Assembly: GCA_003210795.1 (NCBI GenBank)
Contig: QCUJ01000008.1
Span: 1 to 57,269, forward strand
DNA length: 57,269 nucleotides
Source of the DNA: Synechococcus sp. AG-679-B05
GTDB lineage: Bacteria; Cyanobacteriota; Cyanobacteriia; PCC-6307; Cyanobiaceae
Direction of reading: 5' to 3'
Shown piece after piece: positions 1-57,269 of this stretch (its first letter is position 1; every line of letters begins with the position of its first letter). The position numbers and the translations under genes are program-made. The notes under the pieces were generated by a model that did not search any database, was not told where the DNA came from, and saw only the letters and a list, made by a program, of their open reading frames with translations.

Positions 1-2335
1 ACGTTGCAACAGCTTCTTCAGCCGTGGGTGGCTTACCGATAGTGTGCAGACCACAGGGAAGCAATCGACTCTCGATCTCCATCAACTGGCGGTAGACCGC
101 ACCCACGAGGGCATCACGCCCCTCAAGCCCGAGATCTGTTGAATCGTCGTCAGGCAGTTCAACATCCTTGTCGAGATTGCACTGGCGAGCGGTCTCAACG
201 ATGGTGTTCACGATCTGAATGCCGCGGCCACCTTCCCGCAGTTGCTGATAGGAGCCGACAAGCTCACCAAGTTCCTTGAGGCCTTTGTACAAGCCGGCGT
301 TCTCGGCCGGAGGGGTCAGATAACTGATCGTCGAGGCGTAGCCACGTCGCTTGGCGATGGTGGCCTCTGAAGGGTTGTTGGCGGCGTAGTAATAGAGATT
401 CGGCAGAGCTCCGATCAGAGAATCGGGGTAGCAGGTCTCACTCATCCCCATCTGCTTGCCGGGCATGAACTCGAGGGAGCCATGGGTGCCGAAGTGCAGC
501 ACCGCATCAGCCTTCCAGATCTTCTGGAGGTAGGTGTAGTAGGCGGCGAAGCCGTGGTGAGGGCTGGCGCTGCGGGAATACAGCAGACGCATCGGATCAC
601 CCTCATAGCCGAAGGTGGGTTGAACGCCGACAAAAACGTTGCCGAAGTGGCGACCGAACACCAGCAGGTTCTGTCCATCACTATTGAGATTTCCGGGTGG
701 CTTGCCCCAGTTCTCCTCAAGACGCTCGGAGTAGGGGGTGAGACGCTCGTACTCCTCAACACTCATGCGGTGTGCAACGGAGAGATCCGGTGAGCCCTGC
801 ATCGCGTTCGCGTCATTGATCACCGCTTCGAGCAGCGCCCGTGGAGTAGCCGGCAGGTTCTGAACGTCGTATCCCTTGGCCTTCATCTCCTGCATCACCC
901 GATGGATGGAGCCAAAGACATCGAGATAGGCCGCAGTGCCCACATTGCCCTTGTCGGGCGGGAAACTGAACACGGTGATGGCCAGCTTCTTGTCAACGCG
1001 CGGCTTGATGCGCAGCGACGACCAGCGGATGGCCCGTTCAGCGATTGCATCAACACGGTCCTGAAGCGTGTGAGCCTTGCCGGTGGCATCGTCGCGACCG
1101 GAAAGAACGATCGGCTCAATCGCACCATCAAGCTCAGGGATGGCAATCTGCAGTGCCACCTGAACCGGATGAAGTCCCAGATCACTTTGTTCCCACTCCT
1201 GAGTGGTCTGGAACACGAGGGGCAACGCCACCATGTAGGGGCAGTTGAGCTTTTTCAGAGACTCGATGGCCTTGGGATGGTCCTGGCGGGCAGGTCCACC
1301 CACCAGGGCGAAGCCCGTGAGGGAAACGATGCCATCCACCAGTGATTTCTCTGGATTCAGCGGGTCGTAGAAGAACGCGTTGACAGGTTTGGAGAAATCC
1401 AGACCGCCACAGAAGATCGGAATGACCGTGGCGCCTCGGAATTCAAGCTCCTGGATCGTGGCGACGTAATGGGCGTCATCCCCTGTGACGATGTGGCTGC
1501 GCTGGAGCACTAGACCGATCACTGGGCCCTTTCTGGCGTCCTCGGATAAGTCGGTACGGCTGGAGGACCAGTTGAGGTACTCCTTGAGGTCCTCAAACAT
1601 CGAAGGGGCCAGAGGATGCCAGATACCCAAATCAGGGAAGACCTCCGGTTCGGCCACCTCCATGGCCGGGCGATCCTCACCCTCGGCTGCTGGGAAGACG
1701 TATTTGTCCGCCAACATCAGCAGGAAGTTGCGCAGGTTGTCCGGCGTACCCCCAAGCCAGTACTGGAAACTGAGCATGAAGCTGCGGGCATCCTGCGCCT
1801 TCTCCACAGGCAGGTACTTGAGAACAGTGGGAAGGGTGTTCAGGAGCTTGAGCATGGCGTCCTGAAATCCAGCACCGCCGGCTTCCTTCCGCTTCTTCAT
1901 GAAGCCGGCAATGGCGCTTTTGCTCTGTCCCAGCTGAGCCATGGAAAAGCTGCCCAGCTTGTTGAGCCGCATCACCTCAGGCATCGAGGGGAAGACAACC
2001 GCAGCCTTCAAGCGATCCCGGTGGGGTGCGACGGCGTCAACAACCTTCTGGGCCAGATCCTCAATGAAAATCAGCGAGGCGATAAAGACATCGGCCTGGG
2101 CAACATCGGCGCAGAAATCGGCGTAGTTGTCCTCGTCGCGCAGTTCCTCAATCAGATAGCCGCTGAGTTCAATACCCAGATGGGCTCCGGAGGCATTCAG
2201 AGCATTAGCCGCCTGGGTGAGAGCGTTTTGATACTGGGGCTCAAGAACCACGTAAACAGCCTTCATCACGGCTTTGTGGTTCTGGCCCTCCACAGGAGCA
2301 ACGCGTCGGTCGGCGGAGCGAACCTGTGTGAACAT
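1..2335 (-). CDS. chlH: Magnesium chelatase subunit H, 3' end beyond the window
   Basis: This is the large subunit of the ATP-dependent magnesium chelatase, which binds protoporphyrin IX and inserts Mg2+ with ChlD and ChlI, the first step committed to chlorophyll. About 778 residues are open from the ATG at 2335 down to base 1; the family is about 1,330 residues, so the C-terminal 40 percent is missing only because the window ends. The start [14 protein letters not shown] and the stretch [15 protein letters not shown] are typical of the cyanobacterial protein. It is divergent from dapB across about 115 bases that must hold both promoters. I see no frameshift in the part present. Confidence 0.95.
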
Positions 2336-2450
2336 CTGCGCATCTTGAGCAATGTGAAGAACCCTACGGCGACAAAGAGGGCTTAGGCGAAGATTTCTGA
2401 TTGGCGTTACACGGCCGCCCCATAGGCTCAGGTCATCCATCAATGCTTCG

Positions 2451-3284
2451 ATGACCGCTCAAATCCCCGTTGTGATTGCAGGTGCACTGGGACGGATGGG
2501 TGCCGAAGTGATCCGCGCGGTTGTCGGAGCCGAGGATTGTTCCCTTGTGGGCGCCATCGACAACACCCCTGGAAAGGAGGGGGTGGACGTTGGGCTGGAA
2601 CTGGGCCTGGGTGAACTCGAAGTGGCTGTGACCGCGGATTTCGAGGGCTGCCTTTGCGCTGTGAGCCAGTCAGTGCGCGACAGCGACAAGGCCTCTGTTC
2701 TGGTTGATTTCACCCATCCTTCCGTTGTGTACGAACACACCAGAGCTGCGATCGCCTACGGGGTGCATCCAGTGATCGGTACAACAGGACTTTCACCCAA
2801 GCAGCTCAAAGACCTCAGTGAGTTCTCCACCAAAGCGTCCATCGGCGGTGCAGTGATTCCCAACTTCTCCGTTGGCATGGTTCTGCTGCAACAGGCAGCG
2901 GCGGCGGCGGCACGGTTTTATGACCACGCCGAACTCACGGAACTGCATCACAATCGCAAGGCCGATGCGCCCAGCGGCACCTGCATCAAGACGGCGGAAT
3001 TGATGGAGGAGCTGGGCAAAGACTTCAATCAAGAAGAGGTCGAAGAGCACGAATCGCTGACGGGATCCCGCGGAGGACGACGTGAAAGCGGGCTGAGGCT
3101 TCACTCCCTTCGATTGCCTGGGTTGGTGGCTCACCAGGAGGTGATGTTTGGTGCACCCGGAGAGACCTACACCCTGCGCCACGACACGATCGACCGTTCC
3201 GCCTACATGCCGGGTGTGCTGCTCACCATTCGAAAGGTGGGTGGACTCGGCAACTTGGTCTACGGCCTGGAACGCCTGATCTGA
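2451..3284 (+). CDS. dapB: 4-hydroxy-tetrahydrodipicolinate reductase
   Basis: DapB reduces 4-hydroxy-tetrahydrodipicolinate with NAD(P)H in the diaminopimelate/lysine pathway, which also feeds peptidoglycan. At 277 residues it has the usual length. The N-terminal nucleotide-binding loop AGALGRMG lies at about residues 10-17, GTTGL near residue 110, and the family signature [14 protein letters not shown], with the catalytic His and Lys, near residue 165. The start at 2451 is chosen because an ATG eight bases upstream runs straight into a stop. It is followed after 10 bases by a membrane protein gene on the same strand. Confidence 0.97.
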
Positions 3285-3294
3285 CGACCCAATA

Positions 3295-3954
3295 ATGCTG
3301 ATCCCTCTTCGTCCTGGAGAACTTGAGCGACTGATTCCGGCCGTTGCCACAGGCAACCAGTTCCGTGCGGCCCTCGGCAAACCACAGGTGGTGCTGCAAC
3401 GCGTGATGATCGCCGCCATCGGCGGCGTGATCACACTGCTGATCAGCCAGAACCAGATGGCCAGCCGCTGGGGGCCCTTCTGGCTTGTCGTGGGTGTGGT
3501 TTTTCTGCTCTACGTGCTGTGGGGTCCGATCCTGCAGGCCGGCCAGCGCAATGCAACCCTGAGGCGCTATCCGTCGGCAGCGATATTTGATGGTGAAATC
3601 GCTGAGGTCACCACGCGCGAGCGCGTTGAAAACCGCCATGAGCAGGCCGACAGCAGGGGGCAGCTCGAATTGGTGGAGAACAGACGCACCTGGATGTTGC
3701 TGGAACTTCAGGACGAAGACGGCTACCTGGGACGCCTGGCCTTTCCCATGGAAAAGAAGCATCAGACGATCCGGGCTGGATCCCAAATCCGCTGTCTGGT
3801 GTTGAGCGAGCGCAAGGATTTTTCTCGCATCGGCGCCTTGAGCGATGCCTGGCTTCCAGGGCTGCGGATGTGGGTCGGCGAGTACCCCTTCTTGCTCAGA
3901 CCCGCGTTTGAGGAACTCTGTCAACTGCGCTTGCAACGCCGCCGAACGGCCTGA
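3295..3954 (+). CDS. Conserved cyanobacterial membrane protein of unknown function
   Basis: I recognise the general type, a roughly 220-residue protein found in cyanobacteria, but not a function. Residues 1-35 are soluble and start [20 protein letters not shown]. Two hydrophobic segments lie at about 38-52 ([15 protein letters not shown]) and 62-80 ([16 protein letters not shown]). The remaining 140 residues are a charged soluble domain containing [12 protein letters not shown]. Similar proteins are sometimes labelled phosphate permease, but this one lacks the multiple spans of a transporter, so I do not use that name. It lies 10 bases behind dapB and may be co-transcribed. Confidence 0.75.
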
Positions 3955-3968
3955 TCAACTACCCACGC

Positions 3969-3994
3969 TTTACAGATCGCAAACTTGGTTTACA
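3969..3994 (+). promoter_or_regulatory. HLR1-like TTTACA direct repeat upstream of hli
   Basis: Two TTTACA hexamers begin at 3969 and 3989, exactly 20 bases or about two helical turns apart, and end about 30 bases before the hli start. HLR1, the RpaB-binding element of cyanobacterial high-light genes, consists of TTTACA-type half-sites, normally spaced by one turn. The wider spacing here makes this HLR1-like rather than a textbook site; the middle position carries only a weak match. Confidence 0.45.
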
Positions 3995-4024
3995 CTTCGT
4001 GACAATCCAAGCGTGAATCAGGTC

Positions 4025-4270
4025 ATGGCTCAGTCAACTCCTCCCGTCGTCCGTGGTGCCACCGTGACCGAGGAAGATGGTGGTCGCCTGAACGCCTTCG
4101 CCACTGAGCCGCGCATGGAAGTCGTCGAAGCCACCAATGGCTGGGGATTCCACGAGCGTGCAGAAAAACTGAACGGCCGGATGGCCATGCTCGGGTTCAT
4201 CGCCCTCATGGCCACCGAGTTTGCCCTGGGTGGTGAAGCGTTCACCCACGGGCTGCTCGGCCTGGGCTGA
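4025..4270 (+). CDS. High-light-inducible (Hli/SCP) chlorophyll a/b-binding-like protein
   Basis: An 81-residue single-helix relative of light-harvesting proteins, which in cyanobacteria protects photosystem assembly and binds chlorophyll and carotenoid in the thylakoid. The diagnostic motif is [22 protein letters not shown] at about residues 44-65, split here as [13 protein letters not shown] and GFIALMATE: Glu and Arg form the chlorophyll-binding pair, and the small residues form the helix-packing face. The start is the ATG at 4025; an in-frame GTG 12 bases upstream is an alternative. The HLR1-like repeat at 3969-3994 fits light-stress control by RpaB. Confidence 0.93.
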
Positions 4271-4308
4271 ACCCACGGTTGAGGGATGGGGTCGTCCACA
4301 CTCGCTAC

Positions 4309-5454
4309 ATGGCCCCGAGATCCCCTTTTGTTCACGTGCTAGGAGCCGGTCCAACCGGCTCTCTAACTGCGTTTGCTCTAGCCCAAAAGGGGTATCAGGT
4401 CGTTCTCCACGATCCGCAATCGGCACACAACCTGCAGAGCCGCAGCCGTGCCTACGCCATCACCCATTCCAGCCGTCGGCTGTTGGATGGTCTTGGGCTG
4501 TGGTCTCCACTGAAGCCCGCCCTGACGGGATTCGAAGCGCTGGAACTGCGGGATGACGCGAGCTCTGGCCGCGTTCGCTTCAGCCTCAGCGATCTGAATT
4601 CGATCAACACCGATCAAGGCACCATCGGCTGGATCCTCGACCATCGCCCGCTGATGCGTCTGCTGCTTCAGCAGCTCCACAACCACGCAAACGTTCGCCT
4701 TTATCTGGGCTCACCCCCCCCGGAAGCGCCATCTGACGCCCTGGTGGTGGCGGCAGATGGCCCAGGATCACCGACACGCAGCCACTGGCGAATCCCTGTT
4801 TGGCAGCACCGCTACCGCCAGGGTTGCCTGACATCCAAGGTCGCCTTGCGGGGCGCCGACGACGCCACAGCTTTTGAGTTGTTCAGACCGGAAGGTCCCC
4901 TGGCAGTGCTCCCGCTGGACAGCGGGACGGCACAGGTTGTGTGGAGTGCACCATTTCAATCATGCGAACAGCGAGCTGGCCTGAGTGGATCCGCTTTTCT
5001 CGATCAGCTTGCGGCGGTTCTCCCCCAGGGCCTTGAACCCGATCTTCTACTCGACACACCACGGGCCTTTCCACAGCAATGGCAGCTGGCGCGACGCTTT
5101 AGTCGCGGACGCGGGGTGTTGATCGGGGAAGCGGCGCACCGTTGCCATCCAGTGGGTGGTCAGGGCCTGAACCTTTGCTGGAGAGATGTTGAAACCCTGA
5201 TGACCGTGGCCGACCCGACGCTTGATGCCGAGGTGATCGCTCGGCGCTACGGCAAACGGCGCTGGCTCGATGTGCTGGCCGTGGGCATCGCGACCGATCT
5301 GCTTGTACGTCTTTTTTCCAATCGACTTCCTCCCCTGTGCCTGCTTCGCCGGATCACGTTGATCATGATGGCCCGAATGCAGGTACTGCGTCGGATCAGC
5401 TTGCGCGCCATGACCGATGGCCCCATGCAACTCCTGCGACCCTTGCCAGAGTGA
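4309..5454 (+). CDS. UbiH/COQ6-family FAD-dependent hydroxylase
   Basis: A flavin monooxygenase of the p-hydroxybenzoate hydroxylase fold, in the branch that hydroxylates quinone precursors. Visible are the FAD Rossmann motif VLGAGPTGSLTAFALA just after the start, the second FAD contact near residue 150 (LVVAADGPGS), and the third, LIGEAAHRCHPVGGQGLNL, with the DG/GD-type region around residues 270-290. I chose the ATG at 4309 because it puts the Rossmann strand right at the N-terminus; a TTG at 4279 would add ten residues. The substrate cannot be read from sequence; a role in plastoquinone or another ring hydroxylation is only inferred from the family. Confidence 0.85.
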   Translation: MAPRSPFVHVLGAGPTGSLTAFALAQKGYQVVLHDPQSAHNLQSRSRAYAITHSSRRLLDGLGLWSPLKPALTGFEALELRDDASSGRVRFSLSDLNSINTDQGTIGWILDHRPLMRLLLQQLHNHANVRLYLGSPPPEAPSDALVVAADGPGSPTRSHWRIPVWQHRYRQGCLTSKVALRGADDATAFELFRPEGPLAVLPLDSGTAQVVWSAPFQSCEQRAGLSGSAFLDQLAAVLPQGLEPDLLLDTPRAFPQQWQLARRFSRGRGVLIGEAAHRCHPVGGQGLNLCWRDVETLMTVADPTLDAEVIARRYGKRRWLDVLAVGIATDLLVRLFSNRLPPLCLLRRITLIMMARMQVLRRISLRAMTDGPMQLLRPLPE

Positions 5455-5473
5455 CCTGACCAGCTGTCTCGCC

Positions 5474-5686
5474 ATGGTGCTCAGCAGTCAGCCCCAGCCA
5501 GCCCCATCAGCGCAGCTGTTGGATTTTTTGCAGCAGCGTCTGGGATTGAGCAGCAATGCCCTGACGCTGGGGCTTCGTCAGGCTGAACTGGAACAGGCAC
5601 CGCTTCCTGTGGTGCTGTGGAGTTTCGGCCTTCTCAGCCTGGATCAGCTGCAGCAGGTGCTCGACTGGCAAGACGATCAGGAGTAG
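5474..5686 (+). CDS. DUF2949-type small protein
   Basis: A 70-residue acidic helical protein with no signal peptide or membrane segment. The pattern of a glutamine-rich first helix ([19 protein letters not shown]), then [23 protein letters not shown], matches the cyanobacterial DUF2949 family, whose function is unknown. It follows the hydroxylase gene by 19 bases, and its last 10 bases overlap the end of apt on the other strand, so the two genes are convergent without an intergenic terminator. Confidence 0.75.
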
Positions 5687-6240
5687 TGAATCAACGATTC
5701 AACCGGCACTCCAGTAGGAAGGGATGCACGGCCGCCGAGGCTCTCTAGTTCGATCACGAACGCAAATCCCACCAGCACAGCACCGGCTTGAACGACCAGT
5801 GAACCTGTGGCCGCTGCAGTGCCACCGGTGGCAAGCAGATCATCCACCACCAGCACGCGTGGAGAGCCGCTGAGGGCATCTTGTTGCAGCTCGAGCCGAT
5901 CGCTGCCGTACTCAAGGGCATAGTCCACACCGATCACTTCGCCTGGAAGTTTTCCGGGTTTACGCACCGGTACAAATCCCAACGAGCGACGCAACGCCAG
6001 AGGAGCTCCAACAATGAAGCCGCGCGATTCAATACCAACAATCAGATCGGGGCGAACGGCATCACAAACGCGTTCAAAACGCTGAATGACATCGGCCATC
6101 GCCGCTGGATTGCGCAGCAACGGATTGATGTCCCTGAACAGAATTCCCGGCTTAGGAAAATCAGGAATCTCGCGGATGCACGACGGAAGGTCCAAATCCT
6201 GGTGACGCAACGGCCTGACCCCTGGCATCATCGCAGCCAT
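5677..6240 (-). CDS. apt: Adenine phosphoribosyltransferase
   Basis: Apt salvages adenine to AMP using PRPP. The 187-residue frame has [17 protein letters not shown], typical of the family N-terminus, the GIESRGFI block, and the PRPP-binding motif [14 protein letters not shown] at about residues 135-148. The start is the ATG at 6240; two further ATGs lie within 12 bases, and any could be used. A longer upstream reading is open but would add 89 residues that match nothing and cross a real gene on the other strand. The start codon overlaps that of the divergent DUF3038 gene by two bases. Confidence 0.95.
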
Positions 6241-6775
6241 GACCAACACCTCGATCGCGAGCGATGCCCGCCTCAGCCGAAGAGGCATTGAACAGCTCGA
6301 CCTTCTGCTGCTCACCGCCGAGGCCCTGGACCTGAACGGTGGTGAAGCCATGCTCTGGACAAGCCACCAGCTGGGGCTGAAAGAACAGTTTCCCAACAGG
6401 GTTGAGCTTTGGAAGCGGCGCTGCCATAACCCGCTTAGACGCGTCACCCGTCGGGAGGGACTCAATCCATCCGATGCGGAATCCCTGATCCGCCTGGTCT
6501 GTGCCATGGCTGATCGGCTGTACCCAATGCTGCATCAGCTGCTGTCCTCGCGGGAACCGGTGCATCTGAGTCGGCAACGCTGGGGACTGGTGGCTGAACG
6601 CCTGGGCGACTTGGTCGAAGAACGCCTGAATCAACGGCGTGGCGCCGTTCTGCGCCTTCTCGATCCAGCCCAGAACAAGGACACCCACCGCCAGTTGGTC
6701 AGCACCCTTGCTTTGGTTGCTGGCCCCGGTGGCGTGGACCGTCTGCGCGCCCGTCTGCTCGACCCCACCCCCTGA
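6239..6775 (+). CDS. DUF3038 protein
   Basis: A 178-residue soluble protein recognisable as DUF3038, a cyanobacterial family of unknown role. It has the family-like opening [19 protein letters not shown], a [11 protein letters not shown] segment, and a helical rest. It starts head-to-head with apt, with start codons sharing two bases, so each gene's promoter must lie inside the other's coding region. The DUF4335 gene follows after five bases; the two families are commonly adjacent, suggesting a joint function that I cannot name. Confidence 0.8.
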
Positions 6776-6780
6776 AACCG

Positions 6781-7386
6781 ATGCTCAAAACCGTTCATCG
6801 CTACGAACAGACCGCAGCCCTTCTTGAGGTGGAAGGCTTCCCCGATCTGTCCTCCGGGCAGGAGGGAGACACCGTCGGCATCGTGTCTGGATGGCGATTG
6901 CAACTCGTTGGGGCCCCAGAGTTGGAAGGCACAAGGGATCATCTGGAAGCTTTGATGATTGCGGTGATGCCTTACGCGCGTCACCAACTGTCGGGTGTTC
7001 GCCGTCGGTTTGGTGCGGACGACGGCTTTGTGGCGATTGCCCCCAGTGGTGACAAGCACCAACTGGAACTGCGCAGCAGCCAAAAAGGCGTCGAGCCCCT
7101 TCAGCTCAGCCTCGACGACGCTGAGCTTTCAGATCTGGTTCGCTGTCTGGACAGGCTGCGTCTTGATCAACGCGTGCCGGTGTCCTGGAACATTCCTGAG
7201 GAAAAGCCGCTGACGCGACGCGAGCTGGTGGAGCGCATCCCGTTTCAGCAACGATTTGGACCGGCCGTGCTGGGAGTCGTGCTGCTTGGTTTCTTCAGCG
7301 CTGGAGCACTTTTGATTCCACTGCCGGAGCAGCGATCCGTTGACGTGCCAAACACAGAGGCCAGAATCGAGTCTCCTGAATCATGA
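6781..7386 (+). CDS. DUF4335 protein with a C-terminal membrane anchor
   Basis: A 201-residue protein that begins MLKTVHRYEQTAALLEVEG, as DUF4335 members do. Residues 1-150 look like a soluble alpha/beta domain. A single hydrophobic helix at about 158-180 (FGPAVLGVVLLGFFSAGALL) is followed by a short polar tail, so the protein is probably tail-anchored in a membrane. It sits five bases behind the DUF3038 gene and almost certainly shares its transcript. The function is unknown. Confidence 0.8.
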   Translation: MLKTVHRYEQTAALLEVEGFPDLSSGQEGDTVGIVSGWRLQLVGAPELEGTRDHLEALMIAVMPYARHQLSGVRRRFGADDGFVAIAPSGDKHQLELRSSQKGVEPLQLSLDDAELSDLVRCLDRLRLDQRVPVSWNIPEEKPLTRRELVERIPFQQRFGPAVLGVVLLGFFSAGALLIPLPEQRSVDVPNTEARIESPES

Positions 7387-7440
7387 TCCGATCCTGAATA
7401 TGAGCTTCAGCTCGGTCAACCAGCTGTCGTCAGCAGAGCT

Positions 7441-7800
7441 GTGAGGAGAGAGTCACAGAATCCGCGTCGTGTATTCCGTCCCAGGCGCAAGCTGCCTGTC
7501 GGCATGGTGCTGCGCCAGCTATTGCTGATCCTGATCCTTCTGGCCGGCGGTATCAGTGTCGTGGTGCTGCTTCAGCGCCTGCCCGAGCAGGTCGATCTGA
7601 TGGTTCTGGTGAGTGAGGCCATCGACGATCTGATCAGCGGTATTCAATTTCTACTTGGCGCCATGGTCGGCCTAGGGAAGGTGGTGCTGATCGCTGCGCT
7701 TGTCATCCTTGGGGGCGTGCTGATGCTTGGCGGGCTCTGGCGCTTGATGCGCTTGCTGCGCATGGTGCTGTTCCCCAACCAGCTTCAGGGCAGGCGCTGA
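7441..7800 (+). CDS. Small two-span membrane protein, unknown
   Basis: A 119-residue protein starting at a GTG, with an Arg-rich N-terminus, a strong transmembrane helix at about 21-43, an amphipathic linker, a second hydrophobic region at about 70-100 with glycine-rich LGGVLMLGGL, and a basic end. I do not recognise the family. An ATG at 7504 would remove the basic N-terminus, so the start is uncertain. Its last 16 bases overlap the end of the EF-hand gene on the other strand. Confidence 0.6.
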   Translation: MRRESQNPRRVFRPRRKLPVGMVLRQLLLILILLAGGISVVVLLQRLPEQVDLMVLVSEAIDDLISGIQFLLGAMVGLGKVVLIAALVILGGVLMLGGLWRLMRLLRMVLFPNQLQGRR

Positions 7801-8243
7801 CTGGGAGACAGAGCTCTCTGCAGAGCCAGCAATTCCTTCAGGCTCAGAGATCCGTCCCGGTTACGGTCCAGAGCGTCGAAATGCCGAGCCACCCATGGCA
7901 TCGCCTTTGATTCAGCTCGCGTCAGGCGCAGATCGCCATTGGCATCGGCAAGCTTGAAACGACGCGCCAATCGCTGGCCACGCAACTGCCCTGGCTCACC
8001 GCGGAGGTCTTTGAGCAGCAGATATTGACGCTTGCCCTGCCGCTCCAGACGACGTTTCAGGGCTGGCTGCCCCTTCAGCTCCTGCTGAACCAGGCGACCG
8101 TCACCATTATTATCCAGTCGCTGAAACAAGACCTCCATCCGCTTGTTGTAATCGCGCATCGACTGGGGTCCCGCTGCTGCTGCGGAGACTGGCGAGATCA
8201 ACAGCAGCGCTGTCAGCACTGCAGACCATTCAGAGAGCTGCAT
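7785..8243 (-). CDS. Secreted EF-hand calcium-binding protein
   Basis: A 152-residue exported protein. The ATG at 8243 gives a standard signal peptide (AVLTALLLISPVSAAAAG) with cleavage expected after the Ala run; a longer upstream reading would bury that signal. Three EF-hand loops can be read: DNNGDGRLVQQE, DANGDLRLTRAE and DRNRDGSLSLKE, each with acidic residues at positions 1, 3, 5 and 12. A fourth partner is not obvious. A periplasmic calcium sensor or buffer is a reasonable inference; no enzyme domain is attached. It is divergent from the response regulator gene. Confidence 0.8.
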   Translation of the reverse strand: MQLSEWSAVLTALLLISPVSAAAAGPQSMRDYNKRMEVLFQRLDNNGDGRLVQQELKGQPALKRRLERQGKRQYLLLKDLRGEPGQLRGQRLARRFKLADANGDLRLTRAESKAMPWVARHFDALDRNRDGSLSLKELLALQRALSPSQRLP

Positions 8244-8379
8244 GAACTCCAGCCTATGGAGCTCCCGTGCGGATGAAGACGACTGAAATGCGATTGCTGC
8301 CAGAAAGCTGTGACAGGGTCTTTCTCGGCGGGGTTGCAACGCTGATCGCTTCATACGATTAATTCAATAACCACTGGCG

Positions 8380-9105
8380 ATGTCGCGTTCCTCGATGATC
8401 TGGGTGGTCGATGACGACCCCGAGCTGCGCCAGATGGTCGGCACTTATCTGATCGATCAGGGCTATTGCGTGCGCTGTCTCTGCGATGTGAAGCAGCTGG
8501 AGGCACGGCTTGAATTTCAAAGACCGGACCTGGTGGTTCTGGATCTGATGCTCCCCGGCGATGACGGGCTCACCGCCTTGCGACGCCTGCGAGACGCCGG
8601 CGACGATCTGCCGGTGGTGATGCTCACCGCACGAGGCGATGGAGTGGATCGAATCATTGGGCTCGAGCAGGGCGCCGACGACTATCTGGGCAAACCGTTT
8701 TTGCCGCGTGAATTGACCGCGCGGATCGAGGCGGTGCTGCGTCGTCGCAGCAGCATTCCTGCAGGGACGCCACTGGCCGATGGTGCGCAGGTGATTTTTG
8801 GAGACAACCAGCTCGACCTCGCCGCCCGAACCCTTGTTCGCAATGGCGCGACACAGGTGATCACCAGCGGCGAATTCAGCTTGCTGGCGGCCGTCGTGCA
8901 ACATCCGCACCGGCCCCTATCCCGTGAACGGCTGATTGAACTGGCGCGGGGCCCCGAAAGCGACACGGACAGCCGCAGCATGGATGTGCAGATATCCAGG
9001 GTGCGAAAGCTGATCGAGCAAGATCCAAGCCGCCCTCGTTACCTGCAGACGGTTTGGGGCTACGGCTATGTGTTTGTTCCAGATGGCGAAACTCGCAGTC
9101 GCTGA
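8380..9105 (+). CDS. OmpR-family DNA-binding response regulator
   Basis: A 241-residue regulator with an N-terminal receiver and a C-terminal winged helix. The receiver has the acidic triad DDD at 11-13, the phospho-acceptor Asp55 in VVLDLMLPG, Thr83 and Lys105 in GADDYLGKPF. The effector domain ends with the canonical TVWGYGYVFVPDG. It is not RpaA or RpaB by its general sequence and looks closest to OmpR. Its natural partner is probably the EnvZ-like kinase at 13.2-14.6 kb, now 4 kb away across an AT-rich island; the terminal residues after VPDG may have been replaced when the two were separated. Confidence 0.93.
   Translation: MSRSSMIWVVDDDPELRQMVGTYLIDQGYCVRCLCDVKQLEARLEFQRPDLVVLDLMLPGDDGLTALRRLRDAGDDLPVVMLTARGDGVDRIIGLEQGADDYLGKPFLPRELTARIEAVLRRRSSIPAGTPLADGAQVIFGDNQLDLAARTLVRNGATQVITSGEFSLLAAVVQHPHRPLSRERLIELARGPESDTDSRSMDVQISRVRKLIEQDPSRPRYLQTVWGYGYVFVPDGETRSR
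9067..9087 (+). repeat. Copy 1 of a 21-base imperfect direct repeat (end of response regulator gene)
   Basis: This stretch encodes YVFVPDG in the response regulator. It matches 13198-13218 at 18 of 21 positions in the same orientation, the mismatches being conservative at protein level (F/L, V/I, silent D). The two copies bracket the AT-rich island. Confidence 0.6.
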
Positions 9106-9220
9106 AAAAGAGGCAAGCTCCAAACATCTGGAACTCTGAATCTGGACTTGGATCAGGGCAACCTTGAGGACACGCAAAAAGGGGCTTTGAGCGCGAGGAT
9201 GGTCATAGACATCCGTAACC

Positions 9221-9517
9221 ATGGCACCCACAAACAGAGAGATTCTTGCCGCGTCAGCAGGCTGGGTAGCCGTCACCTTGAATGTGGTTCCAGGCTTAGG
9301 CGCCGGTTACCTCTACCAACGCCGCTGGAAGGCGTATTGGATTACGTCGGCTCTGGCCACAACCTGGTTTGTCCTTGGGGCGGTGCTTGGCCAAGGAGCA
9401 GAGGGTGCCGAGGAAATGCAAAACCAATTGGTTGGGCTCTGCGGTCTAGTGGCTCTGGCCTCTGGAACAGCCGTTGAAGCTGGGCTTGCGATAAAAAAAT
9501 CCCGCGAAAAGGGCTGA
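9221..9517 (+). CDS. Small membrane protein, unknown
   Basis: A 98-residue protein with three hydrophobic stretches: about 8-30 (AASAGWVAVTLNVVPGLGAG), 40-58 and 70-88, with a basic C-terminus ending KKSREKG. The motif VPGLGAGYLYQRRWKAYW resembles short cyanobacterial membrane proteins of unknown role. The composition is still like the core genome rather than the AT-rich island that follows. No neighbour suggests a function. Confidence 0.65.
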   Translation: MAPTNREILAASAGWVAVTLNVVPGLGAGYLYQRRWKAYWITSALATTWFVLGAVLGQGAEGAEEMQNQLVGLCGLVALASGTAVEAGLAIKKSREKG

Positions 9518-9769
9518 CAAACGTTTCATTCGCTTTGCTAAAAATTTGACCAAGGGAGGTGACGTGAGAACTCAACAATGCTGAGTCTGAGCTTCATGCC
9601 ACATCGGCAAAAGAAGTGAGGTTCACACACCCTCCGAATGGAGAAAGGCAGGAAGCGAACAAGTCGCTTTGCCATGCCATAGCAATCGCGATTGCGCTCT
9701 TTAACCAGCCATGTCCCTTCTCTAGCGGTCGCCGAAGCTCGCAAAAGATGAATGCAGGGATTGCATCAT

Positions 9770-9798
9770 TTGGCATCGCACCCTCCAGAGGGTATTGT
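9770..9798 (+). promoter_or_regulatory. Candidate sigma-70 promoter for the small hli gene
   Basis: TTGGCA at 9770-9775 and TATTGT at 9793-9798 are separated by exactly 17 bases, about 28 bases before the ATG at 9827. The hexamers are imperfect, so this is a prediction only. Confidence 0.35.
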
Positions 9799-9826
9799 TA
9801 ACTTATATGAAGTTGCTCATTGATCC

Positions 9827-9982
9827 ATGGATTCTTCCAACCCAAACGTCCAGCCTCCCTACAACAAAGATGACATGGCCGCAGGGGAGCTTTGGAATGG
9901 ACGACTTGCAATGATTGGCTTCGTCAGCGCAATCGCGACGGAACTGCTATTGGGTCAATCCATGCTGCCAAAAGTTTTCTGA
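9827..9982 (+). CDS. Short high-light-inducible (Hli) protein
   Basis: A 51-residue Hli protein. The core reads AGELWNGRLAMIGFVSAIATE: Glu, Asn and Arg in ELWNGRLAMIGF are the chlorophyll-binding positions of the single-helix Hli/SCP family, followed by a hydrophobic helix and a short tail ending KVF. The N-terminus is a short polar leader. It is the only recognisable family member in the AT-rich island; hli genes are often carried in genomic islands of marine cyanobacteria and by their phages. Confidence 0.88.
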   Translation: MDSSNPNVQPPYNKDDMAAGELWNGRLAMIGFVSAIATELLLGQSMLPKVF

Positions 9983-10921
9983 AACGCTTCAAGCCCGAAA
10001 CAACTAAAGGCCGCGCTCTCCAGAAAAAGAAATACTGTTGCGCCTAATCAACGTCAAATTCTGATTGCAAAAAAATCAGCAATGTGGGCCGCAATTGATC
10101 ATAATTACTGAAAAACTATAATAATTATGATAAATTGTTTTATGCATTACGATCGTATTTATGCTTTATAAATCTAGCAAATATATATTCGTTGCTAATT
10201 ATTTTGGTATAGTAATTTTTGCAATAGTTAAATTAAAATCGCACTCTAAACATATAGGCCTTGATGGCTTCGTTGCACGAAAATCAATCAATCATTTATT
10301 TTAATCCCAAGTAGTTAATTCTTTTCAAATCCAGTTTATAACAGCCAAAGGAATAAGATTTTAGTTGATTAACTTGGGTGGCGCCAAGATTTCTCTCACT
10401 CCACGGATTAGGCAAATGCTGGGCAAACCATTTTCATTGTCCCCACCAAGAAGGCTCTAAAACCCACCCTGCTGAAGTCAGCAGCCAATCCGAGCGGAAG
10501 CGCATGGCTTTAAATCAAACTATTTTAGTGTTCAATCATAGCAAAATTGTTGCGGCACATAACTAAATTACTGGTTAATTCCGAAAGCCAATCATCATTA
10601 AAACCAAAAAGCAGGTGTCGCCCTAGACGAGAAAGATAGGCATGCATGACGTATACATCGTGCTACAAGCAGCTAGAGATAGCTTAAGCATAATCGTGAT
10701 GAGTATAGATGACGGTTGCTAAAGGCACCTTCTAGACGATTTCGAAGGTTCTTAGACAATTCAGGCCTTGCACAATTTTTTTTTAAAAACCTATACATCC
10801 AAGATATAGCCTGTGAACATAGCAATCGCTACATCTATTATTATCTATAATTGATAGCACCTGATGAAGCACGATTATTCTCAATGAATAATCTCTTCCT
10901 GAATACAAATTCCGAGTTGCA
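9983..10921. other. AT-rich gene-free stretch
   Basis: About 940 bases, visibly richer in A and T than the flanking core, with scattered stops in all frames. The only open readings are below about 62 codons; one from a GTG at 10378 to 10566 has no recognisable pattern, and I do not call it. I see no tRNA, terminator or repeat here. It looks like non-coding island DNA. Confidence 0.5.
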
Positions 10922-11007
10922 ATGAACCAGCTGCAGCGACAACGACTGGTTGCACGGAAGTTGGACGCTTTGATTAAATTGATTGAGGGACGTTACCATT
11001 CCTCGTC

Positions 11008-11142
11008 TTAGTCAGCAATTGCATGTCTGACATGAGCCAATTCATGGACAATGGCTGCTTTATCAACCATTGAACCTGCTTCCAGCAGTTGTTGTTCTAA
11101 TTCCTCCAGGCGTTGAGACAAGAGCATTATTGTGTAATTCAT
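11008..11142 (-). CDS. Tiny helical protein, paralogue of the next island gene
   Basis: A 44-residue frame. It is one charged helix-forming chain with LEELEQQL, then VDKAAIVHELAHVRHAIAD at the end. It aligns by eye with the end of the protein at 11288-11449 (ELEHQL ... ADRVEIDHQLKCVEHAIAE), suggesting a small paralogous family. A second in-frame ATG lies six bases upstream (11148). No Shine-Dalgarno sequence is evident. The function is unknown. Confidence 0.5.
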   Translation of the reverse strand: MNYTIMLLSQRLEELEQQLLEAGSMVDKAAIVHELAHVRHAIAD

Positions 11143-11287
11143 AATCATAATTGTTATCACATCAGCTTGATGATTGTATACTCCCCATTAATACTTTCTG
11201 TTGACCAATCGAAGCTATCCAGCACTCCTGAATCTCAAAGCTCAACAAAGCAATCCCTAATTACATCTATCTTATTATTTGCTGTAT

Positions 11288-11449
11288 TCACTGGGCCGGC
11301 TCCAACTCAGCTATTGCGTGTTCAACACACTTCAGTTGATGATCTATCTCTACTCGGTCGGCTTGTGAATCACTTGTCATGAGCTGATGTTCAAGCTCTA
11401 GATGATGCTGGAAGAGATAACTTTGAATAAGGTCAGATACAAGTTCCAT
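11288..11449 (-). CDS. Small helical protein, unknown
   Basis: A 53-residue protein. I chose the ATG at 11449 because AGGAG lies seven bases upstream of it on the minus strand; the frame stays open 36 codons further up, but without a ribosome site. The chain is helical and charged (MELVSDLIQSYLFQHHLELE) and ends HQLKCVEHAIAELEPAQ, echoing the paralogue at 11008-11142. It has no membrane segment. It may act as a small binding partner, but nothing in the neighbourhood says of what. Confidence 0.6.
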   Translation of the reverse strand: MELVSDLIQSYLFQHHLELEHQLMTSDSQADRVEIDHQLKCVEHAIAELEPAQ

Positions 11450-11677
11450 ACGTTGACTCCTGAAATGGTTTGCAGAGCTATGGCTGAGGGGTAGAGGTGA
11501 CCGTTGTGGAAGTGGTCCTGCAATCAGTATCTGCTTCTCTTCAAATATCCACATCACTGGATGTAGCTAGTTGCTCGCTGGTTCCTCTAGTCCTATTGGG
11601 TAGGTGCAGTTGAACTAGTCCTCGATACGCGCACTTGGCTCGACCTCCACTAGCCGTGATTCATGGAATGCACCAGG

Positions 11678-11767
11678 TCATGACTCCGTCGTGTCATGGC
11701 TCCGATAACACTTCTTCAGCACGGGCTTAACGAACGATGGCTTGACAGTGCTACCTGAATAGCGCAT
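11678..11767 (-). CDS. Possible 29-residue peptide
   Basis: An open frame from an ATG at 11767 encodes MRYSGSTVKPSFVKPVLKKC and nine more residues. The basic, YRS-containing character resembles very short proteins annotated in marine cyanobacteria, but the length is too small to trust. I list it as a low-confidence candidate only. Confidence 0.2.
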   Translation of the reverse strand: MRYSGSTVKPSFVKPVLKKCYRSHDTTES

Positions 11768-11820
11768 ACCCACGAGCGAGCGAGACGACACATCTTCATG
11801 GTACTTCATGAAGTTATAAT

Positions 11821-12048
11821 ATGAGCACTTACGAGCAACTCGCAATGATCAAGTCAATTCCAAATAAGTCAGAACGAGGAGGAAACATTTTTGATTTTGT
11901 TGGAATGGCAAAGCAAGTAACAGTCAAAAGAGAGCAAGGCATGAATCAAGACGTCAGTTCCTTGGACTATATGAATAAAGTACCAAAATCAAAAAAGACA
12001 ACAAAAACAATCATGGAACTCCCGAGTGATCGGAATCAAAAATCGTAA
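11821..12048 (+). CDS. Small Lys-rich protein, unknown
   Basis: A 75-residue frame with an ATG just after the run TATAATATG, which could serve as a promoter element but is too close to be certain. The product (MSTYEQLAMIKSIPNKSERG at the start, KVPKSKKTTKTIMELPSD near the end) is hydrophilic and basic, without membrane segments or a known motif. Codon use is AT-rich like the surrounding island, unlike the flanking core genes, which suggests transfer. I do not recognise it. Confidence 0.45.
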   Translation: MSTYEQLAMIKSIPNKSERGGNIFDFVGMAKQVTVKREQGMNQDVSSLDYMNKVPKSKKTTKTIMELPSDRNQKS

Positions 12049-12466
12049 GTTACAAGATTGAATATCGTGCCGACTACCTCCTGCAGGCGTTCTGCATAGA
12101 ACCACCCTCCAATTCAACTTACATAGCAAAAATCAAAACTTGCAGCAGAACGATGGTTGACCGTCGCAAGTTCATAAATTCCACACAATCTAGCTTCATT
12201 ATTCATTGGGACTATCCAGCAAAAGCCACAAAAGTGGGGCGAATAGCAACGGACAACCAGATCAACCTAAATGACAACTCCTCTTCCAAGAATTATACAT
12301 AAGGCCCACAAAGCATTTTCTAACGATTGCCTATACTAGCCATTACGGATTATGTATAACCTCTTATTTGTCTTATTGCTTTCCTGCATGCATCAGCAGA
12401 GGACTCACGCATTAGTCTAATATCAGTTCCATTTCTTACGTTTTTTTGTGGCTCAATGACCCCTTC
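12049..12466. other. AT-rich gene-free stretch
   Basis: About 420 bases of island DNA with no open frame worth calling, no clear hairpin-plus-T terminator and no repeat I can see. Confidence 0.5.
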
Positions 12467-12721
12467 TCATGCCGAAGGTAGGGGCGTATTCATTGCCATT
12501 ACTGAATAGATCACTTCATATTGGGGGTTCTTCTCATCCGGCTCTTCGGCTCCAGCCAGCAGCTCAACCTTATCTGCTGGCATGAAATCAATGCCATCTG
12601 TTGTGACTACTGGCTGGCTCAATAATTCACTCCTCATTCTTATTGCCTCGCCCCTCAGCAAGGAATCCAAATCAGGCTCAAGCGGGGTAATGGCTACTCC
12701 ATATCGCTTGAGCTTCCCCAT
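12467..12721 (-). CDS. Conserved-looking small protein, unknown
   Basis: An 84-residue acidic protein beginning MGKLKRYGVAITPLEPDLD. It contains a central PVVTTDGIDFMPADKVELL segment and a C-terminal EPDEKNPQYEVIYSVMAMN. The even amino-acid composition and the G/C-rich third positions compared with the rest of the island suggest a real gene. There is no signal peptide or membrane span. It lies alone on the minus strand in the island, and I cannot assign a function. Confidence 0.5.
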   Translation of the reverse strand: MGKLKRYGVAITPLEPDLDSLLRGEAIRMRSELLSQPVVTTDGIDFMPADKVELLAGAEEPDEKNPQYEVIYSVMAMNTPLPSA

Positions 12722-12924
12722 GGTTGGTGGTGCCAGAAGAGTGGACTCATACCGACTTAACTGCCTGCTTCCTCAGCGTCAGCGACATATAGAACCGGGA
12801 ATACCTGGTAACACCGCCATTCATTCAGCTGGAGTAGTCCTGCTCTCCTTCGCCCAACTACACAACAATCATTGCATCGGCTTCAAAGCCTCTCGAAGCA
12901 ATGCAGGTCTTGAAAGTCGGTGCA

Positions 12925-13083
12925 TCAAATCGATTCAGGCATCAGCTCGGAGATGTTCGGCATAGGGTCCGGCTTGCCCTCAGCAATGGCGCGAGCACGG
13001 AGATAAAACCAGCTCTCCGTTGCGCCCTTGGCTTCCATGCTTTCAGCAATGGACGTCCAGTTGTCGATTTCAGCTTGATCCAT
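12925..13083 (-). CDS. Small helical protein, unknown
   Basis: A 52-residue protein from an ATG at 13083 (MDQAEIDNWTSIAESMEAKG, then ATESWFYLRARAIAEGKPDP). It looks like a compact two-helix protein. The frame is open another 60 codons upstream, but those residues lie opposite the remnant and the kinase start and look non-coding. Similar short proteins occur in marine Synechococcus, but I know no function. It sits at the right edge of the island. Confidence 0.5.
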   Translation of the reverse strand: MDQAEIDNWTSIAESMEAKGATESWFYLRARAIAEGKPDPMPNISELMPESI

Positions 13084-13197
13084 GGGAATAACGAATATCC
13101 CCCAATGCTGGAAATTAACTGATGTTTCCGCGGCTTTTTCGAGTCGTGATGACCGCCACCTGGATCCATATCGACAGTTGCGGATTTGAAAAGCGAA

Positions 13198-13218
13198 TAT
13201 GTGCTTATTCCAGACGGC
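13198..13218 (+). repeat. Copy 2 of the 21-base direct repeat (response-regulator remnant)
   Basis: This encodes YVLIPDG, the counterpart of YVFVPDG at 9067-9087. The same frame is open from about 13168 to a TGA at 13246-13248 and reads TVADLKSEYVLIPDG then ISRWPSDVA, the shape of an OmpR-family C-terminal tail. It overlaps the kinase start, as an original regulator-kinase junction would. Confidence 0.55.
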
Positions 13219-13226
13219 ATCTCTCG

Positions 13227-14555
13227 TTGGCCCTCCGACGTCGCCTGAAATCGAGCAGCGCATGGGGCGGATTGTTGGCCGGAAGTTGGCTGCTGGGGGT
13301 GCTGATGCTTCAGCTGCTTTTCGGGCAACGGCTGGAGCGTCTGCAAATCGAGCGCTTAGGCAGTGAATTGGCGCTCAACCTGCGACTGAGCGAACTGATC
13401 CTGGAGCGCTATCCACCCACACTGATCAGCGAGCTGACGGGATTGGACCTGCAGATCGCCGTGGTGCCCACAGGTCCCGAGCGGCCCGATCAAGCCACAC
13501 AACAACGTGCTGAGGCGCTTCGTATGGAGCTCTGCAGCCGAATGAACGTCTGCCCGAGAATCCTCCCCGCAGCCTCGAGAGACAACATCGATCGACCGAA
13601 GGTGTGGATCGAACTGGTCTCACCATTGGAGCCGGTTTGGCTTCGCAGCGAGCTACCGATGTTGCGGAGCTGGCCACCGGAACCCACGCTGCTGGCCCTT
13701 GCTCTCGTTGGGGCCATCGTGAGTACTGGCGGAATCTATCTGCTGCTGGAGGTGAAGCGTCCTTTGCAGGCCCTAGAGAAAGGCCTGTCCGACGTTGGCA
13801 ACACCACCGATCCCGAAAGGCTTCCCGCACAGGGAGCCCCAGAGGTTCAAAGCATCACGCGACGTTTCAACGCCATGCTCCAGCGCCTTGCCATTAATCA
13901 GCAAGAACGCTCCACAATGCTGGCCGGAATTGCCCACGACTTAAGGGCACCGATTACCCGTCTGAGATTCCGCCTGTCGCTCCAGCAACTCAAGGAGACT
14001 GAACGAGAGCAGTTCCATGGAGACCTTCAGGCCTTGGAGCGCATCACCGATCAGTTTCTGCTGTTTGCCGGAGAAGGGGATCGGGAACTCCCGGTGGAGT
14101 GCCCGATCGATCAATGGTTGGCAGAGACAGTCGCCGGCCAGCCAAGGGATCAATTGAGACTGGAGCTCACAGCGATGAAGGGAAAGATTCGCCCAGTGGC
14201 CCTCAGCCGAGCTCTGAGCAATTTGATCGACAATGCCCTCAGCTACGGCGATCCCCCAGTTGTCATTCGCTTGACGCACAACAACTCACGAGCCTTGATC
14301 GAAGTCTGGGATCAGGGGCAGGGAATTCCTGAAGAGCAGTGGCAACGGGCCTTGCAACCGTTTCAACGCATTGATGCGGCCCGTGGTCAGCAGGGGCACT
14401 GCGGTCTTGGCCTGGCGATCGTTAGTCAGGTGATGCATCAACACGATGGAACGGTCAGCTGCCGGCAGGGCGATGGTTACCCCGGTCGCTTTGCAGTGCT
14501 GCTGGACTTACCCATGGATGGGACTAAAAAGCCAGTCTTTCTTCAGAAAACCTAA
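13227..14555 (+). CDS. EnvZ-like sensor histidine kinase
   Basis: A membrane histidine kinase with a short N-terminus, TM1 (WGGLLAGSWLLGVLMLQLLF), a periplasmic loop of roughly 110 residues, TM2 (LLALALVGAIVSTGGIYLLL), a HAMP linker, the H-box AGIAHDLRAPITRLR with the phospho-accepting His, the N-box LSNLIDNALSYG, and the G boxes DQGQGIPEE and GHCGLGLAIV. The frame is open upstream to an ATG at 13122, but codons before 13227 overlap a decayed regulator tail and look non-native, so I prefer the TTG at 13227; the ATG at 13149 is an alternative. The partner is inferred to be the OmpR-type regulator at 8380-9105. Confidence 0.88.
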   Translation: MALRRRLKSSSAWGGLLAGSWLLGVLMLQLLFGQRLERLQIERLGSELALNLRLSELILERYPPTLISELTGLDLQIAVVPTGPERPDQATQQRAEALRMELCSRMNVCPRILPAASRDNIDRPKVWIELVSPLEPVWLRSELPMLRSWPPEPTLLALALVGAIVSTGGIYLLLEVKRPLQALEKGLSDVGNTTDPERLPAQGAPEVQSITRRFNAMLQRLAINQQERSTMLAGIAHDLRAPITRLRFRLSLQQLKETEREQFHGDLQALERITDQFLLFAGEGDRELPVECPIDQWLAETVAGQPRDQLRLELTAMKGKIRPVALSRALSNLIDNALSYGDPPVVIRLTHNNSRALIEVWDQGQGIPEEQWQRALQPFQRIDAARGQQGHCGLGLAIVSQVMHQHDGTVSCRQGDGYPGRFAVLLDLPMDGTKKPVFLQKT

Positions 14556-14615
14556 TTGGTTCCAACGGAATTGACTAGACGTAGCCAGAACTGTTGTTAA
14601 AGCTCTGCAAATGTC

Positions 14616-15551
14616 TTGGGAAAGAAAAACAAAAAGAAGTCTCCAACCGCTGATCACAATATGGGTGCTGTGATGCAGGCCATCGAGCACTACAGAGATG
14701 GAGATATCGACAACCGACAGGAGATTCTTGAGGAACTGCATGAAGGCTCCTCCAATAATCACAAACGACTGAATAAAAAGATTTACGAGAAGGAACTGGC
14801 TCGACTGCAATCAGAGCTGGTCAAGATGCAGTACTGGGTGAAAGCCACAGGCTTTCGCATGATTGTCATTTTCGAAGGCCGCGACGCAGCGGGTAAAGGC
14901 GGTTCAATCAAGCGCCTCACAGAAGCGATGAACCCGAGGGGTTGCCGGGTTGTCGCATTGGGAACGCCTTCTGAACAACAGAAAACCCAGTGGTATTTCC
15001 AGCGCTATGTGGAGCACTTTCCCAGTGCTGGAGAGATCGTCATCTTCGACAGGAGCTGGTACAACCGTGCTGGCGTGGAAAAAGTGATGGGTTTCGCCAC
15101 AGACCAACAGGTGGAGAGTTTTTATGAAACCTGCCCCGAGTTCGAGCGATTGCTCACGAAAGATGGAATTTTGCTGCTGAAGTACTGGTTCTCAATTAAT
15201 GACGAAGAACAGGAAAGACGCTTCCAGGAACGGATCGACAATAAAGAACGGCGCTGGAAACTCAGCCCGATGGATATCGAGTCGCGTAATCGCTGGGTCG
15301 AGTATTCCAAAGCGAAAGACATCATGTTCTCCAAAACCCAGATTCCTGAAGCTCCCTGGTTCACCGTGGAGGCCAACGACAAACGCCGTGCCAGATTGAA
15401 CTGTCTCAGTCATTTGCTCAGCAAGGTGCCCTACGAAGACATGACACCGAAAGCCATCAAGATGCCGGAGCGGCCCAAACAGGGGAACTACAAACGTCCT
15501 CCTTTCAACGAAAAGTTCTTTGTCCCCAACCACTTTCCATACACGGATTAA
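14616..15551 (+). CDS. ppk2: Polyphosphate kinase 2 family protein
   Basis: PPK2 transfers phosphate between polyphosphate and nucleotides. The 311-residue chain has the Walker A motif EGRDAAGKGG at about 90-99, the Walker B-like FDRSWYNRAGVE at about 145-156, and the lid-region arginines (EQERRFQERI). Length and motifs fit the one-domain class that phosphorylates nucleoside diphosphates or runs in reverse; which direction dominates cannot be read here. The start is taken as the TTG at 14616, preserving a Lys-rich leader; an ATG at 14661 is a plausible alternative. A strong terminator follows at 15612-15639. Confidence 0.92.
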   Translation: MGKKNKKKSPTADHNMGAVMQAIEHYRDGDIDNRQEILEELHEGSSNNHKRLNKKIYEKELARLQSELVKMQYWVKATGFRMIVIFEGRDAAGKGGSIKRLTEAMNPRGCRVVALGTPSEQQKTQWYFQRYVEHFPSAGEIVIFDRSWYNRAGVEKVMGFATDQQVESFYETCPEFERLLTKDGILLLKYWFSINDEEQERRFQERIDNKERRWKLSPMDIESRNRWVEYSKAKDIMFSKTQIPEAPWFTVEANDKRRARLNCLSHLLSKVPYEDMTPKAIKMPERPKQGNYKRPPFNEKFFVPNHFPYTD

Positions 15552-15611
15552 GACTGAAGATTTCTCTGAACCGGGAAGAATCAAAACTTCTCAGGTTCCG
15601 ATTCAACACAA

Positions 15612-15639
15612 AGCCCTGCCCCTTCGGCGGGGCTTTTTT
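15612..15639 (+). terminator. Rho-independent terminator after ppk2
   Basis: The stem AGCCCTGCC / GGCGGGGCT with loop CCTTC is followed immediately by six T. There is one G-T wobble in nine pairs. It lies 60 bases after the ppk2 stop and also separates it from the convergent cyclase gene. Confidence 0.85.
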
Positions 15640-15737
15640 GGTTGGATCAACATCCAAAACTTTGACGCTGCAACTGCATCATCGCCAGCAGCGACAACAT
15701 CAGGAGCGGAACACGACCGCCAAAGATATCTTGATCG

Positions 15738-17198
15738 TCAGCTTGGATGGAGAGAAACCAAAACATAGACAGCAACAGGCTCAGGCCATCCCTTAACCGC
15801 GTGTCTCCCCAAGTCTTCAACGACAACAACATCGGCAATGAGATCCAGAACCTCTCCACTCATCGAAATTGGGTATTCAGGAAACTTACGCGTTAAAGAT
15901 TCCAATCGACTGGCCAGATTCACAGAAGCACCAATCACGGTGTACTCCAGTCGATCTTTGGAACCGAGATTACCGGCCATCACATCTCCGCAGTGAATGC
16001 CAATACCGTGACGAAGAGGTTCCAAACCTTCCTTGTCCAAAATGCTGTTGAGTTGATCAAGATTCGATTGCATTGTGAGAGCAGCCCGCACAGCCGCCAA
16101 TGCCTCTTCGCGATCGCCCCGATGGATAGGAACGCCAAATTCGGCCATCAGCGCGTCGCCAATGAATTTGTCCAACAGCCCCTGCTCGGCCAACACCGGG
16201 GCGGCGATAGCCTCGAAGTAACGATTTAGCAAAGCAAACAGATCCTCAGCATCCATGACATTGCTGCGGGCTGTGAACCCAACCAGATCGGTAAACAACA
16301 CAACACAGCGCTCGCGCCGACCGCCAAGACGCGTCCAACTTTCGGTGCTTGTACGCAACATGTCGCGCATCAGATTCGGCGAAACACGACGCGATAGAAC
16401 GGAATGAAGAAATCTCCGTTGCGCACTTTCCTGCTGGAACTGATCAGCGGTTCGAAGAGTTCCAGCAAAAACAGGCATCAGTATCAAGGCAGCTCCTGGC
16501 AACCAAAGGCCAAACCACCAGGCGGCAACCGTCGATCCACACGCCAGAACAGTCAGTGCTGCTGAAGTCGTTGCCGTTCCAAGCGCCGTCGCGGGCAAAG
16601 AAATTCGCCAGTGACACAACAACATCCAGCCAGTTGTCACAGCCACCAATGGCACGAAATTAAGCCCACGAAATCCGCGACCGCTTTGAAGTCCGGCGAT
16701 GTCCGAAAGCAGAACCTCAGACCCACTCTGCTGACCGAATGGAGTCTCAAGCTGATCCCCGAGGGAAGGAGCCGTTGAACCAATGATGACAATTTTGTCC
16801 TGCCAGAAGTCTTCCGATTGCATGCCAAGAGCCCAGGCGGGAATCACGGGAATCTGTTCACTTGGCCCAAGGAAATCGATCCCGTCATCAACGGATGCAG
16901 TTGTCTTATCAGCCGCCAAATGAGCCATTGGGGGCGAGTGGGGTTGAGGAAACGGAGCAAGCATTTCCTGAAGACGCACCATGCCGGGAACGGCCTGCAC
17001 AATCCCAAAGGCATCGATGGAGAAAGCCGACAGGCCAACTTGAAAACGCGCGTCCCATGGACGTCGCAGCTGGACCTGCTCAAAGCCCTCCCATTGCTGA
17101 CGAACCAAAGAAGCACTGAGCAGGACCCTGTCCTTCCATGGCTCCAGTGCGTCATAAAAAGGCTGATCATCATCAGCGTTGGCGCTCAAATCAGGCAA
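15738..17198 (-). CDS. CHASE2 adenylate cyclase, N-terminus disrupted
   Basis: The 486-residue frame holds the second half of an extracytoplasmic CHASE2 sensor (WKDRVLLSASLV, IVIIGSTAPSLGDQ), two or three membrane spans at about 190-250, and a class III cyclase domain. The cyclase has both metal-binding aspartates (LFTDLVGFT and FIGDALMAEF), Lys in LLDKFIGD and Thr in EYTVIG, which favour ATP over GTP as substrate, and the transition-state residues in SVNLASR. The apparent start is a TTG directly after a stop, in mid-domain; upstream DNA carries the missing CHASE2 start in two other frames. It is probably a pseudogene or a sequencing error, although the catalytic half is intact. Confidence 0.8.
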   Translation of the reverse strand: MPDLSANADDDQPFYDALEPWKDRVLLSASLVRQQWEGFEQVQLRRPWDARFQVGLSAFSIDAFGIVQAVPGMVRLQEMLAPFPQPHSPPMAHLAADKTTASVDDGIDFLGPSEQIPVIPAWALGMQSEDFWQDKIVIIGSTAPSLGDQLETPFGQQSGSEVLLSDIAGLQSGRGFRGLNFVPLVAVTTGWMLLCHWRISLPATALGTATTSAALTVLACGSTVAAWWFGLWLPGAALILMPVFAGTLRTADQFQQESAQRRFLHSVLSRRVSPNLMRDMLRTSTESWTRLGGRRERCVVLFTDLVGFTARSNVMDAEDLFALLNRYFEAIAAPVLAEQGLLDKFIGDALMAEFGVPIHRGDREEALAAVRAALTMQSNLDQLNSILDKEGLEPLRHGIGIHCGDVMAGNLGSKDRLEYTVIGASVNLASRLESLTRKFPEYPISMSGEVLDLIADVVVVEDLGRHAVKGWPEPVAVYVLVSLHPS

Positions 17199-17311
17199 TG
17201 ATCAAGTCAAAACCTGAGGGCTTTCAATGGATAAATAACAGCATGAATGACTACATGCTGAGAAGCATGAAAGCCAAGACCTTCCCAGCAATCAGCGACC
17301 TCTATCTGCAC
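17199..17311 (-). pseudogene. Out-of-frame 5' remnant of the CHASE2 cyclase gene
   Basis: Reading the minus strand from a GTG at 17311 gives QIEVADCWEGLGFHASQ and then VIYPLK. Dropping one A continues as KPSGFDLII, and dropping one G joins PDLSANADDD at the start of the annotated frame. GFDLI...D and the preceding LGF are characteristic of CHASE2 domains, so the 5' end of the gene is present but broken by two single-base changes. No membrane-anchoring N-terminus is visible further upstream. Confidence 0.55.
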
Positions 17312-17640
17312 TAAAATGAGATGGATTCATCGGAGACATTGGGGGCAGCAAACTCTCTTTTTTCATACTGTTCATCAAGAATCAAGAAAAAAACCAATAA
17401 CAAGCAAAGTTCTGATCAATTCCTTCCATGCAGGCCAGCCTCTTTAACTGAACTCTCAAACCATCTTGAAAGGCGATCTTTTGCGGACGGCTGTTCAATC
17501 AATCAACGCGCTGAAGACAACTTGAACACAATCACCACAACGAAACCTCAAAAAAGTCCAGAGGCCAGCCTGAAGGGCTGCTGAGAGAGTCGCCAAATGG
17601 GCTTGAGCGGCAGTTGACTGGATCAACTGAACTGAGTGCC

Positions 17641-18330
17641 ATGGAACGCCTTGCAGTCACCGGTGCTTCCGGAAAGACCGGCTGGCGGGTCGTGGATGAG
17701 GCCCTGAAACGCGGCATGGCCGTGAGGGTGATTGCTCGCCCTGCTTCTGTGCTCCCCCAGCCCCTGGCAGAAGCGGAGCGTGAGGGACGCCTGGAGGTGC
17801 AGCGTGTTGAACTCAGCGCTGCAAAGGCTTTACAGCAAGCCCTCAAGGGGTGCACAGCTCTGGTGATTGCTACCGGTGCAAGGCCTTCAGTGAATCTCGC
17901 CGCACCACTCCAGGTGGATGCCATTGGCGTTCAGGCTCAGGTGAAAGCTTGTGAGGCAGTCGGTTTGAAGCGCGTCATCCTGGTGAGTTCACTCTGCGCC
18001 GGACGGTGGCTCCACCCCTTGAATCTGTTCGGATTAATCCTGGTGTGGAAACGGCTCGGAGAGCGTTCACTCCAGAACAGCACGCTGGATTGGACCGTGA
18101 TCCGCCCCGGTGGACTCAGTGAGGACGACAGCAGAGCCGACAACGAGGGGATCCTGTTCTCGGGAGCCGACGAGCAGGAAAGCAACAGCATCCCGAGGCG
18201 ACTGGTTGCTCAGGTCTGCATGGACGGGTTGATGCAGCCCAATGCCTGCGGTCGAATCATTGAAATCACCAGCACGGACGATCTGCCCCAGCGCAACCTC
18301 AGTGCCTGGTTGGAATCACAAACGGCGTGA
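17641..18330 (+). CDS. NAD(P)-binding SDR/NmrA-like protein
   Basis: A 229-residue atypical short-chain dehydrogenase (SDR a5 type, the Tic62/Ycf39-like branch). It has the glycine motif VTGASGKTGWRVV right after the start, VIATGARPSV with the first strand, and VILVSSLCAGRWLHP where the catalytic Tyr-Lys pair of classical SDRs would be; that pair is absent, so NAD(P) binding without classical dehydrogenase chemistry is likely. The ATG at 17641 is preferred to an upstream GTG-type start at 17614 because it puts the Rossmann strand at the N-terminus. The substrate is unknown. Confidence 0.85.
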   Translation: MERLAVTGASGKTGWRVVDEALKRGMAVRVIARPASVLPQPLAEAEREGRLEVQRVELSAAKALQQALKGCTALVIATGARPSVNLAAPLQVDAIGVQAQVKACEAVGLKRVILVSSLCAGRWLHPLNLFGLILVWKRLGERSLQNSTLDWTVIRPGGLSEDDSRADNEGILFSGADEQESNSIPRRLVAQVCMDGLMQPNACGRIIEITSTDDLPQRNLSAWLESQTA

Positions 18331-18355
18331 GCCAAGCCAGCTCACCACCTGATCG

Positions 18356-19177
18356 ATGACATTCAACATTCAATTTGATCCAGAACTGGGACTCCTGGAG
18401 GTGTTACCAGGCAGCCCCAACATTCCCGCAGGCAGCTTCAAACAAAGGGATGACATTCAGACGGTCACCTTCTCAGACGACCTGGAAAACATCGATTCCA
18501 ACGCCTTTGCTTCTTGCAGAAACCTGACAACCCTGAATCTGCCTGATTCACTGAGCAGCATCGGGAAGGAGGCGTTCTATGCCAATTTCTCATTGCAGAG
18601 ACTGGTCCTCCCCAATGGGGTGGTGTCCATCGATGACTACGCCTTTCAGTACGGCCGCAGCCTGCAATCTGTCCACATCGGTGAGGCTGTCACCAGCATC
18701 GGGAAGCGATCTTTCTCAAATGGGTGGGTGCTGAGCGACCTGCAACTAGGGGATTCGCTGACGACCATCGGCGAAAAGGCCTTTTATCGCAGCCCACAAC
18801 TCCGTGAGGTCAGCATCCCTGACTCGGTGATCCGAATAGGTCACGACGCCTTTGCCGGAACCGGAATCACAACCGTGGTGCTGCCGAGCCACTTCTCGGA
18901 CAATCCACCCACCGAAGTCTTTGAGCCCGGCACTGTCTTCATCTACAGGAACGAGGAATCCATCGATTCTGGTGAACTCACCAATTCAGGCTGGCAATCG
19001 CAGAGCAATTCGGGCCTCTGGACCAAAGAGGCCGATCGACTGGATTCTTCAGAAGCGGGGCAGACCATCTCCTGGAAGATTGCTGATCAGCAGAAGGTCG
19101 ACACTCTGCAGGGAGGCGACAGTTTGATCGTTGAGGGGGCAAACAGGCCCGCTCTCACTAACGCTGGAAGCCTATAG
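18356..19177 (+). CDS. BspA-type leucine-rich repeat protein, 5' part of an interrupted gene
   Basis: A 273-residue frame with at least five LRR_5 (BspA-type) repeats between about 33 and 180: each has the pattern I/L-x-A-F, several residues, L-x-x-L/V-x-L-P-x-x-V/L-x-x-I (for example IDSNAFASCRNLTTLNLPDS and IGKEAFYANFSLQRLVLPNG). There is no classical signal peptide. The frame ends at a TAG that is directly followed, in the same frame, by an ATG and another 139 codons of matching style. This looks like one gene of about 413 codons split by a single amber codon. Confidence 0.75.
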   Translation: MTFNIQFDPELGLLEVLPGSPNIPAGSFKQRDDIQTVTFSDDLENIDSNAFASCRNLTTLNLPDSLSSIGKEAFYANFSLQRLVLPNGVVSIDDYAFQYGRSLQSVHIGEAVTSIGKRSFSNGWVLSDLQLGDSLTTIGEKAFYRSPQLREVSIPDSVIRIGHDAFAGTGITTVVLPSHFSDNPPTEVFEPGTVFIYRNEESIDSGELTNSGWQSQSNSGLWTKEADRLDSSEAGQTISWKIADQQKVDTLQGGDSLIVEGANRPALTNAGSL

Positions 19178-19597
19178 ATGAACCGTGGCAAGGATCGTCT
19201 CAGTTTCAGTGTTAACGGCCATACAACGGCACTGGTCAATGAGGGGACGATCAACATGGGCAAAGGTTGCGATCAGATCGACCTTGTGACGGGATTGCTG
19301 GCTGGCGAAGGCAAGATCAAGCTCGGTCCAGGCAACGACCTGTTCTCCGACTTCGGCCAACAGGGCATGCTGAATGGAGACAAGGGGACTGATCAACTGA
19401 GGCTGCCAACGGGTCGCTACGAGCTGCGTCCTGAAGGAAAGCGCTGGCGCATCACCCGAGACGAACGGACCATGGTGATCAGCAACATCGAGACCATTGG
19501 CAGTCAGCAGACTCCCGAAGGCAGCCTGCTCAGGGTCAAAGACTTGGATCAGCCGTCCACCCTCATCATCGATGAAAGCGGCATCAGCTTGACCTGA
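19178..19597 (+). CDS. RTX-like C-terminal part of the interrupted LRR gene
   Basis: A 139-residue continuation in the same frame as the LRR gene, beginning at the base after its TAG. It contains repeats resembling the calcium-binding RTX pattern (KLGPGNDLFSDFG, LNGDKGTDQLRLP) and then a beta-rich domain common at the end of secreted cyanobacterial proteins. Since RTX-like ends are type I secretion substrates, the intact ancestral product was probably exported without a signal peptide. Whether this half is translated on its own is unclear; no ribosome site is obvious. Confidence 0.6.
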   Translation: MNRGKDRLSFSVNGHTTALVNEGTINMGKGCDQIDLVTGLLAGEGKIKLGPGNDLFSDFGQQGMLNGDKGTDQLRLPTGRYELRPEGKRWRITRDERTMVISNIETIGSQQTPEGSLLRVKDLDQPSTLIIDESGISLT

Positions 19598-19603
19598 ATC
19601 AAC

Positions 19604-19807
19604 TTAGGCCTCGTCCCATTTCTTCTTGCCATCCAGCAAGTCCATCAGCTCCTGCAGCTTTGCGTTGGTCTCCCGCACGTCTGCAGCATCCGGCATGGTG
19701 CTTTCTTCAGCCACAACGGCGTAGTGGTCGCGGCACATGTTGCGCAGTTCCTGCAGGCGCTTCTTCACGATGGCCTTCTTTTCAGCTGCGGTCGCCACGG
19801 AGCGCAC
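19604..19807 (-). CDS. Small helical conserved protein, unknown
   Basis: A 67-residue, fully charged helical protein: EKKAIVKKRLQELRNMCRDH in the middle and ETNAKLQELMDLLDGKKKW at the end, suggesting a coiled coil or helical hairpin. The start is the GTG at 19807, with AGGA a few bases upstream on the minus strand. It is of a type seen in marine Synechococcus and Prochlorococcus without a known role. It converges with the split LRR gene, whose stop lies six bases away. Confidence 0.7.
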   Translation of the reverse strand: MRSVATAAEKKAIVKKRLQELRNMCRDHYAVVAEESTMPDAADVRETNAKLQELMDLLDGKKKWDEA

Positions 19808-19847
19808 GTCCTAAAAACTGTGAACCATTTTGCTATGCCGCCGGCAA

Positions 19848-20075
19848 TCAGAAGTATTGCCAGGGGCCTGAGGCATCCAAATCGTTCGGTGGAGCATGAA
19901 TGTCGTCCGGTTCTTCCGTGGTGACTCGCCAGGCAGGAACACGGGCATCTCGATAGCCGGGATGCTGAATCAACACTCCCAACGCGGCATCTGTTGTGGC
20001 CTGAAAACCACCCACCCAGTGGCTGGACTCATTCAGCCCACCCCTGAACCAGACCCAGCAACGCTCCTTTCGCAT
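19848..20075 (-). CDS. Small conserved protein, unknown
   Basis: A 75-residue soluble protein starting MRKERCWVWFRGGLNESSHW, with GVLIQHPGYRDARVPAWRV and TTEEPDDIHAPPNDLD. The many aromatic residues and the conserved-looking PAWRVTTEEPDD block resemble short hypothetical proteins of marine picocyanobacteria. It lies 40 bases upstream of the neighbouring helical-protein gene on the same strand, so the two may be co-transcribed. I cannot give a function. Confidence 0.65.
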   Translation of the reverse strand: MRKERCWVWFRGGLNESSHWVGGFQATTDAALGVLIQHPGYRDARVPAWRVTTEEPDDIHAPPNDLDASGPWQYF

Positions 20076-20179
20076 GCGGTGATTCTGACGGATTCCTCCC
20101 TTGAGCCAGACCGAAAAGGCGCTTAGGTTCTTAGAAGATCCAAAAATGCAAGGGTTTGTCAGAGAACTGGCAAGTAGTG

Positions 20180-20392
20180 ATGCGTTGCATCGCCAGCGCT
20201 TTGTTCCTGCTGGCCCATGGTCTGCTTGTGCTCGAGCACATCACCATCGGCACCGCTCTTCATGGAATTGCCGAGTTGTTCCTGGCTCCCTGGGCGGTGC
20301 GACACCGTGCTTGGGACATCATTGTGATTGGACTGATCTTCTGTGTGTTCGATCTCTGGGGGACACTGCGACTGCTCAACGGCGTGGCCTAA
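20180..20392 (+). CDS. Small two-span membrane protein, unknown
   Basis: A 70-residue protein with a hydrophobic segment at about 4-20 (IASALFLLAHGLLVLEH) and another at about 48-65 (WDIIVIGLIFCVFDLWG), joined by ELFLAPWAVRHRA. I prefer the ATG at 20180; a TTG at 20156 would add eight polar residues before the first helix. It has the look of a small cyanobacterial inner-membrane protein, and no family name comes to mind. Confidence 0.6.
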   Translation: MRCIASALFLLAHGLLVLEHITIGTALHGIAELFLAPWAVRHRAWDIIVIGLIFCVFDLWGTLRLLNGVA

Positions 20393-20465
20393 CCCCCCAA
20401 TCGCTGAATCCAGAACCCGGCCACCTGCCAGCCGGACCAGAGAAAGATCGCTAGAAAAACCCAGT

Positions 20466-20702
20466 TCAACCAGGCTGGACGTCGGTCGTTTTCGAACACC
20501 AGGCAGAGGATCGGAAGGAAACACCGGCTCCGCCGGCTCGCTTTAGATCATGCATCCCCTCGAGCTGGTTGTACACCGCGAGTAACTGGCGTCGCAGGTG
20601 ATCGCTGGAGGGGAGATCAGAGAGGATTTTCAAGGCATCCTCCAACGAACGTTTGGCCTCGATCAGAACGCGGCAATCGGTACTGCCTGCTTCAACGGTC
20701 AT
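20466..20702 (-). CDS. Small protein, unknown
   Basis: A 78-residue frame from an ATG at 20702 (a longer reading starts at 20726). Residues 1-50 are helical (IEAKRSLEDALKILSDLPSS, LLAVYNQLEGMHDLKR). The last 25 (AGGAGVSFRSSAWCSKTTDV) look non-native. In the next frame downstream, opposite 20396-20530, one can read FLPILCLVFENDRRPAWLNW then VFLAIFLWSGWQVAGFW, a plausible small two-helix membrane protein lacking a normal start. The two might be separate genes or one shifted frame. Confidence 0.45.
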   Translation of the reverse strand: MTVEAGSTDCRVLIEAKRSLEDALKILSDLPSSDHLRRQLLAVYNQLEGMHDLKRAGGAGVSFRSSAWCSKTTDVQPG

Positions 20703-20816
20703 CGCATCATCGAGCTCTGACTCCATTCAGCCCTGAGCAGACAGCCGCTGTTGTGTTGGACGTCACCAAGACGCCATTTCTCAGCGAGCATTCAGGTTTT
20801 GCAGGGTTTGATGGCT

Positions 20817-22070
20817 TCAGCCGACCTTCCGCTGCAATGCCGGAAGCCGCAGGCTGCTGATCCAGGACAGCAACACCAGCAGAGACGACGCCCACAGACA
20901 GGCCTGCATGCCTTCGGTCTCCGACCGTCCCAACATGAATACCGCGCCGGACAGCAAGGTCCCTGCAAGACGGCCTGCGGCGTTGGCCATGTAATAGAAC
21001 CCCACATCAAGGCTCACGCTCTGGGCATCGGCGTAGGCCAGCACCATGTAGGAGTGGATGGAGGAGTTCATGGCAAACACCACCCCGAAGGCGGCAAGGC
21101 CGGCGGTGATAGCAACCGCCACATCAGCCTCCCGCCAAAGCGCCATTGCGATCAGGGCAGGGATCGCCGTGAGCAGAGCGCTCCAGAACTGAACGGCGGA
21201 CACTCCAGGGGACGTTGTCTGCCCCCAAAGTCTGCGCAAGCCGGGTGCTGAGCCCTGAACAATGCCGTAACCGATCACCCAGAGACCGAGAAAGCCACCG
21301 ATTTCCCAGAAGCTCCAACCCAACGCGGCCTCCAGAAACACCGGCAAGGCGACAACGAACCAGACATCGCGTGCACCAAACAGAAAGAAGCGCGCCAGAG
21401 ACAGCACATTGATGCCCTGGGATTTGGAGAACAGGGAGGCAATCGCCGGTTTCGACGTCATCTTTCCGATCTCGCCCGGCAGCACCAGCGTCAGCAGAAA
21501 GGCCAGAGCAAGGCCCGCCGCCATCCAGCCCACCGCAGCGTTGAAGCCAAAAGCGGTGAGCAGCACTCCCCCCAAGAAGAAGCCAACTCCCTTGAGGGCG
21601 TTCTTGGACCCCGTCAGGATCGCCACCCATTTGAACAGCTGCTTCTGCCCCTGCTGCTGATCATCAGGCGTTTCAGGCACCACCGTTTTGATGGCGCTCT
21701 TGGCACTCATCTTGTTGAGGTCTTTGGCGATGCCACTGATCGCCTGTGCCGCCATCACGTAAACCACGCTGAACAGCTTCGGCCAACCTGCCGCGACGGG
21801 AATCAGCATCAGCAGCGCAAGGATCTGCAGCAGCGTGCCCACCCAGAGGGTGAGCCGAAGCCCGTAGCGGGCACCGATCCAACCGCCGTACAGGTTGGTG
21901 ACCACCCCGAAGAACTCGTAAAAGAGAAACAGAAGGGCGATCTCGAGGGTGGTGTAGCCGAGCTGGTGGAAATGGAAAACCACCAGCATCCGCAGGGCAC
22001 CGTCGGTGAGGGTGAAGGCCCAGTAGTTAGCCGTGACGATGCCGTACTGCTGGAGAGCTGAAAGCTTCAT
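20817..22070 (-). CDS. arsJ: MFS transporter of the ArsJ organoarsenical efflux family
   Basis: A 417-residue major facilitator with about twelve hydrophobic segments. The N-terminus ([20 protein letters not shown]) and the block [19 protein letters not shown] are characteristic of ArsJ, which exports 1-arseno-3-phosphoglycerate made by an arsenate-using GAPDH. The GAPDH gene lies directly upstream on the same strand, with its TGA overlapping this ATG by four bases, as expected for translational coupling. The pair forms an arsenate resistance pathway. The GAPDH is truncated here, so the transporter may lack its substrate source. Confidence 0.9.
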
Positions 22071-22966
22071 CCCTCGAGTCTGACCACGTGGCAGACCAGA
22101 TCAGCCATGCGGCAGCTGTAGCCCCATTCGTTGTCGTACCAGGCGAACACCTTCAGCTGGGTGCCATCCACCACCATCGTCGACAAGGCATCGACGATCG
22201 AACTGCGGTTGTCGTTGGTGTAGTCGCAAGACACCAAAGGGCGTTCCTCATAGCCAAGGATTCCCTGCAGCGGCCCATCCGCCGCGGCCTTGAAGGCAGC
22301 GTTCACCTGCTCCACCGTGACGCTTTGTTTGAGCTCAAACACCGCATCGGTGAGCGATCCATTCAGCAATGGCACCCTCACGGCATGGCCGTTGAGATTG
22401 CCCTTCAGCTCGGGGAAGATCATGGCAATCGCCTTGGCTGAACCCGTGGTCGTGGGAATCAGAGACGTGAGGCCGGAGCGGGCCCGACGCAGATCGCTTT
22501 TGAAGGAATCGATCGGCACCTGGGTATTGGTGATGTCGTGAATGGTGGTGATCAGGCCGTGGTCGATGCCGAAGTTTTCGTGCACCACCTTCACCACCGG
22601 CGCCAGGCAGTTGGTGGTGCAGGAGGCGGCTGTGACCAGCTTGTGCCGCGCCGGTTCATAGAGCTGCTGATTGATGCCGTAGACGATGTTGAGCGCTTCC
22701 TCACCGGCGACGACTCCCTTCACAGGGCAAGCCACCACCACACGCTTCAAGCCAACCTGATCGAAGTAGGGGTTGAGGGTCTCCGGTGTTTTGATCGTGC
22801 CACTGGCCTCCAGCACCATCTCCACACCGCGTTCACCCCAGAGCACGACGGCGGGATCCTTCTCCGAGGACCAGGTCAGAGCGGAACCCTCCACGCTGAA
22901 GCCAACGGAGCTGCTGGCGATGTTCCGATCCCAGCGACCGTGGACAGCAGATGTTGTCAATGCCAT
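22067..22966 (-). CDS. ArsJ-associated glyceraldehyde-3-phosphate dehydrogenase, N-terminally truncated
   Basis: A 299-residue GAPDH with the catalytic ASCTTNC motif (Cys), the HDITNTQ loop, and the C-terminal [12 protein letters not shown]. In arsenate detoxification this enzyme makes 1-arseno-3-phosphoglycerate for export by ArsJ. The family normally begins with about 45-50 residues carrying the NAD-binding GFGRIGR motif; here the chain starts at [11 protein letters not shown], with that whole piece missing. The base region upstream is occupied by the divergent methyltransferase gene, so a deletion rather than a shifted start is likely. The protein probably cannot bind NAD normally. Confidence 0.85.
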
Positions 22967-22989
22967 CACGGTGCTATTCCAAGCCCGAA

Positions 22990-23613
22990 ATGACGATGGA
23001 CCAACGGCTTTTTTTTCCTGCGACGGAACGCAATCGCGGCCCTATCGGAGATCTGCTCAGCCAGCTCTTGCCTGCATCAGGGACCGTGCTGGGACTGGCC
23101 AGCGGCAGTGGTGAACATGCCGTCTGTTTTCAGCAGCGATTCCCACACCTGATCTGGCAGGCCAGCGATCCGGATCCGGACCATCGCGCCAGCATCGACG
23201 CCTGGATCCACCACCAAGGCCTGAGCGATGTCATGCCAGCAGCCCTCAATCTTGATGTTGAGGAACGCCCCTGGCCCCTCCCCCAAACCATCCGGGAGTC
23301 ACTGAAGGCTGTGGTTTGCATCAACCTGGTCCACATCAGTCCCCCCGACTGCACCGCAGCGCTGCTTGAGGAATCAGCGTTGCTGCTCCCCACCGGGTCT
23401 CGCTTGATCATCTACGGCCCTTTCCTGCGAAATGGCCAGCACACCAGTGCCAGCAATGAAGCGTTCGATGCAAGCCTGCGGCAGCGCAATCCTGCCTGGG
23501 GAGTGCGGGATCTGGCCTGGATCGACGAGCTGTTGCTGCCTCTGCCCTTGAAACGGATTGGTTGCCACACCATGCCGGCCAACAACCTCACCCTGGTGAT
23601 CGAACGCGTTTGA
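22990..23613 (+). CDS. DUF938 SAM-dependent methyltransferase
   Basis: A 207-residue protein of the DUF938 family, a class I methyltransferase fold. The opening [20 protein letters not shown] and the SAM-binding [13 protein letters not shown], with the Asp of QASDPD as the second contact, are clear. The rest has HISPPDCT and [15 protein letters not shown], typical of the family, whose substrate is unknown. The start is ATG 22990 or the ATG two codons later. It is divergent from the truncated GAPDH gene, with only about 23 bases between starts. Confidence 0.88.
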
Positions 23614-23669
23614 TCATTGCCGCGACTGGCGGTTGATCGCACAATCGAACGACCGCAACAGGCGCAACA

Positions 23670-24692
23670 GTGAGTGTTGACATCCTTTTGATCAAGCTGG
23701 TTGTTGGCTTGGGAATCACCCTGGCCACAACGGTCGTACTCCGCAGGTTTCTACCCCGTTTCAGCCGGAGAACGTCGAGTGATTTCGACGATTTCGTGCT
23801 TCGGGCCCTGAGCGATGCGGTCCTTCCTTTCGGAATCGTCGTCACGCTGCTGATCATCAAGACCAATCTCGGTCTACCCAATGATGTGGCGAGGGCTTAC
23901 GACGTCGTCCTGCGAATCGTGGGATCGATTGTCCTCATCCGCTTCATCAACCGTATCGGCATCCGCTTTCTTCAAAGTGTTGCCCGGCGAAGCGACAGCG
24001 ACCTCGAACAACTGTTCAAAAACATCCAGCCCCTCATACGGGCAATCATCTGGATTGTGGGTGCTCTGGTGTTGTTCCAAAGCCTCGGTGTGCAACTGGC
24101 AGCGATCTGGGCCCTCTTGAGCGCTGGCGGCATCGGCGTAGGCCTTGCGCTCAAAGAGCCCGCCCAGGAGCTGTTTGCCTATCTAATGATTCTGCTGGAC
24201 AAGCCTTTCACGGTTGGCCAGTTCATCAATGTTGGTTCCACATTCGCCACGGTTGAAAAAATCGGTGTGCGCTCCACCCATCTGCGCAGCCTGCGAGGCG
24301 AGGCGGTGGTGATGAACAACTCCGCTCTTACACACACCACTCTTCTGAACTTTGCCGATATGGAGAGGCGGCGGATGATCTATTCACTCGGCGTCACTTA
24401 CTCCACCAGCGTGGAACAGATGAAGGCGATTCCAGCATGGGTGGAGCAGATCATTGAAGTGGTCCCAAATACCAGTTTTGATCGCTGCCATTTCACAGAA
24501 TTCGGTGATTCCAGCCTCAATCTCGAGCTCGTTTATTACATCGACACCCGCGACTACACAACAGCTCTCACCGCGCAACAAGCGGTGAATCTCGGAATCA
24601 TGGAGTGCTTTGCCAGAGAAGGAATTGAATTTGCCTTCCCCAGTCGCACTCTCTATCTGGAGAGTGATTCACTGGCGGGCAAGCTCTCCTGA
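23670..24692 (+). CDS. Small-conductance mechanosensitive channel (MscS family)
   Basis: A 340-residue channel that opens under membrane tension and relieves osmotic downshock. Three or four N-terminal transmembrane segments span about 5-160, the pore-lining helix carries GIGVGLALKEPAQELFAYLM (the Gly/Ala pattern of MscS TM3), and the beta domain follows with VEKIGVRSTHLRSLRGEAVVM. The C-terminal alpha/beta domain runs to about 335. The start is the GTG at 23670. It overlaps the end of the zinc-ribbon protein gene on the other strand by 40 bases. Confidence 0.9.
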   Translation: MSVDILLIKLVVGLGITLATTVVLRRFLPRFSRRTSSDFDDFVLRALSDAVLPFGIVVTLLIIKTNLGLPNDVARAYDVVLRIVGSIVLIRFINRIGIRFLQSVARRSDSDLEQLFKNIQPLIRAIIWIVGALVLFQSLGVQLAAIWALLSAGGIGVGLALKEPAQELFAYLMILLDKPFTVGQFINVGSTFATVEKIGVRSTHLRSLRGEAVVMNNSALTHTTLLNFADMERRRMIYSLGVTYSTSVEQMKAIPAWVEQIIEVVPNTSFDRCHFTEFGDSSLNLELVYYIDTRDYTTALTAQQAVNLGIMECFAREGIEFAFPSRTLYLESDSLAGKLS

Positions 24693-24982
24693 GCCGAAGG
24701 CCCGCTGATTCGTTGCATCCACAGGCCACCGCACACCAGCAGAAAACCAAGTCCGGCAGCAACCAATGGAAGCGTCCGCTGGGACCAGCTCCCGGGCAGA
24801 TCGCGGCGGTGATTCAACCAATCCTTTCGACGACAGCTGCTGCAGAGCATCGGAGCATCACCGCCCCCCTTGACTTTGAAGCCGATCCGACCGGGTAGCT
24901 CGATGAGAGCCCCACAGCTGTCGCACTTGAGTGAGAACAGGCTCATGAACGCTTCGGCCCCCATCTCCAACGTGGTCGCCAT
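24653..24982 (-). CDS. Zinc-ribbon membrane protein, unknown
   Basis: A 109-residue protein with two CxxC pairs, CDSCG at about 20 and CSSC at about 47, spaced to bind one Zn2+, then one hydrophobic helix at about 70-90 (LPLVAAGLGFLLVCGGLWM), and a short Ser-rich tail. The start is taken as the ATG at 24982, preceded by AGGAGAGG on the minus strand; an ATG at 24946 would start just before the zinc ribbon. The family and role are unknown. Its 3' end overlaps the MscS gene. Confidence 0.65.
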   Translation of the reverse strand: MATTLEMGAEAFMSLFSLKCDSCGALIELPGRIGFKVKGGGDAPMLCSSCRRKDWLNHRRDLPGSWSQRTLPLVAAGLGFLLVCGGLWMQRISGPSAQESLPASESLSR

Positions 24983-25058
24983 CCTCTCCTGATTTCCACA
25001 CCAAGCGTCTCGATCCGTGAGCTGAAATCGGTCTGGCAGGATCTGATCAGCCTTGCTG

Positions 25059-25319
25059 GTGACCGTGCCGCGTTTTCAAGCCCGCGTCCTCGTGCGCCTG
25101 CGCCCCTCCGTGCTTGATCCCGCTGGTGAGGCGGCCCGAGGTGCTGCAGCCCGTTTAGGGGTGGAGGGCATCAGCAAACTGCGAATCGGCAAAGCCGTTG
25201 AATTGGAAATCGAGGCCGCCGATGCGGCGGAGGCCAGAAGCCGGATCGAACTGCTTAGCGATCGCTTGTTCGCCAATCCAGTGATCGAGGACTGGTCTCT
25301 TGAACTGCTGGACTCATGA
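25059..25319 (+). CDS. purS: Phosphoribosylformylglycinamidine synthase, PurS subunit
   Basis: PurS is the small dimeric subunit of the three-part FGAM synthase (PurL-PurQ-PurS) of purine biosynthesis. The 86-residue chain has [20 protein letters not shown], the [11 protein letters not shown] strand, and [15 protein letters not shown] at its end, all family hallmarks. Its TGA overlaps the purQ ATG by four bases. GTG codons at 25059 and 25065 and a TTG at 25053 are possible starts. purL is not in the window. Confidence 0.92.
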
Positions 25320-25969
25320 GCATTGGTGTCATCGTCTTTCCCGGCTCCAATTGCGATCGGGATGTGCTTTGGGCCACCCAGGGATGCCTAGGGCTTCCCA
25401 CGCGCCGGATCTGGCATGAGGAAACCGATCTGAGCGGTTTAGACGCCGTCGTGTTGCCTGGAGGCTTCAGCTATGGCGACTATCTGCGCTGCGGCGCCAT
25501 CGCCCGCTTCGCACCAGCTCTCCGCTCCCTGGTTGAGTTCACTGCACAGGGAGGTCGGGTTCTGGGGATTTGCAACGGTTTTCAGGTGCTCACGGAACTG
25601 GGACTGCTTCCTGGGGCTCTCACCCGCAACCGCGATCTGCATTTCATCTGTGAAGACGTGAATCTGACGGTGGTCAGCGCCCGTACAACCTGGTTGCAGA
25701 ACTACAGCGCCAAGGGGCATCTGACTTTGCCGATCGCCCACGGGGAAGGCCGGTATCAATGCAGCGAAGACACTCTCAAGCAATTGCAGGACGACGATGC
25801 CATTGCCCTCCGTTACGGGAACAACCCCAACGGCTCAGTCGATGACATCGCCGGTATCACCAACCCCAAAGGCAATGTTCTTGGGCTGATGCCCCACCCG
25901 GAGCGGGCCTGCGATCCAGCGACCGGAGGCGTTGAAGGACGCGCCATGCTGCAGGCGCTGCTGAATTGA
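25316..25969 (+). CDS. purQ: Phosphoribosylformylglycinamidine synthase, glutaminase subunit PurQ
   Basis: PurQ hydrolyses glutamine and passes ammonia to PurL for FGAM synthesis. It is a 217-residue class I amidotransferase: [15 protein letters not shown] at the start, the nucleophile Cys in GICNGFQVL at about residue 88, and the His-Glu pair in MPHPERA near residue 195. Translation is coupled to purS by an ATGA overlap. The S66 carboxypeptidase gene follows after four bases, which suggests a shared transcript but no functional link. Confidence 0.96.
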
Positions 25970-25973
25970 ACCG

Positions 25974-26927
25974 ATGCTCCGTCGCCGCAAGCTGCTGATT
26001 TCAGGAGCAGCGGTGGCCCTGACGCCTCTGCTGAACAGAATGGCGCTGGCAGCGGCACCTCCCTTGGAGCCGCTGAGACCGGGGGCCCGCATCCGAGCGG
26101 TGAATCCAGGCACCTGGATCGAACCGGAGCTCGACCTCGACACCCTGCTCGCCCGCTTTGCCGCTGAGGGCTGGCGGCTTGAGATTCCAGACAGCGTGAT
26201 GCAGCAGTGGCGCTACTTCTCGGCCACAGACCTCAACAGGGCCGCCGATCTCACGACGGCCTGGCGCGATCCCACTGTGGATGCTGTGTTCTACCTCGGT
26301 GGAGGCTGGGGCGGTGCCCGGGTATTGGAGGCGGGGTTCCGCTTCCCAGCTCGGTCCAAATGGACGCTCGGCTTCTCCGACAGCAGCTCACTGCTGCTGG
26401 CCCAGTGGGCGGCTGGACGTCCTGGGGCAGTGCATGGCTCCTTGGGAGGGTCCGACGAGCATTGGCAGCGCACTGTGAATCTGCTCACTGGCCTACCGGT
26501 GAAGCCACTGCAAGGCAGGGGGCTGCGCCCTGGAATCGGTAGCGGACCGCTGATCGTGACCAACCTCACCGTTGCAACGCACCTGATCGGCACGCCCTGG
26601 CTGCCGTCCCTCAAAGGCGCGGTTCTGGTTCTCGAAGATGTAGGCGAAGCTCCTTATCGAATCGATCGGATGCTCACCCAGTGGCGCAGTGCTGGCCTGC
26701 TGCAGCAACTGGCGGGGGTGGCCTGCGGCCGTTTCACCTGGGCGGAGGACGACATCCTGCCAGGGGATTTCAGCATGGAGGAGATCCTGGAAGAGCGCTT
26801 GGGAGATCTGGGCATTCCCTTGGTTCTGAACCTGCCCCTCGGCCACGGACATCCCAACAGTGCACTGCCACTTGGTGCCATGGCGCAACTGGACGGCCGC
26901 CGGGGCAATCTCAGCCTCATCCGATGA
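25974..26927 (+). CDS. S66-family L,D-carboxypeptidase, exported
   Basis: A 317-residue relative of LdcA, which trims the terminal D-Ala from murein tetrapeptides during cell-wall recycling. The N-terminus MLRRRKLLISGAAVALTPLL is a signal peptide with a possible twin-arginine motif, unlike the cytosolic E. coli enzyme. Family features include the nucleophile Ser region LGFSDSSSLLLAQ, the Glu in LVLEDVGEAPYRIDRML and the final His in PLGHGHPNSALPLG. It overlaps the next gene by an ATGA. Confidence 0.85.
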   Translation: MLRRRKLLISGAAVALTPLLNRMALAAAPPLEPLRPGARIRAVNPGTWIEPELDLDTLLARFAAEGWRLEIPDSVMQQWRYFSATDLNRAADLTTAWRDPTVDAVFYLGGGWGGARVLEAGFRFPARSKWTLGFSDSSSLLLAQWAAGRPGAVHGSLGGSDEHWQRTVNLLTGLPVKPLQGRGLRPGIGSGPLIVTNLTVATHLIGTPWLPSLKGAVLVLEDVGEAPYRIDRMLTQWRSAGLLQQLAGVACGRFTWAEDDILPGDFSMEEILEERLGDLGIPLVLNLPLGHGHPNSALPLGAMAQLDGRRGNLSLIR

Positions 26928-28678
26928 TCCGCATCCTGCTGCTGACCCTTGGACTCTGGGGTGGAATAGCAACGGCTCGGCCGGTTCCTGTGAGCCGCCA
27001 AGACCCCGAAGCCCCCTCAAGTTCGGCCAAGCCGGTTTCGACTGCTTCTGGATCTGCCGTGGTGGTGACGGCCCATCCGCGTGCCAGCGCTGCAGGACTG
27101 GCGGCTCTTCAGGCTGGTGGTCATGCCATGGATGCTCTTGTTGCCGCTCAGTCGGTCCTGACGGTGGTGGAGCCGCAGAGTTCCGGCCTTGGCGGTGGCG
27201 GATTCCTGCTGCACTGGAACGCCCAGCAGGGGCACTTGGAGCTGCTCGACGGCCGTGAAACGGCACCGCAACGCAGTCGCCCCAGCGATTTTCTGAATGC
27301 TGAAGGGAAAGCACTGCCCTGGCATCAGGCCACCAGCAGCCTGCAGGCCATCGGCATTCCCGGAACGGTGGCTCTGCTCTGGGAGGCTCACCAGCAACAC
27401 GGGCGACGGCCTTGGTCCGACCTGCTGGATCACGCCATCACACTGGCCCGCGATGGCTTCGAGCCCAGCCCTCGACTGCTTCGATCCATCGCCCTGGCAC
27501 AGCGACTCGGGTTCGATCACAACCTGGCCTTTCAGAAGCTGTACCTACCAAACGGTGCAGCCATCCGGCCCGGGACACGGCTTCGCAACCCAGCCCTGGC
27601 CCACACCCTGGAGCGGCTCGCCAACCACGGAGGCCTGGACTTCTACCGAGGGAAACTGGCGGATCAGATCCTGCGCGAGCTTTCAGCGCTCAACCGTGAC
27701 GAGCCTCGCTTCCGAGGCTGGTCAGCGAGCGACCTGGCGTCATACAGAGTGATCAGGCGGCAGCCGCTGTGCAGCCGATGGCGGGACCATCTTCTCTGCT
27801 CCGTTCCAGCACCCAGCAGCGGTGGACTGGCGGTTCAGCAAAGCCTGGCGCTGTGGGATGCGCTCAACGGAGGGGACAGGATCACCCAGACCTCCGGCTG
27901 GCAACGCCTGGCCCAGGCACTGGCCTGGGCCGATGCGGATCGTCTGTATTGGGTTCGTGATCCGATCGATGGCACCCCCTGGGTTTCGGCATTGCTGGAT
28001 CCGGCATACATCTCCGAGCGCGCGCGGCGGATGAAAAGCGATCTCTCCTTGCGAGCCGCTCCTGGCCTTCCCCCCGGACAATCCAGCTATCCATTTGCCA
28101 GGCCGGCCAACGGACGCGAAGACGGCACCAGTCAGATCAGCATCGTGGATGGTGATGGCAACCTGGTTAGCTACACCGCATCGGTGGAGACCGTATTTGG
28201 CAGCCGGCATCTGGTGGCGGGCATGGTGATGAACAATCAGCTCACCGACTTCTCCTTCCGTCCCAGCATCGGAACAGAACCTGTGGCCAACCAACGTCGA
28301 CCGGGACGACGACCCATGTCATCGATGGCTCCGACCATCGTGTTTCGCGACGGGCAGCCTGTGCTGGCAGCGGGCAGCCCGGGAGGTCGAAGGATCCCCC
28401 ACTTTCTGAGCCGAACGCTGCTGGCCTCACTGGTCTGGAAGGAGCCCCCCCACCGAGCCGTGGCTTTACCCCACGTCTCGGTAAGTGATGGTGCACTGTT
28501 GCTGGAAAAGGAGGCGCCTCTCCCGTGGCCAGTGTCACCTGAGCGGCTGGCGATCAATGGGCAGGGCGTGCGGTTTCAACGCTTCGGCAGCGGTACAGCC
28601 CTGCTGCAACGGATCAACGGCCGCTGGCATGGCGCAGCAGACCCTCGGCGCGAGGGCAAGGCAATGGCCCTCCCCTGA
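26924..28678 (+). CDS. ggt: Gamma-glutamyltransferase, exported
   Basis: GGT cleaves and transfers gamma-glutamyl groups from glutathione and related peptides in the periplasm. The 584-residue precursor starts at the ATG overlapping the upstream stop and has a signal peptide (ILLLTLGLWGGIATA). The large-subunit signature SSGLGGGGFLLHW lies at about residue 87, and the autoprocessing Thr in EDGTSQISIVDGDGNL near residue 397, followed by SYTASVETVFGS. The small-subunit AGSPGGRRIP loop is present. It is coupled to the S66 carboxypeptidase, so both may work on peptides outside the cell. Confidence 0.93.
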   Translation: MIRILLLTLGLWGGIATARPVPVSRQDPEAPSSSAKPVSTASGSAVVVTAHPRASAAGLAALQAGGHAMDALVAAQSVLTVVEPQSSGLGGGGFLLHWNAQQGHLELLDGRETAPQRSRPSDFLNAEGKALPWHQATSSLQAIGIPGTVALLWEAHQQHGRRPWSDLLDHAITLARDGFEPSPRLLRSIALAQRLGFDHNLAFQKLYLPNGAAIRPGTRLRNPALAHTLERLANHGGLDFYRGKLADQILRELSALNRDEPRFRGWSASDLASYRVIRRQPLCSRWRDHLLCSVPAPSSGGLAVQQSLALWDALNGGDRITQTSGWQRLAQALAWADADRLYWVRDPIDGTPWVSALLDPAYISERARRMKSDLSLRAAPGLPPGQSSYPFARPANGREDGTSQISIVDGDGNLVSYTASVETVFGSRHLVAGMVMNNQLTDFSFRPSIGTEPVANQRRPGRRPMSSMAPTIVFRDGQPVLAAGSPGGRRIPHFLSRTLLASLVWKEPPHRAVALPHVSVSDGALLLEKEAPLPWPVSPERLAINGQGVRFQRFGSGTALLQRINGRWHGAADPRREGKAMALP

Positions 28679-28705
28679 GTTGGTCTCCTGCTGTTGTCCT
28701 GAGGC

Positions 28706-28730
28706 AGAAAAAAAGGGCCAAAGGCCCCTG
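28706..28730 (-). terminator. Rho-independent terminator of the class II aldolase gene
   Basis: On the minus strand GGGCC, loop TTT, GGCCC is followed by seven T. It sits about 40 bases after the fba stop and 30 bases after the convergent ggt stop. Confidence 0.8.
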
Positions 28731-28766
28731 GGGATTGGTGGAAAGTGGATTGATTGAAACCTGCTG

Positions 28767-29858
28767 TCAGACAGCAACAGCAGCCTTGGTAGGCAGGGCA
28801 GCCTTGGTATTCAGGGCACCCTTGGCGTAGAGACCGGCGTAGTGGGTGATGCTCTGCTGCTTGATCTTGCTGGCGTTGCCAGCCGCCCAGAACTGCTGAT
28901 AGCGCTCGAGGCAGACCTGCTTCATGTACTTGCGGGCCGGCTTGTTGAAGTGGCGTGGATCAAAGTTGGCTGGGTCAGCCATGGCTGCTTCGCGCACCGC
29001 GGCAGTGAAGGCGAGTCGATTGTCGGTATCGATATTCACCTTGCGAACACCGTTGCGAATCCCTTCCTGGATCTCTTCCACGGGCACGCCGTAGGTCTCG
29101 GGGATTGCACCACCATGCTTGTTGATCATCTCCAGCCACTCCTGGGGAACGGAGGAGGAACCATGCATCACCAGGTGGGTGTTGGGGATAGCTTTGTGGA
29201 TCTCAGCAATACGGCTGATGGCCAGAACCTCACCGGTGGGCTTGCGGGTGAACTTGTAGGCGCCATGACTGGTGCCGATAGCGATTGCCAACGCGTCGCA
29301 TTTGGTTTTGGTGACGAAATCAGCGGCTTCAGCCGGATCGGTGAGGAGCATGTCCATGGACAGCTCACCTTCGAAACCATGGCCGTCCTCGGCCTCACCT
29401 TTGCCGGTCTCAAGGGATCCGAGGCAACCCAGTTCTCCCTCAACGCTCACACCAACGGAGTGGGCGAAATCAACAACCTGTTTGGTGACGTTGACGTTGT
29501 ACTCGTAACTGGCAGGGGTCTTGGCGTCGGCCTCCAGGGAGCCGTCCATCATCACGGAGGTGAAACCGTTGATGGCTGCGGAATAACAGGTATCCGGTGC
29601 ATTGCCGTGGTCCTGATGCATCACCACGGGGATATGCGGATACGTTTCCGTCGCCGCGAGAATCAGGTGGCGAAGAAAGATCTCACCGGCATAGCTGCGT
29701 GCTCCACGAGAGGCCTGCAGAATCACCGGGCTGTCGGTCTCGTCAGCCGCTTCCATGATGGCCTGCACCTGCTCAAGGTTGTTCACGTTGAAAGCAGGAA
29801 TGCCATAGCCGTTTTCAGCGGCATGGTCGAGCAAAAGCCGAAGCGGAACGAGCGCCAT
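28767..29858 (-). CDS. fba: Fructose-bisphosphate aldolase class II
   Basis: A zinc-dependent aldolase that interconverts fructose-1,6-bisphosphate (and sedoheptulose-1,7-bisphosphate) with triose phosphates in the Calvin cycle and glycolysis. The 363-residue chain has the zinc-binding HQDHG motif at about 81-85, [16 protein letters not shown] and [10 protein letters not shown], and NIDTDNR for phosphate binding. The C-terminal tail ([14 protein letters not shown]) is an Ala/Lys-rich extension. A good terminator follows. It lies 120 bases from a class I aldolase gene on the same strand. Confidence 0.97.
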
Positions 29859-29979
29859 AGGAAAAGTCCGATATAGAACCTGGACGGATGAGATTCCGCC
29901 GGGAGAAGACTTTACCTATTTGTGTTTAATTTGTCACCAAGCCCTGTCGCTCTCACGACAAGGCCTGGTCAAATCGGAA

Positions 29980-31047
29980 TCAGTAGGTGTATCCAGCGAC
30001 GAACAGCTGCTCATCAGATGATGGCTGGGAGCCAGGCACGTACTGACCGAGTGAGGCTTCCGAATTGGCCTGAGCTCTTGCGAGAAGAGCTTTCTGACCA
30101 GCCTCTGTGTTGGAGCCAGCCCAGCCCTTGAGGCATGAGTGCTGCAGAGCACGGCCATAGGAGAACCCGAGGTTCCACTTGGCTTTGCGCTCGATGCTGT
30201 TCATGTGGTTGAGGTAAACCGAGGCGGCTTCCTCACTCAGGCCACCGGAGAGGAACACGATGCCAGGAACGCTGGCGGGAACGCTGCGTTCGAGAGTTCT
30301 CACCGTCATGGCTGCAACTTTTGCCGGGTCGGCCTTGTCGGCACAATCAGCGCCTTGGACAGTCATCGAAGGCTTCAACAGGGTGCCCTCAAGCAGAACA
30401 CCGTTGGCATGGCAAGCGTGATAAACCTCTTGAATCACATGCTCCTGGATGCGAGCTGTAGTTTCGATGCTGTGGTTGCCATCCATCAGGATTTCGGGCT
30501 CCACGATGGGCACCAAGCCGGATTCCTGAACCGAACGTGCATAACGAGCCAGGCCCCAAGCATTTTCGCGAATCGAAAGCGCAGAAGGGCTGCCGTCAGA
30601 AGTGATTTGCAGAACAGCGCGCCACTTAGCGAAGCGTGCGCCTTGGGCGTAGTAATCGGCAGCGCGCTCAACCAATCCGTCCAGACCGGTGCAGAGCGTT
30701 TCAACGGCATTGGCACCGCCCAGTGGCCTCAGGCCCTTGTCAACCTTGATGCCGGGGATGACGCCGAGCTTGCCCAGCTTGGTGACCATCGACTCACCGT
30801 CGGCATGGTTCTGAAACAGGGTCTCCTCATAAAGGATGGCGCCACTAATGAAGTCACCTAAACCTGCTGCAGTGAACAGCATTCCTCTATAAGATTGGCG
30901 ATTGGCCTCAGTGTTCTCAACGCCAATAGAACCAAGGCGCTTGCCAATGGTCTTGGTTGATTCATCAACAGCGAGAATCCCTTTTCCAGGGGCCGCAAGA
31001 GCCTTCGCTGTAGCGATCAATTCTGAGCTGTAATCCGCCAAGGCCAT
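29980..31047 (-). CDS. Fructose-bisphosphate aldolase class I
   Basis: A Schiff-base aldolase, structurally unrelated to the class II enzyme beside it but catalysing the same reaction. The 355-residue chain begins KALAAPGKGILAVDESTKT, has the PIVEPEIL block, and the Schiff-base Lys in GTLLKPSMT near residue 225, with the phosphate-binding FLSGGLSEEAA. It is the longer, animal-like class I type. It is upstream of the class II gene, with no strong terminator between them, only a weak hairpin near 29939-29965, so read-through is possible. Confidence 0.95.
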   Translation of the reverse strand: MALADYSSELIATAKALAAPGKGILAVDESTKTIGKRLGSIGVENTEANRQSYRGMLFTAAGLGDFISGAILYEETLFQNHADGESMVTKLGKLGVIPGIKVDKGLRPLGGANAVETLCTGLDGLVERAADYYAQGARFAKWRAVLQITSDGSPSALSIRENAWGLARYARSVQESGLVPIVEPEILMDGNHSIETTARIQEHVIQEVYHACHANGVLLEGTLLKPSMTVQGADCADKADPAKVAAMTVRTLERSVPASVPGIVFLSGGLSEEAASVYLNHMNSIERKAKWNLGFSYGRALQHSCLKGWAGSNTEAGQKALLARAQANSEASLGQYVPGSQPSSDEQLFVAGYTY

Positions 31048-31157
31048 TTCAAAGATTAAGAGAAACGCAATTCTTCAACCCAAGCTCGCGAACCGGGGCA
31101 CTTTAGTTACAAGCAAAACGCATAATTAGAACAAAAACATTGCATCATTTGCTGCAA

Positions 31158-32237
31158 TCAAGCGTGAGCAAGTGGCCCTTCGGTCTGATCGCATGCATCA
31201 CGACTCTGCACGCCTTCAGCAAGGCCAGGAATCATCGGTTTGCCGCTGCGGATGCTTTGAGCCCACCATCCCAGCACTCTGGCAACAGGCGCGATCCGAC
31301 CATCACTCCAGGTTTGATCAAAAGCGAGATCGTCATCCGCAGGTACCGATCGGAAGCTCTCACCTAAAGCAGCATGCTGAAGCTCAAAGCCATGGACATA
31401 GTCCTTCTGATTGCTGCTGCTGAGCATCAGGGAGCCATCCGAACCCGTGATATCCAGGCAAAAACCTCGACCATTCCGCGAAACTGAACTGAGACTGACC
31501 TGGGCAGGCACGGGCAGCTCAGGTCGGCCCTGCCACTGCAGGCTGGCCTGAACCAAAGACACATCGGACGCATCGACAGGGGCCATTCCACCATCGGGAT
31601 GGGGCCGCTGCTGAATCGACACGCTGTTCAAGGTTTGAACTGACGCCACGGGCCCAATCAACCAGGCGAGCATGTCGAAGGCATGGGTTCCAAGGGCACC
31701 GATCACACCACCCCCCTGATCCGCCTGGGAATACCAGTTCCAACCGCGCTCTGGATCAGAGCGACTACCCATCAGCCAGTCGAGTTTCACCAGCCAGGGG
31801 GTACCGACGGCCCCCGCTCTGAGCAGGCGATCAGCCTGCATGAACAGAGGGACTGCCCTGTATTCGTAATCCACAGCCACCGAGAGGCCTCTGGCAATTG
31901 CCAGCCGTTGCAACTCCCTGGCCTGATCGGCATGCAAGGCGATCGGCTTCTCCAGCAGCAGATGTTTGCCGGCTTCAAGAGCACGGCGAGACAACTCAAA
32001 CCGTGGTGCCGGGGGGGTCGCAATCACCACAGCCTCCACAGCCGGGTCAGCCAGCAGAGCGTCCCAGTCGACAAAACCGGCGAGACCGTGAGCTGAGCAG
32101 GCCTCATCCAACCGCTCGCGGCGAGGATGCCACAACGCCACGCTGCGCAGATCCGAGTTTGCCTTCACAGCCTGAAGGTGAACCTTCTCGCCGAAACCAA
32201 GTCCGGCGATGGCCACACCAATCGGTTGAACACTCAT
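31158..32237 (-). CDS. Gfo/Idh/MocA-family oxidoreductase
   Basis: A 359-residue NAD(P)-dependent sugar or sugar-acid dehydrogenase-like protein. The nucleotide-binding motif IAGLGFGEKVH is near the start, followed by the family EKPIALHADQA block at about residue 95 and the catalytic-type GTHAFDMLAWL near residue 180. The ATG at 32237 is used because it begins right before the Rossmann strand; a reading from 32273 would overlap the upstream gene. The stop of that gene is one base away, so the two are co-translated. The substrate is not evident. Confidence 0.88.
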   Translation of the reverse strand: MSVQPIGVAIAGLGFGEKVHLQAVKANSDLRSVALWHPRRERLDEACSAHGLAGFVDWDALLADPAVEAVVIATPPAPRFELSRRALEAGKHLLLEKPIALHADQARELQRLAIARGLSVAVDYEYRAVPLFMQADRLLRAGAVGTPWLVKLDWLMGSRSDPERGWNWYSQADQGGGVIGALGTHAFDMLAWLIGPVASVQTLNSVSIQQRPHPDGGMAPVDASDVSLVQASLQWQGRPELPVPAQVSLSSVSRNGRGFCLDITGSDGSLMLSSSNQKDYVHGFELQHAALGESFRSVPADDDLAFDQTWSDGRIAPVARVLGWWAQSIRSGKPMIPGLAEGVQSRDACDQTEGPLAHA

Positions 32238-32238
32238 C

Positions 32239-32610
32239 TCAGCTCGCCAGTGGTTCGTTGCAGACGGCGTCAATCACAGAGCCGATCAACCCGTCTTCGC
32301 CGGCAGCCTCCCAGCTGGCGCCAAAGCGGGGGATGCCGTTCACCTGTTTGTCGCGGTAGAGCTGCTGAGCACAGTCGAGCTGCATCACATACAGCTCACC
32401 GGGAGCCTGCTCGCCCTCGGACGTAGGAGCGGGCGTGAACCTGCTCAGAACTGAGCGCAATCCCTGCCGATCCTCCCGGACGCTGCCTCGGTCCCACCAC
32501 TGCTGTCCAGCCTCAGTCGCTGGAACCTCAATCCAGTCAACCTGTCCGGCCCAAATGGGCAGGACCCAGGCCAGAAGGCTCAGACCCAGCATCAACACAA
32601 CCCTGATCAT
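32239..32610 (-). CDS. Secreted or lipoprotein-like small protein, unknown
   Basis: A 123-residue protein with a signal peptide ([19 protein letters not shown]) and a mature domain of about 100 residues holding two Cys ([12 protein letters not shown] and [10 protein letters not shown]) that could form a disulphide, and [18 protein letters not shown]. The start overlaps the accD stop by four bases (ATGA), and its stop is next to the oxidoreductase start, so it belongs to the accD transcript. I know the type as a cyanobacterial conserved protein, but not a function. Confidence 0.7.
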
Positions 32611-33488
32611 GCGCTGGCAAGCTCCATCGGCCTTGAGCCATGCAAACGCAACAGGCTGGCCAGGGTGACGCGCATCTGATGACGCGGAACGATGGTGTCA
32701 ACAAAACCCTTGTCCTGCAGATATTCAGCCGTTTGGAAGTCATCCGGCAGCTTTTCACGCAGGGTCTGTTCAATCACGCGACGCCCAGCAAAGCCGATCA
32801 ACGCCTTGGGTTCCGCCAGGATCAGATCCCCCAACATGGCGAAGCTCGCCGTGACTCCCCCGGTGGTGGGATGCGTCAGCAGAGGCATGTAAAGCAACTC
32901 AGATTCCCTGTGGCGCTCCAGCGCACCGGAGATCTTGGCCATCTGCATCAAGCTGAGCATCCCCTCCTGCATGCGGGCACCACCGGACGCACAGACAATC
33001 AGCAGAGGCAAGCGTTTCTCCGTGGCCACCTCAATGAGTCGCGTGATCTTTTCCCCGACAACTGAGCCCATGGAGCCGCCCATGAAGCGGAAATCCATCA
33101 CCGCCAGAGCCATCGATAGACCCTCCACCCGGCAGAGGCCCGTCACAACACCATCGTTCAGACCAGTGGACGCCTGGCTTTCAAGAAGACGATCGGCGTA
33201 GGCGCGGCGATCCTTGAAACCAAGGGGATCGGTGGGAGTGAGTTCCTCGTTCAGAGCTTCAAAACTGCCTGGATCGGCAATCACGGCGATGCGTTCGCTG
33301 CTGTCGATCCGGTGATGGTGACTGCAGCCGGCGCAGACACTGGCGTTGGCCCTCAGGTCTTTGAGATAGACCACCAAGCCACATTCAGGGCACTTGCTCC
33401 AAAGGCCATCACCTTCATCAGGCTCCTGGATCACCTTGCCGGTGGACTGTTCCTTGCGGCGGTCCGCAAACCAATCGAACAAACTCAT
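32607..33488 (-). CDS. accD: Acetyl-CoA carboxylase, carboxyltransferase beta subunit
   Basis: AccD pairs with AccA to carboxylate acetyl-CoA to malonyl-CoA, the first step of fatty acid synthesis. The 293-residue chain starts [13 protein letters not shown] and has the four-Cys zinc finger CPECG ... CAGC at about 34-56, then the acyl-CoA-binding core with [17 protein letters not shown] and [11 protein letters not shown]. The ATG at 33488 is clear; an open reading continues 73 codons upstream but encodes no family sequence. Two genes follow with overlapping or adjacent starts. Confidence 0.96.
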
Positions 33489-34058
33489 ACGGTTGCCGCT
33501 CGTTGGGAAAGTTCGGTTCTTGGGTGGCTCAGTGGTTTGTGAAGCAAAGCCGCCAAAAGGCCTCCTCACCTCAAATAAGATTCTCTTAATGGTACTTGCG
33601 TGGCCCGCCGGATGATTCCCAGAAAACCCTTTGTTGCTTAGGACGGGCAACCTGAATGGGGCCGGTTGAATAGGGCCGCTTTTGAGGCCTGAACACAGAG
33701 CGACCACAGCAGAAAGGTTGAGGAATGCATTCGACTCTGGTCAGCTTGCTGACGATGGCTTCCACAGGTCATCACCCGTATTTGACATCAATACTTGTGG
33801 GCTCTTGCAACAGCTTTCACCGTTCCGTGAGAGAGTGAGTTCACGCGAATGGGCCGAGAGACCACGACGCGCGAACTAGATAAACGGACCAGACCAAATG
33901 AACAGAAGAGTGATTCAACCCCTTCTTTGGGGGATTGATCATCCAGTGAGAGTGCACGGTGACCAACAAAACGTTGAAACCGGGTACGAGTCGGCCCAAC
34001 GGAAACGTTTCCTGCGCTCTGAGGCTGAGGACTCCGAGACAAGCGGAATCATCTGATC

Positions 34059-34087
34059 AAAAAGAAACCCCGCCGAAGGCGGGGTTT
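34059..34087 (-). terminator. Strong terminator for a minus-strand transcript
   Basis: A ten-base perfect stem AAACCCCGCC / GGCGGGGTTT with loop GAA is followed on the minus strand by TTTCTTTTT. No protein gene ends here, so it implies an RNA transcript coming from higher coordinates. Confidence 0.75.
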
Positions 34088-34096
34088 CGAAAGCTC

Positions 34097-34133
34097 AAAG
34101 GCTGTGACCTTGTTTCCAGCCTTTGTGTTTTTT
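34097..34133 (+). terminator. Terminator for a plus-strand transcript
   Basis: The stem AAAGGCTG / CAGCCTTT with a 12-base loop is followed by GTG and six T on the plus strand. Its upstream transcript would come from the gene-free DNA at 33.5-34.05 kb. Confidence 0.65.
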
Positions 34134-35120
34134 CCTCACGTGCACAATATAGATAGAAAGACTGTCACAGTGCTAGTTAGCCGTGGACAGCTTGTTGCTC
34201 GTCTACAGCCCCCTCTGCAGGCGGGGCGAACATGCCGGCCACCTGGTCAGGGAAAGGACTACAAGAACCGCGAGAAGAGCTTGCTCTTCTCGAGCGATGC
34301 GGTGCCTGCTGAAACAAGTTCGTCCCTATACAGAGAAATGTAGACAACACACCGATTCTTTTCGGATTTCAAGATTGCAGAACAGTGTTTCCCACGATCG
34401 CTCTCGCGGGAAACAGGGTTCTGCCGGCCCTCGGGTCGCTCTCCCGAAACCGTCGCGTAGGGAGGGGATCCCCATCTCCGCGCCGCATCAATATGAAGGC
34501 CAACCAAGAGATTTGCAACCGGTCTTTTGGGCATCTTTTGGAACCCAAAAAATCCCCGTAAAGCCTCGTGTCTTTGGTATACGAGAGCACTGACAGAACC
34601 TGTCTGACATGGGAAAACACAGTTCAGGCCTGACTTTTCAGACGCATCTGTCAGTGACTTGGAGAACACCACGCCTGTCTAACTTCTACACACGGTGCTG
34701 CAGCCGCACCGGTTCAGCCGGACCCACCAAGCGGTCCTTGATTGCCGTCGATTCAAGGTTCTCAGACAGGGAGCATTAAGAAACCGAGCCTCCTGCTCAA
34801 AGGAACGAGCAAGGGGGCAGAGACGCTGCCCACGAAAAAGAAAGTGATCTCAACACAAACCAAGGCTCGCAAGGCTTGAGCCGCAGATGGCCCGAAGAAG
34901 TTGCATGGATCCAGAGGGAACAAAGACAACAACTCACGGAAATGATTTAACAACATTTTGCACCAATAAAAATCGGCTCGTTAAAGACGCAAACCAGTGC
35001 AAAACTATTGCATCTAGACCACCAACCCATCAACGCCTCAACAAGGCCATTTCCTGAATCTACAACTCGCCTGGAATGCCTCTGATAAAATAGTCCAATA
35101 AAAAGATATCGTCTGAATCA

Positions 35121-35678
35121 ATGGCATCGCACACTGCCGCTATTAACGATCATCTTGCACTTGAATTTCAGGCCAGCCACACCTACCTGGCTATGTCGAT
35201 ATGGCTTCGCGAAAAAGACCTCATCGGTTTTTCCGGCTACATGCTCGAAAAGAGCATTGAAGAACGCGGACATGCTTCAAAGATGATTGCCTATCTTGTC
35301 GACAGCGAATGCGAGGTACAATTACCAACCATTCAATCTCCGGAACGTGAGTTTCAAACGGTTCAGAAACTGTTTGACACCGTTTACAGCATGGAAAAAC
35401 AGGTAACGGAATCAATCAACAATATTTATTCATTATCAGAACAGGAGGGCGACCGTGCTGCAACTGCAATGCTAGACTGGTTCATCGAAGAACAAGTTAA
35501 AGAGGAATCCGAGGCGCGCTTTGTTCTGAAGCGATTACGTTTAGCTGATTCCAACACGGCAGCACTGATCCTTCTTGATCAACAATTCCTTGATGGAACA
35601 CTCCTTGCCAATATCAAAGCTGGAGGAGCATTTAACCTTGGCGGAGGCGGACTAGGACTTGGAAACGGAACAGCTTGA
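35121..35678 (+). CDS. Ferritin
   Basis: A 185-residue ferritin that oxidises Fe2+ and stores iron in a 24-subunit shell. The four-helix bundle carries the ferroxidase ligands in LEFQASHTYLAMS (Glu), SIEERGHASKM (Glu, His) and EEQVKEESEA (Glu residues). The Gly-rich tail (FNLGGGGLGLGNG) is typical of marine Synechococcus ferritins. It stands alone downstream of the gene-free region; a TAAAAT-like box lies about 35 bases upstream. A dead prepilin peptidase gene follows on the other strand. Confidence 0.94.
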   Translation: MASHTAAINDHLALEFQASHTYLAMSIWLREKDLIGFSGYMLEKSIEERGHASKMIAYLVDSECEVQLPTIQSPEREFQTVQKLFDTVYSMEKQVTESINNIYSLSEQEGDRAATAMLDWFIEEQVKEESEARFVLKRLRLADSNTAALILLDQQFLDGTLLANIKAGGAFNLGGGGLGLGNGTA

Positions 35679-35775
35679 GAGATGAACAGCAACCATACAA
35701 GGATAGTATCAATTTCATTCTTGCAATGCTAGACTATAATAATAATAACTAAGAATAATTATGGGATAAATTTTT

Positions 35776-36569
35776 TCAAAAAATATTCAGCCATTGATCC
35801 CACCACCAATTCGGACCCTTCAGCCAGACCAGCCAAATACCGAGTGCGATGAATGGCCCAAATGGGAAAGGTTGTCGCGGTTTCAGGCGGCCAGTCAATC
35901 GACCGATGCTTCCAACAATCGCACCGCTGAAAACTGAAATCGCCATGGCGATTGCAATACCAAACAAACCAAGCCACGTACCACCCAAGGCGGCAAGCTT
36001 TGCATCTCCCAGACCCAGGGCTGGTTGCCCCAGAGCTTTTTCCGCAAGGGCACTCAGGGTCTCCAGTGCCATCAGAGAAAGAGCGGCACCGATCATGTGA
36101 TCAGCAAAAACCGGTGCACCGCCGGTGACACTGGCCATTAGGCCCAACAGAACGCCCCAGCGGACAGGGATTCCGGCAACCACATGTGATCGAGATCGAT
36201 CAGCACCAGTGGCAGAAGAAGACCGACCAAAGGCAAACCGATCCAAGGCTGCAAACTCGGTTCGACACCACCACCTCCACCACTGCTCACCAACATCGTG
36301 CTGAGCCACAGCAAGGCACTGAGACTTTTAACAACTGGATAGCGGCAGCTGATGGAGGCACTGCAATCTCTGCAACGGCCGGCAAGCAGCAACCAACCCA
36401 GCAGTGGCATGTTGTCGTGCCAGCGCACTGCATGACCACACCTTGGGCAATGACTGCCGGGATACACCACGGATTCCTCCCGGGGGAATCGCTAAACAAC
36501 AACATTGGTGAAACTGCCAATGCAGGCACCAAACGTGATCAGCCAGACCGGCGCGATCAAGCCTTCCAT
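35776..36569 (-). pseudogene. Prepilin peptidase (PilD/type IV leader peptidase), broken by a stop and a frameshift
   Basis: Prepilin peptidase cleaves and N-methylates type IV pilins in the inner membrane. Reading the minus strand from an ATG at 36569 gives MEGLIAPVW ... GSFTNVVV, then a TAG at 36492-36494 where the family has Tyr, then RFPREESVVYPGSHCPRCGH with the zinc-type Cys pairs CPRC and CRDC, and the first catalytic Asp in LIDLDHMWLPESL. A one-base deletion near 36162 is needed to continue as RWGVLLGLMASVTGG and reach the second catalytic motif GLGDAKLAALGG. The catalytic parts all survive, but in three separate pieces, so no full enzyme is made. Confidence 0.88.
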
Positions 36570-36862
36570 CGATTCCGGGAACGCGCATTGCGAGTTCGAA
36601 TCAGCTCCAATCCCACAAAATTTTCTTCAGGCAAAAGCACAGGGGCATGGAAGACAACACGCCCCTCTTGATGATGAAGATCAACAACAACACCGATTGG
36701 CTCAGGTGAACTGACCGTGTCTGACAAATAATTGAAGTACACAAGCCGTGCAAGACGGATCAGTTCTCTGCTGTCGACACGATCCCAGCGTGGCGTGGTC
36801 GGTGAGCCGGCAGCACCACTGATCTCAAACGACGGTGTTGCAAAAGTAATCGGCTCACCCAC
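36557..36862 (-). CDS. Conserved-looking protein, unknown
   Basis: A 101-residue soluble protein with ISGAAGSPTTPRWDRVDS near the start, then SRELIRLARLVYFNYLSDT, and the strand-rich IGVVVDLHHQEGRVVFHAP. It has no signal or membrane segment. Its 3' end overlaps the start of the prepilin peptidase pseudogene by 13 bases, so it was probably the upstream gene of that unit. I do not recognise the family. Confidence 0.55.
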   Translation of the reverse strand: MGEPITFATPSFEISGAAGSPTTPRWDRVDSRELIRLARLVYFNYLSDTVSSPEPIGVVVDLHHQEGRVVFHAPVLLPEENFVGLELIRTRNARSRNRWKA

Positions 36863-36910
36863 AAACGTAGATGAGCCGATTGTAGAGATGAACTGCTGAG
36901 ACGTTCCAGG

Positions 36911-37813
36911 TCAGCTGACCTTTTTCTTCTCCTCGATCATGCGATGAATGATCGGCGTAAGGATCAATTCCATCGCAAAGCCCATCTTGCCTCCATTCAC
37001 CACGATGCTGGTGGGGCTGGACATGAAGGAGTCGTGAATCATGTTCAACAGGTAGTTGAAATCGATTCCCCAATTTTCCCGGGCACCTTTACGGAAGTGG
37101 ATGATGACGAAACTTTCATCCGGGGTGGGAATGTTCCGGCAGATGAACGGGTTGGAGGTGTCCACCGTGGGCACCCGCTGAAAGTTGATATCGGTGTTGC
37201 TGAATTGAGGGCAAATGTGATTGATGTAATCCGGCATCCGGCGAAGGATGGTGTCCACGATCGCCTCTGCGGAATAACCGCGCTCAGCGTTATCGCGGTG
37301 GATCTTCTGGATCCACTCCAAATTGACAATCGGCACCACACCAACGAGGAGATCGGCCAGATCCGCCACGTCATACCCCTCACCCTTCACCCCACCGTGA
37401 AGGCCTTCGTAGAAGAGAACATCTGTGCCGGATGGAATGTCTTCCCAAGGCGTGAACTGACCCGGGTCAAGGTTCACACCCAGGCGCGCATTGTGCTCAG
37501 CGGCTTCCTCAGGGCTGTGCAGGTAATACCGCTTCTGACCAGCACCGGTTTCGCCGTAGGTGCGAAACAGTTCATCGAGCTTGTCGAAAAGGTTGGCTTC
37601 CGGACCGAAGTGGGAGAAATTTTCACCCTTCGCCAGGGCATCAGCCATGGCCTTTTTCATCGACGTCCGCTCATAGCGGTGGTAGCTGTCGCCTTCCACA
37701 ACGGCAGGCGTGATGCCTTCACGAGCGAAGATGTGTTCGAAGGCGCGCTTGACGGTGCTGGTTCCAGCACCGGACGAACCGGTTACAGCGACGACCGGGT
37801 GACGCTTCGACAT
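36911..37813 (-). CDS. prk: Phosphoribulokinase, proteobacterial (class I) type
   Basis: Prk makes the CO2 acceptor ribulose-1,5-bisphosphate in the Calvin cycle. The 300-residue chain carries the P-loop VTGSSGAGTSTVKRAF at about 10-25 and EGDSYHRYERTSM. Unlike the plant and beta-cyanobacterial enzyme, it has no Cys in or after the P-loop, so the thioredoxin/CP12-type disulphide switch of class II enzymes cannot form. This class I version is expected in alpha-cyanobacteria, which also have proteobacterial Form IA Rubisco. It lies upstream of no obvious partner; leuB precedes it on the same strand. Confidence 0.95.
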   Translation of the reverse strand: MSKRHPVVAVTGSSGAGTSTVKRAFEHIFAREGITPAVVEGDSYHRYERTSMKKAMADALAKGENFSHFGPEANLFDKLDELFRTYGETGAGQKRYYLHSPEEAAEHNARLGVNLDPGQFTPWEDIPSGTDVLFYEGLHGGVKGEGYDVADLADLLVGVVPIVNLEWIQKIHRDNAERGYSAEAIVDTILRRMPDYINHICPQFSNTDINFQRVPTVDTSNPFICRNIPTPDESFVIIHFRKGARENWGIDFNYLLNMIHDSFMSSPTSIVVNGGKMGFAMELILTPIIHRMIEEKKKVS

Positions 37814-37877
37814 CGACGCGGGGACAAGATGCCCGGCGAGTTTGCCAGATCAAGGCCCACTTTCACCACTACGTTCG

Positions 37878-38951
37878 TTAAAGAGCTTTCACCAGTTCCT
37901 GGCCCATCGCCTGACATCCCAGCTGTGTACAGCCTTCCGCCATCAAATCACCGGTGCGGAAGCCCGCAGCAAGAACCCGGTCCACAGCGGCCTCAAGCGC
38001 ATCAGCTGCCGCTGACTGCTTCAAACCAATCCGCAACATCATCGCGGCGGAGAGCACCATCGCCATGGGATTGGCCTTGTCTTGACCAGCGATATCGGGC
38101 GCTGATCCATGCACCGGCTCAAACAGACCTGGGCCATCACTGCCCAACGAAGCCGAAGGCAGCATGCCGATCGAGCCGGTCAGCATCGCCGCTTCATCGC
38201 TGAGAATGTCGCCGAACAGGTTGCCGGTGAGCAGCACATCGAACTGGCGTGGATCACGCACCAGCTGCATGGCGGCGTTGTCCACGTACATGTGACTCAC
38301 TTCAACCCCGCTGTAGCCAGGGGCCATTGCATCGACGCGATCCCGCCAGAGCTGACTCACATCAAGGACATTGGCCTTGTCAACGGAACAGAGCCGACCT
38401 CGACGCTCCCGGGCGATGTCAAAGGCCACCTTGGCGATGCGATCAACCTCAGAGCCGGAATAGGTCATCGTGTTGAAGCCGCGCTCATCGCCATCGGCCT
38501 CGAGGCGACCCTTGGGCTGACCAAAATAAATTCCGCCTGTCAGTTCTCGCACCACCATTAGGTCCACACCCTCGATCACCTCACGCTTGAGGCTGCTGGC
38601 ATCAATCAGAGCCGGAACAATCTTGACCGGACGGAGGTTGGCGAAAAGGTCCATACCGGCCCTGAGACCAAGCAGGCCGGTTTCCGGCCGCTTCTCACGA
38701 GGAAGGCTGTCGAAACGCGGGCTGCCGATGGCGGCCAGCAGAACTGAATCAGAGGCTTTGCAGGCCGCCAGAGTGCTGGCAGGGAGAGGTTCACCCGTGG
38801 CATCGATGGCGCTGCCACCGATCGGTTGTTCCTCGAAGACCAGTTCAAAACCGTGACGTTCGCTCACCGCCTCCAGCAACCACCGCGCCACGGTGGTGAT
38901 CTCCGGGCCGATGCCGTCGCCGGGGAGCAGAACGACGCGGTGCTGAGCCAT
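37878..38951 (-). CDS. leuB: 3-isopropylmalate dehydrogenase
   Basis: LeuB oxidises and decarboxylates 3-isopropylmalate in leucine biosynthesis. The 357-residue chain shows the opening [14 protein letters not shown], the substrate-binding [25 protein letters not shown], the Mg2+ aspartates in [14 protein letters not shown], and the NAD-binding [18 protein letters not shown] near the end. The length matches the family. It follows lpxD on the same strand with 30 bases between and precedes prk by 64 bases. Confidence 0.97.
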
Positions 38952-38982
38952 GACGGACCGGAATGGCGAATTGGTGGCGAGA

Positions 38983-40026
38983 CTACTGAGGGGCGTTCCG
39001 CTTCAGCTCCCGCAGAGTCTTTGTGATCTCCGGCAGCTTGCTGAAGGTGCTTGCACAGCGCAGCCAGAGTCGGTTGGGGATGGCGGGAAATCCACTCACT
39101 ACCTGCCCCGCAGCCACATTGGAAGTCAAACCACTCTTGGAGCTGGCGATCACCCGATCACCAACGACCACACGATTCGCCACACCGACCTGACCGGCCA
39201 GGATGACGCCGTTGCCGATCTGAGCCCCACCGGCGATCCCCACCTGTGCGGCAAGGGCGCAGCCGCGACCAACGCTGACCCCGTGGCCGATCTGCACCAG
39301 GTTGTCAATTTTGGTGCCCGCACCAATCCGGGTTTCACCCACAGAAGGTCGATCAATGGTGGTTCCGCTGCCCAGCTCAACCTGGTCTTCCAGCACAACC
39401 CGACCTGTCTGTGGCATTTTCCGCCACCCCTTGGCCGTTGGCACAAAACCAAACCCTTCCGAACCAACAACAGCATTGGCACTGATCACACAACCGCGAC
39501 CCAGATGACTGCCGGGATAAAGAACGGCATTGGCATGCAGCTCACAGCCATCCCCCACAAGGACGCCTTCGTAAATCACCACTCCGGGATGCACCACACA
39601 ATTCGCCCCGACGCAGCTGCCAGCGCCGATGCAGACCCTGGGACCGATCGCCGTGCCTGCCCCAACCACAGCCCGCTCATCGATCACAGCCGTTGGATGA
39701 ATCTCGGCCGGTGGCCGGCGGCGTGGAACCAGTTGATCCAGAGCTTCCGCAAAGGCCAGGCGCGGGTCGGAGAACACCGCAAAGGGAATCTCACGTTGAC
39801 TCGCACGATCAATCAGGTCCTGTTGATCCGGGAGCAGAAGAGCCCCCACACAGCTTTGCCCCAGCTCTGAACTGAGAGCGTTTCCTTTCTCCAAAAAGCT
39901 GAGCTGATCCGCCGCGGCCAGCTCAAGGGAAGCGGCACCCGTCAACGGAGGATCAGCACCGGGGTTGCTCCAGAGCAATCCTGCATCCCCCGTTTGCAGG
40001 GCCTTGAGCAGGGAGCTGAAGCGCAT
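38983..40026 (-). CDS. lpxD: UDP-3-O-(3-hydroxyacyl)glucosamine N-acyltransferase
   Basis: LpxD adds the N-linked acyl chain in lipid A synthesis. It is a 347-residue left-handed beta-helix protein: an N-terminal domain of about 100 residues, then many hexapeptide repeats such as [32 protein letters not shown] and the family-specific [13 protein letters not shown]. The ATG at 40026 starts [10 protein letters not shown]; a TTG six bases upstream is also open. It lies between proB and leuB on the minus strand. Confidence 0.95.
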
Positions 40027-40061
40027 GATCAAACGGCGCGGCGGCCGGATCGTAAGCGCGC

Positions 40062-41135
40062 TCAGCGTTGATGCAGCACCAGTGCATCCCGGTGGACCAC
40101 CACTGGGGATGGCACGGTGGCGTCCATCTCCATCAAGGCCTGTCGCAACTGATCGCTGGCCATGGAACAGAGACCACGACCCAGCTCATCTCCCCGGGAA
40201 TCCACCAACCGAACAGCCTGGTTGGAGGAAAACTGCCCCTCCACTGCCGTGATCCCAACCATCAGCAGTGACGCGCCTTGATGCTGCAGGGCGACACAGG
40301 CTCCGGCATCCAGTTCCAGAGTGCCTTCAGGTTCCAAGACATGGGCCAGCCAGCTGCGCCGATTGCCAAGGGGATCCGGATGTGGATGAAACACTGTGCC
40401 CCCGCGTCCACCGGCTAGAAGAGCCTCCAAGCGCCCGGGGTCACGGCCATCATCAAGCTGCATGGTGACGCCGCTGGCGGTGGCGATGCGCGCGGCCGCC
40501 AGTTTGGTGGTCATACCCCCCGTTCCCCAGCGCCCACCATCACCGGCTACCGCCTGAAGCGCCTCCAGATCCTTGGGGTGATGGACATCCGCAATCGGCA
40601 GGGCGCCGTCATCCCGGCGTGGATCGGCGGAATACAACCGATCCACATCGGTCAGCAAAAGCAGCTGATCCGCTTTCAACGCTGCAGCAACGAGGGCGGA
40701 AAGGGTGTCGTTGTCGCCGAAGCGCAGCTCGACAGGGGAAACGGCATCGTTTTCGTTCACGACAGGCAGAACCCCCCAATCGAGCAGTTGCAGCAGGGTT
40801 CCGGAGGCTTTCTGGTAGCGAAGTCGGTCCACCAGATCTGAACGGGTCAGCAAAACCTGGGCCACGCGGGATCCGTAACGCCCCATCGCGCTCTCGTACA
40901 AAGCCATCAGATGGCCCTGCCCCACGGCCGCTGCCGCCTGAAGCGCCACCACAGAGGTTGGACGCTGGCTCAAACCAAGCCGTTGACAACCCAGACCCAC
41001 GGCACCACTGGTGACCAGTACGACCTGATCACCACGTTGCTGCGCAGCGGCGATTCCCCGGGCGTAACCCTCGATCGCGGCTGCTGTATCCCCCCGCAGC
41101 AGGCTTGTGCCCAGCTTGACCACCCACAGCGTCAT
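40062..41135 (-). CDS. proB: Glutamate 5-kinase
   Basis: ProB phosphorylates glutamate as the first step of proline synthesis. The 357-residue chain has a kinase domain starting [13 protein letters not shown], the [11 protein letters not shown] loop, [12 protein letters not shown] and [14 protein letters not shown], followed by a C-terminal PUA domain ([16 protein letters not shown]). The ATG at 41135 overlaps the stop of the upstream YqeG-type gene by four bases, so translation is coupled; a longer reading from 41156 would lie inside that gene. Confidence 0.96.
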
Positions 41136-41653
41136 GCCGCAGGGGCCCCCAACCATCGCGCGAGAGTCCGCTCCAGCCGCTGGATCCCATCACGGGAACA
41201 GGGCCCACCATTACTGGCAATCGGCCGAACCAAAACCGTGAACAAACCAAGGCGGTTGCCGCCGAGAACATCGGTGAACAAACGATCCCCCACCATGGCG
41301 ATGCGCTCCGGCGGAAGGTTCAGTTCAGCCACAACACGGCGCAGCGCAGCACGATGGGGCTTGCGCGCACCACAGGTGAAATCCACGTTCAGCTGATCCG
41401 CCACGGCGGAGATCCGCCGCTGTGATGGGTTGTTGCTGAACAGGTGCAGGTGCAGGCTTTGACCCGCATCAACCAACCAGGCCTTCACCGGCGCTGACAG
41501 CTGAACATCCCGGCCAGTGAGAAGGGTGCGATCGACATCGATCAACGCTGCCCGTATGCCATGGGAGAGCAGATCGGACAGCGAAAGCTGAGCGATGGTC
41601 TGGCCTGGATCCCAGGAGGGTTGCAGGCAGTGACGGCCACTCACTCCGGCCAT
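41132..41653 (-). CDS. YqeG-family HAD phosphatase
   Basis: A 173-residue HAD phosphatase of the YqeG (HAD subfamily IIIA) type. The nucleophile motif ALIDVDRTLL lies at about 36-45, with the usual DxD altered only in its hydrophobic positions; motif II is LFSNNPSQ, and the Lys of motif III and the Asp pair in MVGDRLFTDVLGGN follow. Members occur widely next to other housekeeping genes; the natural substrate is not settled, a phosphatidylglycerophosphate-like or phosphosugar role being possible. Its start overlaps the DUF3727 stop by 13 bases. Confidence 0.9.
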   Translation of the reverse strand: MAGVSGRHCLQPSWDPGQTIAQLSLSDLLSHGIRAALIDVDRTLLTGRDVQLSAPVKAWLVDAGQSLHLHLFSNNPSQRRISAVADQLNVDFTCGARKPHRAALRRVVAELNLPPERIAMVGDRLFTDVLGGNRLGLFTVLVRPIASNGGPCSRDGIQRLERTLARWLGAPAA

Positions 41654-42192
41654 TCCCGCTCCTCCAGTTCCGCCTCGATACGGGGCTGGATGCGATCGAA
41701 GGCCTCCCCTTCCACCAATTCGGCCTGGCCATCCACCATTCGAGCTACCACGAAGAAGGGATCCAGAGGGATGTACAGGCCATAGTCCTGTTCCTTGACC
41801 ATGAAGCTCACCAGAAGCTCATAGGTCTCCGCGTCCTCGTCTCCATCGTCCTCATCCTCTTCATCCAACTCATCCGGGTCAGGCTCGTCCAGTTCCCCGC
41901 TGACGGTGAGGGTCACAGCGGAACGCACCAGGGTTAGCTCATGCTCCTGGAGAACAACGTCCGCAACCGAGAGGATCGGTTCACTGCTGTCGACACTGGT
42001 GATCGGCTCCGGATCACCCTCGTCCTGAAGCCGGAACAGGGATACCGGCGTATCCACAGGTGTAAGCAGCGCGTAATCCTGCCCATCGAGTGGGATCAGC
42101 TGCTCCAGGAAGCAGAGCAGGTCCTTTCCGTCACTGTCCCGCACGAGCACGGTGGGAACGTCACCGCTGCTGCCGGTGGCGGAGTCGCGCAT
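41641..42192 (-). CDS. DUF3727 protein
   Basis: A 183-residue acidic protein of the cyanobacterial DUF3727 family. It has two beta-rich segments (VLVRDSDGKDLLCFLEQLI, and YELLVSFMVKEQDYGLYIP) joined by an Asp/Glu-rich linker at about 115-135. The first part resembles the DUF1292 fold found in small Gram-positive proteins. The start is taken as the ATG at 42192; a GTG at 42207 would add five residues. It is embedded in a dense cluster with ruvX and the YqeG-type phosphatase. Its function is unknown. Confidence 0.8.
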   Translation of the reverse strand: MRDSATGSSGDVPTVLVRDSDGKDLLCFLEQLIPLDGQDYALLTPVDTPVSLFRLQDEGDPEPITSVDSSEPILSVADVVLQEHELTLVRSAVTLTVSGELDEPDPDELDEEDEDDGDEDAETYELLVSFMVKEQDYGLYIPLDPFFVVARMVDGQAELVEGEAFDRIQPRIEAELEEREWPE

Positions 42193-42212
42193 GAAATCGG
42201 AAGGCACTGAGC

Positions 42213-42686
42213 TCAGGATCCACCATCGCGTGGCGTGGTGCCCGCGGGACCTCCATCAGGCTGGGCCGGTTTTAACTCCGGCCCCTCCTGCAACCACTGC
42301 TCCAAGAGCAGGGCAGCCGCCGCACTATCCAGTCGACCACTGCGATCACCCGCCAGACCATGGCGTTCCGCGGCAGCCCAGGTACTGCTGTGTTCATTGA
42401 CCCAGGCCAGGGGAAGCTCAAGGGCAGCAGCCAAGCGCAACCCGTAGCGGCGGCAGTGCACCGCCTGTTCCGTGGGATCTCCGGCCGCATCGAGGGGCAG
42501 ACCCACCACCAGGCCTTGCACATGGCGTTCGCGGCAGTGGCGTCGCAAGAACGTCAGGTCAGCTTCAAAGCGGCCGCGATGCAACGCAGGCAGGGGGGTG
42601 ACCGTGATGCCGAGGCCATCACAACCTGCCAGGCCAATACGACGACGGCCCACATCCAGGCTGAGCACTGAGCAGGGAACGGGCAC
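42213..42686 (-). CDS. ruvX: Holliday junction resolvase-like protein, RuvX/YqgF
   Basis: A 157-residue RNase H-fold nuclease of the YqgF family, involved in 16S rRNA 5' processing and possibly in recombination. The metal-binding Asp in LSLDVGRRRIGLA is at about residue 9; GLVVGLPLDAAGD and VNEHSSTWAAA follow, with the final Asp/Ser in RLDSAAAALLLEQWL. The GTG at 42686 is preferred: it lies one base after the stop of the upstream GNAT gene, and the long open reading above it overlaps that gene. Confidence 0.9.
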   Translation of the reverse strand: MPVPCSVLSLDVGRRRIGLAGCDGLGITVTPLPALHRGRFEADLTFLRRHCRERHVQGLVVGLPLDAAGDPTEQAVHCRRYGLRLAAALELPLAWVNEHSSTWAAAERHGLAGDRSGRLDSAAAALLLEQWLQEGPELKPAQPDGGPAGTTPRDGGS

Positions 42687-42687
42687 C

Positions 42688-43683
42688 TCAGCGGCGACCG
42701 AGGCTGGGGGAGGGGAACGGTTGCCCCTGGGGACGCAAGCGGCTGAAAACCTGATCCAGTGAGCGGCTGAGCTGGGCGTTGCGGGGCGTCGTCTGACGGC
42801 GCCAGAGACTGCGACCAAGCAACAACTGCTCCTCTCCGCGCGTCCAGCCTTGGTCCAGCAGACGCTCCGCCATCGGAGCATCGTCCAAGACTGTCACAAG
42901 GCTGGCGGAGGCCTGGGAGCCATGAATCCGCTGAAGCACGTAAGGGAGAGCTTGATCCAGGCGTGGGTCCCAGGCCACATCGCGCATCAGTTCAAGCTGA
43001 CGGGCTTGTCCTCGCTCATTCAGCTGCAAACAACCGGCCAGAACCGTGTCGCCAGCGAGAAGGACACCGCAGCCGACACCACGACGATCCAGAAGATCAA
43101 GCCAATGGCGATCTGTGATCTGGCGCAGATGGCTGAAACAGCCGCCCTGCTCAAGCGGCCATAAACGCTGGGCGTTGCGACGATTGATCGGTTGCCATGC
43201 CAGACCCGGCGGCAAAGGAGCTGCAGCCTTGAACGGCTCCGCGGGAGGCAGCCAGACCTGGAATGGACGCAAGGGCTGAAAGCCAAGCTCACGCAGCAGT
43301 GCGATGGCATCGCCATCGGCCGCTGGACAGCGAATCACCCAGCTGCGCACCTGGTGTTCTCCCCGCTGAACAGCCGCTTGAAGAAGCGTGCGTTGAACGG
43401 TTCGTCGGCTGACCTGAGCGCTGGTGCGCAGCTGCTGAGGCCAATGCAGGGTCCAGCAGCTGCCGCGACGATTGATCGGATGGGAGACCGCGGCTGCCAG
43501 GGGGCCTTCCGCATCAACTCCAACCACACAACGGGGGGAACGGCTGGGCAGAAGATCAGGAAAGCGCTGCTCGATCCGGGCGGCCAGATCGCCCAACAAC
43601 ACACCTTGCAACTGCGGAAACCAGGCAAGATGCGTTGGGTTGAGTGGCTCAACTTTGAGGTTGGAGCAGGGGCCCTGAGTCAT
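42688..43683 (-). CDS. GNAT-like N-acetyltransferase-fold protein
   Basis: A 331-residue protein with two probable GNAT-like halves. The first has CWTLHWPQQLRTSAQVSRRT and AIALLRELGFQPLRPFQVWL, the second LLAGDTVLAGCLQLNE and LLDQGWTRGEEQLLLGRSLW. The acetyl-CoA pyrophosphate loop (Q/RxxGxG/A) is not clear in either, so activity is uncertain. It belongs to the minus-strand run above ruvX, with one base between its stop and the ruvX start. The substrate is unknown. Confidence 0.7.
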   Translation of the reverse strand: MTQGPCSNLKVEPLNPTHLAWFPQLQGVLLGDLAARIEQRFPDLLPSRSPRCVVGVDAEGPLAAAVSHPINRRGSCWTLHWPQQLRTSAQVSRRTVQRTLLQAAVQRGEHQVRSWVIRCPAADGDAIALLRELGFQPLRPFQVWLPPAEPFKAAAPLPPGLAWQPINRRNAQRLWPLEQGGCFSHLRQITDRHWLDLLDRRGVGCGVLLAGDTVLAGCLQLNERGQARQLELMRDVAWDPRLDQALPYVLQRIHGSQASASLVTVLDDAPMAERLLDQGWTRGEEQLLLGRSLWRRQTTPRNAQLSRSLDQVFSRLRPQGQPFPSPSLGRR

Positions 43684-43727
43684 CACTTCCCCCTCCGAGC
43701 CAGTAACTCAACTCAATCTAGTGGTCA

Positions 43728-44885
43728 TCACAGGGTTGGACGCACGAGCACCAGAGGGGTGCGCTGGTTGGCGTTTCCTGCGGGATTCGGCTTGAGCGCT
43801 CGCGTCAGCAGATCTTCATCACAGCCGGAGCTGGAGGCCAGCACTTTGACGCGACCGAGATCGTTGACGTCAACGATGGCAACGGCGACACCCAGTGCTG
43901 ATGCTGCCTCCTCGCAGAACGCCTGCGAACGGTCCGGCCCCAGAACAATCGTCTGGTCATAGGGAGGCGTTGTACCGGTGATGTCGTCGATCAACCTCGC
44001 CTGATCGCCGGCCAACCGATAAAAGCCGCCGGGGACACCTGCCAGTTTCAACAACAAGCCACCAATCCAGGCACACAACACCCGTGTAGGCCCGACAAGA
44101 TCGATCAGAGTCTGCATTCCGCAGGCTGTGGCCAGACTGCTGGTGGGATGGAAAACGCGGCAGGCCAGACGGGCCACCAGACCAGGATTCACTTCACTGG
44201 GGTGTCGATAACGGCCTTGGATGACCGCCAAAGGCGTTTCCCCAAGTGTGAGCACATCACCCGGCTGAACAACGTTTTCGGCGTAGCGGCGCAAAACCGC
44301 GATCGGATCGTCCAGGGGGCCGAGCAGGTGGGTGCGCAGAGGAAGCACCTGGCAACGCTCCCCGGATTGGAATGAAGCGTCGGCTGCCGATATTGGGTTC
44401 GGGCGACGCAGTGGAACCAACACACCCTGGCGTCGAGGCAGCCGACCGAACGGTCCGTAATTGATCCAATAAATCTCAACCCAGAGGCTGTCAACGACGC
44501 TCTGAGCCTCGGGGCCGCTGATCGTGATGCTGACCCGGGCGCAGGTGCTGCTGCGCCCTTTGACGATGTAAGCCGCCCAATAGCCATCAGCTCGCGACTC
44601 CTCGTCGGGATGATGGGCTTCGATCCGAGTGGTCACCTGCAGGCCAGAGGGATCGGCCTGCCCCAGCAACACCGGATCAACCCTCAGCTCGGGGACGAAC
44701 ACCTCCATGCGTCGGTGGGGATTACTGATTTCCAGCCAACCCGTCACATGAATCGTGTCGGCGTCATTCTGAACACTCCAATCTCTGGGACTGAGCCGCA
44801 AGGGGGAAGCGGGACGAAGCCGATGACGCAGTTCGAGCCAGGTGACTCCGAGTCCAAGGGCCAACGGAGCGATCAGCACAGACAC
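43728..44885 (-). CDS. CofE-like (F420 gamma-glutamyl ligase-like) protein
   Basis: A 385-residue protein. After a short N-terminal hydrophobic segment and a roughly 150-residue domain of unknown type, the second half resembles the CofE/F420-0:gamma-glutamyl ligase fold: NVVQPGDVLTLGETPLAVIQ, then HPSEVNPGLVARLACRVFHP and FYRLAGDQARLIDDITGT. Cyanobacteria of this group are not known to make F420 through the usual pathway, so a different ligase substrate is more likely. The start is a GTG at 44885. Confidence 0.75.
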   Translation of the reverse strand: MSVLIAPLALGLGVTWLELRHRLRPASPLRLSPRDWSVQNDADTIHVTGWLEISNPHRRMEVFVPELRVDPVLLGQADPSGLQVTTRIEAHHPDEESRADGYWAAYIVKGRSSTCARVSITISGPEAQSVVDSLWVEIYWINYGPFGRLPRRQGVLVPLRRPNPISAADASFQSGERCQVLPLRTHLLGPLDDPIAVLRRYAENVVQPGDVLTLGETPLAVIQGRYRHPSEVNPGLVARLACRVFHPTSSLATACGMQTLIDLVGPTRVLCAWIGGLLLKLAGVPGGFYRLAGDQARLIDDITGTTPPYDQTIVLGPDRSQAFCEEAASALGVAVAIVDVNDLGRVKVLASSSGCDEDLLTRALKPNPAGNANQRTPLVLVRPTL

Positions 44886-44948
44886 AGCGTCTAAAAAAGT
44901 TCGCCGCAGCGTAAAGCTGCATCAGCGGTCCACACGCGATCCGATGCG

Positions 44949-45491
44949 TTATCCGGATGTGACCTCGATGTTCACCTCGTTGAAGCTGCCCTCCTGATCG
45001 AGTGACGGCAACTCCGGCGCCGGCAGACCTGTGGCCTCGCTGATCCCCGCATTGATCTCGTTCAGAGGAACCTGCCCCTCCTGGTCAAACATCACACGCC
45101 CGTCGGGACCGATCACAACCACTTGCGGAATCAAGCCGTGCCAGTAGCTGGCCGGATCAGCGGGGCCCGTCGCCTCGCGGCCCTGCAGAGGGTCAACGGT
45201 GAGAGGCAAAAGATCGATGTTGCGCCCCCACAGCCGCTGCAGCTCTGACACCACAGGAGCAAAACGTTTGCTCACAGCGCTGTCATCGAGGTAGTAAACG
45301 ATCACGGCGGTGCGCCCCTGATCCAGGGCCTCCGACAGGGGATTGGCGGGGGGAACCAAGGAGCCGTTGCCGGCATAGAGGGCATAGATATTGCCGTCGT
45401 AACGATCGTCGTTGAGAACGGCCTGAGCCGGGGTAACCACAAGCAGCAGAGCAGCAAGAAGGATCAGAGCGCGAACCAGTAGACAACCCAT
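44949..45491 (-). CDS. Thioredoxin-fold protein of the thylakoid/periplasm, lacking CxxC
   Basis: A 180-residue exported protein: signal peptide to about residue 23 (ALILLAALLLVVTPAQA), then NDDRYDGNIYALYAGNGSLV and a thioredoxin-like domain with YYLDDSAVSKRFAPVVSEL where the redox CxxC would be. Neither Cys is there, so it is not a disulphide reductase. The type is annotated in cyanobacteria as a factor for photosystem I accumulation in thylakoids; I can see the fold and export, while the photosystem role rests on the family. The ATG at 45491 gives the best signal. Confidence 0.75.
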   Translation of the reverse strand: MGCLLVRALILLAALLLVVTPAQAVLNDDRYDGNIYALYAGNGSLVPPANPLSEALDQGRTAVIVYYLDDSAVSKRFAPVVSELQRLWGRNIDLLPLTVDPLQGREATGPADPASYWHGLIPQVVVIGPDGRVMFDQEGQVPLNEINAGISEATGLPAPELPSLDQEGSFNEVNIEVTSG

Positions 45492-45521
45492 CAAGCCGAG
45501 GTCGGAACGGCCATTGTGGCC

Positions 45522-47141
45522 TCAGCCACGCCCCAGGCCACGACCCATGCCCTGGGCGATGCCACGACCGATCAGACCGATCGCCCGTCCGAGCACCTGG
45601 GTGAGCAGAACCACCGCCAGATCTCCCAGCCGTTGGATCACAGCCTGAACCTGAGGAGCCAGAGCGTCACGGGTTTCCAGCAGCAGGGCCACCTGACGCT
45701 GCCACCAACCCAGCTGGTTCAGCTCCTCATCACGGGGCTCGGTGAGCAGGCGCGGTTGGATCCGACCACCACGCAGCTCAAACAGCAATCGTCGACTCTC
45801 GTAAAGCTGAATGGGGCGTTCGATCCAGTCCGCCCAGCGAAGCTGACTGTTCAGCTGATTCCGCACACGATCCAGTTCGCGGGTTGCCAGCAACCGCTCC
45901 CCAAGCATGTAGCGGCGTAACTCAGGCCAGCTTCCGCATGCCTCCAGCAGCTCGGCACCGATCAGCTCGGCAGTGCGCACCAACCAGTTGCTGACCAGCG
46001 TCTCCAACTGCAGGAGGGCACGGGGATCATCTGCCGGCAGCAGCTGACCATTCACCAACACGGGCTGATCAGCCAGAAGCGGCGCCAGCATCCCGATGGG
46101 ATCGGGCAGGTCTTCGTCCTCATCCGTGAATTCGGCATCGTCCAGCAGCGCTGCCGCCACTGGCAGCAGCGCACCGTTCCGCGGGATCCGCACGTAGCTT
46201 CCGGCCATCGACGTCAGCGCCTGCCGCCGCAGTTCCGGCTGCAGATCACTCCAGCAATCGGGATCCAACTCATCCCGCCGCAAACGAGCCAGCAACTGAT
46301 CAAGTTGCTGCAGCAGGGCCAGCAGCAACTCCCGGCGCCGCTCCGGTTGAAGAGCTTCAATCGCCAAAAGCCTGCCGGTTGCATTGCTGAGGCCTGCCTG
46401 CACCGCACCAGCGAGACGGTCATGGATGGAGTCCCAGACAGCCGCGGCATTGCGCTGTCGCAACGTGATCGATGTGGCGTCGTGATCATCGGAAGACAGA
46501 CGAGATGCCCCCTTGAGAGGAACGGCATCCGCCAAACCCATCTGCAAGGGTCCCCATAGCCACAACAACAGCGCACGAGCCTGATGCAGCTCACGGCAGC
46601 GGCCCTCCAGAAGAAACCTCAGCAGGCCTTCCTTCGGTGGGGGCTTCAGCATCGCTTCGATCACCTGCAGATCGTTGCTGATCTGTTGCAGGCCGCTCAC
46701 CAGCAACCACTGGCCGAGGCCCATGGCCGGTGAGATGGTCTGGCTTGGCTGCGATGCAGACGCCTGAAGCTGAACCACCCGACCACCGCTGAGCATGGTT
46801 TCGATGGCGTCCGTTAATTGCTCCACACCGCCGCTCTGCAGCAGACCCTCTGCCCCGAGAGCCAGTAGCTGATCCCGGCTTGCGGTGAACGATTCAGGCA
46901 GCAGTAACAACAGTGGTGCCGGCTGCCAACGCTCCTGCAACCGCCGCACCTCCTGCTGCAACGCCGGCAAAGACAGCAGGGCATCGATGGACCAGATCAC
47001 CATCTTCGGTGCGCCCTTCAGCTGTTCGGCCTTCAGAACCACGTTCCAACCGGACATTCGGCTGGTCAGCTGCAGAGCAAGGGACTCTCCGAATGGCTCC
47101 GGAGCCAACAGCAACATCCGCACTGGAGAGGAGGCAGCCAA
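45522..47141 (-). CDS. DUF3685 (Ycf55-like) protein with a receiver-like N-terminus
   Basis: A 539-residue protein. Residues 1-125 resemble a response-regulator receiver: MLLLAPEPFGESLAL, the KMVIWSIDALLSL strand where the phospho-Asp would be (it falls in WSIDALL), and LLLLPESFTASRDQLLALGA. From about 140 on it is helical and matches the DUF3685/Ycf55 family (WGPLQMGLADAVPL, DLAVVLLTQVLGRAIGLIGR at the end). Ycf55 is a plastid-encoded protein of red algae. The start is a TTG at 47141; GTG 47123 and ATG 47117 are alternatives. Confidence 0.82.
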   Translation of the reverse strand: MAASSPVRMLLLAPEPFGESLALQLTSRMSGWNVVLKAEQLKGAPKMVIWSIDALLSLPALQQEVRRLQERWQPAPLLLLLPESFTASRDQLLALGAEGLLQSGGVEQLTDAIETMLSGGRVVQLQASASQPSQTISPAMGLGQWLLVSGLQQISNDLQVIEAMLKPPPKEGLLRFLLEGRCRELHQARALLLWLWGPLQMGLADAVPLKGASRLSSDDHDATSITLRQRNAAAVWDSIHDRLAGAVQAGLSNATGRLLAIEALQPERRRELLLALLQQLDQLLARLRRDELDPDCWSDLQPELRRQALTSMAGSYVRIPRNGALLPVAAALLDDAEFTDEDEDLPDPIGMLAPLLADQPVLVNGQLLPADDPRALLQLETLVSNWLVRTAELIGAELLEACGSWPELRRYMLGERLLATRELDRVRNQLNSQLRWADWIERPIQLYESRRLLFELRGGRIQPRLLTEPRDEELNQLGWWQRQVALLLETRDALAPQVQAVIQRLGDLAVVLLTQVLGRAIGLIGRGIAQGMGRGLGRG

Positions 47142-47183
47142 GCGGAAACAAGAGACGATGTCGTCAAGGTACCGAGCCTTGGC

Positions 47184-47639
47184 TCAGTTCTCCAGGGTGC
47201 GGCGACCGTTCAGTTGAAGGGTGTACGACTCAATACGAAAGCCGGACGTCTGCTCAATTCGATCGAGAAGATCGGCAGGAAGTTCGACGTCGATGTCCTC
47301 AATGGATCCGCTGTCCAGACAGGTGAGGTGACTGTGGGGATCACTGCGGTATCCGTACAAGCGACCACTGGCTCGATCGAGACACTCAATCACTCCAGCG
47401 GACTGGAGCGCCTCCAGATTTTGATAGACGGATGTATGGCCGATGCTTCGACCACTGGAATTGAGCTTTTCGAAAATGTCGCGCGCGCTGAGGTGACTTT
47501 TTTCAGTCCAGAGAAGATCCAGCACCATGCGCCGCTGACGGCTCAGACGCATCCCCAGATCGCGGCACTGTTCGAAAACATCATTGAGACCTCGAGTGGA
47601 GGTGACGTTCACTGCGGAAGTGGCGTCGCGCCTTAACAC
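47184..47639 (-). CDS. Fur-family transcriptional regulator
   Basis: A 151-residue metal- or peroxide-responsive repressor. The N-terminal winged helix has QRRMVLDLLWTEKSHLSARD and IGHTSVYQNLEALQSAG, typical of the family. The dimer domain keeps YRSDPHSHLTCLDSG for the His/Asp metal site, but the structural zinc is incomplete: CLDS has a single Cys where Fur/Zur/PerR have CxxC, and the second CxxC is absent. The ligand cannot be assigned. A TTAAAG-ACA-CTTTAA palindrome lies 14 bases before the GTG start, a probable autoregulatory operator. Confidence 0.9.
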   Translation of the reverse strand: MLRRDATSAVNVTSTRGLNDVFEQCRDLGMRLSRQRRMVLDLLWTEKSHLSARDIFEKLNSSGRSIGHTSVYQNLEALQSAGVIECLDRASGRLYGYRSDPHSHLTCLDSGSIEDIDVELPADLLDRIEQTSGFRIESYTLQLNGRRTLEN

Positions 47640-47652
47640 GTGGGGGTCGTCA

Positions 47653-47667
47653 TTAAAGACACTTTAA
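47653..47667. promoter_or_regulatory. Perfect 6-3-6 palindrome upstream of the Fur-family gene
   Basis: TTAAAG, three bases, CTTTAA, in the 49-base gap between the hisA stop and the regulator start. No T run follows on either strand, so it is not a terminator. The position fits an operator, probably for the regulator itself. Confidence 0.5.
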
Positions 47668-47688
47668 GGCGCGTCGATCACCGATGCA

Positions 47689-48456
47689 TCAGGCCAGATC
47701 AGCCGAACAGTTCGTGACATCCTGCAGCCGAGATTCCGCCAGAGCCTGAATCGACTCCGCCAAATCGACTCGACCGTCATATAAGGCCCGACCAACAATC
47801 ACGCCACTCACGCCAAGGGGCTCCAGAGGGAGAAGAGAGAGCAAATCAGCCATGCAGCCAATGCCACCGGATGCGATCACAGGAACCGTGCTGGCCTGAG
47901 CCATAGCCCGCAAAGCGTCGAGGTTGGGGCCCGCCAGAGTTCCATCAGTGGCGATATCGGTGGTGATGATCGCCGCGATTCCTGCATCGCTGAATTGCTG
48001 GGCCAGATCCGTTGCAAGAACGTCGCTTTGCTCGATCCAGCCGCGGGTCGCCACCCGACCATCCTTGGCATCGATCCCCACCACGATCCGACCGGGATAG
48101 CGCTTGGCCAGATCTGTCACCAGGGCGGGTTGCTCAATCGCCACCGTGCCGAGAATCACCCGGTCGAGCCCACATGCCAGCAGATCTGCAGCCCGCTCAA
48201 GCGAACGCACTCCGCCCCCCAGCTGGACCGGAATATCCAGTGCCGAAGTGATGGCACGAACCGCTGCGTCGTTCACCGGTTCTCCCCGTTTGGCACCGTC
48301 GAGGTCGACAAGATGCAAGCGACTGGCCCCCTGTTCCTGCCAGCTGCGGGCCTGTGCAACGGGGTCATCGCTGAAGCGGGTCACCTGGTCGTAATCGCCC
48401 TGATGCAAGCGAACGCATGCACCGTCCAGCAGATCGATAGCGGGAATGATCTCCAT
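47689..48456 (-). CDS. hisA: HisA isomerase of histidine synthesis
   Basis: HisA isomerises ProFAR to PRFAR in histidine biosynthesis. The 255-residue (beta/alpha)8 barrel has MEIIPAIDLLDGACVRL at the N-terminus, with the catalytic Asp8, LHLVDLDGAKRG, VQLGGGVRSLE, and TTDIATDGTLAGPN with the second Asp. The ATG at 48456 is preferred to a start at 48480, since it puts the first strand at the N-terminus. It is upstream of the Fur-family gene on the same strand and divergent from the epimerase gene. Confidence 0.96.
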   Translation of the reverse strand: MEIIPAIDLLDGACVRLHQGDYDQVTRFSDDPVAQARSWQEQGASRLHLVDLDGAKRGEPVNDAAVRAITSALDIPVQLGGGVRSLERAADLLACGLDRVILGTVAIEQPALVTDLAKRYPGRIVVGIDAKDGRVATRGWIEQSDVLATDLAQQFSDAGIAAIITTDIATDGTLAGPNLDALRAMAQASTVPVIASGGIGCMADLLSLLPLEPLGVSGVIVGRALYDGRVDLAESIQALAESRLQDVTNCSADLA

Positions 48457-48527
48457 GACAGGCAACCGTCGAACAACCATCCTGCAGCTCCACGCTTCAA
48501 TGGATTGCTGTTGTGCAGTGGGCTGCT

Positions 48528-49448
48528 GTGAAGATCCTGGTGATGGGGGGAACCCGTTTTGTTGGCAAGCCCCTGGTGGCTCGTCTGCAGACTCAGGGCC
48601 ACGAGCTCACCCTGTTCACGCGCGGAAAGAATCCCGTTCCATCAGGGGTTGAGCACCTGAGCGGCGACCGAAGCAGCGTTGAAGGACTAACGGCTCTTCA
48701 AGGGCGCCGTTTCGACGTGATCATCGACAGCTCCGGCAGGACACTGGCGGATAGCAGCCGTGTGATCTCCCTCACCGGTGCACCCAGCCATCGCTTTGTC
48801 TATGTGAGCTCTGCAGGGGTGTATGCAGGATCTGATCAGTGGCCCCTTACAGAGGAAAGCCCCACTGATCCCAAAAGCCGCCACGCGGGCAAAGCCGACA
48901 CCGAGCGCTGGTTGACGTCGGAGGGGATCCCTTTCACCAGTTTCCGACCCACGTACATCTACGGACCTGGCAATTACAACCCGATCGAGCGCTGGTTCTT
49001 TGATCGGATTCTGCACAATCGCCCCGTCCCTCTTCCTGGCACTGGCAGCACGATCACCCAGCTGGGGCATGTGGATGATCTGGCGGAGGCCATGGCGCGC
49101 TGCATTGATGTGGAGGCAGCCACCAACAGGATTTACAACTGTTCCGGCAAGCAGGGCATCACCTTCAAGGGTTTGATCCGAGCCGCTGCGGTGGCCTGTG
49201 GTCGAGACCCCGCCAGCGTGGAGATGCGCAGTTTTGATCCTTCCAACCTCGACCCCAAGGCCCGCAAGGCCTTCCCTTTGCGGCTGGACCATTTCCTCAC
49301 CGACATCACAAGGGTCGAACGGGAACTGGCCTGGCAACCGCGCTTCGACCTGGCAACCGGTCTGGCCAACAGCTACAGCCAGGACATCGCGGTGAAACCC
49401 ACGACTGAACCGGACTTCAGCTCTGATGCAACGCTGATCGGGGCCTGA
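48528..49448 (+). CDS. NAD-dependent epimerase/dehydratase, CSP41-like
   Basis: A 306-residue extended SDR similar to the chloroplast stem-loop-binding proteins CSP41a/b, which bind RNA and ribosomes, though the fold is that of nucleotide-sugar epimerases. It has KILVMGGTRFVGKPLVARL (glycine motif GGTRFVG), VYVSSAGVYAGSD, and YIYGPGNYNP in place of the classical YxxxK. The GTG at 48528 puts the first strand at the N-terminus; a GTG at 48513 is the alternative. It overlaps the end of pgsA by 32 bases on the other strand. Confidence 0.85.
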   Translation: MKILVMGGTRFVGKPLVARLQTQGHELTLFTRGKNPVPSGVEHLSGDRSSVEGLTALQGRRFDVIIDSSGRTLADSSRVISLTGAPSHRFVYVSSAGVYAGSDQWPLTEESPTDPKSRHAGKADTERWLTSEGIPFTSFRPTYIYGPGNYNPIERWFFDRILHNRPVPLPGTGSTITQLGHVDDLAEAMARCIDVEAATNRIYNCSGKQGITFKGLIRAAAVACGRDPASVEMRSFDPSNLDPKARKAFPLRLDHFLTDITRVERELAWQPRFDLATGLANSYSQDIAVKPTTEPDFSSDATLIGA

Positions 49449-49953
49449 GATAGGCCATTGCCGAACCCAGAGCCAGCAGCAACGACGGCCAGAACAACCA
49501 CCATCCCACAGTCAGCACCTGACCATGGCCGACCCAGCCATCCGGCCATAGCAACAACAGGAGACTGAGGAACTGCAGGATGGTTTTGGCCTTTCCGCTG
49601 CTCGAGGCCGGAGCGCCATCCTCCGCCTGGGAGCGCCAGCCAGAGATCAACAGCTCACGTGCCAACAGCAACCAAACGGCCCACAGGGGCAGCTTGCCGC
49701 TACTGGCAAGCCATAGCAGCGGTGCTGCGATCAGAATCTTGTCCGTGAGGGGATCCAGGCGAGCCCCCCAGCTGCTGCCACCTCCAGCACGACGGGCCAA
49801 CCAGCCATCGGCAGCATCACTGAACCCCGCCAGCAGAAGCAACCACCAAGCCAACCATCCTTCACCGGCTTGCAAAGCCAGAATCAGGGGGAAGCCGGCA
49901 ATGGCCCGGCCGACAGTGAGGCCATTCGCCAGAGAGCGAAGCGGTGACAACAT
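49417..49953 (-). CDS. pgsA: CDP-diacylglycerol-glycerol-3-phosphate 3-phosphatidyltransferase
   Basis: PgsA makes phosphatidylglycerolphosphate, the precursor of phosphatidylglycerol, which thylakoids need for photosystems. The 178-residue membrane protein carries the CDP-alcohol signature D-A-A-D-G followed by ARRAGGGSSWGARLDPLTDK (DGx2AR x8 G x3 D x3 D) at about 46-72, with four or five hydrophobic spans. Length is normal. It is convergent with the epimerase gene, sharing 32 bases. Confidence 0.93.
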   Translation of the reverse strand: MLSPLRSLANGLTVGRAIAGFPLILALQAGEGWLAWWLLLLAGFSDAADGWLARRAGGGSSWGARLDPLTDKILIAAPLLWLASSGKLPLWAVWLLLARELLISGWRSQAEDGAPASSSGKAKTILQFLSLLLLLWPDGWVGHGQVLTVGWWLFWPSLLLALGSAMAYLRPRSALHQS

Positions 49954-50007
49954 CCCCAGAGCGTTGATTCACATTGAATTGAGGCTATGACTGCACGTTC
50001 CACATGT

Positions 50008-50163
50008 TCAAGGAGAAGCTTGAGCGAGCTTTAATTCTTTAGCAAGGGCATAAACATCAATCCCAAGCGAATCAGAGACAGCAACATCAATAGCGCGAAC
50101 AAATCGATCCCAAAAGCACCAAAGACCTTGAATTATGAAAGGGAGAACAGCATTATTTATCAA
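50008..50163 (-). CDS. Possible small protein coupled to the upstream one
   Basis: A 51-residue frame from a TTG at 50163, four bases into the stop region of the gene above it (the TTG shares bases with that gene's TGA). The product starts MINNAVLPFIIQGLWCFWDR and ends VYALAKELKLAQASP, a hydrophobic start and a helical rest. No upstream in-frame start exists because a TAA precedes the TTG. The arrangement suggests translational coupling, but the TTG and short length keep this uncertain. Confidence 0.4.
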   Translation of the reverse strand: MINNAVLPFIIQGLWCFWDRFVRAIDVAVSDSLGIDVYALAKELKLAQASP

Positions 50164-50369
50164 TTAATTTTAGCAAATCCCGAGACAGACCATTCTATAA
50201 TTTTAGAGAATAATGCAATTCCGAAAACCCCAATAAACCATGGCCAAAGCCTTATATTGTAGCCAGTATTTGCAGTCTTAACTTCATTCTCCAGAAGGTC
50301 AAACTTAACCTCACTCAAACGCTTTTGCTCTTCAGGAGGCAGGGGATATGGATCCTTGAAACTTGTCAT
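50160..50369 (-). CDS. Small membrane protein, unknown
   Basis: A 69-residue protein from an ATG at 50369 (a longer reading starts at 50390). Residues 1-35 are polar and acidic (DPYPLPPEEQKRLSEVKFDL), then one hydrophobic helix at about 48-64 (LWPWFIGVFGIALFSKII) and WSVSGFAKIN at the end. It looks like a single-span protein with the polar part outside or in the cytosol. AT-rich surroundings set it apart from the neighbouring core genes. I do not recognise it. Confidence 0.55.
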   Translation of the reverse strand: MTSFKDPYPLPPEEQKRLSEVKFDLLENEVKTANTGYNIRLWPWFIGVFGIALFSKIIEWSVSGFAKIN

Positions 50370-50975
50370 CCTTCCCAATGAAACTCTCAAATATCCTACT
50401 ATTGATCAAAACAGACACTGAACGAAAGGCACCGAACACGCCATTTCAATCCTTCATGCCTGTCAATTGATACAAGATGCACGCATGGATCGTCTGATCA
50501 TGAAGCTTCGATGACGGCCGGCAACGTTATCCAAATCAGCTCCAAGGCCGAAAAACTCATCCGAAAGAAAACAAGAAAAAACAAAACAATTAAGACTATT
50601 TTTACTTTCACAGCAATCAACAGGCCCAACCCAGACCACCGTGCAGGCACTGCGAAAACCAAAGCCGACCTCCGACTCCATTGAGGCTCGAGCCCAGTCG
50701 ACGTTCCAGCACACCATATCGACTCTCAAATAAATGACTCAATTCAGAATTAACGCGTTTTCATCTTTAATCAGAATGGAATTCAATCAGGATCCAAGGC
50801 GTTGAATTGGTTAGCAACTGAATCATCGACGTGTCTTCTTCATCACCTGTTTGCACTTCAGGGTTTGAAAGGACGGTGCCGTTGACCGACAGAGGCACGC
50901 AAAAGTCTTACGTTTTAACACAGGCCACCACTGAGCTGGGAACATCTCCAGAATGCAATTAGTTCCCGTTCAATC
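50370..50975. other. Gene-free, AT-leaning stretch
   Basis: About 600 bases between a small membrane protein gene and the CBS gene, on which I see no credible protein gene, terminator or repeat. An open reading on the minus strand at 50463-50729 gives a Cys/Trp-rich product unlike any protein. It may hold the promoters of the two flanking genes. Confidence 0.45.
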
Positions 50976-51449
50976 ATGGTTCTGCAGCTTTCGGTGTCCG
51001 ATGTGATGACCCAGCCTTTGCTGAGCGTCACCCCGGAGACACCCCTGCAGGAGGCCGTTCAATTAATCAATGACCACCATGTGAGCGGGCTGCCGGTGGT
51101 GGATGCTCAGGGGAGCCTGATCGGGGAGCTGAGCGAACAAGATTTGATGGTGCGGGAAAGCGGAGTGGATGCAGGCCCCTACGTGATGCTTCTCGACAGC
51201 GTGATTTACCTGCGCAATCCATTGAACTGGGATCGCCAGGTGCACCAGGTGCTGGGAACAAGCGTGAACGACCTGATGCGTAAGGACGTGCACAGCTGCC
51301 AGGGAGATCTCCCGCTGCCCAAGGCCGCATCTCTTCTGCACGAACGCGGCACTCAGCGGTTGTTCGTGCTCGATGCTGCAAAAAAACCGGTCGGCGTCGT
51401 CACCCGGGGCGATGTGGTGCGCGCCCTCGCTTCCCATGGGCAGGTGTGA
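50976..51449 (+). CDS. CBS-domain pair protein
   Basis: A 157-residue protein made of two CBS domains, which bind adenine nucleotides and act as energy sensors. The first has MTQPLLSVTPETPLQEAVQL and SGLPVVDAQGSLIGELSEQD; the second has MRKDVHSCQGDLPLPKAASL and GVVTRGDVVRAL. A central insertion of about 30 residues (YVMLLDSVIYLRNPLNWD) separates them. No enzyme domain is attached, so it is probably a regulator of another protein. It stands alone behind 600 bases of gene-free DNA. Confidence 0.88.
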   Translation: MVLQLSVSDVMTQPLLSVTPETPLQEAVQLINDHHVSGLPVVDAQGSLIGELSEQDLMVRESGVDAGPYVMLLDSVIYLRNPLNWDRQVHQVLGTSVNDLMRKDVHSCQGDLPLPKAASLLHERGTQRLFVLDAAKKPVGVVTRGDVVRALASHGQV

Positions 51450-51671
51450 TCAGGGGAGTCTGCGGATCGCAATGGCAATGGGCTGGATCATTCGTAAGTC
51501 AACGAAATCCCCCAACTTCAGCTCTTGGAATGGATCACCGCTGATCCCATTGCGCACGTCGAGGTTGTGCACGCCACCGAAGGGTCCCGCAGGCTGATCT
51601 CATGATCCTCTTCCGAGATCTTCACAACCTCGGCTGTCACCGTTGCCATTGGTGCACCGGAGTCTCCAACC

Positions 51672-51953
51672 GTGGCCGGCAACTTTGCCGTCACCAAAAT
51701 GAATCCGGCACTTGATTATCACAAGAAGGGCAAGGTGATTGCGCCAGGCCCGAGCAACCCGGTTGGCGTGCGTTATGTGGCTTATGTGCAGATCGGCACC
51801 GGGGAATACGCCATTCACGGCACGGCATGGCCCAACTGGGTGAATCTTCGCGCCGCCGTGAGTCTCGGCTGCATTCGCATACTTAACAACGACGTGATTC
51901 AGGTTTACAACCGCTTCAAGGTTGGGACGCCAGTGGTCGTCACCAACAACTAA
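51672..51953 (+). CDS. Short L,D-transpeptidase (YkuD domain), probably 5'-broken
   Basis: An L,D-transpeptidase catalyses peptidoglycan crosslinks. The frame holds the catalytic core: EYAIHGTAWPNWV with the His, and RAAVSLGCIRILNNDV with the Cys and Arg of the HxxG...SxGCxR motif, then VGTPVVV. But the GTG start is 93 residues from the end, and the frame upstream already reads VAIGAPESPTVAGNFAV, which belongs to the domain, back to a TGA at 51603-51605. The matching reading before that stop (HVEVVHATEGSRRLIS) suggests a nonsense mutation. A signal peptide is missing, so I doubt it is functional. Confidence 0.65.
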   Translation: MAGNFAVTKMNPALDYHKKGKVIAPGPSNPVGVRYVAYVQIGTGEYAIHGTAWPNWVNLRAAVSLGCIRILNNDVIQVYNRFKVGTPVVVTNN

Positions 51954-51973
51954 TTCATTATTTGCGCCGTCCC

Positions 51974-52246
51974 ATGTATCGCTCACTGTTGATCGCCGTT
52001 CTTGCTGCCATGGCTCCTGCTGTGGCTCTGGCGGATCCCCGTCAGGAAATTCAGGAGAATGCCTTCCTCGATCTGGTGGATGGCGCCGGCAATGCCCTGG
52101 TTCAAGGTCGCGGGGTTGATGAAGTCAACGCCAAGGCTCGATCCCAGGGCCTCCAACTTGCTGCTCTGGGCTACTGGTCTCCGGAGGGGCACTGCTTTGT
52201 GAAGCCCGCCCCCAGCGACTGCAATGGCGTGTTTCGCAAGCAGTAA
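51974..52246 (+). CDS. Small secreted protein, unknown
   Basis: A 90-residue exported protein. The ATG at 51974 starts a clear signal peptide (MYRSLLIAVLAAMAPAVALA), and the mature part (DPRQEIQENAFLDLVDGAGN, ALGYWSPEGHCFVKPAPSDC) has two Cys near the end that could pair. A TTG at 51962 would add four residues. It is of unknown type and follows the L,D-transpeptidase by 20 bases, so both may share a transcript. Confidence 0.65.
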   Translation: MYRSLLIAVLAAMAPAVALADPRQEIQENAFLDLVDGAGNALVQGRGVDEVNAKARSQGLQLAALGYWSPEGHCFVKPAPSDCNGVFRKQ

Positions 52247-52277
52247 CAGCCCAGTCGTTGCATCGATCGCCACGCCA

Positions 52278-52526
52278 TCAGCAGCGGGGAACGATATGGG
52301 TCACCACATCGGCACAGACCCAGCGGATCGTGCCGTCATCAACATCAGCCACCTGAAATAAGGTGGGGACCCTGGGGTCACGGGCACCACCATCCACGTG
52401 GAGCACATCGGCCATCCACCAGTCATCACTGTTGTCATTGCCAATGATCACGGTCATGCCCGCACGCACACTCAGAAACAGCGGCTGAACCCCCTTGGGT
52501 CGCACCAGGGAATGATCGACAGACAT
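52278..52526 (-). CDS. DUF3104 protein
   Basis: An 82-residue protein of the DUF3104 family, known from Prochlorococcus and Synechococcus. It carries the family pattern FLSVRAGMTVIIGNDNSDDW, WMADVLHVDGGARDPR, and TLFQVADVDDGTIRWVCAD. It is probably a compact beta barrel, like many short cyanobacterial proteins with an SH3-like outline. It has no signal peptide. Its function is unknown. Confidence 0.85.
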   Translation of the reverse strand: MSVDHSLVRPKGVQPLFLSVRAGMTVIIGNDNSDDWWMADVLHVDGGARDPRVPTLFQVADVDDGTIRWVCADVVTHIVPRC

Positions 52527-52591
52527 CCGCGCATCAGTAGCAGTTCACTTGTACTACTCAAAGATGGTCGTCATTGGCAAGGAAAAAAGCG

Positions 52592-52891
52592 TTAAGAGGG
52601 ATTATCGAAGTATGCCTCGCGCAGTTGATCCAGGATTCGAAGCGACTCCAGAGCTTCCAGGCGCCTCTGAGCCTGAGCCAGCATTGGCTTGCCGTGGGGG
52701 ACGCAGGATTCAATCAACGACGACGCTTCCGATGCTTCCGCCTTGACCCAGTCGAAACAACGATCCAGCTGCTGAGACAATTCACCCTGTTGGAGCGCTC
52801 TCGAGTAGTTGGGGCCTGCAACCGCCGTCAATAAAATCTGAAGTGATTGCCGAACGTCGGCATGGTCGGGAGCAGCATGGTCGGGAGCCAT
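52592..52891 (-). CDS. Small helical protein with a tandem repeat at its start
   Basis: A 99-residue helical protein (RQSLQILLTAVAGPNYSRAL, LSQQLDRCFDWVKAEASEAS, QRRLEALESLRILDQLREAY). The first 30 bases are a near-perfect 15-base tandem duplication (52861-52875 and 52876-52890) encoding PDHA twice, so the ATG could be the first or the second. No membrane span or known domain is visible. Confidence 0.6.
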   Translation of the reverse strand: MAPDHAAPDHADVRQSLQILLTAVAGPNYSRALQQGELSQQLDRCFDWVKAEASEASSLIESCVPHGKPMLAQAQRRLEALESLRILDQLREAYFDNPS

Positions 52892-52923
52892 GGCAGGCGG
52901 GGAAAAGACATCGTCATGCTGAC

Positions 52924-53238
52924 TCAGCCATCCCGATCATCCACATCAGCCCCCGAACCGACCTCACCCTCCGCCTGCATCCCTGGACGCCATCCACTGA
53001 TCCAGATTTCGCGGCACTTGGCATTCAGGCCATCTCGATCGAGACCCCAGGCTGAAACAGCCTTCTGGATATCGGCTTTGATGTCGTCGGCGCCGGGAAA
53101 ATCGCCGTATCGCATCACCAGTCGTGCCGCCGTGGTGAGCTGATCCGGCCCCGGGTCGCCCTGATGCGCCAGCAGGGCATCCACCTGATCTCGATCGGAG
53201 GCATAGAGCGGATGCGTCTGGGTGGTGTCGTCGCTCAT
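52924..53238 (-). CDS. DUF3288 protein
   Basis: A 104-residue protein that matches DUF3288, a cyanobacterial family: THPLYASDRDQVDALLAHQG, LTTAARLVMRYGDFPGADD and IQKAVSAWGLDRDGLNAKCR. It ends in an Asp-rich tail. The fold appears to be helical. It lies 58 bases downstream of the long proline-rich protein gene on the same strand, so the two may be co-transcribed. Function unknown. Confidence 0.85.
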   Translation of the reverse strand: MSDDTTQTHPLYASDRDQVDALLAHQGDPGPDQLTTAARLVMRYGDFPGADDIKADIQKAVSAWGLDRDGLNAKCREIWISGWRPGMQAEGEVGSGADVDDRDG

Positions 53239-53296
53239 CTCAGGGGCGATTGGGAAAAGAAGGCTGGGGCTCGAGGGAATCGGGGGCGTCGAACAA

Positions 53297-54766
53297 CTAC
53301 GACTGGTCAGACCTCGAGGCCGGGGGCAAGGGTGGCAGCAGAGGCGGGGGCGGTGCTTGATCCAGACCGATCTGGTCCGGCTCAGACGTCGGATTGAGCA
53401 GCGGATCGAGCAGCAAGGGCGGCGGAAGATCCGGAGGCAGAGGAATCACCGGCTCAAAGGCGCGCGGCAGGGGGTCGTCCATATCCTGGGGAAGCACAGG
53501 GTCATCGGGCTCTTCGGGAGCCATGCGAATCACCGGCTGCTGCAGCACAAGGGGATCGGCGGTGATGGGCGGCTCACGCAACGGGGCTCGATCGCTGTTG
53601 GCTGGCTGTGTCCGATCCGGAGCTGACGAATTCGATGGCGACATTTGAGATGGCGACGTCTTCGATGGGGAGGGAGCCCAGATCAGTCGAGCCAGTGGTT
53701 CCACCCCCTGCTCCATCACCCGATTCAGTCCAGCCAGAGCCCGGTCCGTCAGGTGTTGACCGAAGGCGACCGAACAATCCACCGGACCATCACAGCTTTG
53801 ATCGCCGGTCAATTTCGGGGTCAATCCAGCCATGAGGTCGCCTCGCAGCGGACGTTTCCGCGGGCTGAGCCGAAGCATGTACGGCACATGCACGAAGCTG
53901 GTGGCACCACCGCTGATCCAGTTGGCGTCCTCTTCCGTGAAACCCTTCACGCCGGGGATGATGAAACGGCTTTTTGATGCGTGATCTGGCATGTAAGCAG
54001 CCAGATAGCCACGCCGTCGGGCCAGATCCTTGGTTTGCTCAAGGGTGAGGCCATCTCGACTCATCAACACCTCCAGATGACCGTCATTCCGGAGGCCCAT
54101 CACCATGCGGATGCGGGGCAGGTAATAGCGAATCCGCTGCCCCATGCTGATGCTGTAAGCCCCCTTGTAGCTCTCTGGCGGATCCTCGAGATCGTTGTAA
54201 AGACTGTGGAGCCCGCCGATGAAGGTGTCGTAGCGACGGGTCTGTGCATCAGTCAGCTCGCCGTAACCGAAATCGATGCTGCCGTCGTGACGAATACCAA
54301 TGAAGGCCCGTTGACGAGAGGCCGTTCGGTTACGTCCTTTCCAGACGCGACGGCCGAATTTGAGATCTCCCAGAGGAACAGTGATTTCGCGTCCGGCACT
54401 GTCCACATGCCGCTCGTACATCGGACCGGACACATAGGCGAGAGCGGCACTGTCCTCATAAGCATCGAGTTCTCGATCCCACCCCTCCAGCAGACCGAAG
54501 CGCACCTGGCGCGGGTCGAGATCAAGGGCGTACACCTCGTCATCCGGGATGTAGTGGAACGGTTCGCCATCCCGACGGATGGCGTTTTCCAACCGAGCGT
54601 CCGCCGTCTGTGGGGGTGGAGGCGGCGCGGGGGCAATCGCAATCAACCCTCCCACCACAACAAAGGGAGACAGCAGCAGCGCCCAGCGTTTCCGCATCAG
54701 TCGCGTGATCCAAGGGCGTGGACGCCTGGCTCCAAGGCGGGTGGGGGCAGATGGCCGCCGTGTCAT
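53297..54766 (-). CDS. Membrane-anchored exported protein with a proline-rich tail, unknown
   Basis: A 489-residue protein. The ATG at 54766 overlaps the pdeM stop (ATGA), which fixes the start; a longer reading begins at 54808. A basic N-terminus and one hydrophobic segment (RWALLLSPFVVVGGLIAIA) suggest export with an anchor. A domain of about 290 residues follows (PFHYIPDDEVYALDLDPRQV, GQRIRYYLPRIRMVMGLRND, YLAAYMPDHASKSRFIIPGV), and then about 130 residues very rich in Pro, Ser and Asp. The domain is widely found in cyanobacteria, but I know no function. Confidence 0.75.
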   Translation of the reverse strand: MTRRPSAPTRLGARRPRPWITRLMRKRWALLLSPFVVVGGLIAIAPAPPPPPQTADARLENAIRRDGEPFHYIPDDEVYALDLDPRQVRFGLLEGWDRELDAYEDSAALAYVSGPMYERHVDSAGREITVPLGDLKFGRRVWKGRNRTASRQRAFIGIRHDGSIDFGYGELTDAQTRRYDTFIGGLHSLYNDLEDPPESYKGAYSISMGQRIRYYLPRIRMVMGLRNDGHLEVLMSRDGLTLEQTKDLARRRGYLAAYMPDHASKSRFIIPGVKGFTEEDANWISGGATSFVHVPYMLRLSPRKRPLRGDLMAGLTPKLTGDQSCDGPVDCSVAFGQHLTDRALAGLNRVMEQGVEPLARLIWAPSPSKTSPSQMSPSNSSAPDRTQPANSDRAPLREPPITADPLVLQQPVIRMAPEEPDDPVLPQDMDDPLPRAFEPVIPLPPDLPPPLLLDPLLNPTSEPDQIGLDQAPPPPLLPPLPPASRSDQS

Positions 54767-55437
54767 GCCGCGCGACGCTCCTGTTTTTGATCGCGGGGGT
54801 CGAACCAAGGAACGATGGCGCCGTCAGCCACAAGCCATTGCGCATAACCGTCGCCGCAGTCATGGCCTCCCGTCAACTGCCCAAAGGCCGGCACGACCAG
54901 ACGATCGGCAACTGGATCAAAAGCAAAACATGGCAACCGCAATCGATCTGCACGGCTGCGCAGTCGCGTCATCGGATGCAGATGACCACAAATGTTGAGA
55001 AGGCCTGGGAGCGGGGCGCGTTCCGGGATGTGACTCAACCAGAGGGACCCCAGCTGCCGCGACGGGTGCTGGGGAAGCCCTTCGATCCAGCTGTGCCGGT
55101 CGTGGTTGCCACCGATCAGCACCACTTCGCAATCACAGAGCTCGTGGAGATGAAGCAGGGTCTGACGCAATGCCGGGGTCAGGCCCTCGCGGGCATGGAT
55201 CAGATCACCCAGCAACAGCAACTGGTCCGGAGCCAAGGCGTGGCAAAGATCCAGCAGCGGGTTGAGGGTGCCGCGATCACCATCACTCGGCAGGGGGATG
55301 CCATGGGCCTGGAAGGCTTCGGCCTTGCCGAGGTGCAGATCAGCCAGCATGAGTTGGCGACCCGCCTCTCTCCACACCGCGCGCTGGGGGAGGAAGCGCA
55401 GAGTTTCCTCACGCCAGAACCAGTCGACCCCATCCAT
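54763..55437 (-). CDS. pdeM: Ligase-associated DNA damage response endonuclease PdeM (calcineurin-like phosphoesterase)
   Basis: A 224-residue metallophosphoesterase of the group found beside DNA ligase and an Lhr-type DEXH helicase. The metal ligands are in MLADLHLGKAEAF (Asp, His), LLLLGDLIHAREG (Asp), VVLIGGNHDRHS (Asn, His) and LLNICGHLHPM (His). The C-terminus ends VPWFDPRDQKQERRAA. The usual helicase neighbour is not seen on either side in this window, so the gene may act alone or have lost its partner. Its TGA overlaps the next gene's ATG. Confidence 0.88.
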   Translation of the reverse strand: MDGVDWFWREETLRFLPQRAVWREAGRQLMLADLHLGKAEAFQAHGIPLPSDGDRGTLNPLLDLCHALAPDQLLLLGDLIHAREGLTPALRQTLLHLHELCDCEVVLIGGNHDRHSWIEGLPQHPSRQLGSLWLSHIPERAPLPGLLNICGHLHPMTRLRSRADRLRLPCFAFDPVADRLVVPAFGQLTGGHDCGDGYAQWLVADGAIVPWFDPRDQKQERRAA

Positions 55438-55711
55438 CAAGGCAGCAATTCCGGATTGTGTCGTCCTAACTGCATCGCAACAGAGCGTCCAGAGATCACG
55501 CTGGCGTCATCCATCAGGGGGCATTGTGCCGCGTTTTCAGCAAGCAAACCAGCTGCCGCAGGAAACACTGAGATGACTGGAACAACGACTCAGCACCCTC
55601 GAGCAACAGCAGCGTTTCGAGTAGGCTTATGACCTCCGCATGGAAGTGGCGGACTGGCTGCTCAAAGATTTGAATGCCAATCTGGCGGTACCGCACCGCC
55701 GATAGGACCCC

Positions 55712-55792
55712 ATGACCCTTGCCCTGCTGATCGCCCTGGCAGGATCGCTCGTGGCAATGAGCGTGATCGTCAAACGTCTAGAGCAGCGTTGA
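55712..55792 (+). CDS. Possible 26-residue membrane peptide
   Basis: An ATG at 55712 opens a 26-codon frame, MTLALLIALAGSLVAMSVIV then KRLEQR, a single hydrophobic helix with a positive tail, the shape of short photosystem or cytochrome complex subunits. There is no recognised match, and the ribosome site is weak. It lies just before the decayed ligand-binding protein, whose frame overlaps its end. Confidence 0.3.
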   Translation: MTLALLIALAGSLVAMSVIVKRLEQR

Positions 55793-56239
55793 TCCGTCAC
55801 TGCCACTGGTTGATCAACCGACGGTCCCTGATCGTCACCGGGCTGATTGCCCTTGTTGCTTGCCTGGGAGAGCCAACGGTGGCTCGCACTCTGCGGGTGG
55901 GTGTCAGCGGATCAGCGCAGTTTGTCATTCAAGATCCCGTTGGAGCTGGCCGAGCGGCGAAAACTGCGCATCGTGGCCACAGAGTCTCTGGACAAAGGGG
56001 TTGAAGCGGTTCTGAACAACAGGACCGATACCTTGATCTTTGATCGCCCAGCGCTTCGCTATCACCTCAAGCTGAATCCAGACCTGGCGGCGCACGTGGC
56101 GCCTTTCACCCTGGCGGAGGAGACCTATGGGTTCGTCCTTCGCTGGGACGATCCCTTGCGCACCCCGCTCGATGTCTCGATCCTCAAATTGCAGCGCCAG
56201 GGCCAAGTGGAAGCCATGGTGAATGCCCTGCTCGACTAA
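55789..56239 (+). pseudogene. Decayed extracellular ligand-binding protein (GluR0/SBP_bac_3-like)
   Basis: The first frame encodes a signal peptide (SLIVTGLIALVACLGEP) and then RTLRVGVSGSAQFVIQD, the start of a periplasmic amino-acid-type binding domain. Near 55935 the reading must shift to the next frame, where PLELAERRKLRIVATESLDK and GVEAVLNNRTDTLIFDRPAL continue, ending FTLAEETYGFVLRWDDPLRT. Between these pieces, parts of the domain are missing, and no pore or C-lobe sequences are present. This is a frame-shifted, internally deleted remnant of a binding protein or ligand-gated channel. Confidence 0.75.
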
Positions 56240-56472
56240 CTCAGCGATCGATGCCGGCGCAGCGACTCCTCCAGGAGGTATGCGGCAAGGTTGCCGCAAC
56301 TGCGGCCCTCGTCCAGAGCATGACGCTTCAGTTCATCCATCACACCGCGAGGCAGGGTGACGTTGATCCGCTCGGAGCTGGCTGCATCCGCCACATCAGC
56401 GCTGCTGGGGGTGGGGCCATGGCCATCGATCCGCTGCTGCAGCTCCAGCACAAGATCCTGAAGTAGAGGCAC
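56236..56472 (-). CDS. Ribbon-helix-helix (RHH) protein
   Basis: A 78-residue protein whose second half is a ribbon-helix-helix DNA-binding domain: the strand ERINVTLPRGVM, then helix DELKRHALDEGRSCGNLA and AYLLEESLRRH. Such proteins are often antitoxins or small repressors, but no toxin gene is next to it. The start is a GTG at 56472; its stop overlaps the end of the decayed binding-protein gene by four bases on the other strand. Confidence 0.75.
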   Translation of the reverse strand: MPLLQDLVLELQQRIDGHGPTPSSADVADAASSERINVTLPRGVMDELKRHALDEGRSCGNLAAYLLEESLRRHRSLS

Positions 56473-56580
56473 GATTACGTATTTACTTGTCTCCTATATT
56501 GACACTATATCGTTCAGTGCGCCTGTCATCGGCTGCCATTCACCGACACGCGTAATGTGTCGTGGATTTTCCAGGGCCTG

Positions 56581-57168
56581 ATGCGTTCACTGCCGTTGAA
56601 GCTTGACCCCGGCAGCGATCTGCGTCTGAAACTCGAGGAGATCGGCCGTGATCAGGGCATCAACGGCTTCGTGCTGGGAGTAGTGGGCAACCTCACGAGA
56701 GCCGCCTTCCAATGCCCGGGCAAAGCGGAACCCACCGTGCTGGAGGGGGATCTGGAAGTAATCACCCTTAATGGCACCATCACACCGGAAGGCGTGCACC
56801 TTCACCTGAGCCTCTCCGATGGAGCCTGCCAAGTATGGGGAGGACACCTTGAACCAGGCACACTGGTTCAGAAGGGCGTCGATCTGCTGATCGGCGTGTT
56901 GGATCAGACCGCACCCAGCCCCCGCTCGCGAATCGAGCTGGCCGTTTTGCCAGGGTGTCCCTGGTGCGAGAGGGCCCTGCGGCTGCTTCGCACCCTGGAC
57001 CTGCCCCACAGCGTGATCACAGTCAACGACGACACCACCTTTGAGCAGTGCCGCGCCCGCAGCGGCATGCGCACCTTCCCGCAGGTTTTCGTCGACGGGA
57101 ATGTCATCGGCGGCTACGACGAACTCAGCGGCCTGCATGCATCCGGTGAACTCGCCCAACTCCGCTGA
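56581..57168 (+). CDS. DUF296 (PPC) domain fused to glutaredoxin
   Basis: A 195-residue protein with two domains. Residues 1-115 match DUF296/PPC, the plant-and-prokaryote-conserved domain: GFVLGVVGNLTRAAF, VHLHLSLSDGACQVWGGHLE, forming a trimeric barrel in known structures. After a short linker (SPRSRIE), residues 118-195 form a glutaredoxin with the dithiol CPWC, TFPQVFVDG and the GG signature VIGGYDEL. Fusions of these two domains are uncommon. The ATG at 56581 gives the conserved start; a GTG at 56557 is the alternative. Confidence 0.85.
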   Translation: MRSLPLKLDPGSDLRLKLEEIGRDQGINGFVLGVVGNLTRAAFQCPGKAEPTVLEGDLEVITLNGTITPEGVHLHLSLSDGACQVWGGHLEPGTLVQKGVDLLIGVLDQTAPSPRSRIELAVLPGCPWCERALRLLRTLDLPHSVITVNDDTTFEQCRARSGMRTFPQVFVDGNVIGGYDELSGLHASGELAQLR

Positions 57169-57269
57169 TCAGCCTCCCTTCTGGTCGCTGAAGCCCTGGT
57201 GGTGTCAACCCTGGTCCATCCTGAGCACCGGTGTCGTGATCTCGGTGGCCTCCTGGCTGGTGTTGCACC
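57146..57269 (+). CDS. Partial membrane protein cut by the window end
   Basis: A GTG at 57146 opens a frame that overlaps the end of the glutaredoxin fusion gene by 23 bases and runs off the window: VNSPNSADQPPFWSLKPWW then CQPWSILSTGVVISVASWL. The KPWWCQPWSI pattern is typical of a short cyanobacterial membrane protein of unknown role (I recall it as DUF6737-like). Only the first 41 residues are visible. Confidence 0.6.
   Translation, partial: MNSPNSADQPPFWSLKPWWCQPWSILSTGVVISVASWLVLH

Follow-up and report, generated by a model that had tools for sequence, protein, structure and literature searches.

The 3' end of an OmpR-type regulator gene as a candidate insertion hotspot for small genomic islands in Cyanobiaceae

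Tycheposons, whose hosts are marine picocyanobacteria, insert at tRNA genes and carry their own integrase. There are also integrases that enter protein genes at their 3' end and rebuild the coding sequence they displace; an ompR-like regulator gene is not known to be among the targets of such enzymes. Integron gene cassettes bring single-gene cargo into one site, and the enzyme may act from elsewhere. In Vibrionaceae, the satellites called PICMIs occupy the fis gene, have 17 bp direct repeats on either side and encode AlpA, a primase and an integrase (PMC10803314, which also names tycheposons). The inserts considered here resemble the PICMIs in their small size, their place at the terminus of a conserved regulator gene and the short direct repeats on their flanks; their target, however, is an ompR-like regulator, and of 27 insert proteins scanned only the Resolvase-domain proteins of genomes G204 and G171 touch the PICMI families given there. 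They also recall the tycheposons, likewise mobile chromosomal islands that bring accessory cargo into marine bacteria, but the target here is a protein gene and the inserts lack a tyrosine integrase. The native end is displaced and a coding end re-supplied, as with the protein-gene-targeting integrases, although no enzyme was found here. With integron cassettes they share single-gene cargo at one site and an enzyme that is possibly elsewhere; an integron-like array was rejected in a comparison by core copies, the 12 inserts having no internal copies at up to three mismatches, two edges aside. Among the titles and abstract openings searched, no element at an ompR 3' end was described.

The window, i.e. 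the whole stretch of 57,269 bases that was analysed, carries an OmpR-type response regulator gene (8380..9105, + strand) and, 4.1 kb away on the same strand, an EnvZ-like histidine kinase gene (13227..14555) whose start is probably the TTG at 13227, as projected in the closest relative, G002. The original prediction of a same-strand OmpR/EnvZ-type pair at this distance was borne out, OmpR and EnvZ being the best NCBIfam models, and the positions of the regulator, the repeat described below, a TGA and the kinase frame were all confirmed in the sequence. The regulator has Pfam Response_reg and Trans_reg_C domains above their cutoffs, and its OmpR score of 317.6 bits lies below the curated cutoff of 331, outside formal OmpR membership. 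For the kinase, HATPase_c scored above its cutoff and HAMP and HisKA under theirs; the EnvZ model gave 184.7 bits, under the curated cutoff of 415, which makes the protein a distant relative. In G002 (93% identity for the regulator, 85% for the kinase) the two genes overlap. Promoter-like sites (8 versus 6.7 expected) and terminator-like sites (6 versus 3.9) within 8900-13400 were close to expectation.

The end of the regulator is present twice. The attL-like core at the regulator-side junction (9067..9087, + strand) matches the pattern without mismatch, as one of two matches in the window, and what is left of the gene's original 3' end, attR-like (13198..13230, + strand), lies before the kinase. 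The predicted repeat between 9067-9087 and 13198-13218 is indeed identical at 18 of 21 bases, forming short att-like direct repeats at both insert ends, and an in-frame TGA follows the kinase-side copy at 13246-13248; the split pair and the repeat are thus both confirmed. At up to two mismatches, TAYGTNTTYGTNCCNGAYGG occurs at exactly two sites in the 57,269 bases (9067 and 13198; 0.05 expected), a number that arose in 0 of 100 shuffles, and 13198-13217 is the sole other copy of the regulator 3'-end motif in the window at that threshold. Weaker support came from simply aligning the regulator end locally with the 400 bp before the kinase (score 15; the best of 200 shuffles scored 15.5), and a general repeat search did not report the pair. 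As judged from sequence, the comparison with G002 is better support for a duplicated end than this within-window alignment: 13198-13230 aligns to the G002 junction, with a score reached by 1 of 300 shuffles, and the regulator-side junction resembles G002 as far as GGC and diverges beyond. Because the G002 junction matches the kinase-side copy, 13198-13230 is the original regulator end and the current end of the regulator a new one. The native tail had been predicted to read ISRWPSDVA, and this was wrong: G002 ends in SSR followed by a stop, and since TGG stands at that stop in the window's kinase-side copy, ISRWPSDVA is read-through of a lost stop. Nor do the 35 residues encoded at 13122-13226 look like a true kinase N-terminus, the first 18 being unaligned in all homologues listed; alignment reaches residue 19 or 20 in a few (G007, G002, G024), which in G002 is due to the stretch being the old regulator end in the kinase reading frame.

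The same site was compared across 136 regulator-kinase pairs, drawn from genomes among the matches listed for both genes, with coordinates transcribed by hand; genomes listed for one gene only fall outside this set, and a second copy in each of G085 and G257 was set aside. Among the matches listed, the median spacer was 11 bp and 10 of the 136 pairs had a spacer above 300 bp. G027 and G004 also appear inserted, and in G109, whose kinase is listed without a regulator, the regulator adjoins the kinase and is frame-split. Relatives have an adjacent or overlapping pair largely as the original prediction had it, with a clean empty site in G002, G347 and others, and the G002 junction is the sequence that the window keeps beside its kinase. 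A 4 kb gap common to the relatives was not found; related gaps vary in size, and cargo differs between inserts at the one site. The evidence supports the original interpretation, an integration that cut the regulator-kinase junction, as largely right. The inserted genomes are dispersed on the tree over three genera, and this use of one spot in several related lineages suggests that small genomic islands dock here recurrently. Such repetition across lineages was invisible to the original prediction, made from the window alone.

A remnant of the native regulator end lies beside the kinase in 10 of 12 inserts and begins near the same codon. Relatives for these alignments were picked by hand (the first nine inserts were set against members of the same genus, the three g47 inserts against G087, which belongs to a different genus), and the first two of at most three picked relatives were used; against at least one of them, each of the ten remnants had a score reached by no more than 4 of 300 shuffles. 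In nine of the ten, the alignment with such a relative begins between positions 67 and 76 of the regulator end, where TAYGT stands at position 72; that of G000 extends, gapped, to position 19, with an ungapped core from TATGT. Pairings that start elsewhere were G334/G129 (position 65) and G343/G319 (position 91). Several remnants are short and decayed, and scores vary with the relative chosen, as in the weak pairings G192/G319, G020/G018, G343/G319 and G204/G087, where 157, 23, 5 and 145 of 300 shuffles, respectively, reached the score; the G204 remnant is weak on its own. No remnant was found beside the kinase of G027 (270 and 266 of 300 shuffles reached the score). G309 and G347 have regulator bodies with 95% DNA identity; at the junction on the regulator side the sequences part directly after GGC, and the native tail is retained on the kinase side.

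The window's regulator consists of a native body and last codons (GETRSR) that appear re-supplied, the new 3' end brought with the insert (9088..9105, + strand) having the E after DG seen in inserted congeners. The predicted re-supply of the regulator end by incoming DNA is supported by this residue, which is absent in 18 of 18 uninterrupted congeners. Counted over phylogenetically non-independent genomes, E follows DG in 4/4 inserted versus 0/18 uninterrupted genomes examined in the window's genus and in 5/5 versus 2/24 in genus g57, and the DNA consensus GGYGARCCYCG is present in 8/12 inserted versus 1/50 uninterrupted tails. The E residue alone is no proof of insertion, because several genomes have it without an insert above 300 bp (G319, G355, the g47 genomes G079, G150 and G189, and three genomes of g52). 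On these tail sequences the consensus is the better discriminator of inserted from uninserted genomes, though it misses the window, whose new tail departs from it.

Recurrent site-specific integration into the regulator 3' end, with the coding end re-supplied, is the best reading of these observations, with a probability of roughly 0.7. The regulator 3' end, from about the YVFVPDG codons to the stop, would act as a recurrent chromosomal attachment site in Cyanobiaceae, and an incoming element would recombine inside or just past TAYGTNTTYGTNCCNGAYGG. Carrying its own version of the last codons, the element would keep the regulator complete while changing its tail, and the native tail would be displaced to the front of the kinase and decay there to a scrap. 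The formerly overlapping operon is split by the cargo, and the kinase may be expressed separately from the regulator. Of this picture, the sequences themselves show the empty site in relatives, the doubled regulator end, the altered tail and the site's repeated use. The reaction may have been carried out by a tyrosine-type recombinase, since lost or acting from elsewhere. Such an enzyme is postulated here, as no tyrosine-integrase match lies in any insert: PF00589 (Phage_integrase) gave 8 matches in the window's genome (7 above cutoff), none on this contig, and 31 across the 12 further inserted genomes, every one outside the inserts, so that the earlier remark that no integrase was seen holds. 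No large serine integrase was found among the 27 insert proteins scanned (Pfam only), and the sole recombinase seen in an insert is of the small serine resolvase type (Resolvase domain; G204 and G171). Compared with integrase-carrying integrative elements and phage satellites (PICI, PICMI, tycheposon), the inserts therefore have the att-like repeats and the empty site without the integrase. Searches for a matching attP were negative outside the regulator in 13 genomes (at most one mismatch) and, with two longer patterns, in viral contigs. The 20-base core met 36 stretches in those contigs, near the approximately 40 that a rough estimate gives for chance, and was set aside. The regulator-end stretch of G309 matched 12 phage records, at E-values no better than 3 and without a cyanobacterial phage among them, and at up to five mismatches the core-plus-tail pattern was missing from the loci (1.7-3.5 kb) around all 8 tyrosine-recombinase matches in the genome of the window. 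In a more speculative and less likely picture, the regulator end would be the docking site of a family of small integrase-less cassettes, mobilised in trans by a recombinase whose gene lies at another locus; each would bring a replacement C-terminus, insertion and excision toggling the regulator tail and kinase coupling of a two-component system in marine cyanobacteria.

The lack of a tyrosine integrase in any insert would also suit an unlikely alternative, in which one or a few old insertions made a split allele that then spread by homologous recombination across regulator and kinase, with turnover of cargo inside and no need today for a site-specific enzyme. The same new tail, GEPRTRH, is found in G192, G314 and G343, yet with other cargo in G343, and the GGYGARCCYCG tail occurs in two genera, as such spread would predict. 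However, the kinase-side scrap has its match in the native tail of a local relative (G000 in G002, G309 in G347), and the bodies of both genes cluster with those of closely related genomes, so that the crossovers would need to fall within the last few dozen bases. Considerably less probable is a transposon with a preferred target and a short target duplication: short direct copies do flank the window's insert, but inverted repeats at the ends were not above shuffles in the 10 inserts tested, no transposase family was present among the 27 insert proteins (Pfam; 11 inserts, a subset of ORFs), and a target duplication would not yield a new tail unlike the old beyond the core. Two same-orientation copies of the regulator end could also have come from tandem duplication of the regulator and decay of the second copy to scrap; this is very improbable, given that the best-supported match starts near the YVFVPDG codons in 9/10 remnant loci (the G000 extension being weak and gapped), that the DNA between the copies is cargo, and that close relatives have one copy. 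Least credible of all are chance similarity, against which the motif count stands at 2 versus 0.05 expected, and misassembly. The window's genome is a draft in 109 contigs, estimated at 77% completeness, but the split pair, new tail and scrap recur in the single-contig genomes G020, G023, G309 and G192.

The inserted DNA of the window (9106..13197), in which no integrase was found, consists of small accessory genes and is absent at the G002 site, and single segments of it occur at other loci within the genus. It had been called an AT-rich island of 4.1 kb. This stands for the middle only, with GC of 0.36-0.47 across about 9.75-12.5 kb, and fails for both edges, since 600 bp at the start and 700 bp at the end measure 0.52-0.55, against 0.57-0.63 in the regulator and kinase. 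The insert had no match in phage records. A gene for a 98-aa small protein (9221..9517, + strand; no Pfam family above cutoff) has DNA 71-83% identical at other loci of 14 congeners, and a 75-aa ORF (11821..12048, + strand; no family above cutoff) overlaps a segment found elsewhere in G015 at 79%. On the - strand, 12925..13092, the conserved part of ORF 12925-13263, encodes a small protein of a multi-copy Synechococcus family with matches in 27/59 genomes searched and up to seven per genome.

If recurrent integration into the regulator end is correct, ecologically major cyanobacteria have a protein-coding insertion hotspot beyond the tRNA sites mentioned above. The genomes would also form a natural series of intact and split regulator-kinase operons, with and without an altered regulator tail, in which the effect of operon coupling becomes testable. 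The window's own cargo includes a high-light-inducible (Hli) type protein (9827..9982, + strand; Pfam Chloroa_b-bind, 26.9 bits versus a cutoff of 22.3; PHROG high light inducible protein). Two inserted genomes carry cargo with a second PsaL, flavodoxin and ferredoxin, and the site may thus help to spread photosynthesis-related genes.

An OmpR-type response regulator gene (8380–9105, forward strand) and an EnvZ-like kinase gene on the same strand, which probably starts at TTG 13227, are separated in the window by an insert at 9106–13197. The gene names are those of the nearest relative, as the best curated models, OmpR at 317.6 bits (cutoff 331) and EnvZ at 184.7 bits (cutoff 415), both score below their cutoffs. 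The original prediction correctly held that the pair is split and that the regulator's end is duplicated: with up to two mismatches allowed, the window contains two copies of the core motif TAYGTNTTYGTNCCNGAYGG, one at 9067 and the other at 13198 (0.05 expected; none of 100 shuffles had two). GC content falls to 0.36–0.47 over about 9.75–12.5 kb and is closer to 0.52–0.55 at either end of the insert.

The window's closest relative, G002, preserves the empty site. Its regulator and kinase have 93% and 85% protein identity to those of the window and, with the kinase start placed at the projected TTG, share 4 bases; the genes flanking the pair are common to both genomes, with PPK2 after the kinase in each. 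On the kinase side, the window matches the G002 junction from the regulator tail across the TTG into the codons after it, and departs upstream of TATGT; on the regulator side it departs directly after GGC. This comparison identifies 13198–13230 as the native regulator end, in accord with the direction of events first proposed. GETRSR, the regulator's present end, arrived with the insert. The longer frame to 13248 noted in the original prediction arises because the native stop in this remnant is now TGG.

Such remnants were sought by aligning the 120 bases before the kinase in 12 inserted loci to the end of the regulator coding sequence in uninterrupted relatives chosen by hand. A remnant was supported in 10 of the 12 (with at least one relative, no more than 4 of 300 shuffles scored as high), and the test failed in G027 and G204. 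With such relatives, the match starts at positions 67–76 of the aligned end (TAYGT lies at 72) in 9 of the 10 loci; the window's alignment reaches farther upstream solely through a weak gapped stretch, and two pairings gave other starts (65 for G334 with G129; 91 for G343 with G319). The match extends to the regulator stop in 7 of the 10. The clearest case is inserted G309 against uninterrupted G347, whose regulator bodies share 95% DNA identity: beside its kinase G309 keeps the native tail at 31 of 35 bases, and its regulator itself bears a different tail.

The following counts of regulator tails are not phylogenetically independent. Within the window's genus, all 4 inserted regulators have E directly after DG and none of the 18 uninterrupted ones does, the latter having T (16), S (1) or Q (1). 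G004 would be a fifth inserted regulator with E; its tail type is that of G027, with similar sequence after it, and the kinase is absent from the contig's remaining 250 bases. In genus g57, where 29 of 31 genomes have the kinase, all five inserted regulators have E after DG plus one or two further codons, and the 24 uninterrupted ones have E (2), Q (16) or T (6). Of 12 inserted tails, 8 contain GGYGARCCYCG, as does 1 of 50 uninterrupted tails; the four inserted tails without it are the window's (GGCGAAACTCG) and those of the three inserts in genus g47.

Among 400 genomes sampled from the family, the kinase was found in 178 (E 1e-60 or better) and the regulator in 178 (E 1e-85 or better). The 136 pairs made from the matches listed have a median spacer of 11 bp, and ten exceed 300 bp: 968 bp in G309, 1493 in G171, 1519 in G343, 1525 in G204, 1596 in G192, 1673 in G314, 3623 in G334, 4124 in the window, 7357 in G023 and 7838 in G020. 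G124, whose spacer measures about 280 bp, was counted as inserted; G027, with a 5.8 kb insert, is left out of these ten because a frameshift breaks its regulator (L041). The G027 kinase frame also has a stop near its start, and this pair is decaying after the split. On midpoint-rooted trees built from the regulator body or from the regulator and kinase together, displayed without support values, inserted genomes adjoin uninterrupted ones at several places (the window and G002, G309 and G347, G192 and G258, G314 near G329, G334 with G129 and G266), and G020/G023, G004/G027 and the g47 trio form separate inserted groups. The site has thus been used repeatedly, in three genera, which goes beyond the original observation.

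The cargo differs between inserts. It comprises an Hli-type protein and small ORFs in the window; DoxX, flavodoxin, a 2Fe-2S ferredoxin and PsaL in G020 and G023; DoxX in G027; a TauE-type exporter in G343; an AraC-type regulator in G334; and, in G192 and G314, frames that resemble each other, 358 and 367 aa long, with no Pfam family. The g47 inserts of G204 (L075) and G171 (L073) encode a small serine recombinase, the sole recombinase seen in any insert. Elsewhere in the genus, segments of the window's insert are found as single genes at other loci. The frame at 12925–13092 (reverse strand) belongs to a multi-copy family of proteins of about 55 residues, of which a single marine Synechococcus genome can have as many as 7 matches. 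The insert PsaL of G020 (L039) and G023 (L040) is a second, divergent copy, a higher-scoring PsaL lying elsewhere in both genomes.

The pattern observed, with the native coding end displaced, a replacement supplied, one shared crossover zone and clean empty sites, is that produced by site-specific integration into the 3′ end of a gene. The crossover zone encodes the conserved regulator end GYGYVFVPDG, and the sequence beyond it varies among relatives; the site would therefore be conserved yet tolerant. Phage_integrase matches number 8 in the window's genome and 31 in the 12 other inserted genomes, with none inside an insert. As all 13 have at least one such match outside the insert, an enzyme acting in trans is possible; the core motif was not found in the loci of the window genome's eight matches. 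In the chief rival reading, homologous recombination would have spread an allele that was split long ago; the GEPRTRH tail common to G192, G314 and G343 fits that reading as well. No element described at the 3′ end of an ompR-like gene turned up in listings of papers, and this is weak evidence that there is none.

Both genes are lacking, at the limits used, from 11 of 34 genomes of the window's genus, some of them incomplete. In seven of these (L269–L275), 5.1 kb past an upstream neighbour was read: a DUF gene is present in six and PPK2 in four (its end only in G001), and pair-less G006 keeps a 37-residue kinase scrap. In these seven the neighbours of the pair mostly stay; the pair therefore looks dispensable in this genus. 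Among the best 80 loci, the regulator's nearest non-cyanobacterial relatives (L154–L191 except L167) are proteobacterial, at 51–63% identity, which suggests that the pair may derive from proteobacteria. Finally, a 486-aa frame at 15738–17198 (reverse strand), cyclase-like by eye only, lies in the window between PPK2 and the next gene; these two genes are only about 230 bp apart in G002, and the stretch is therefore a second lineage-specific insertion or loss.
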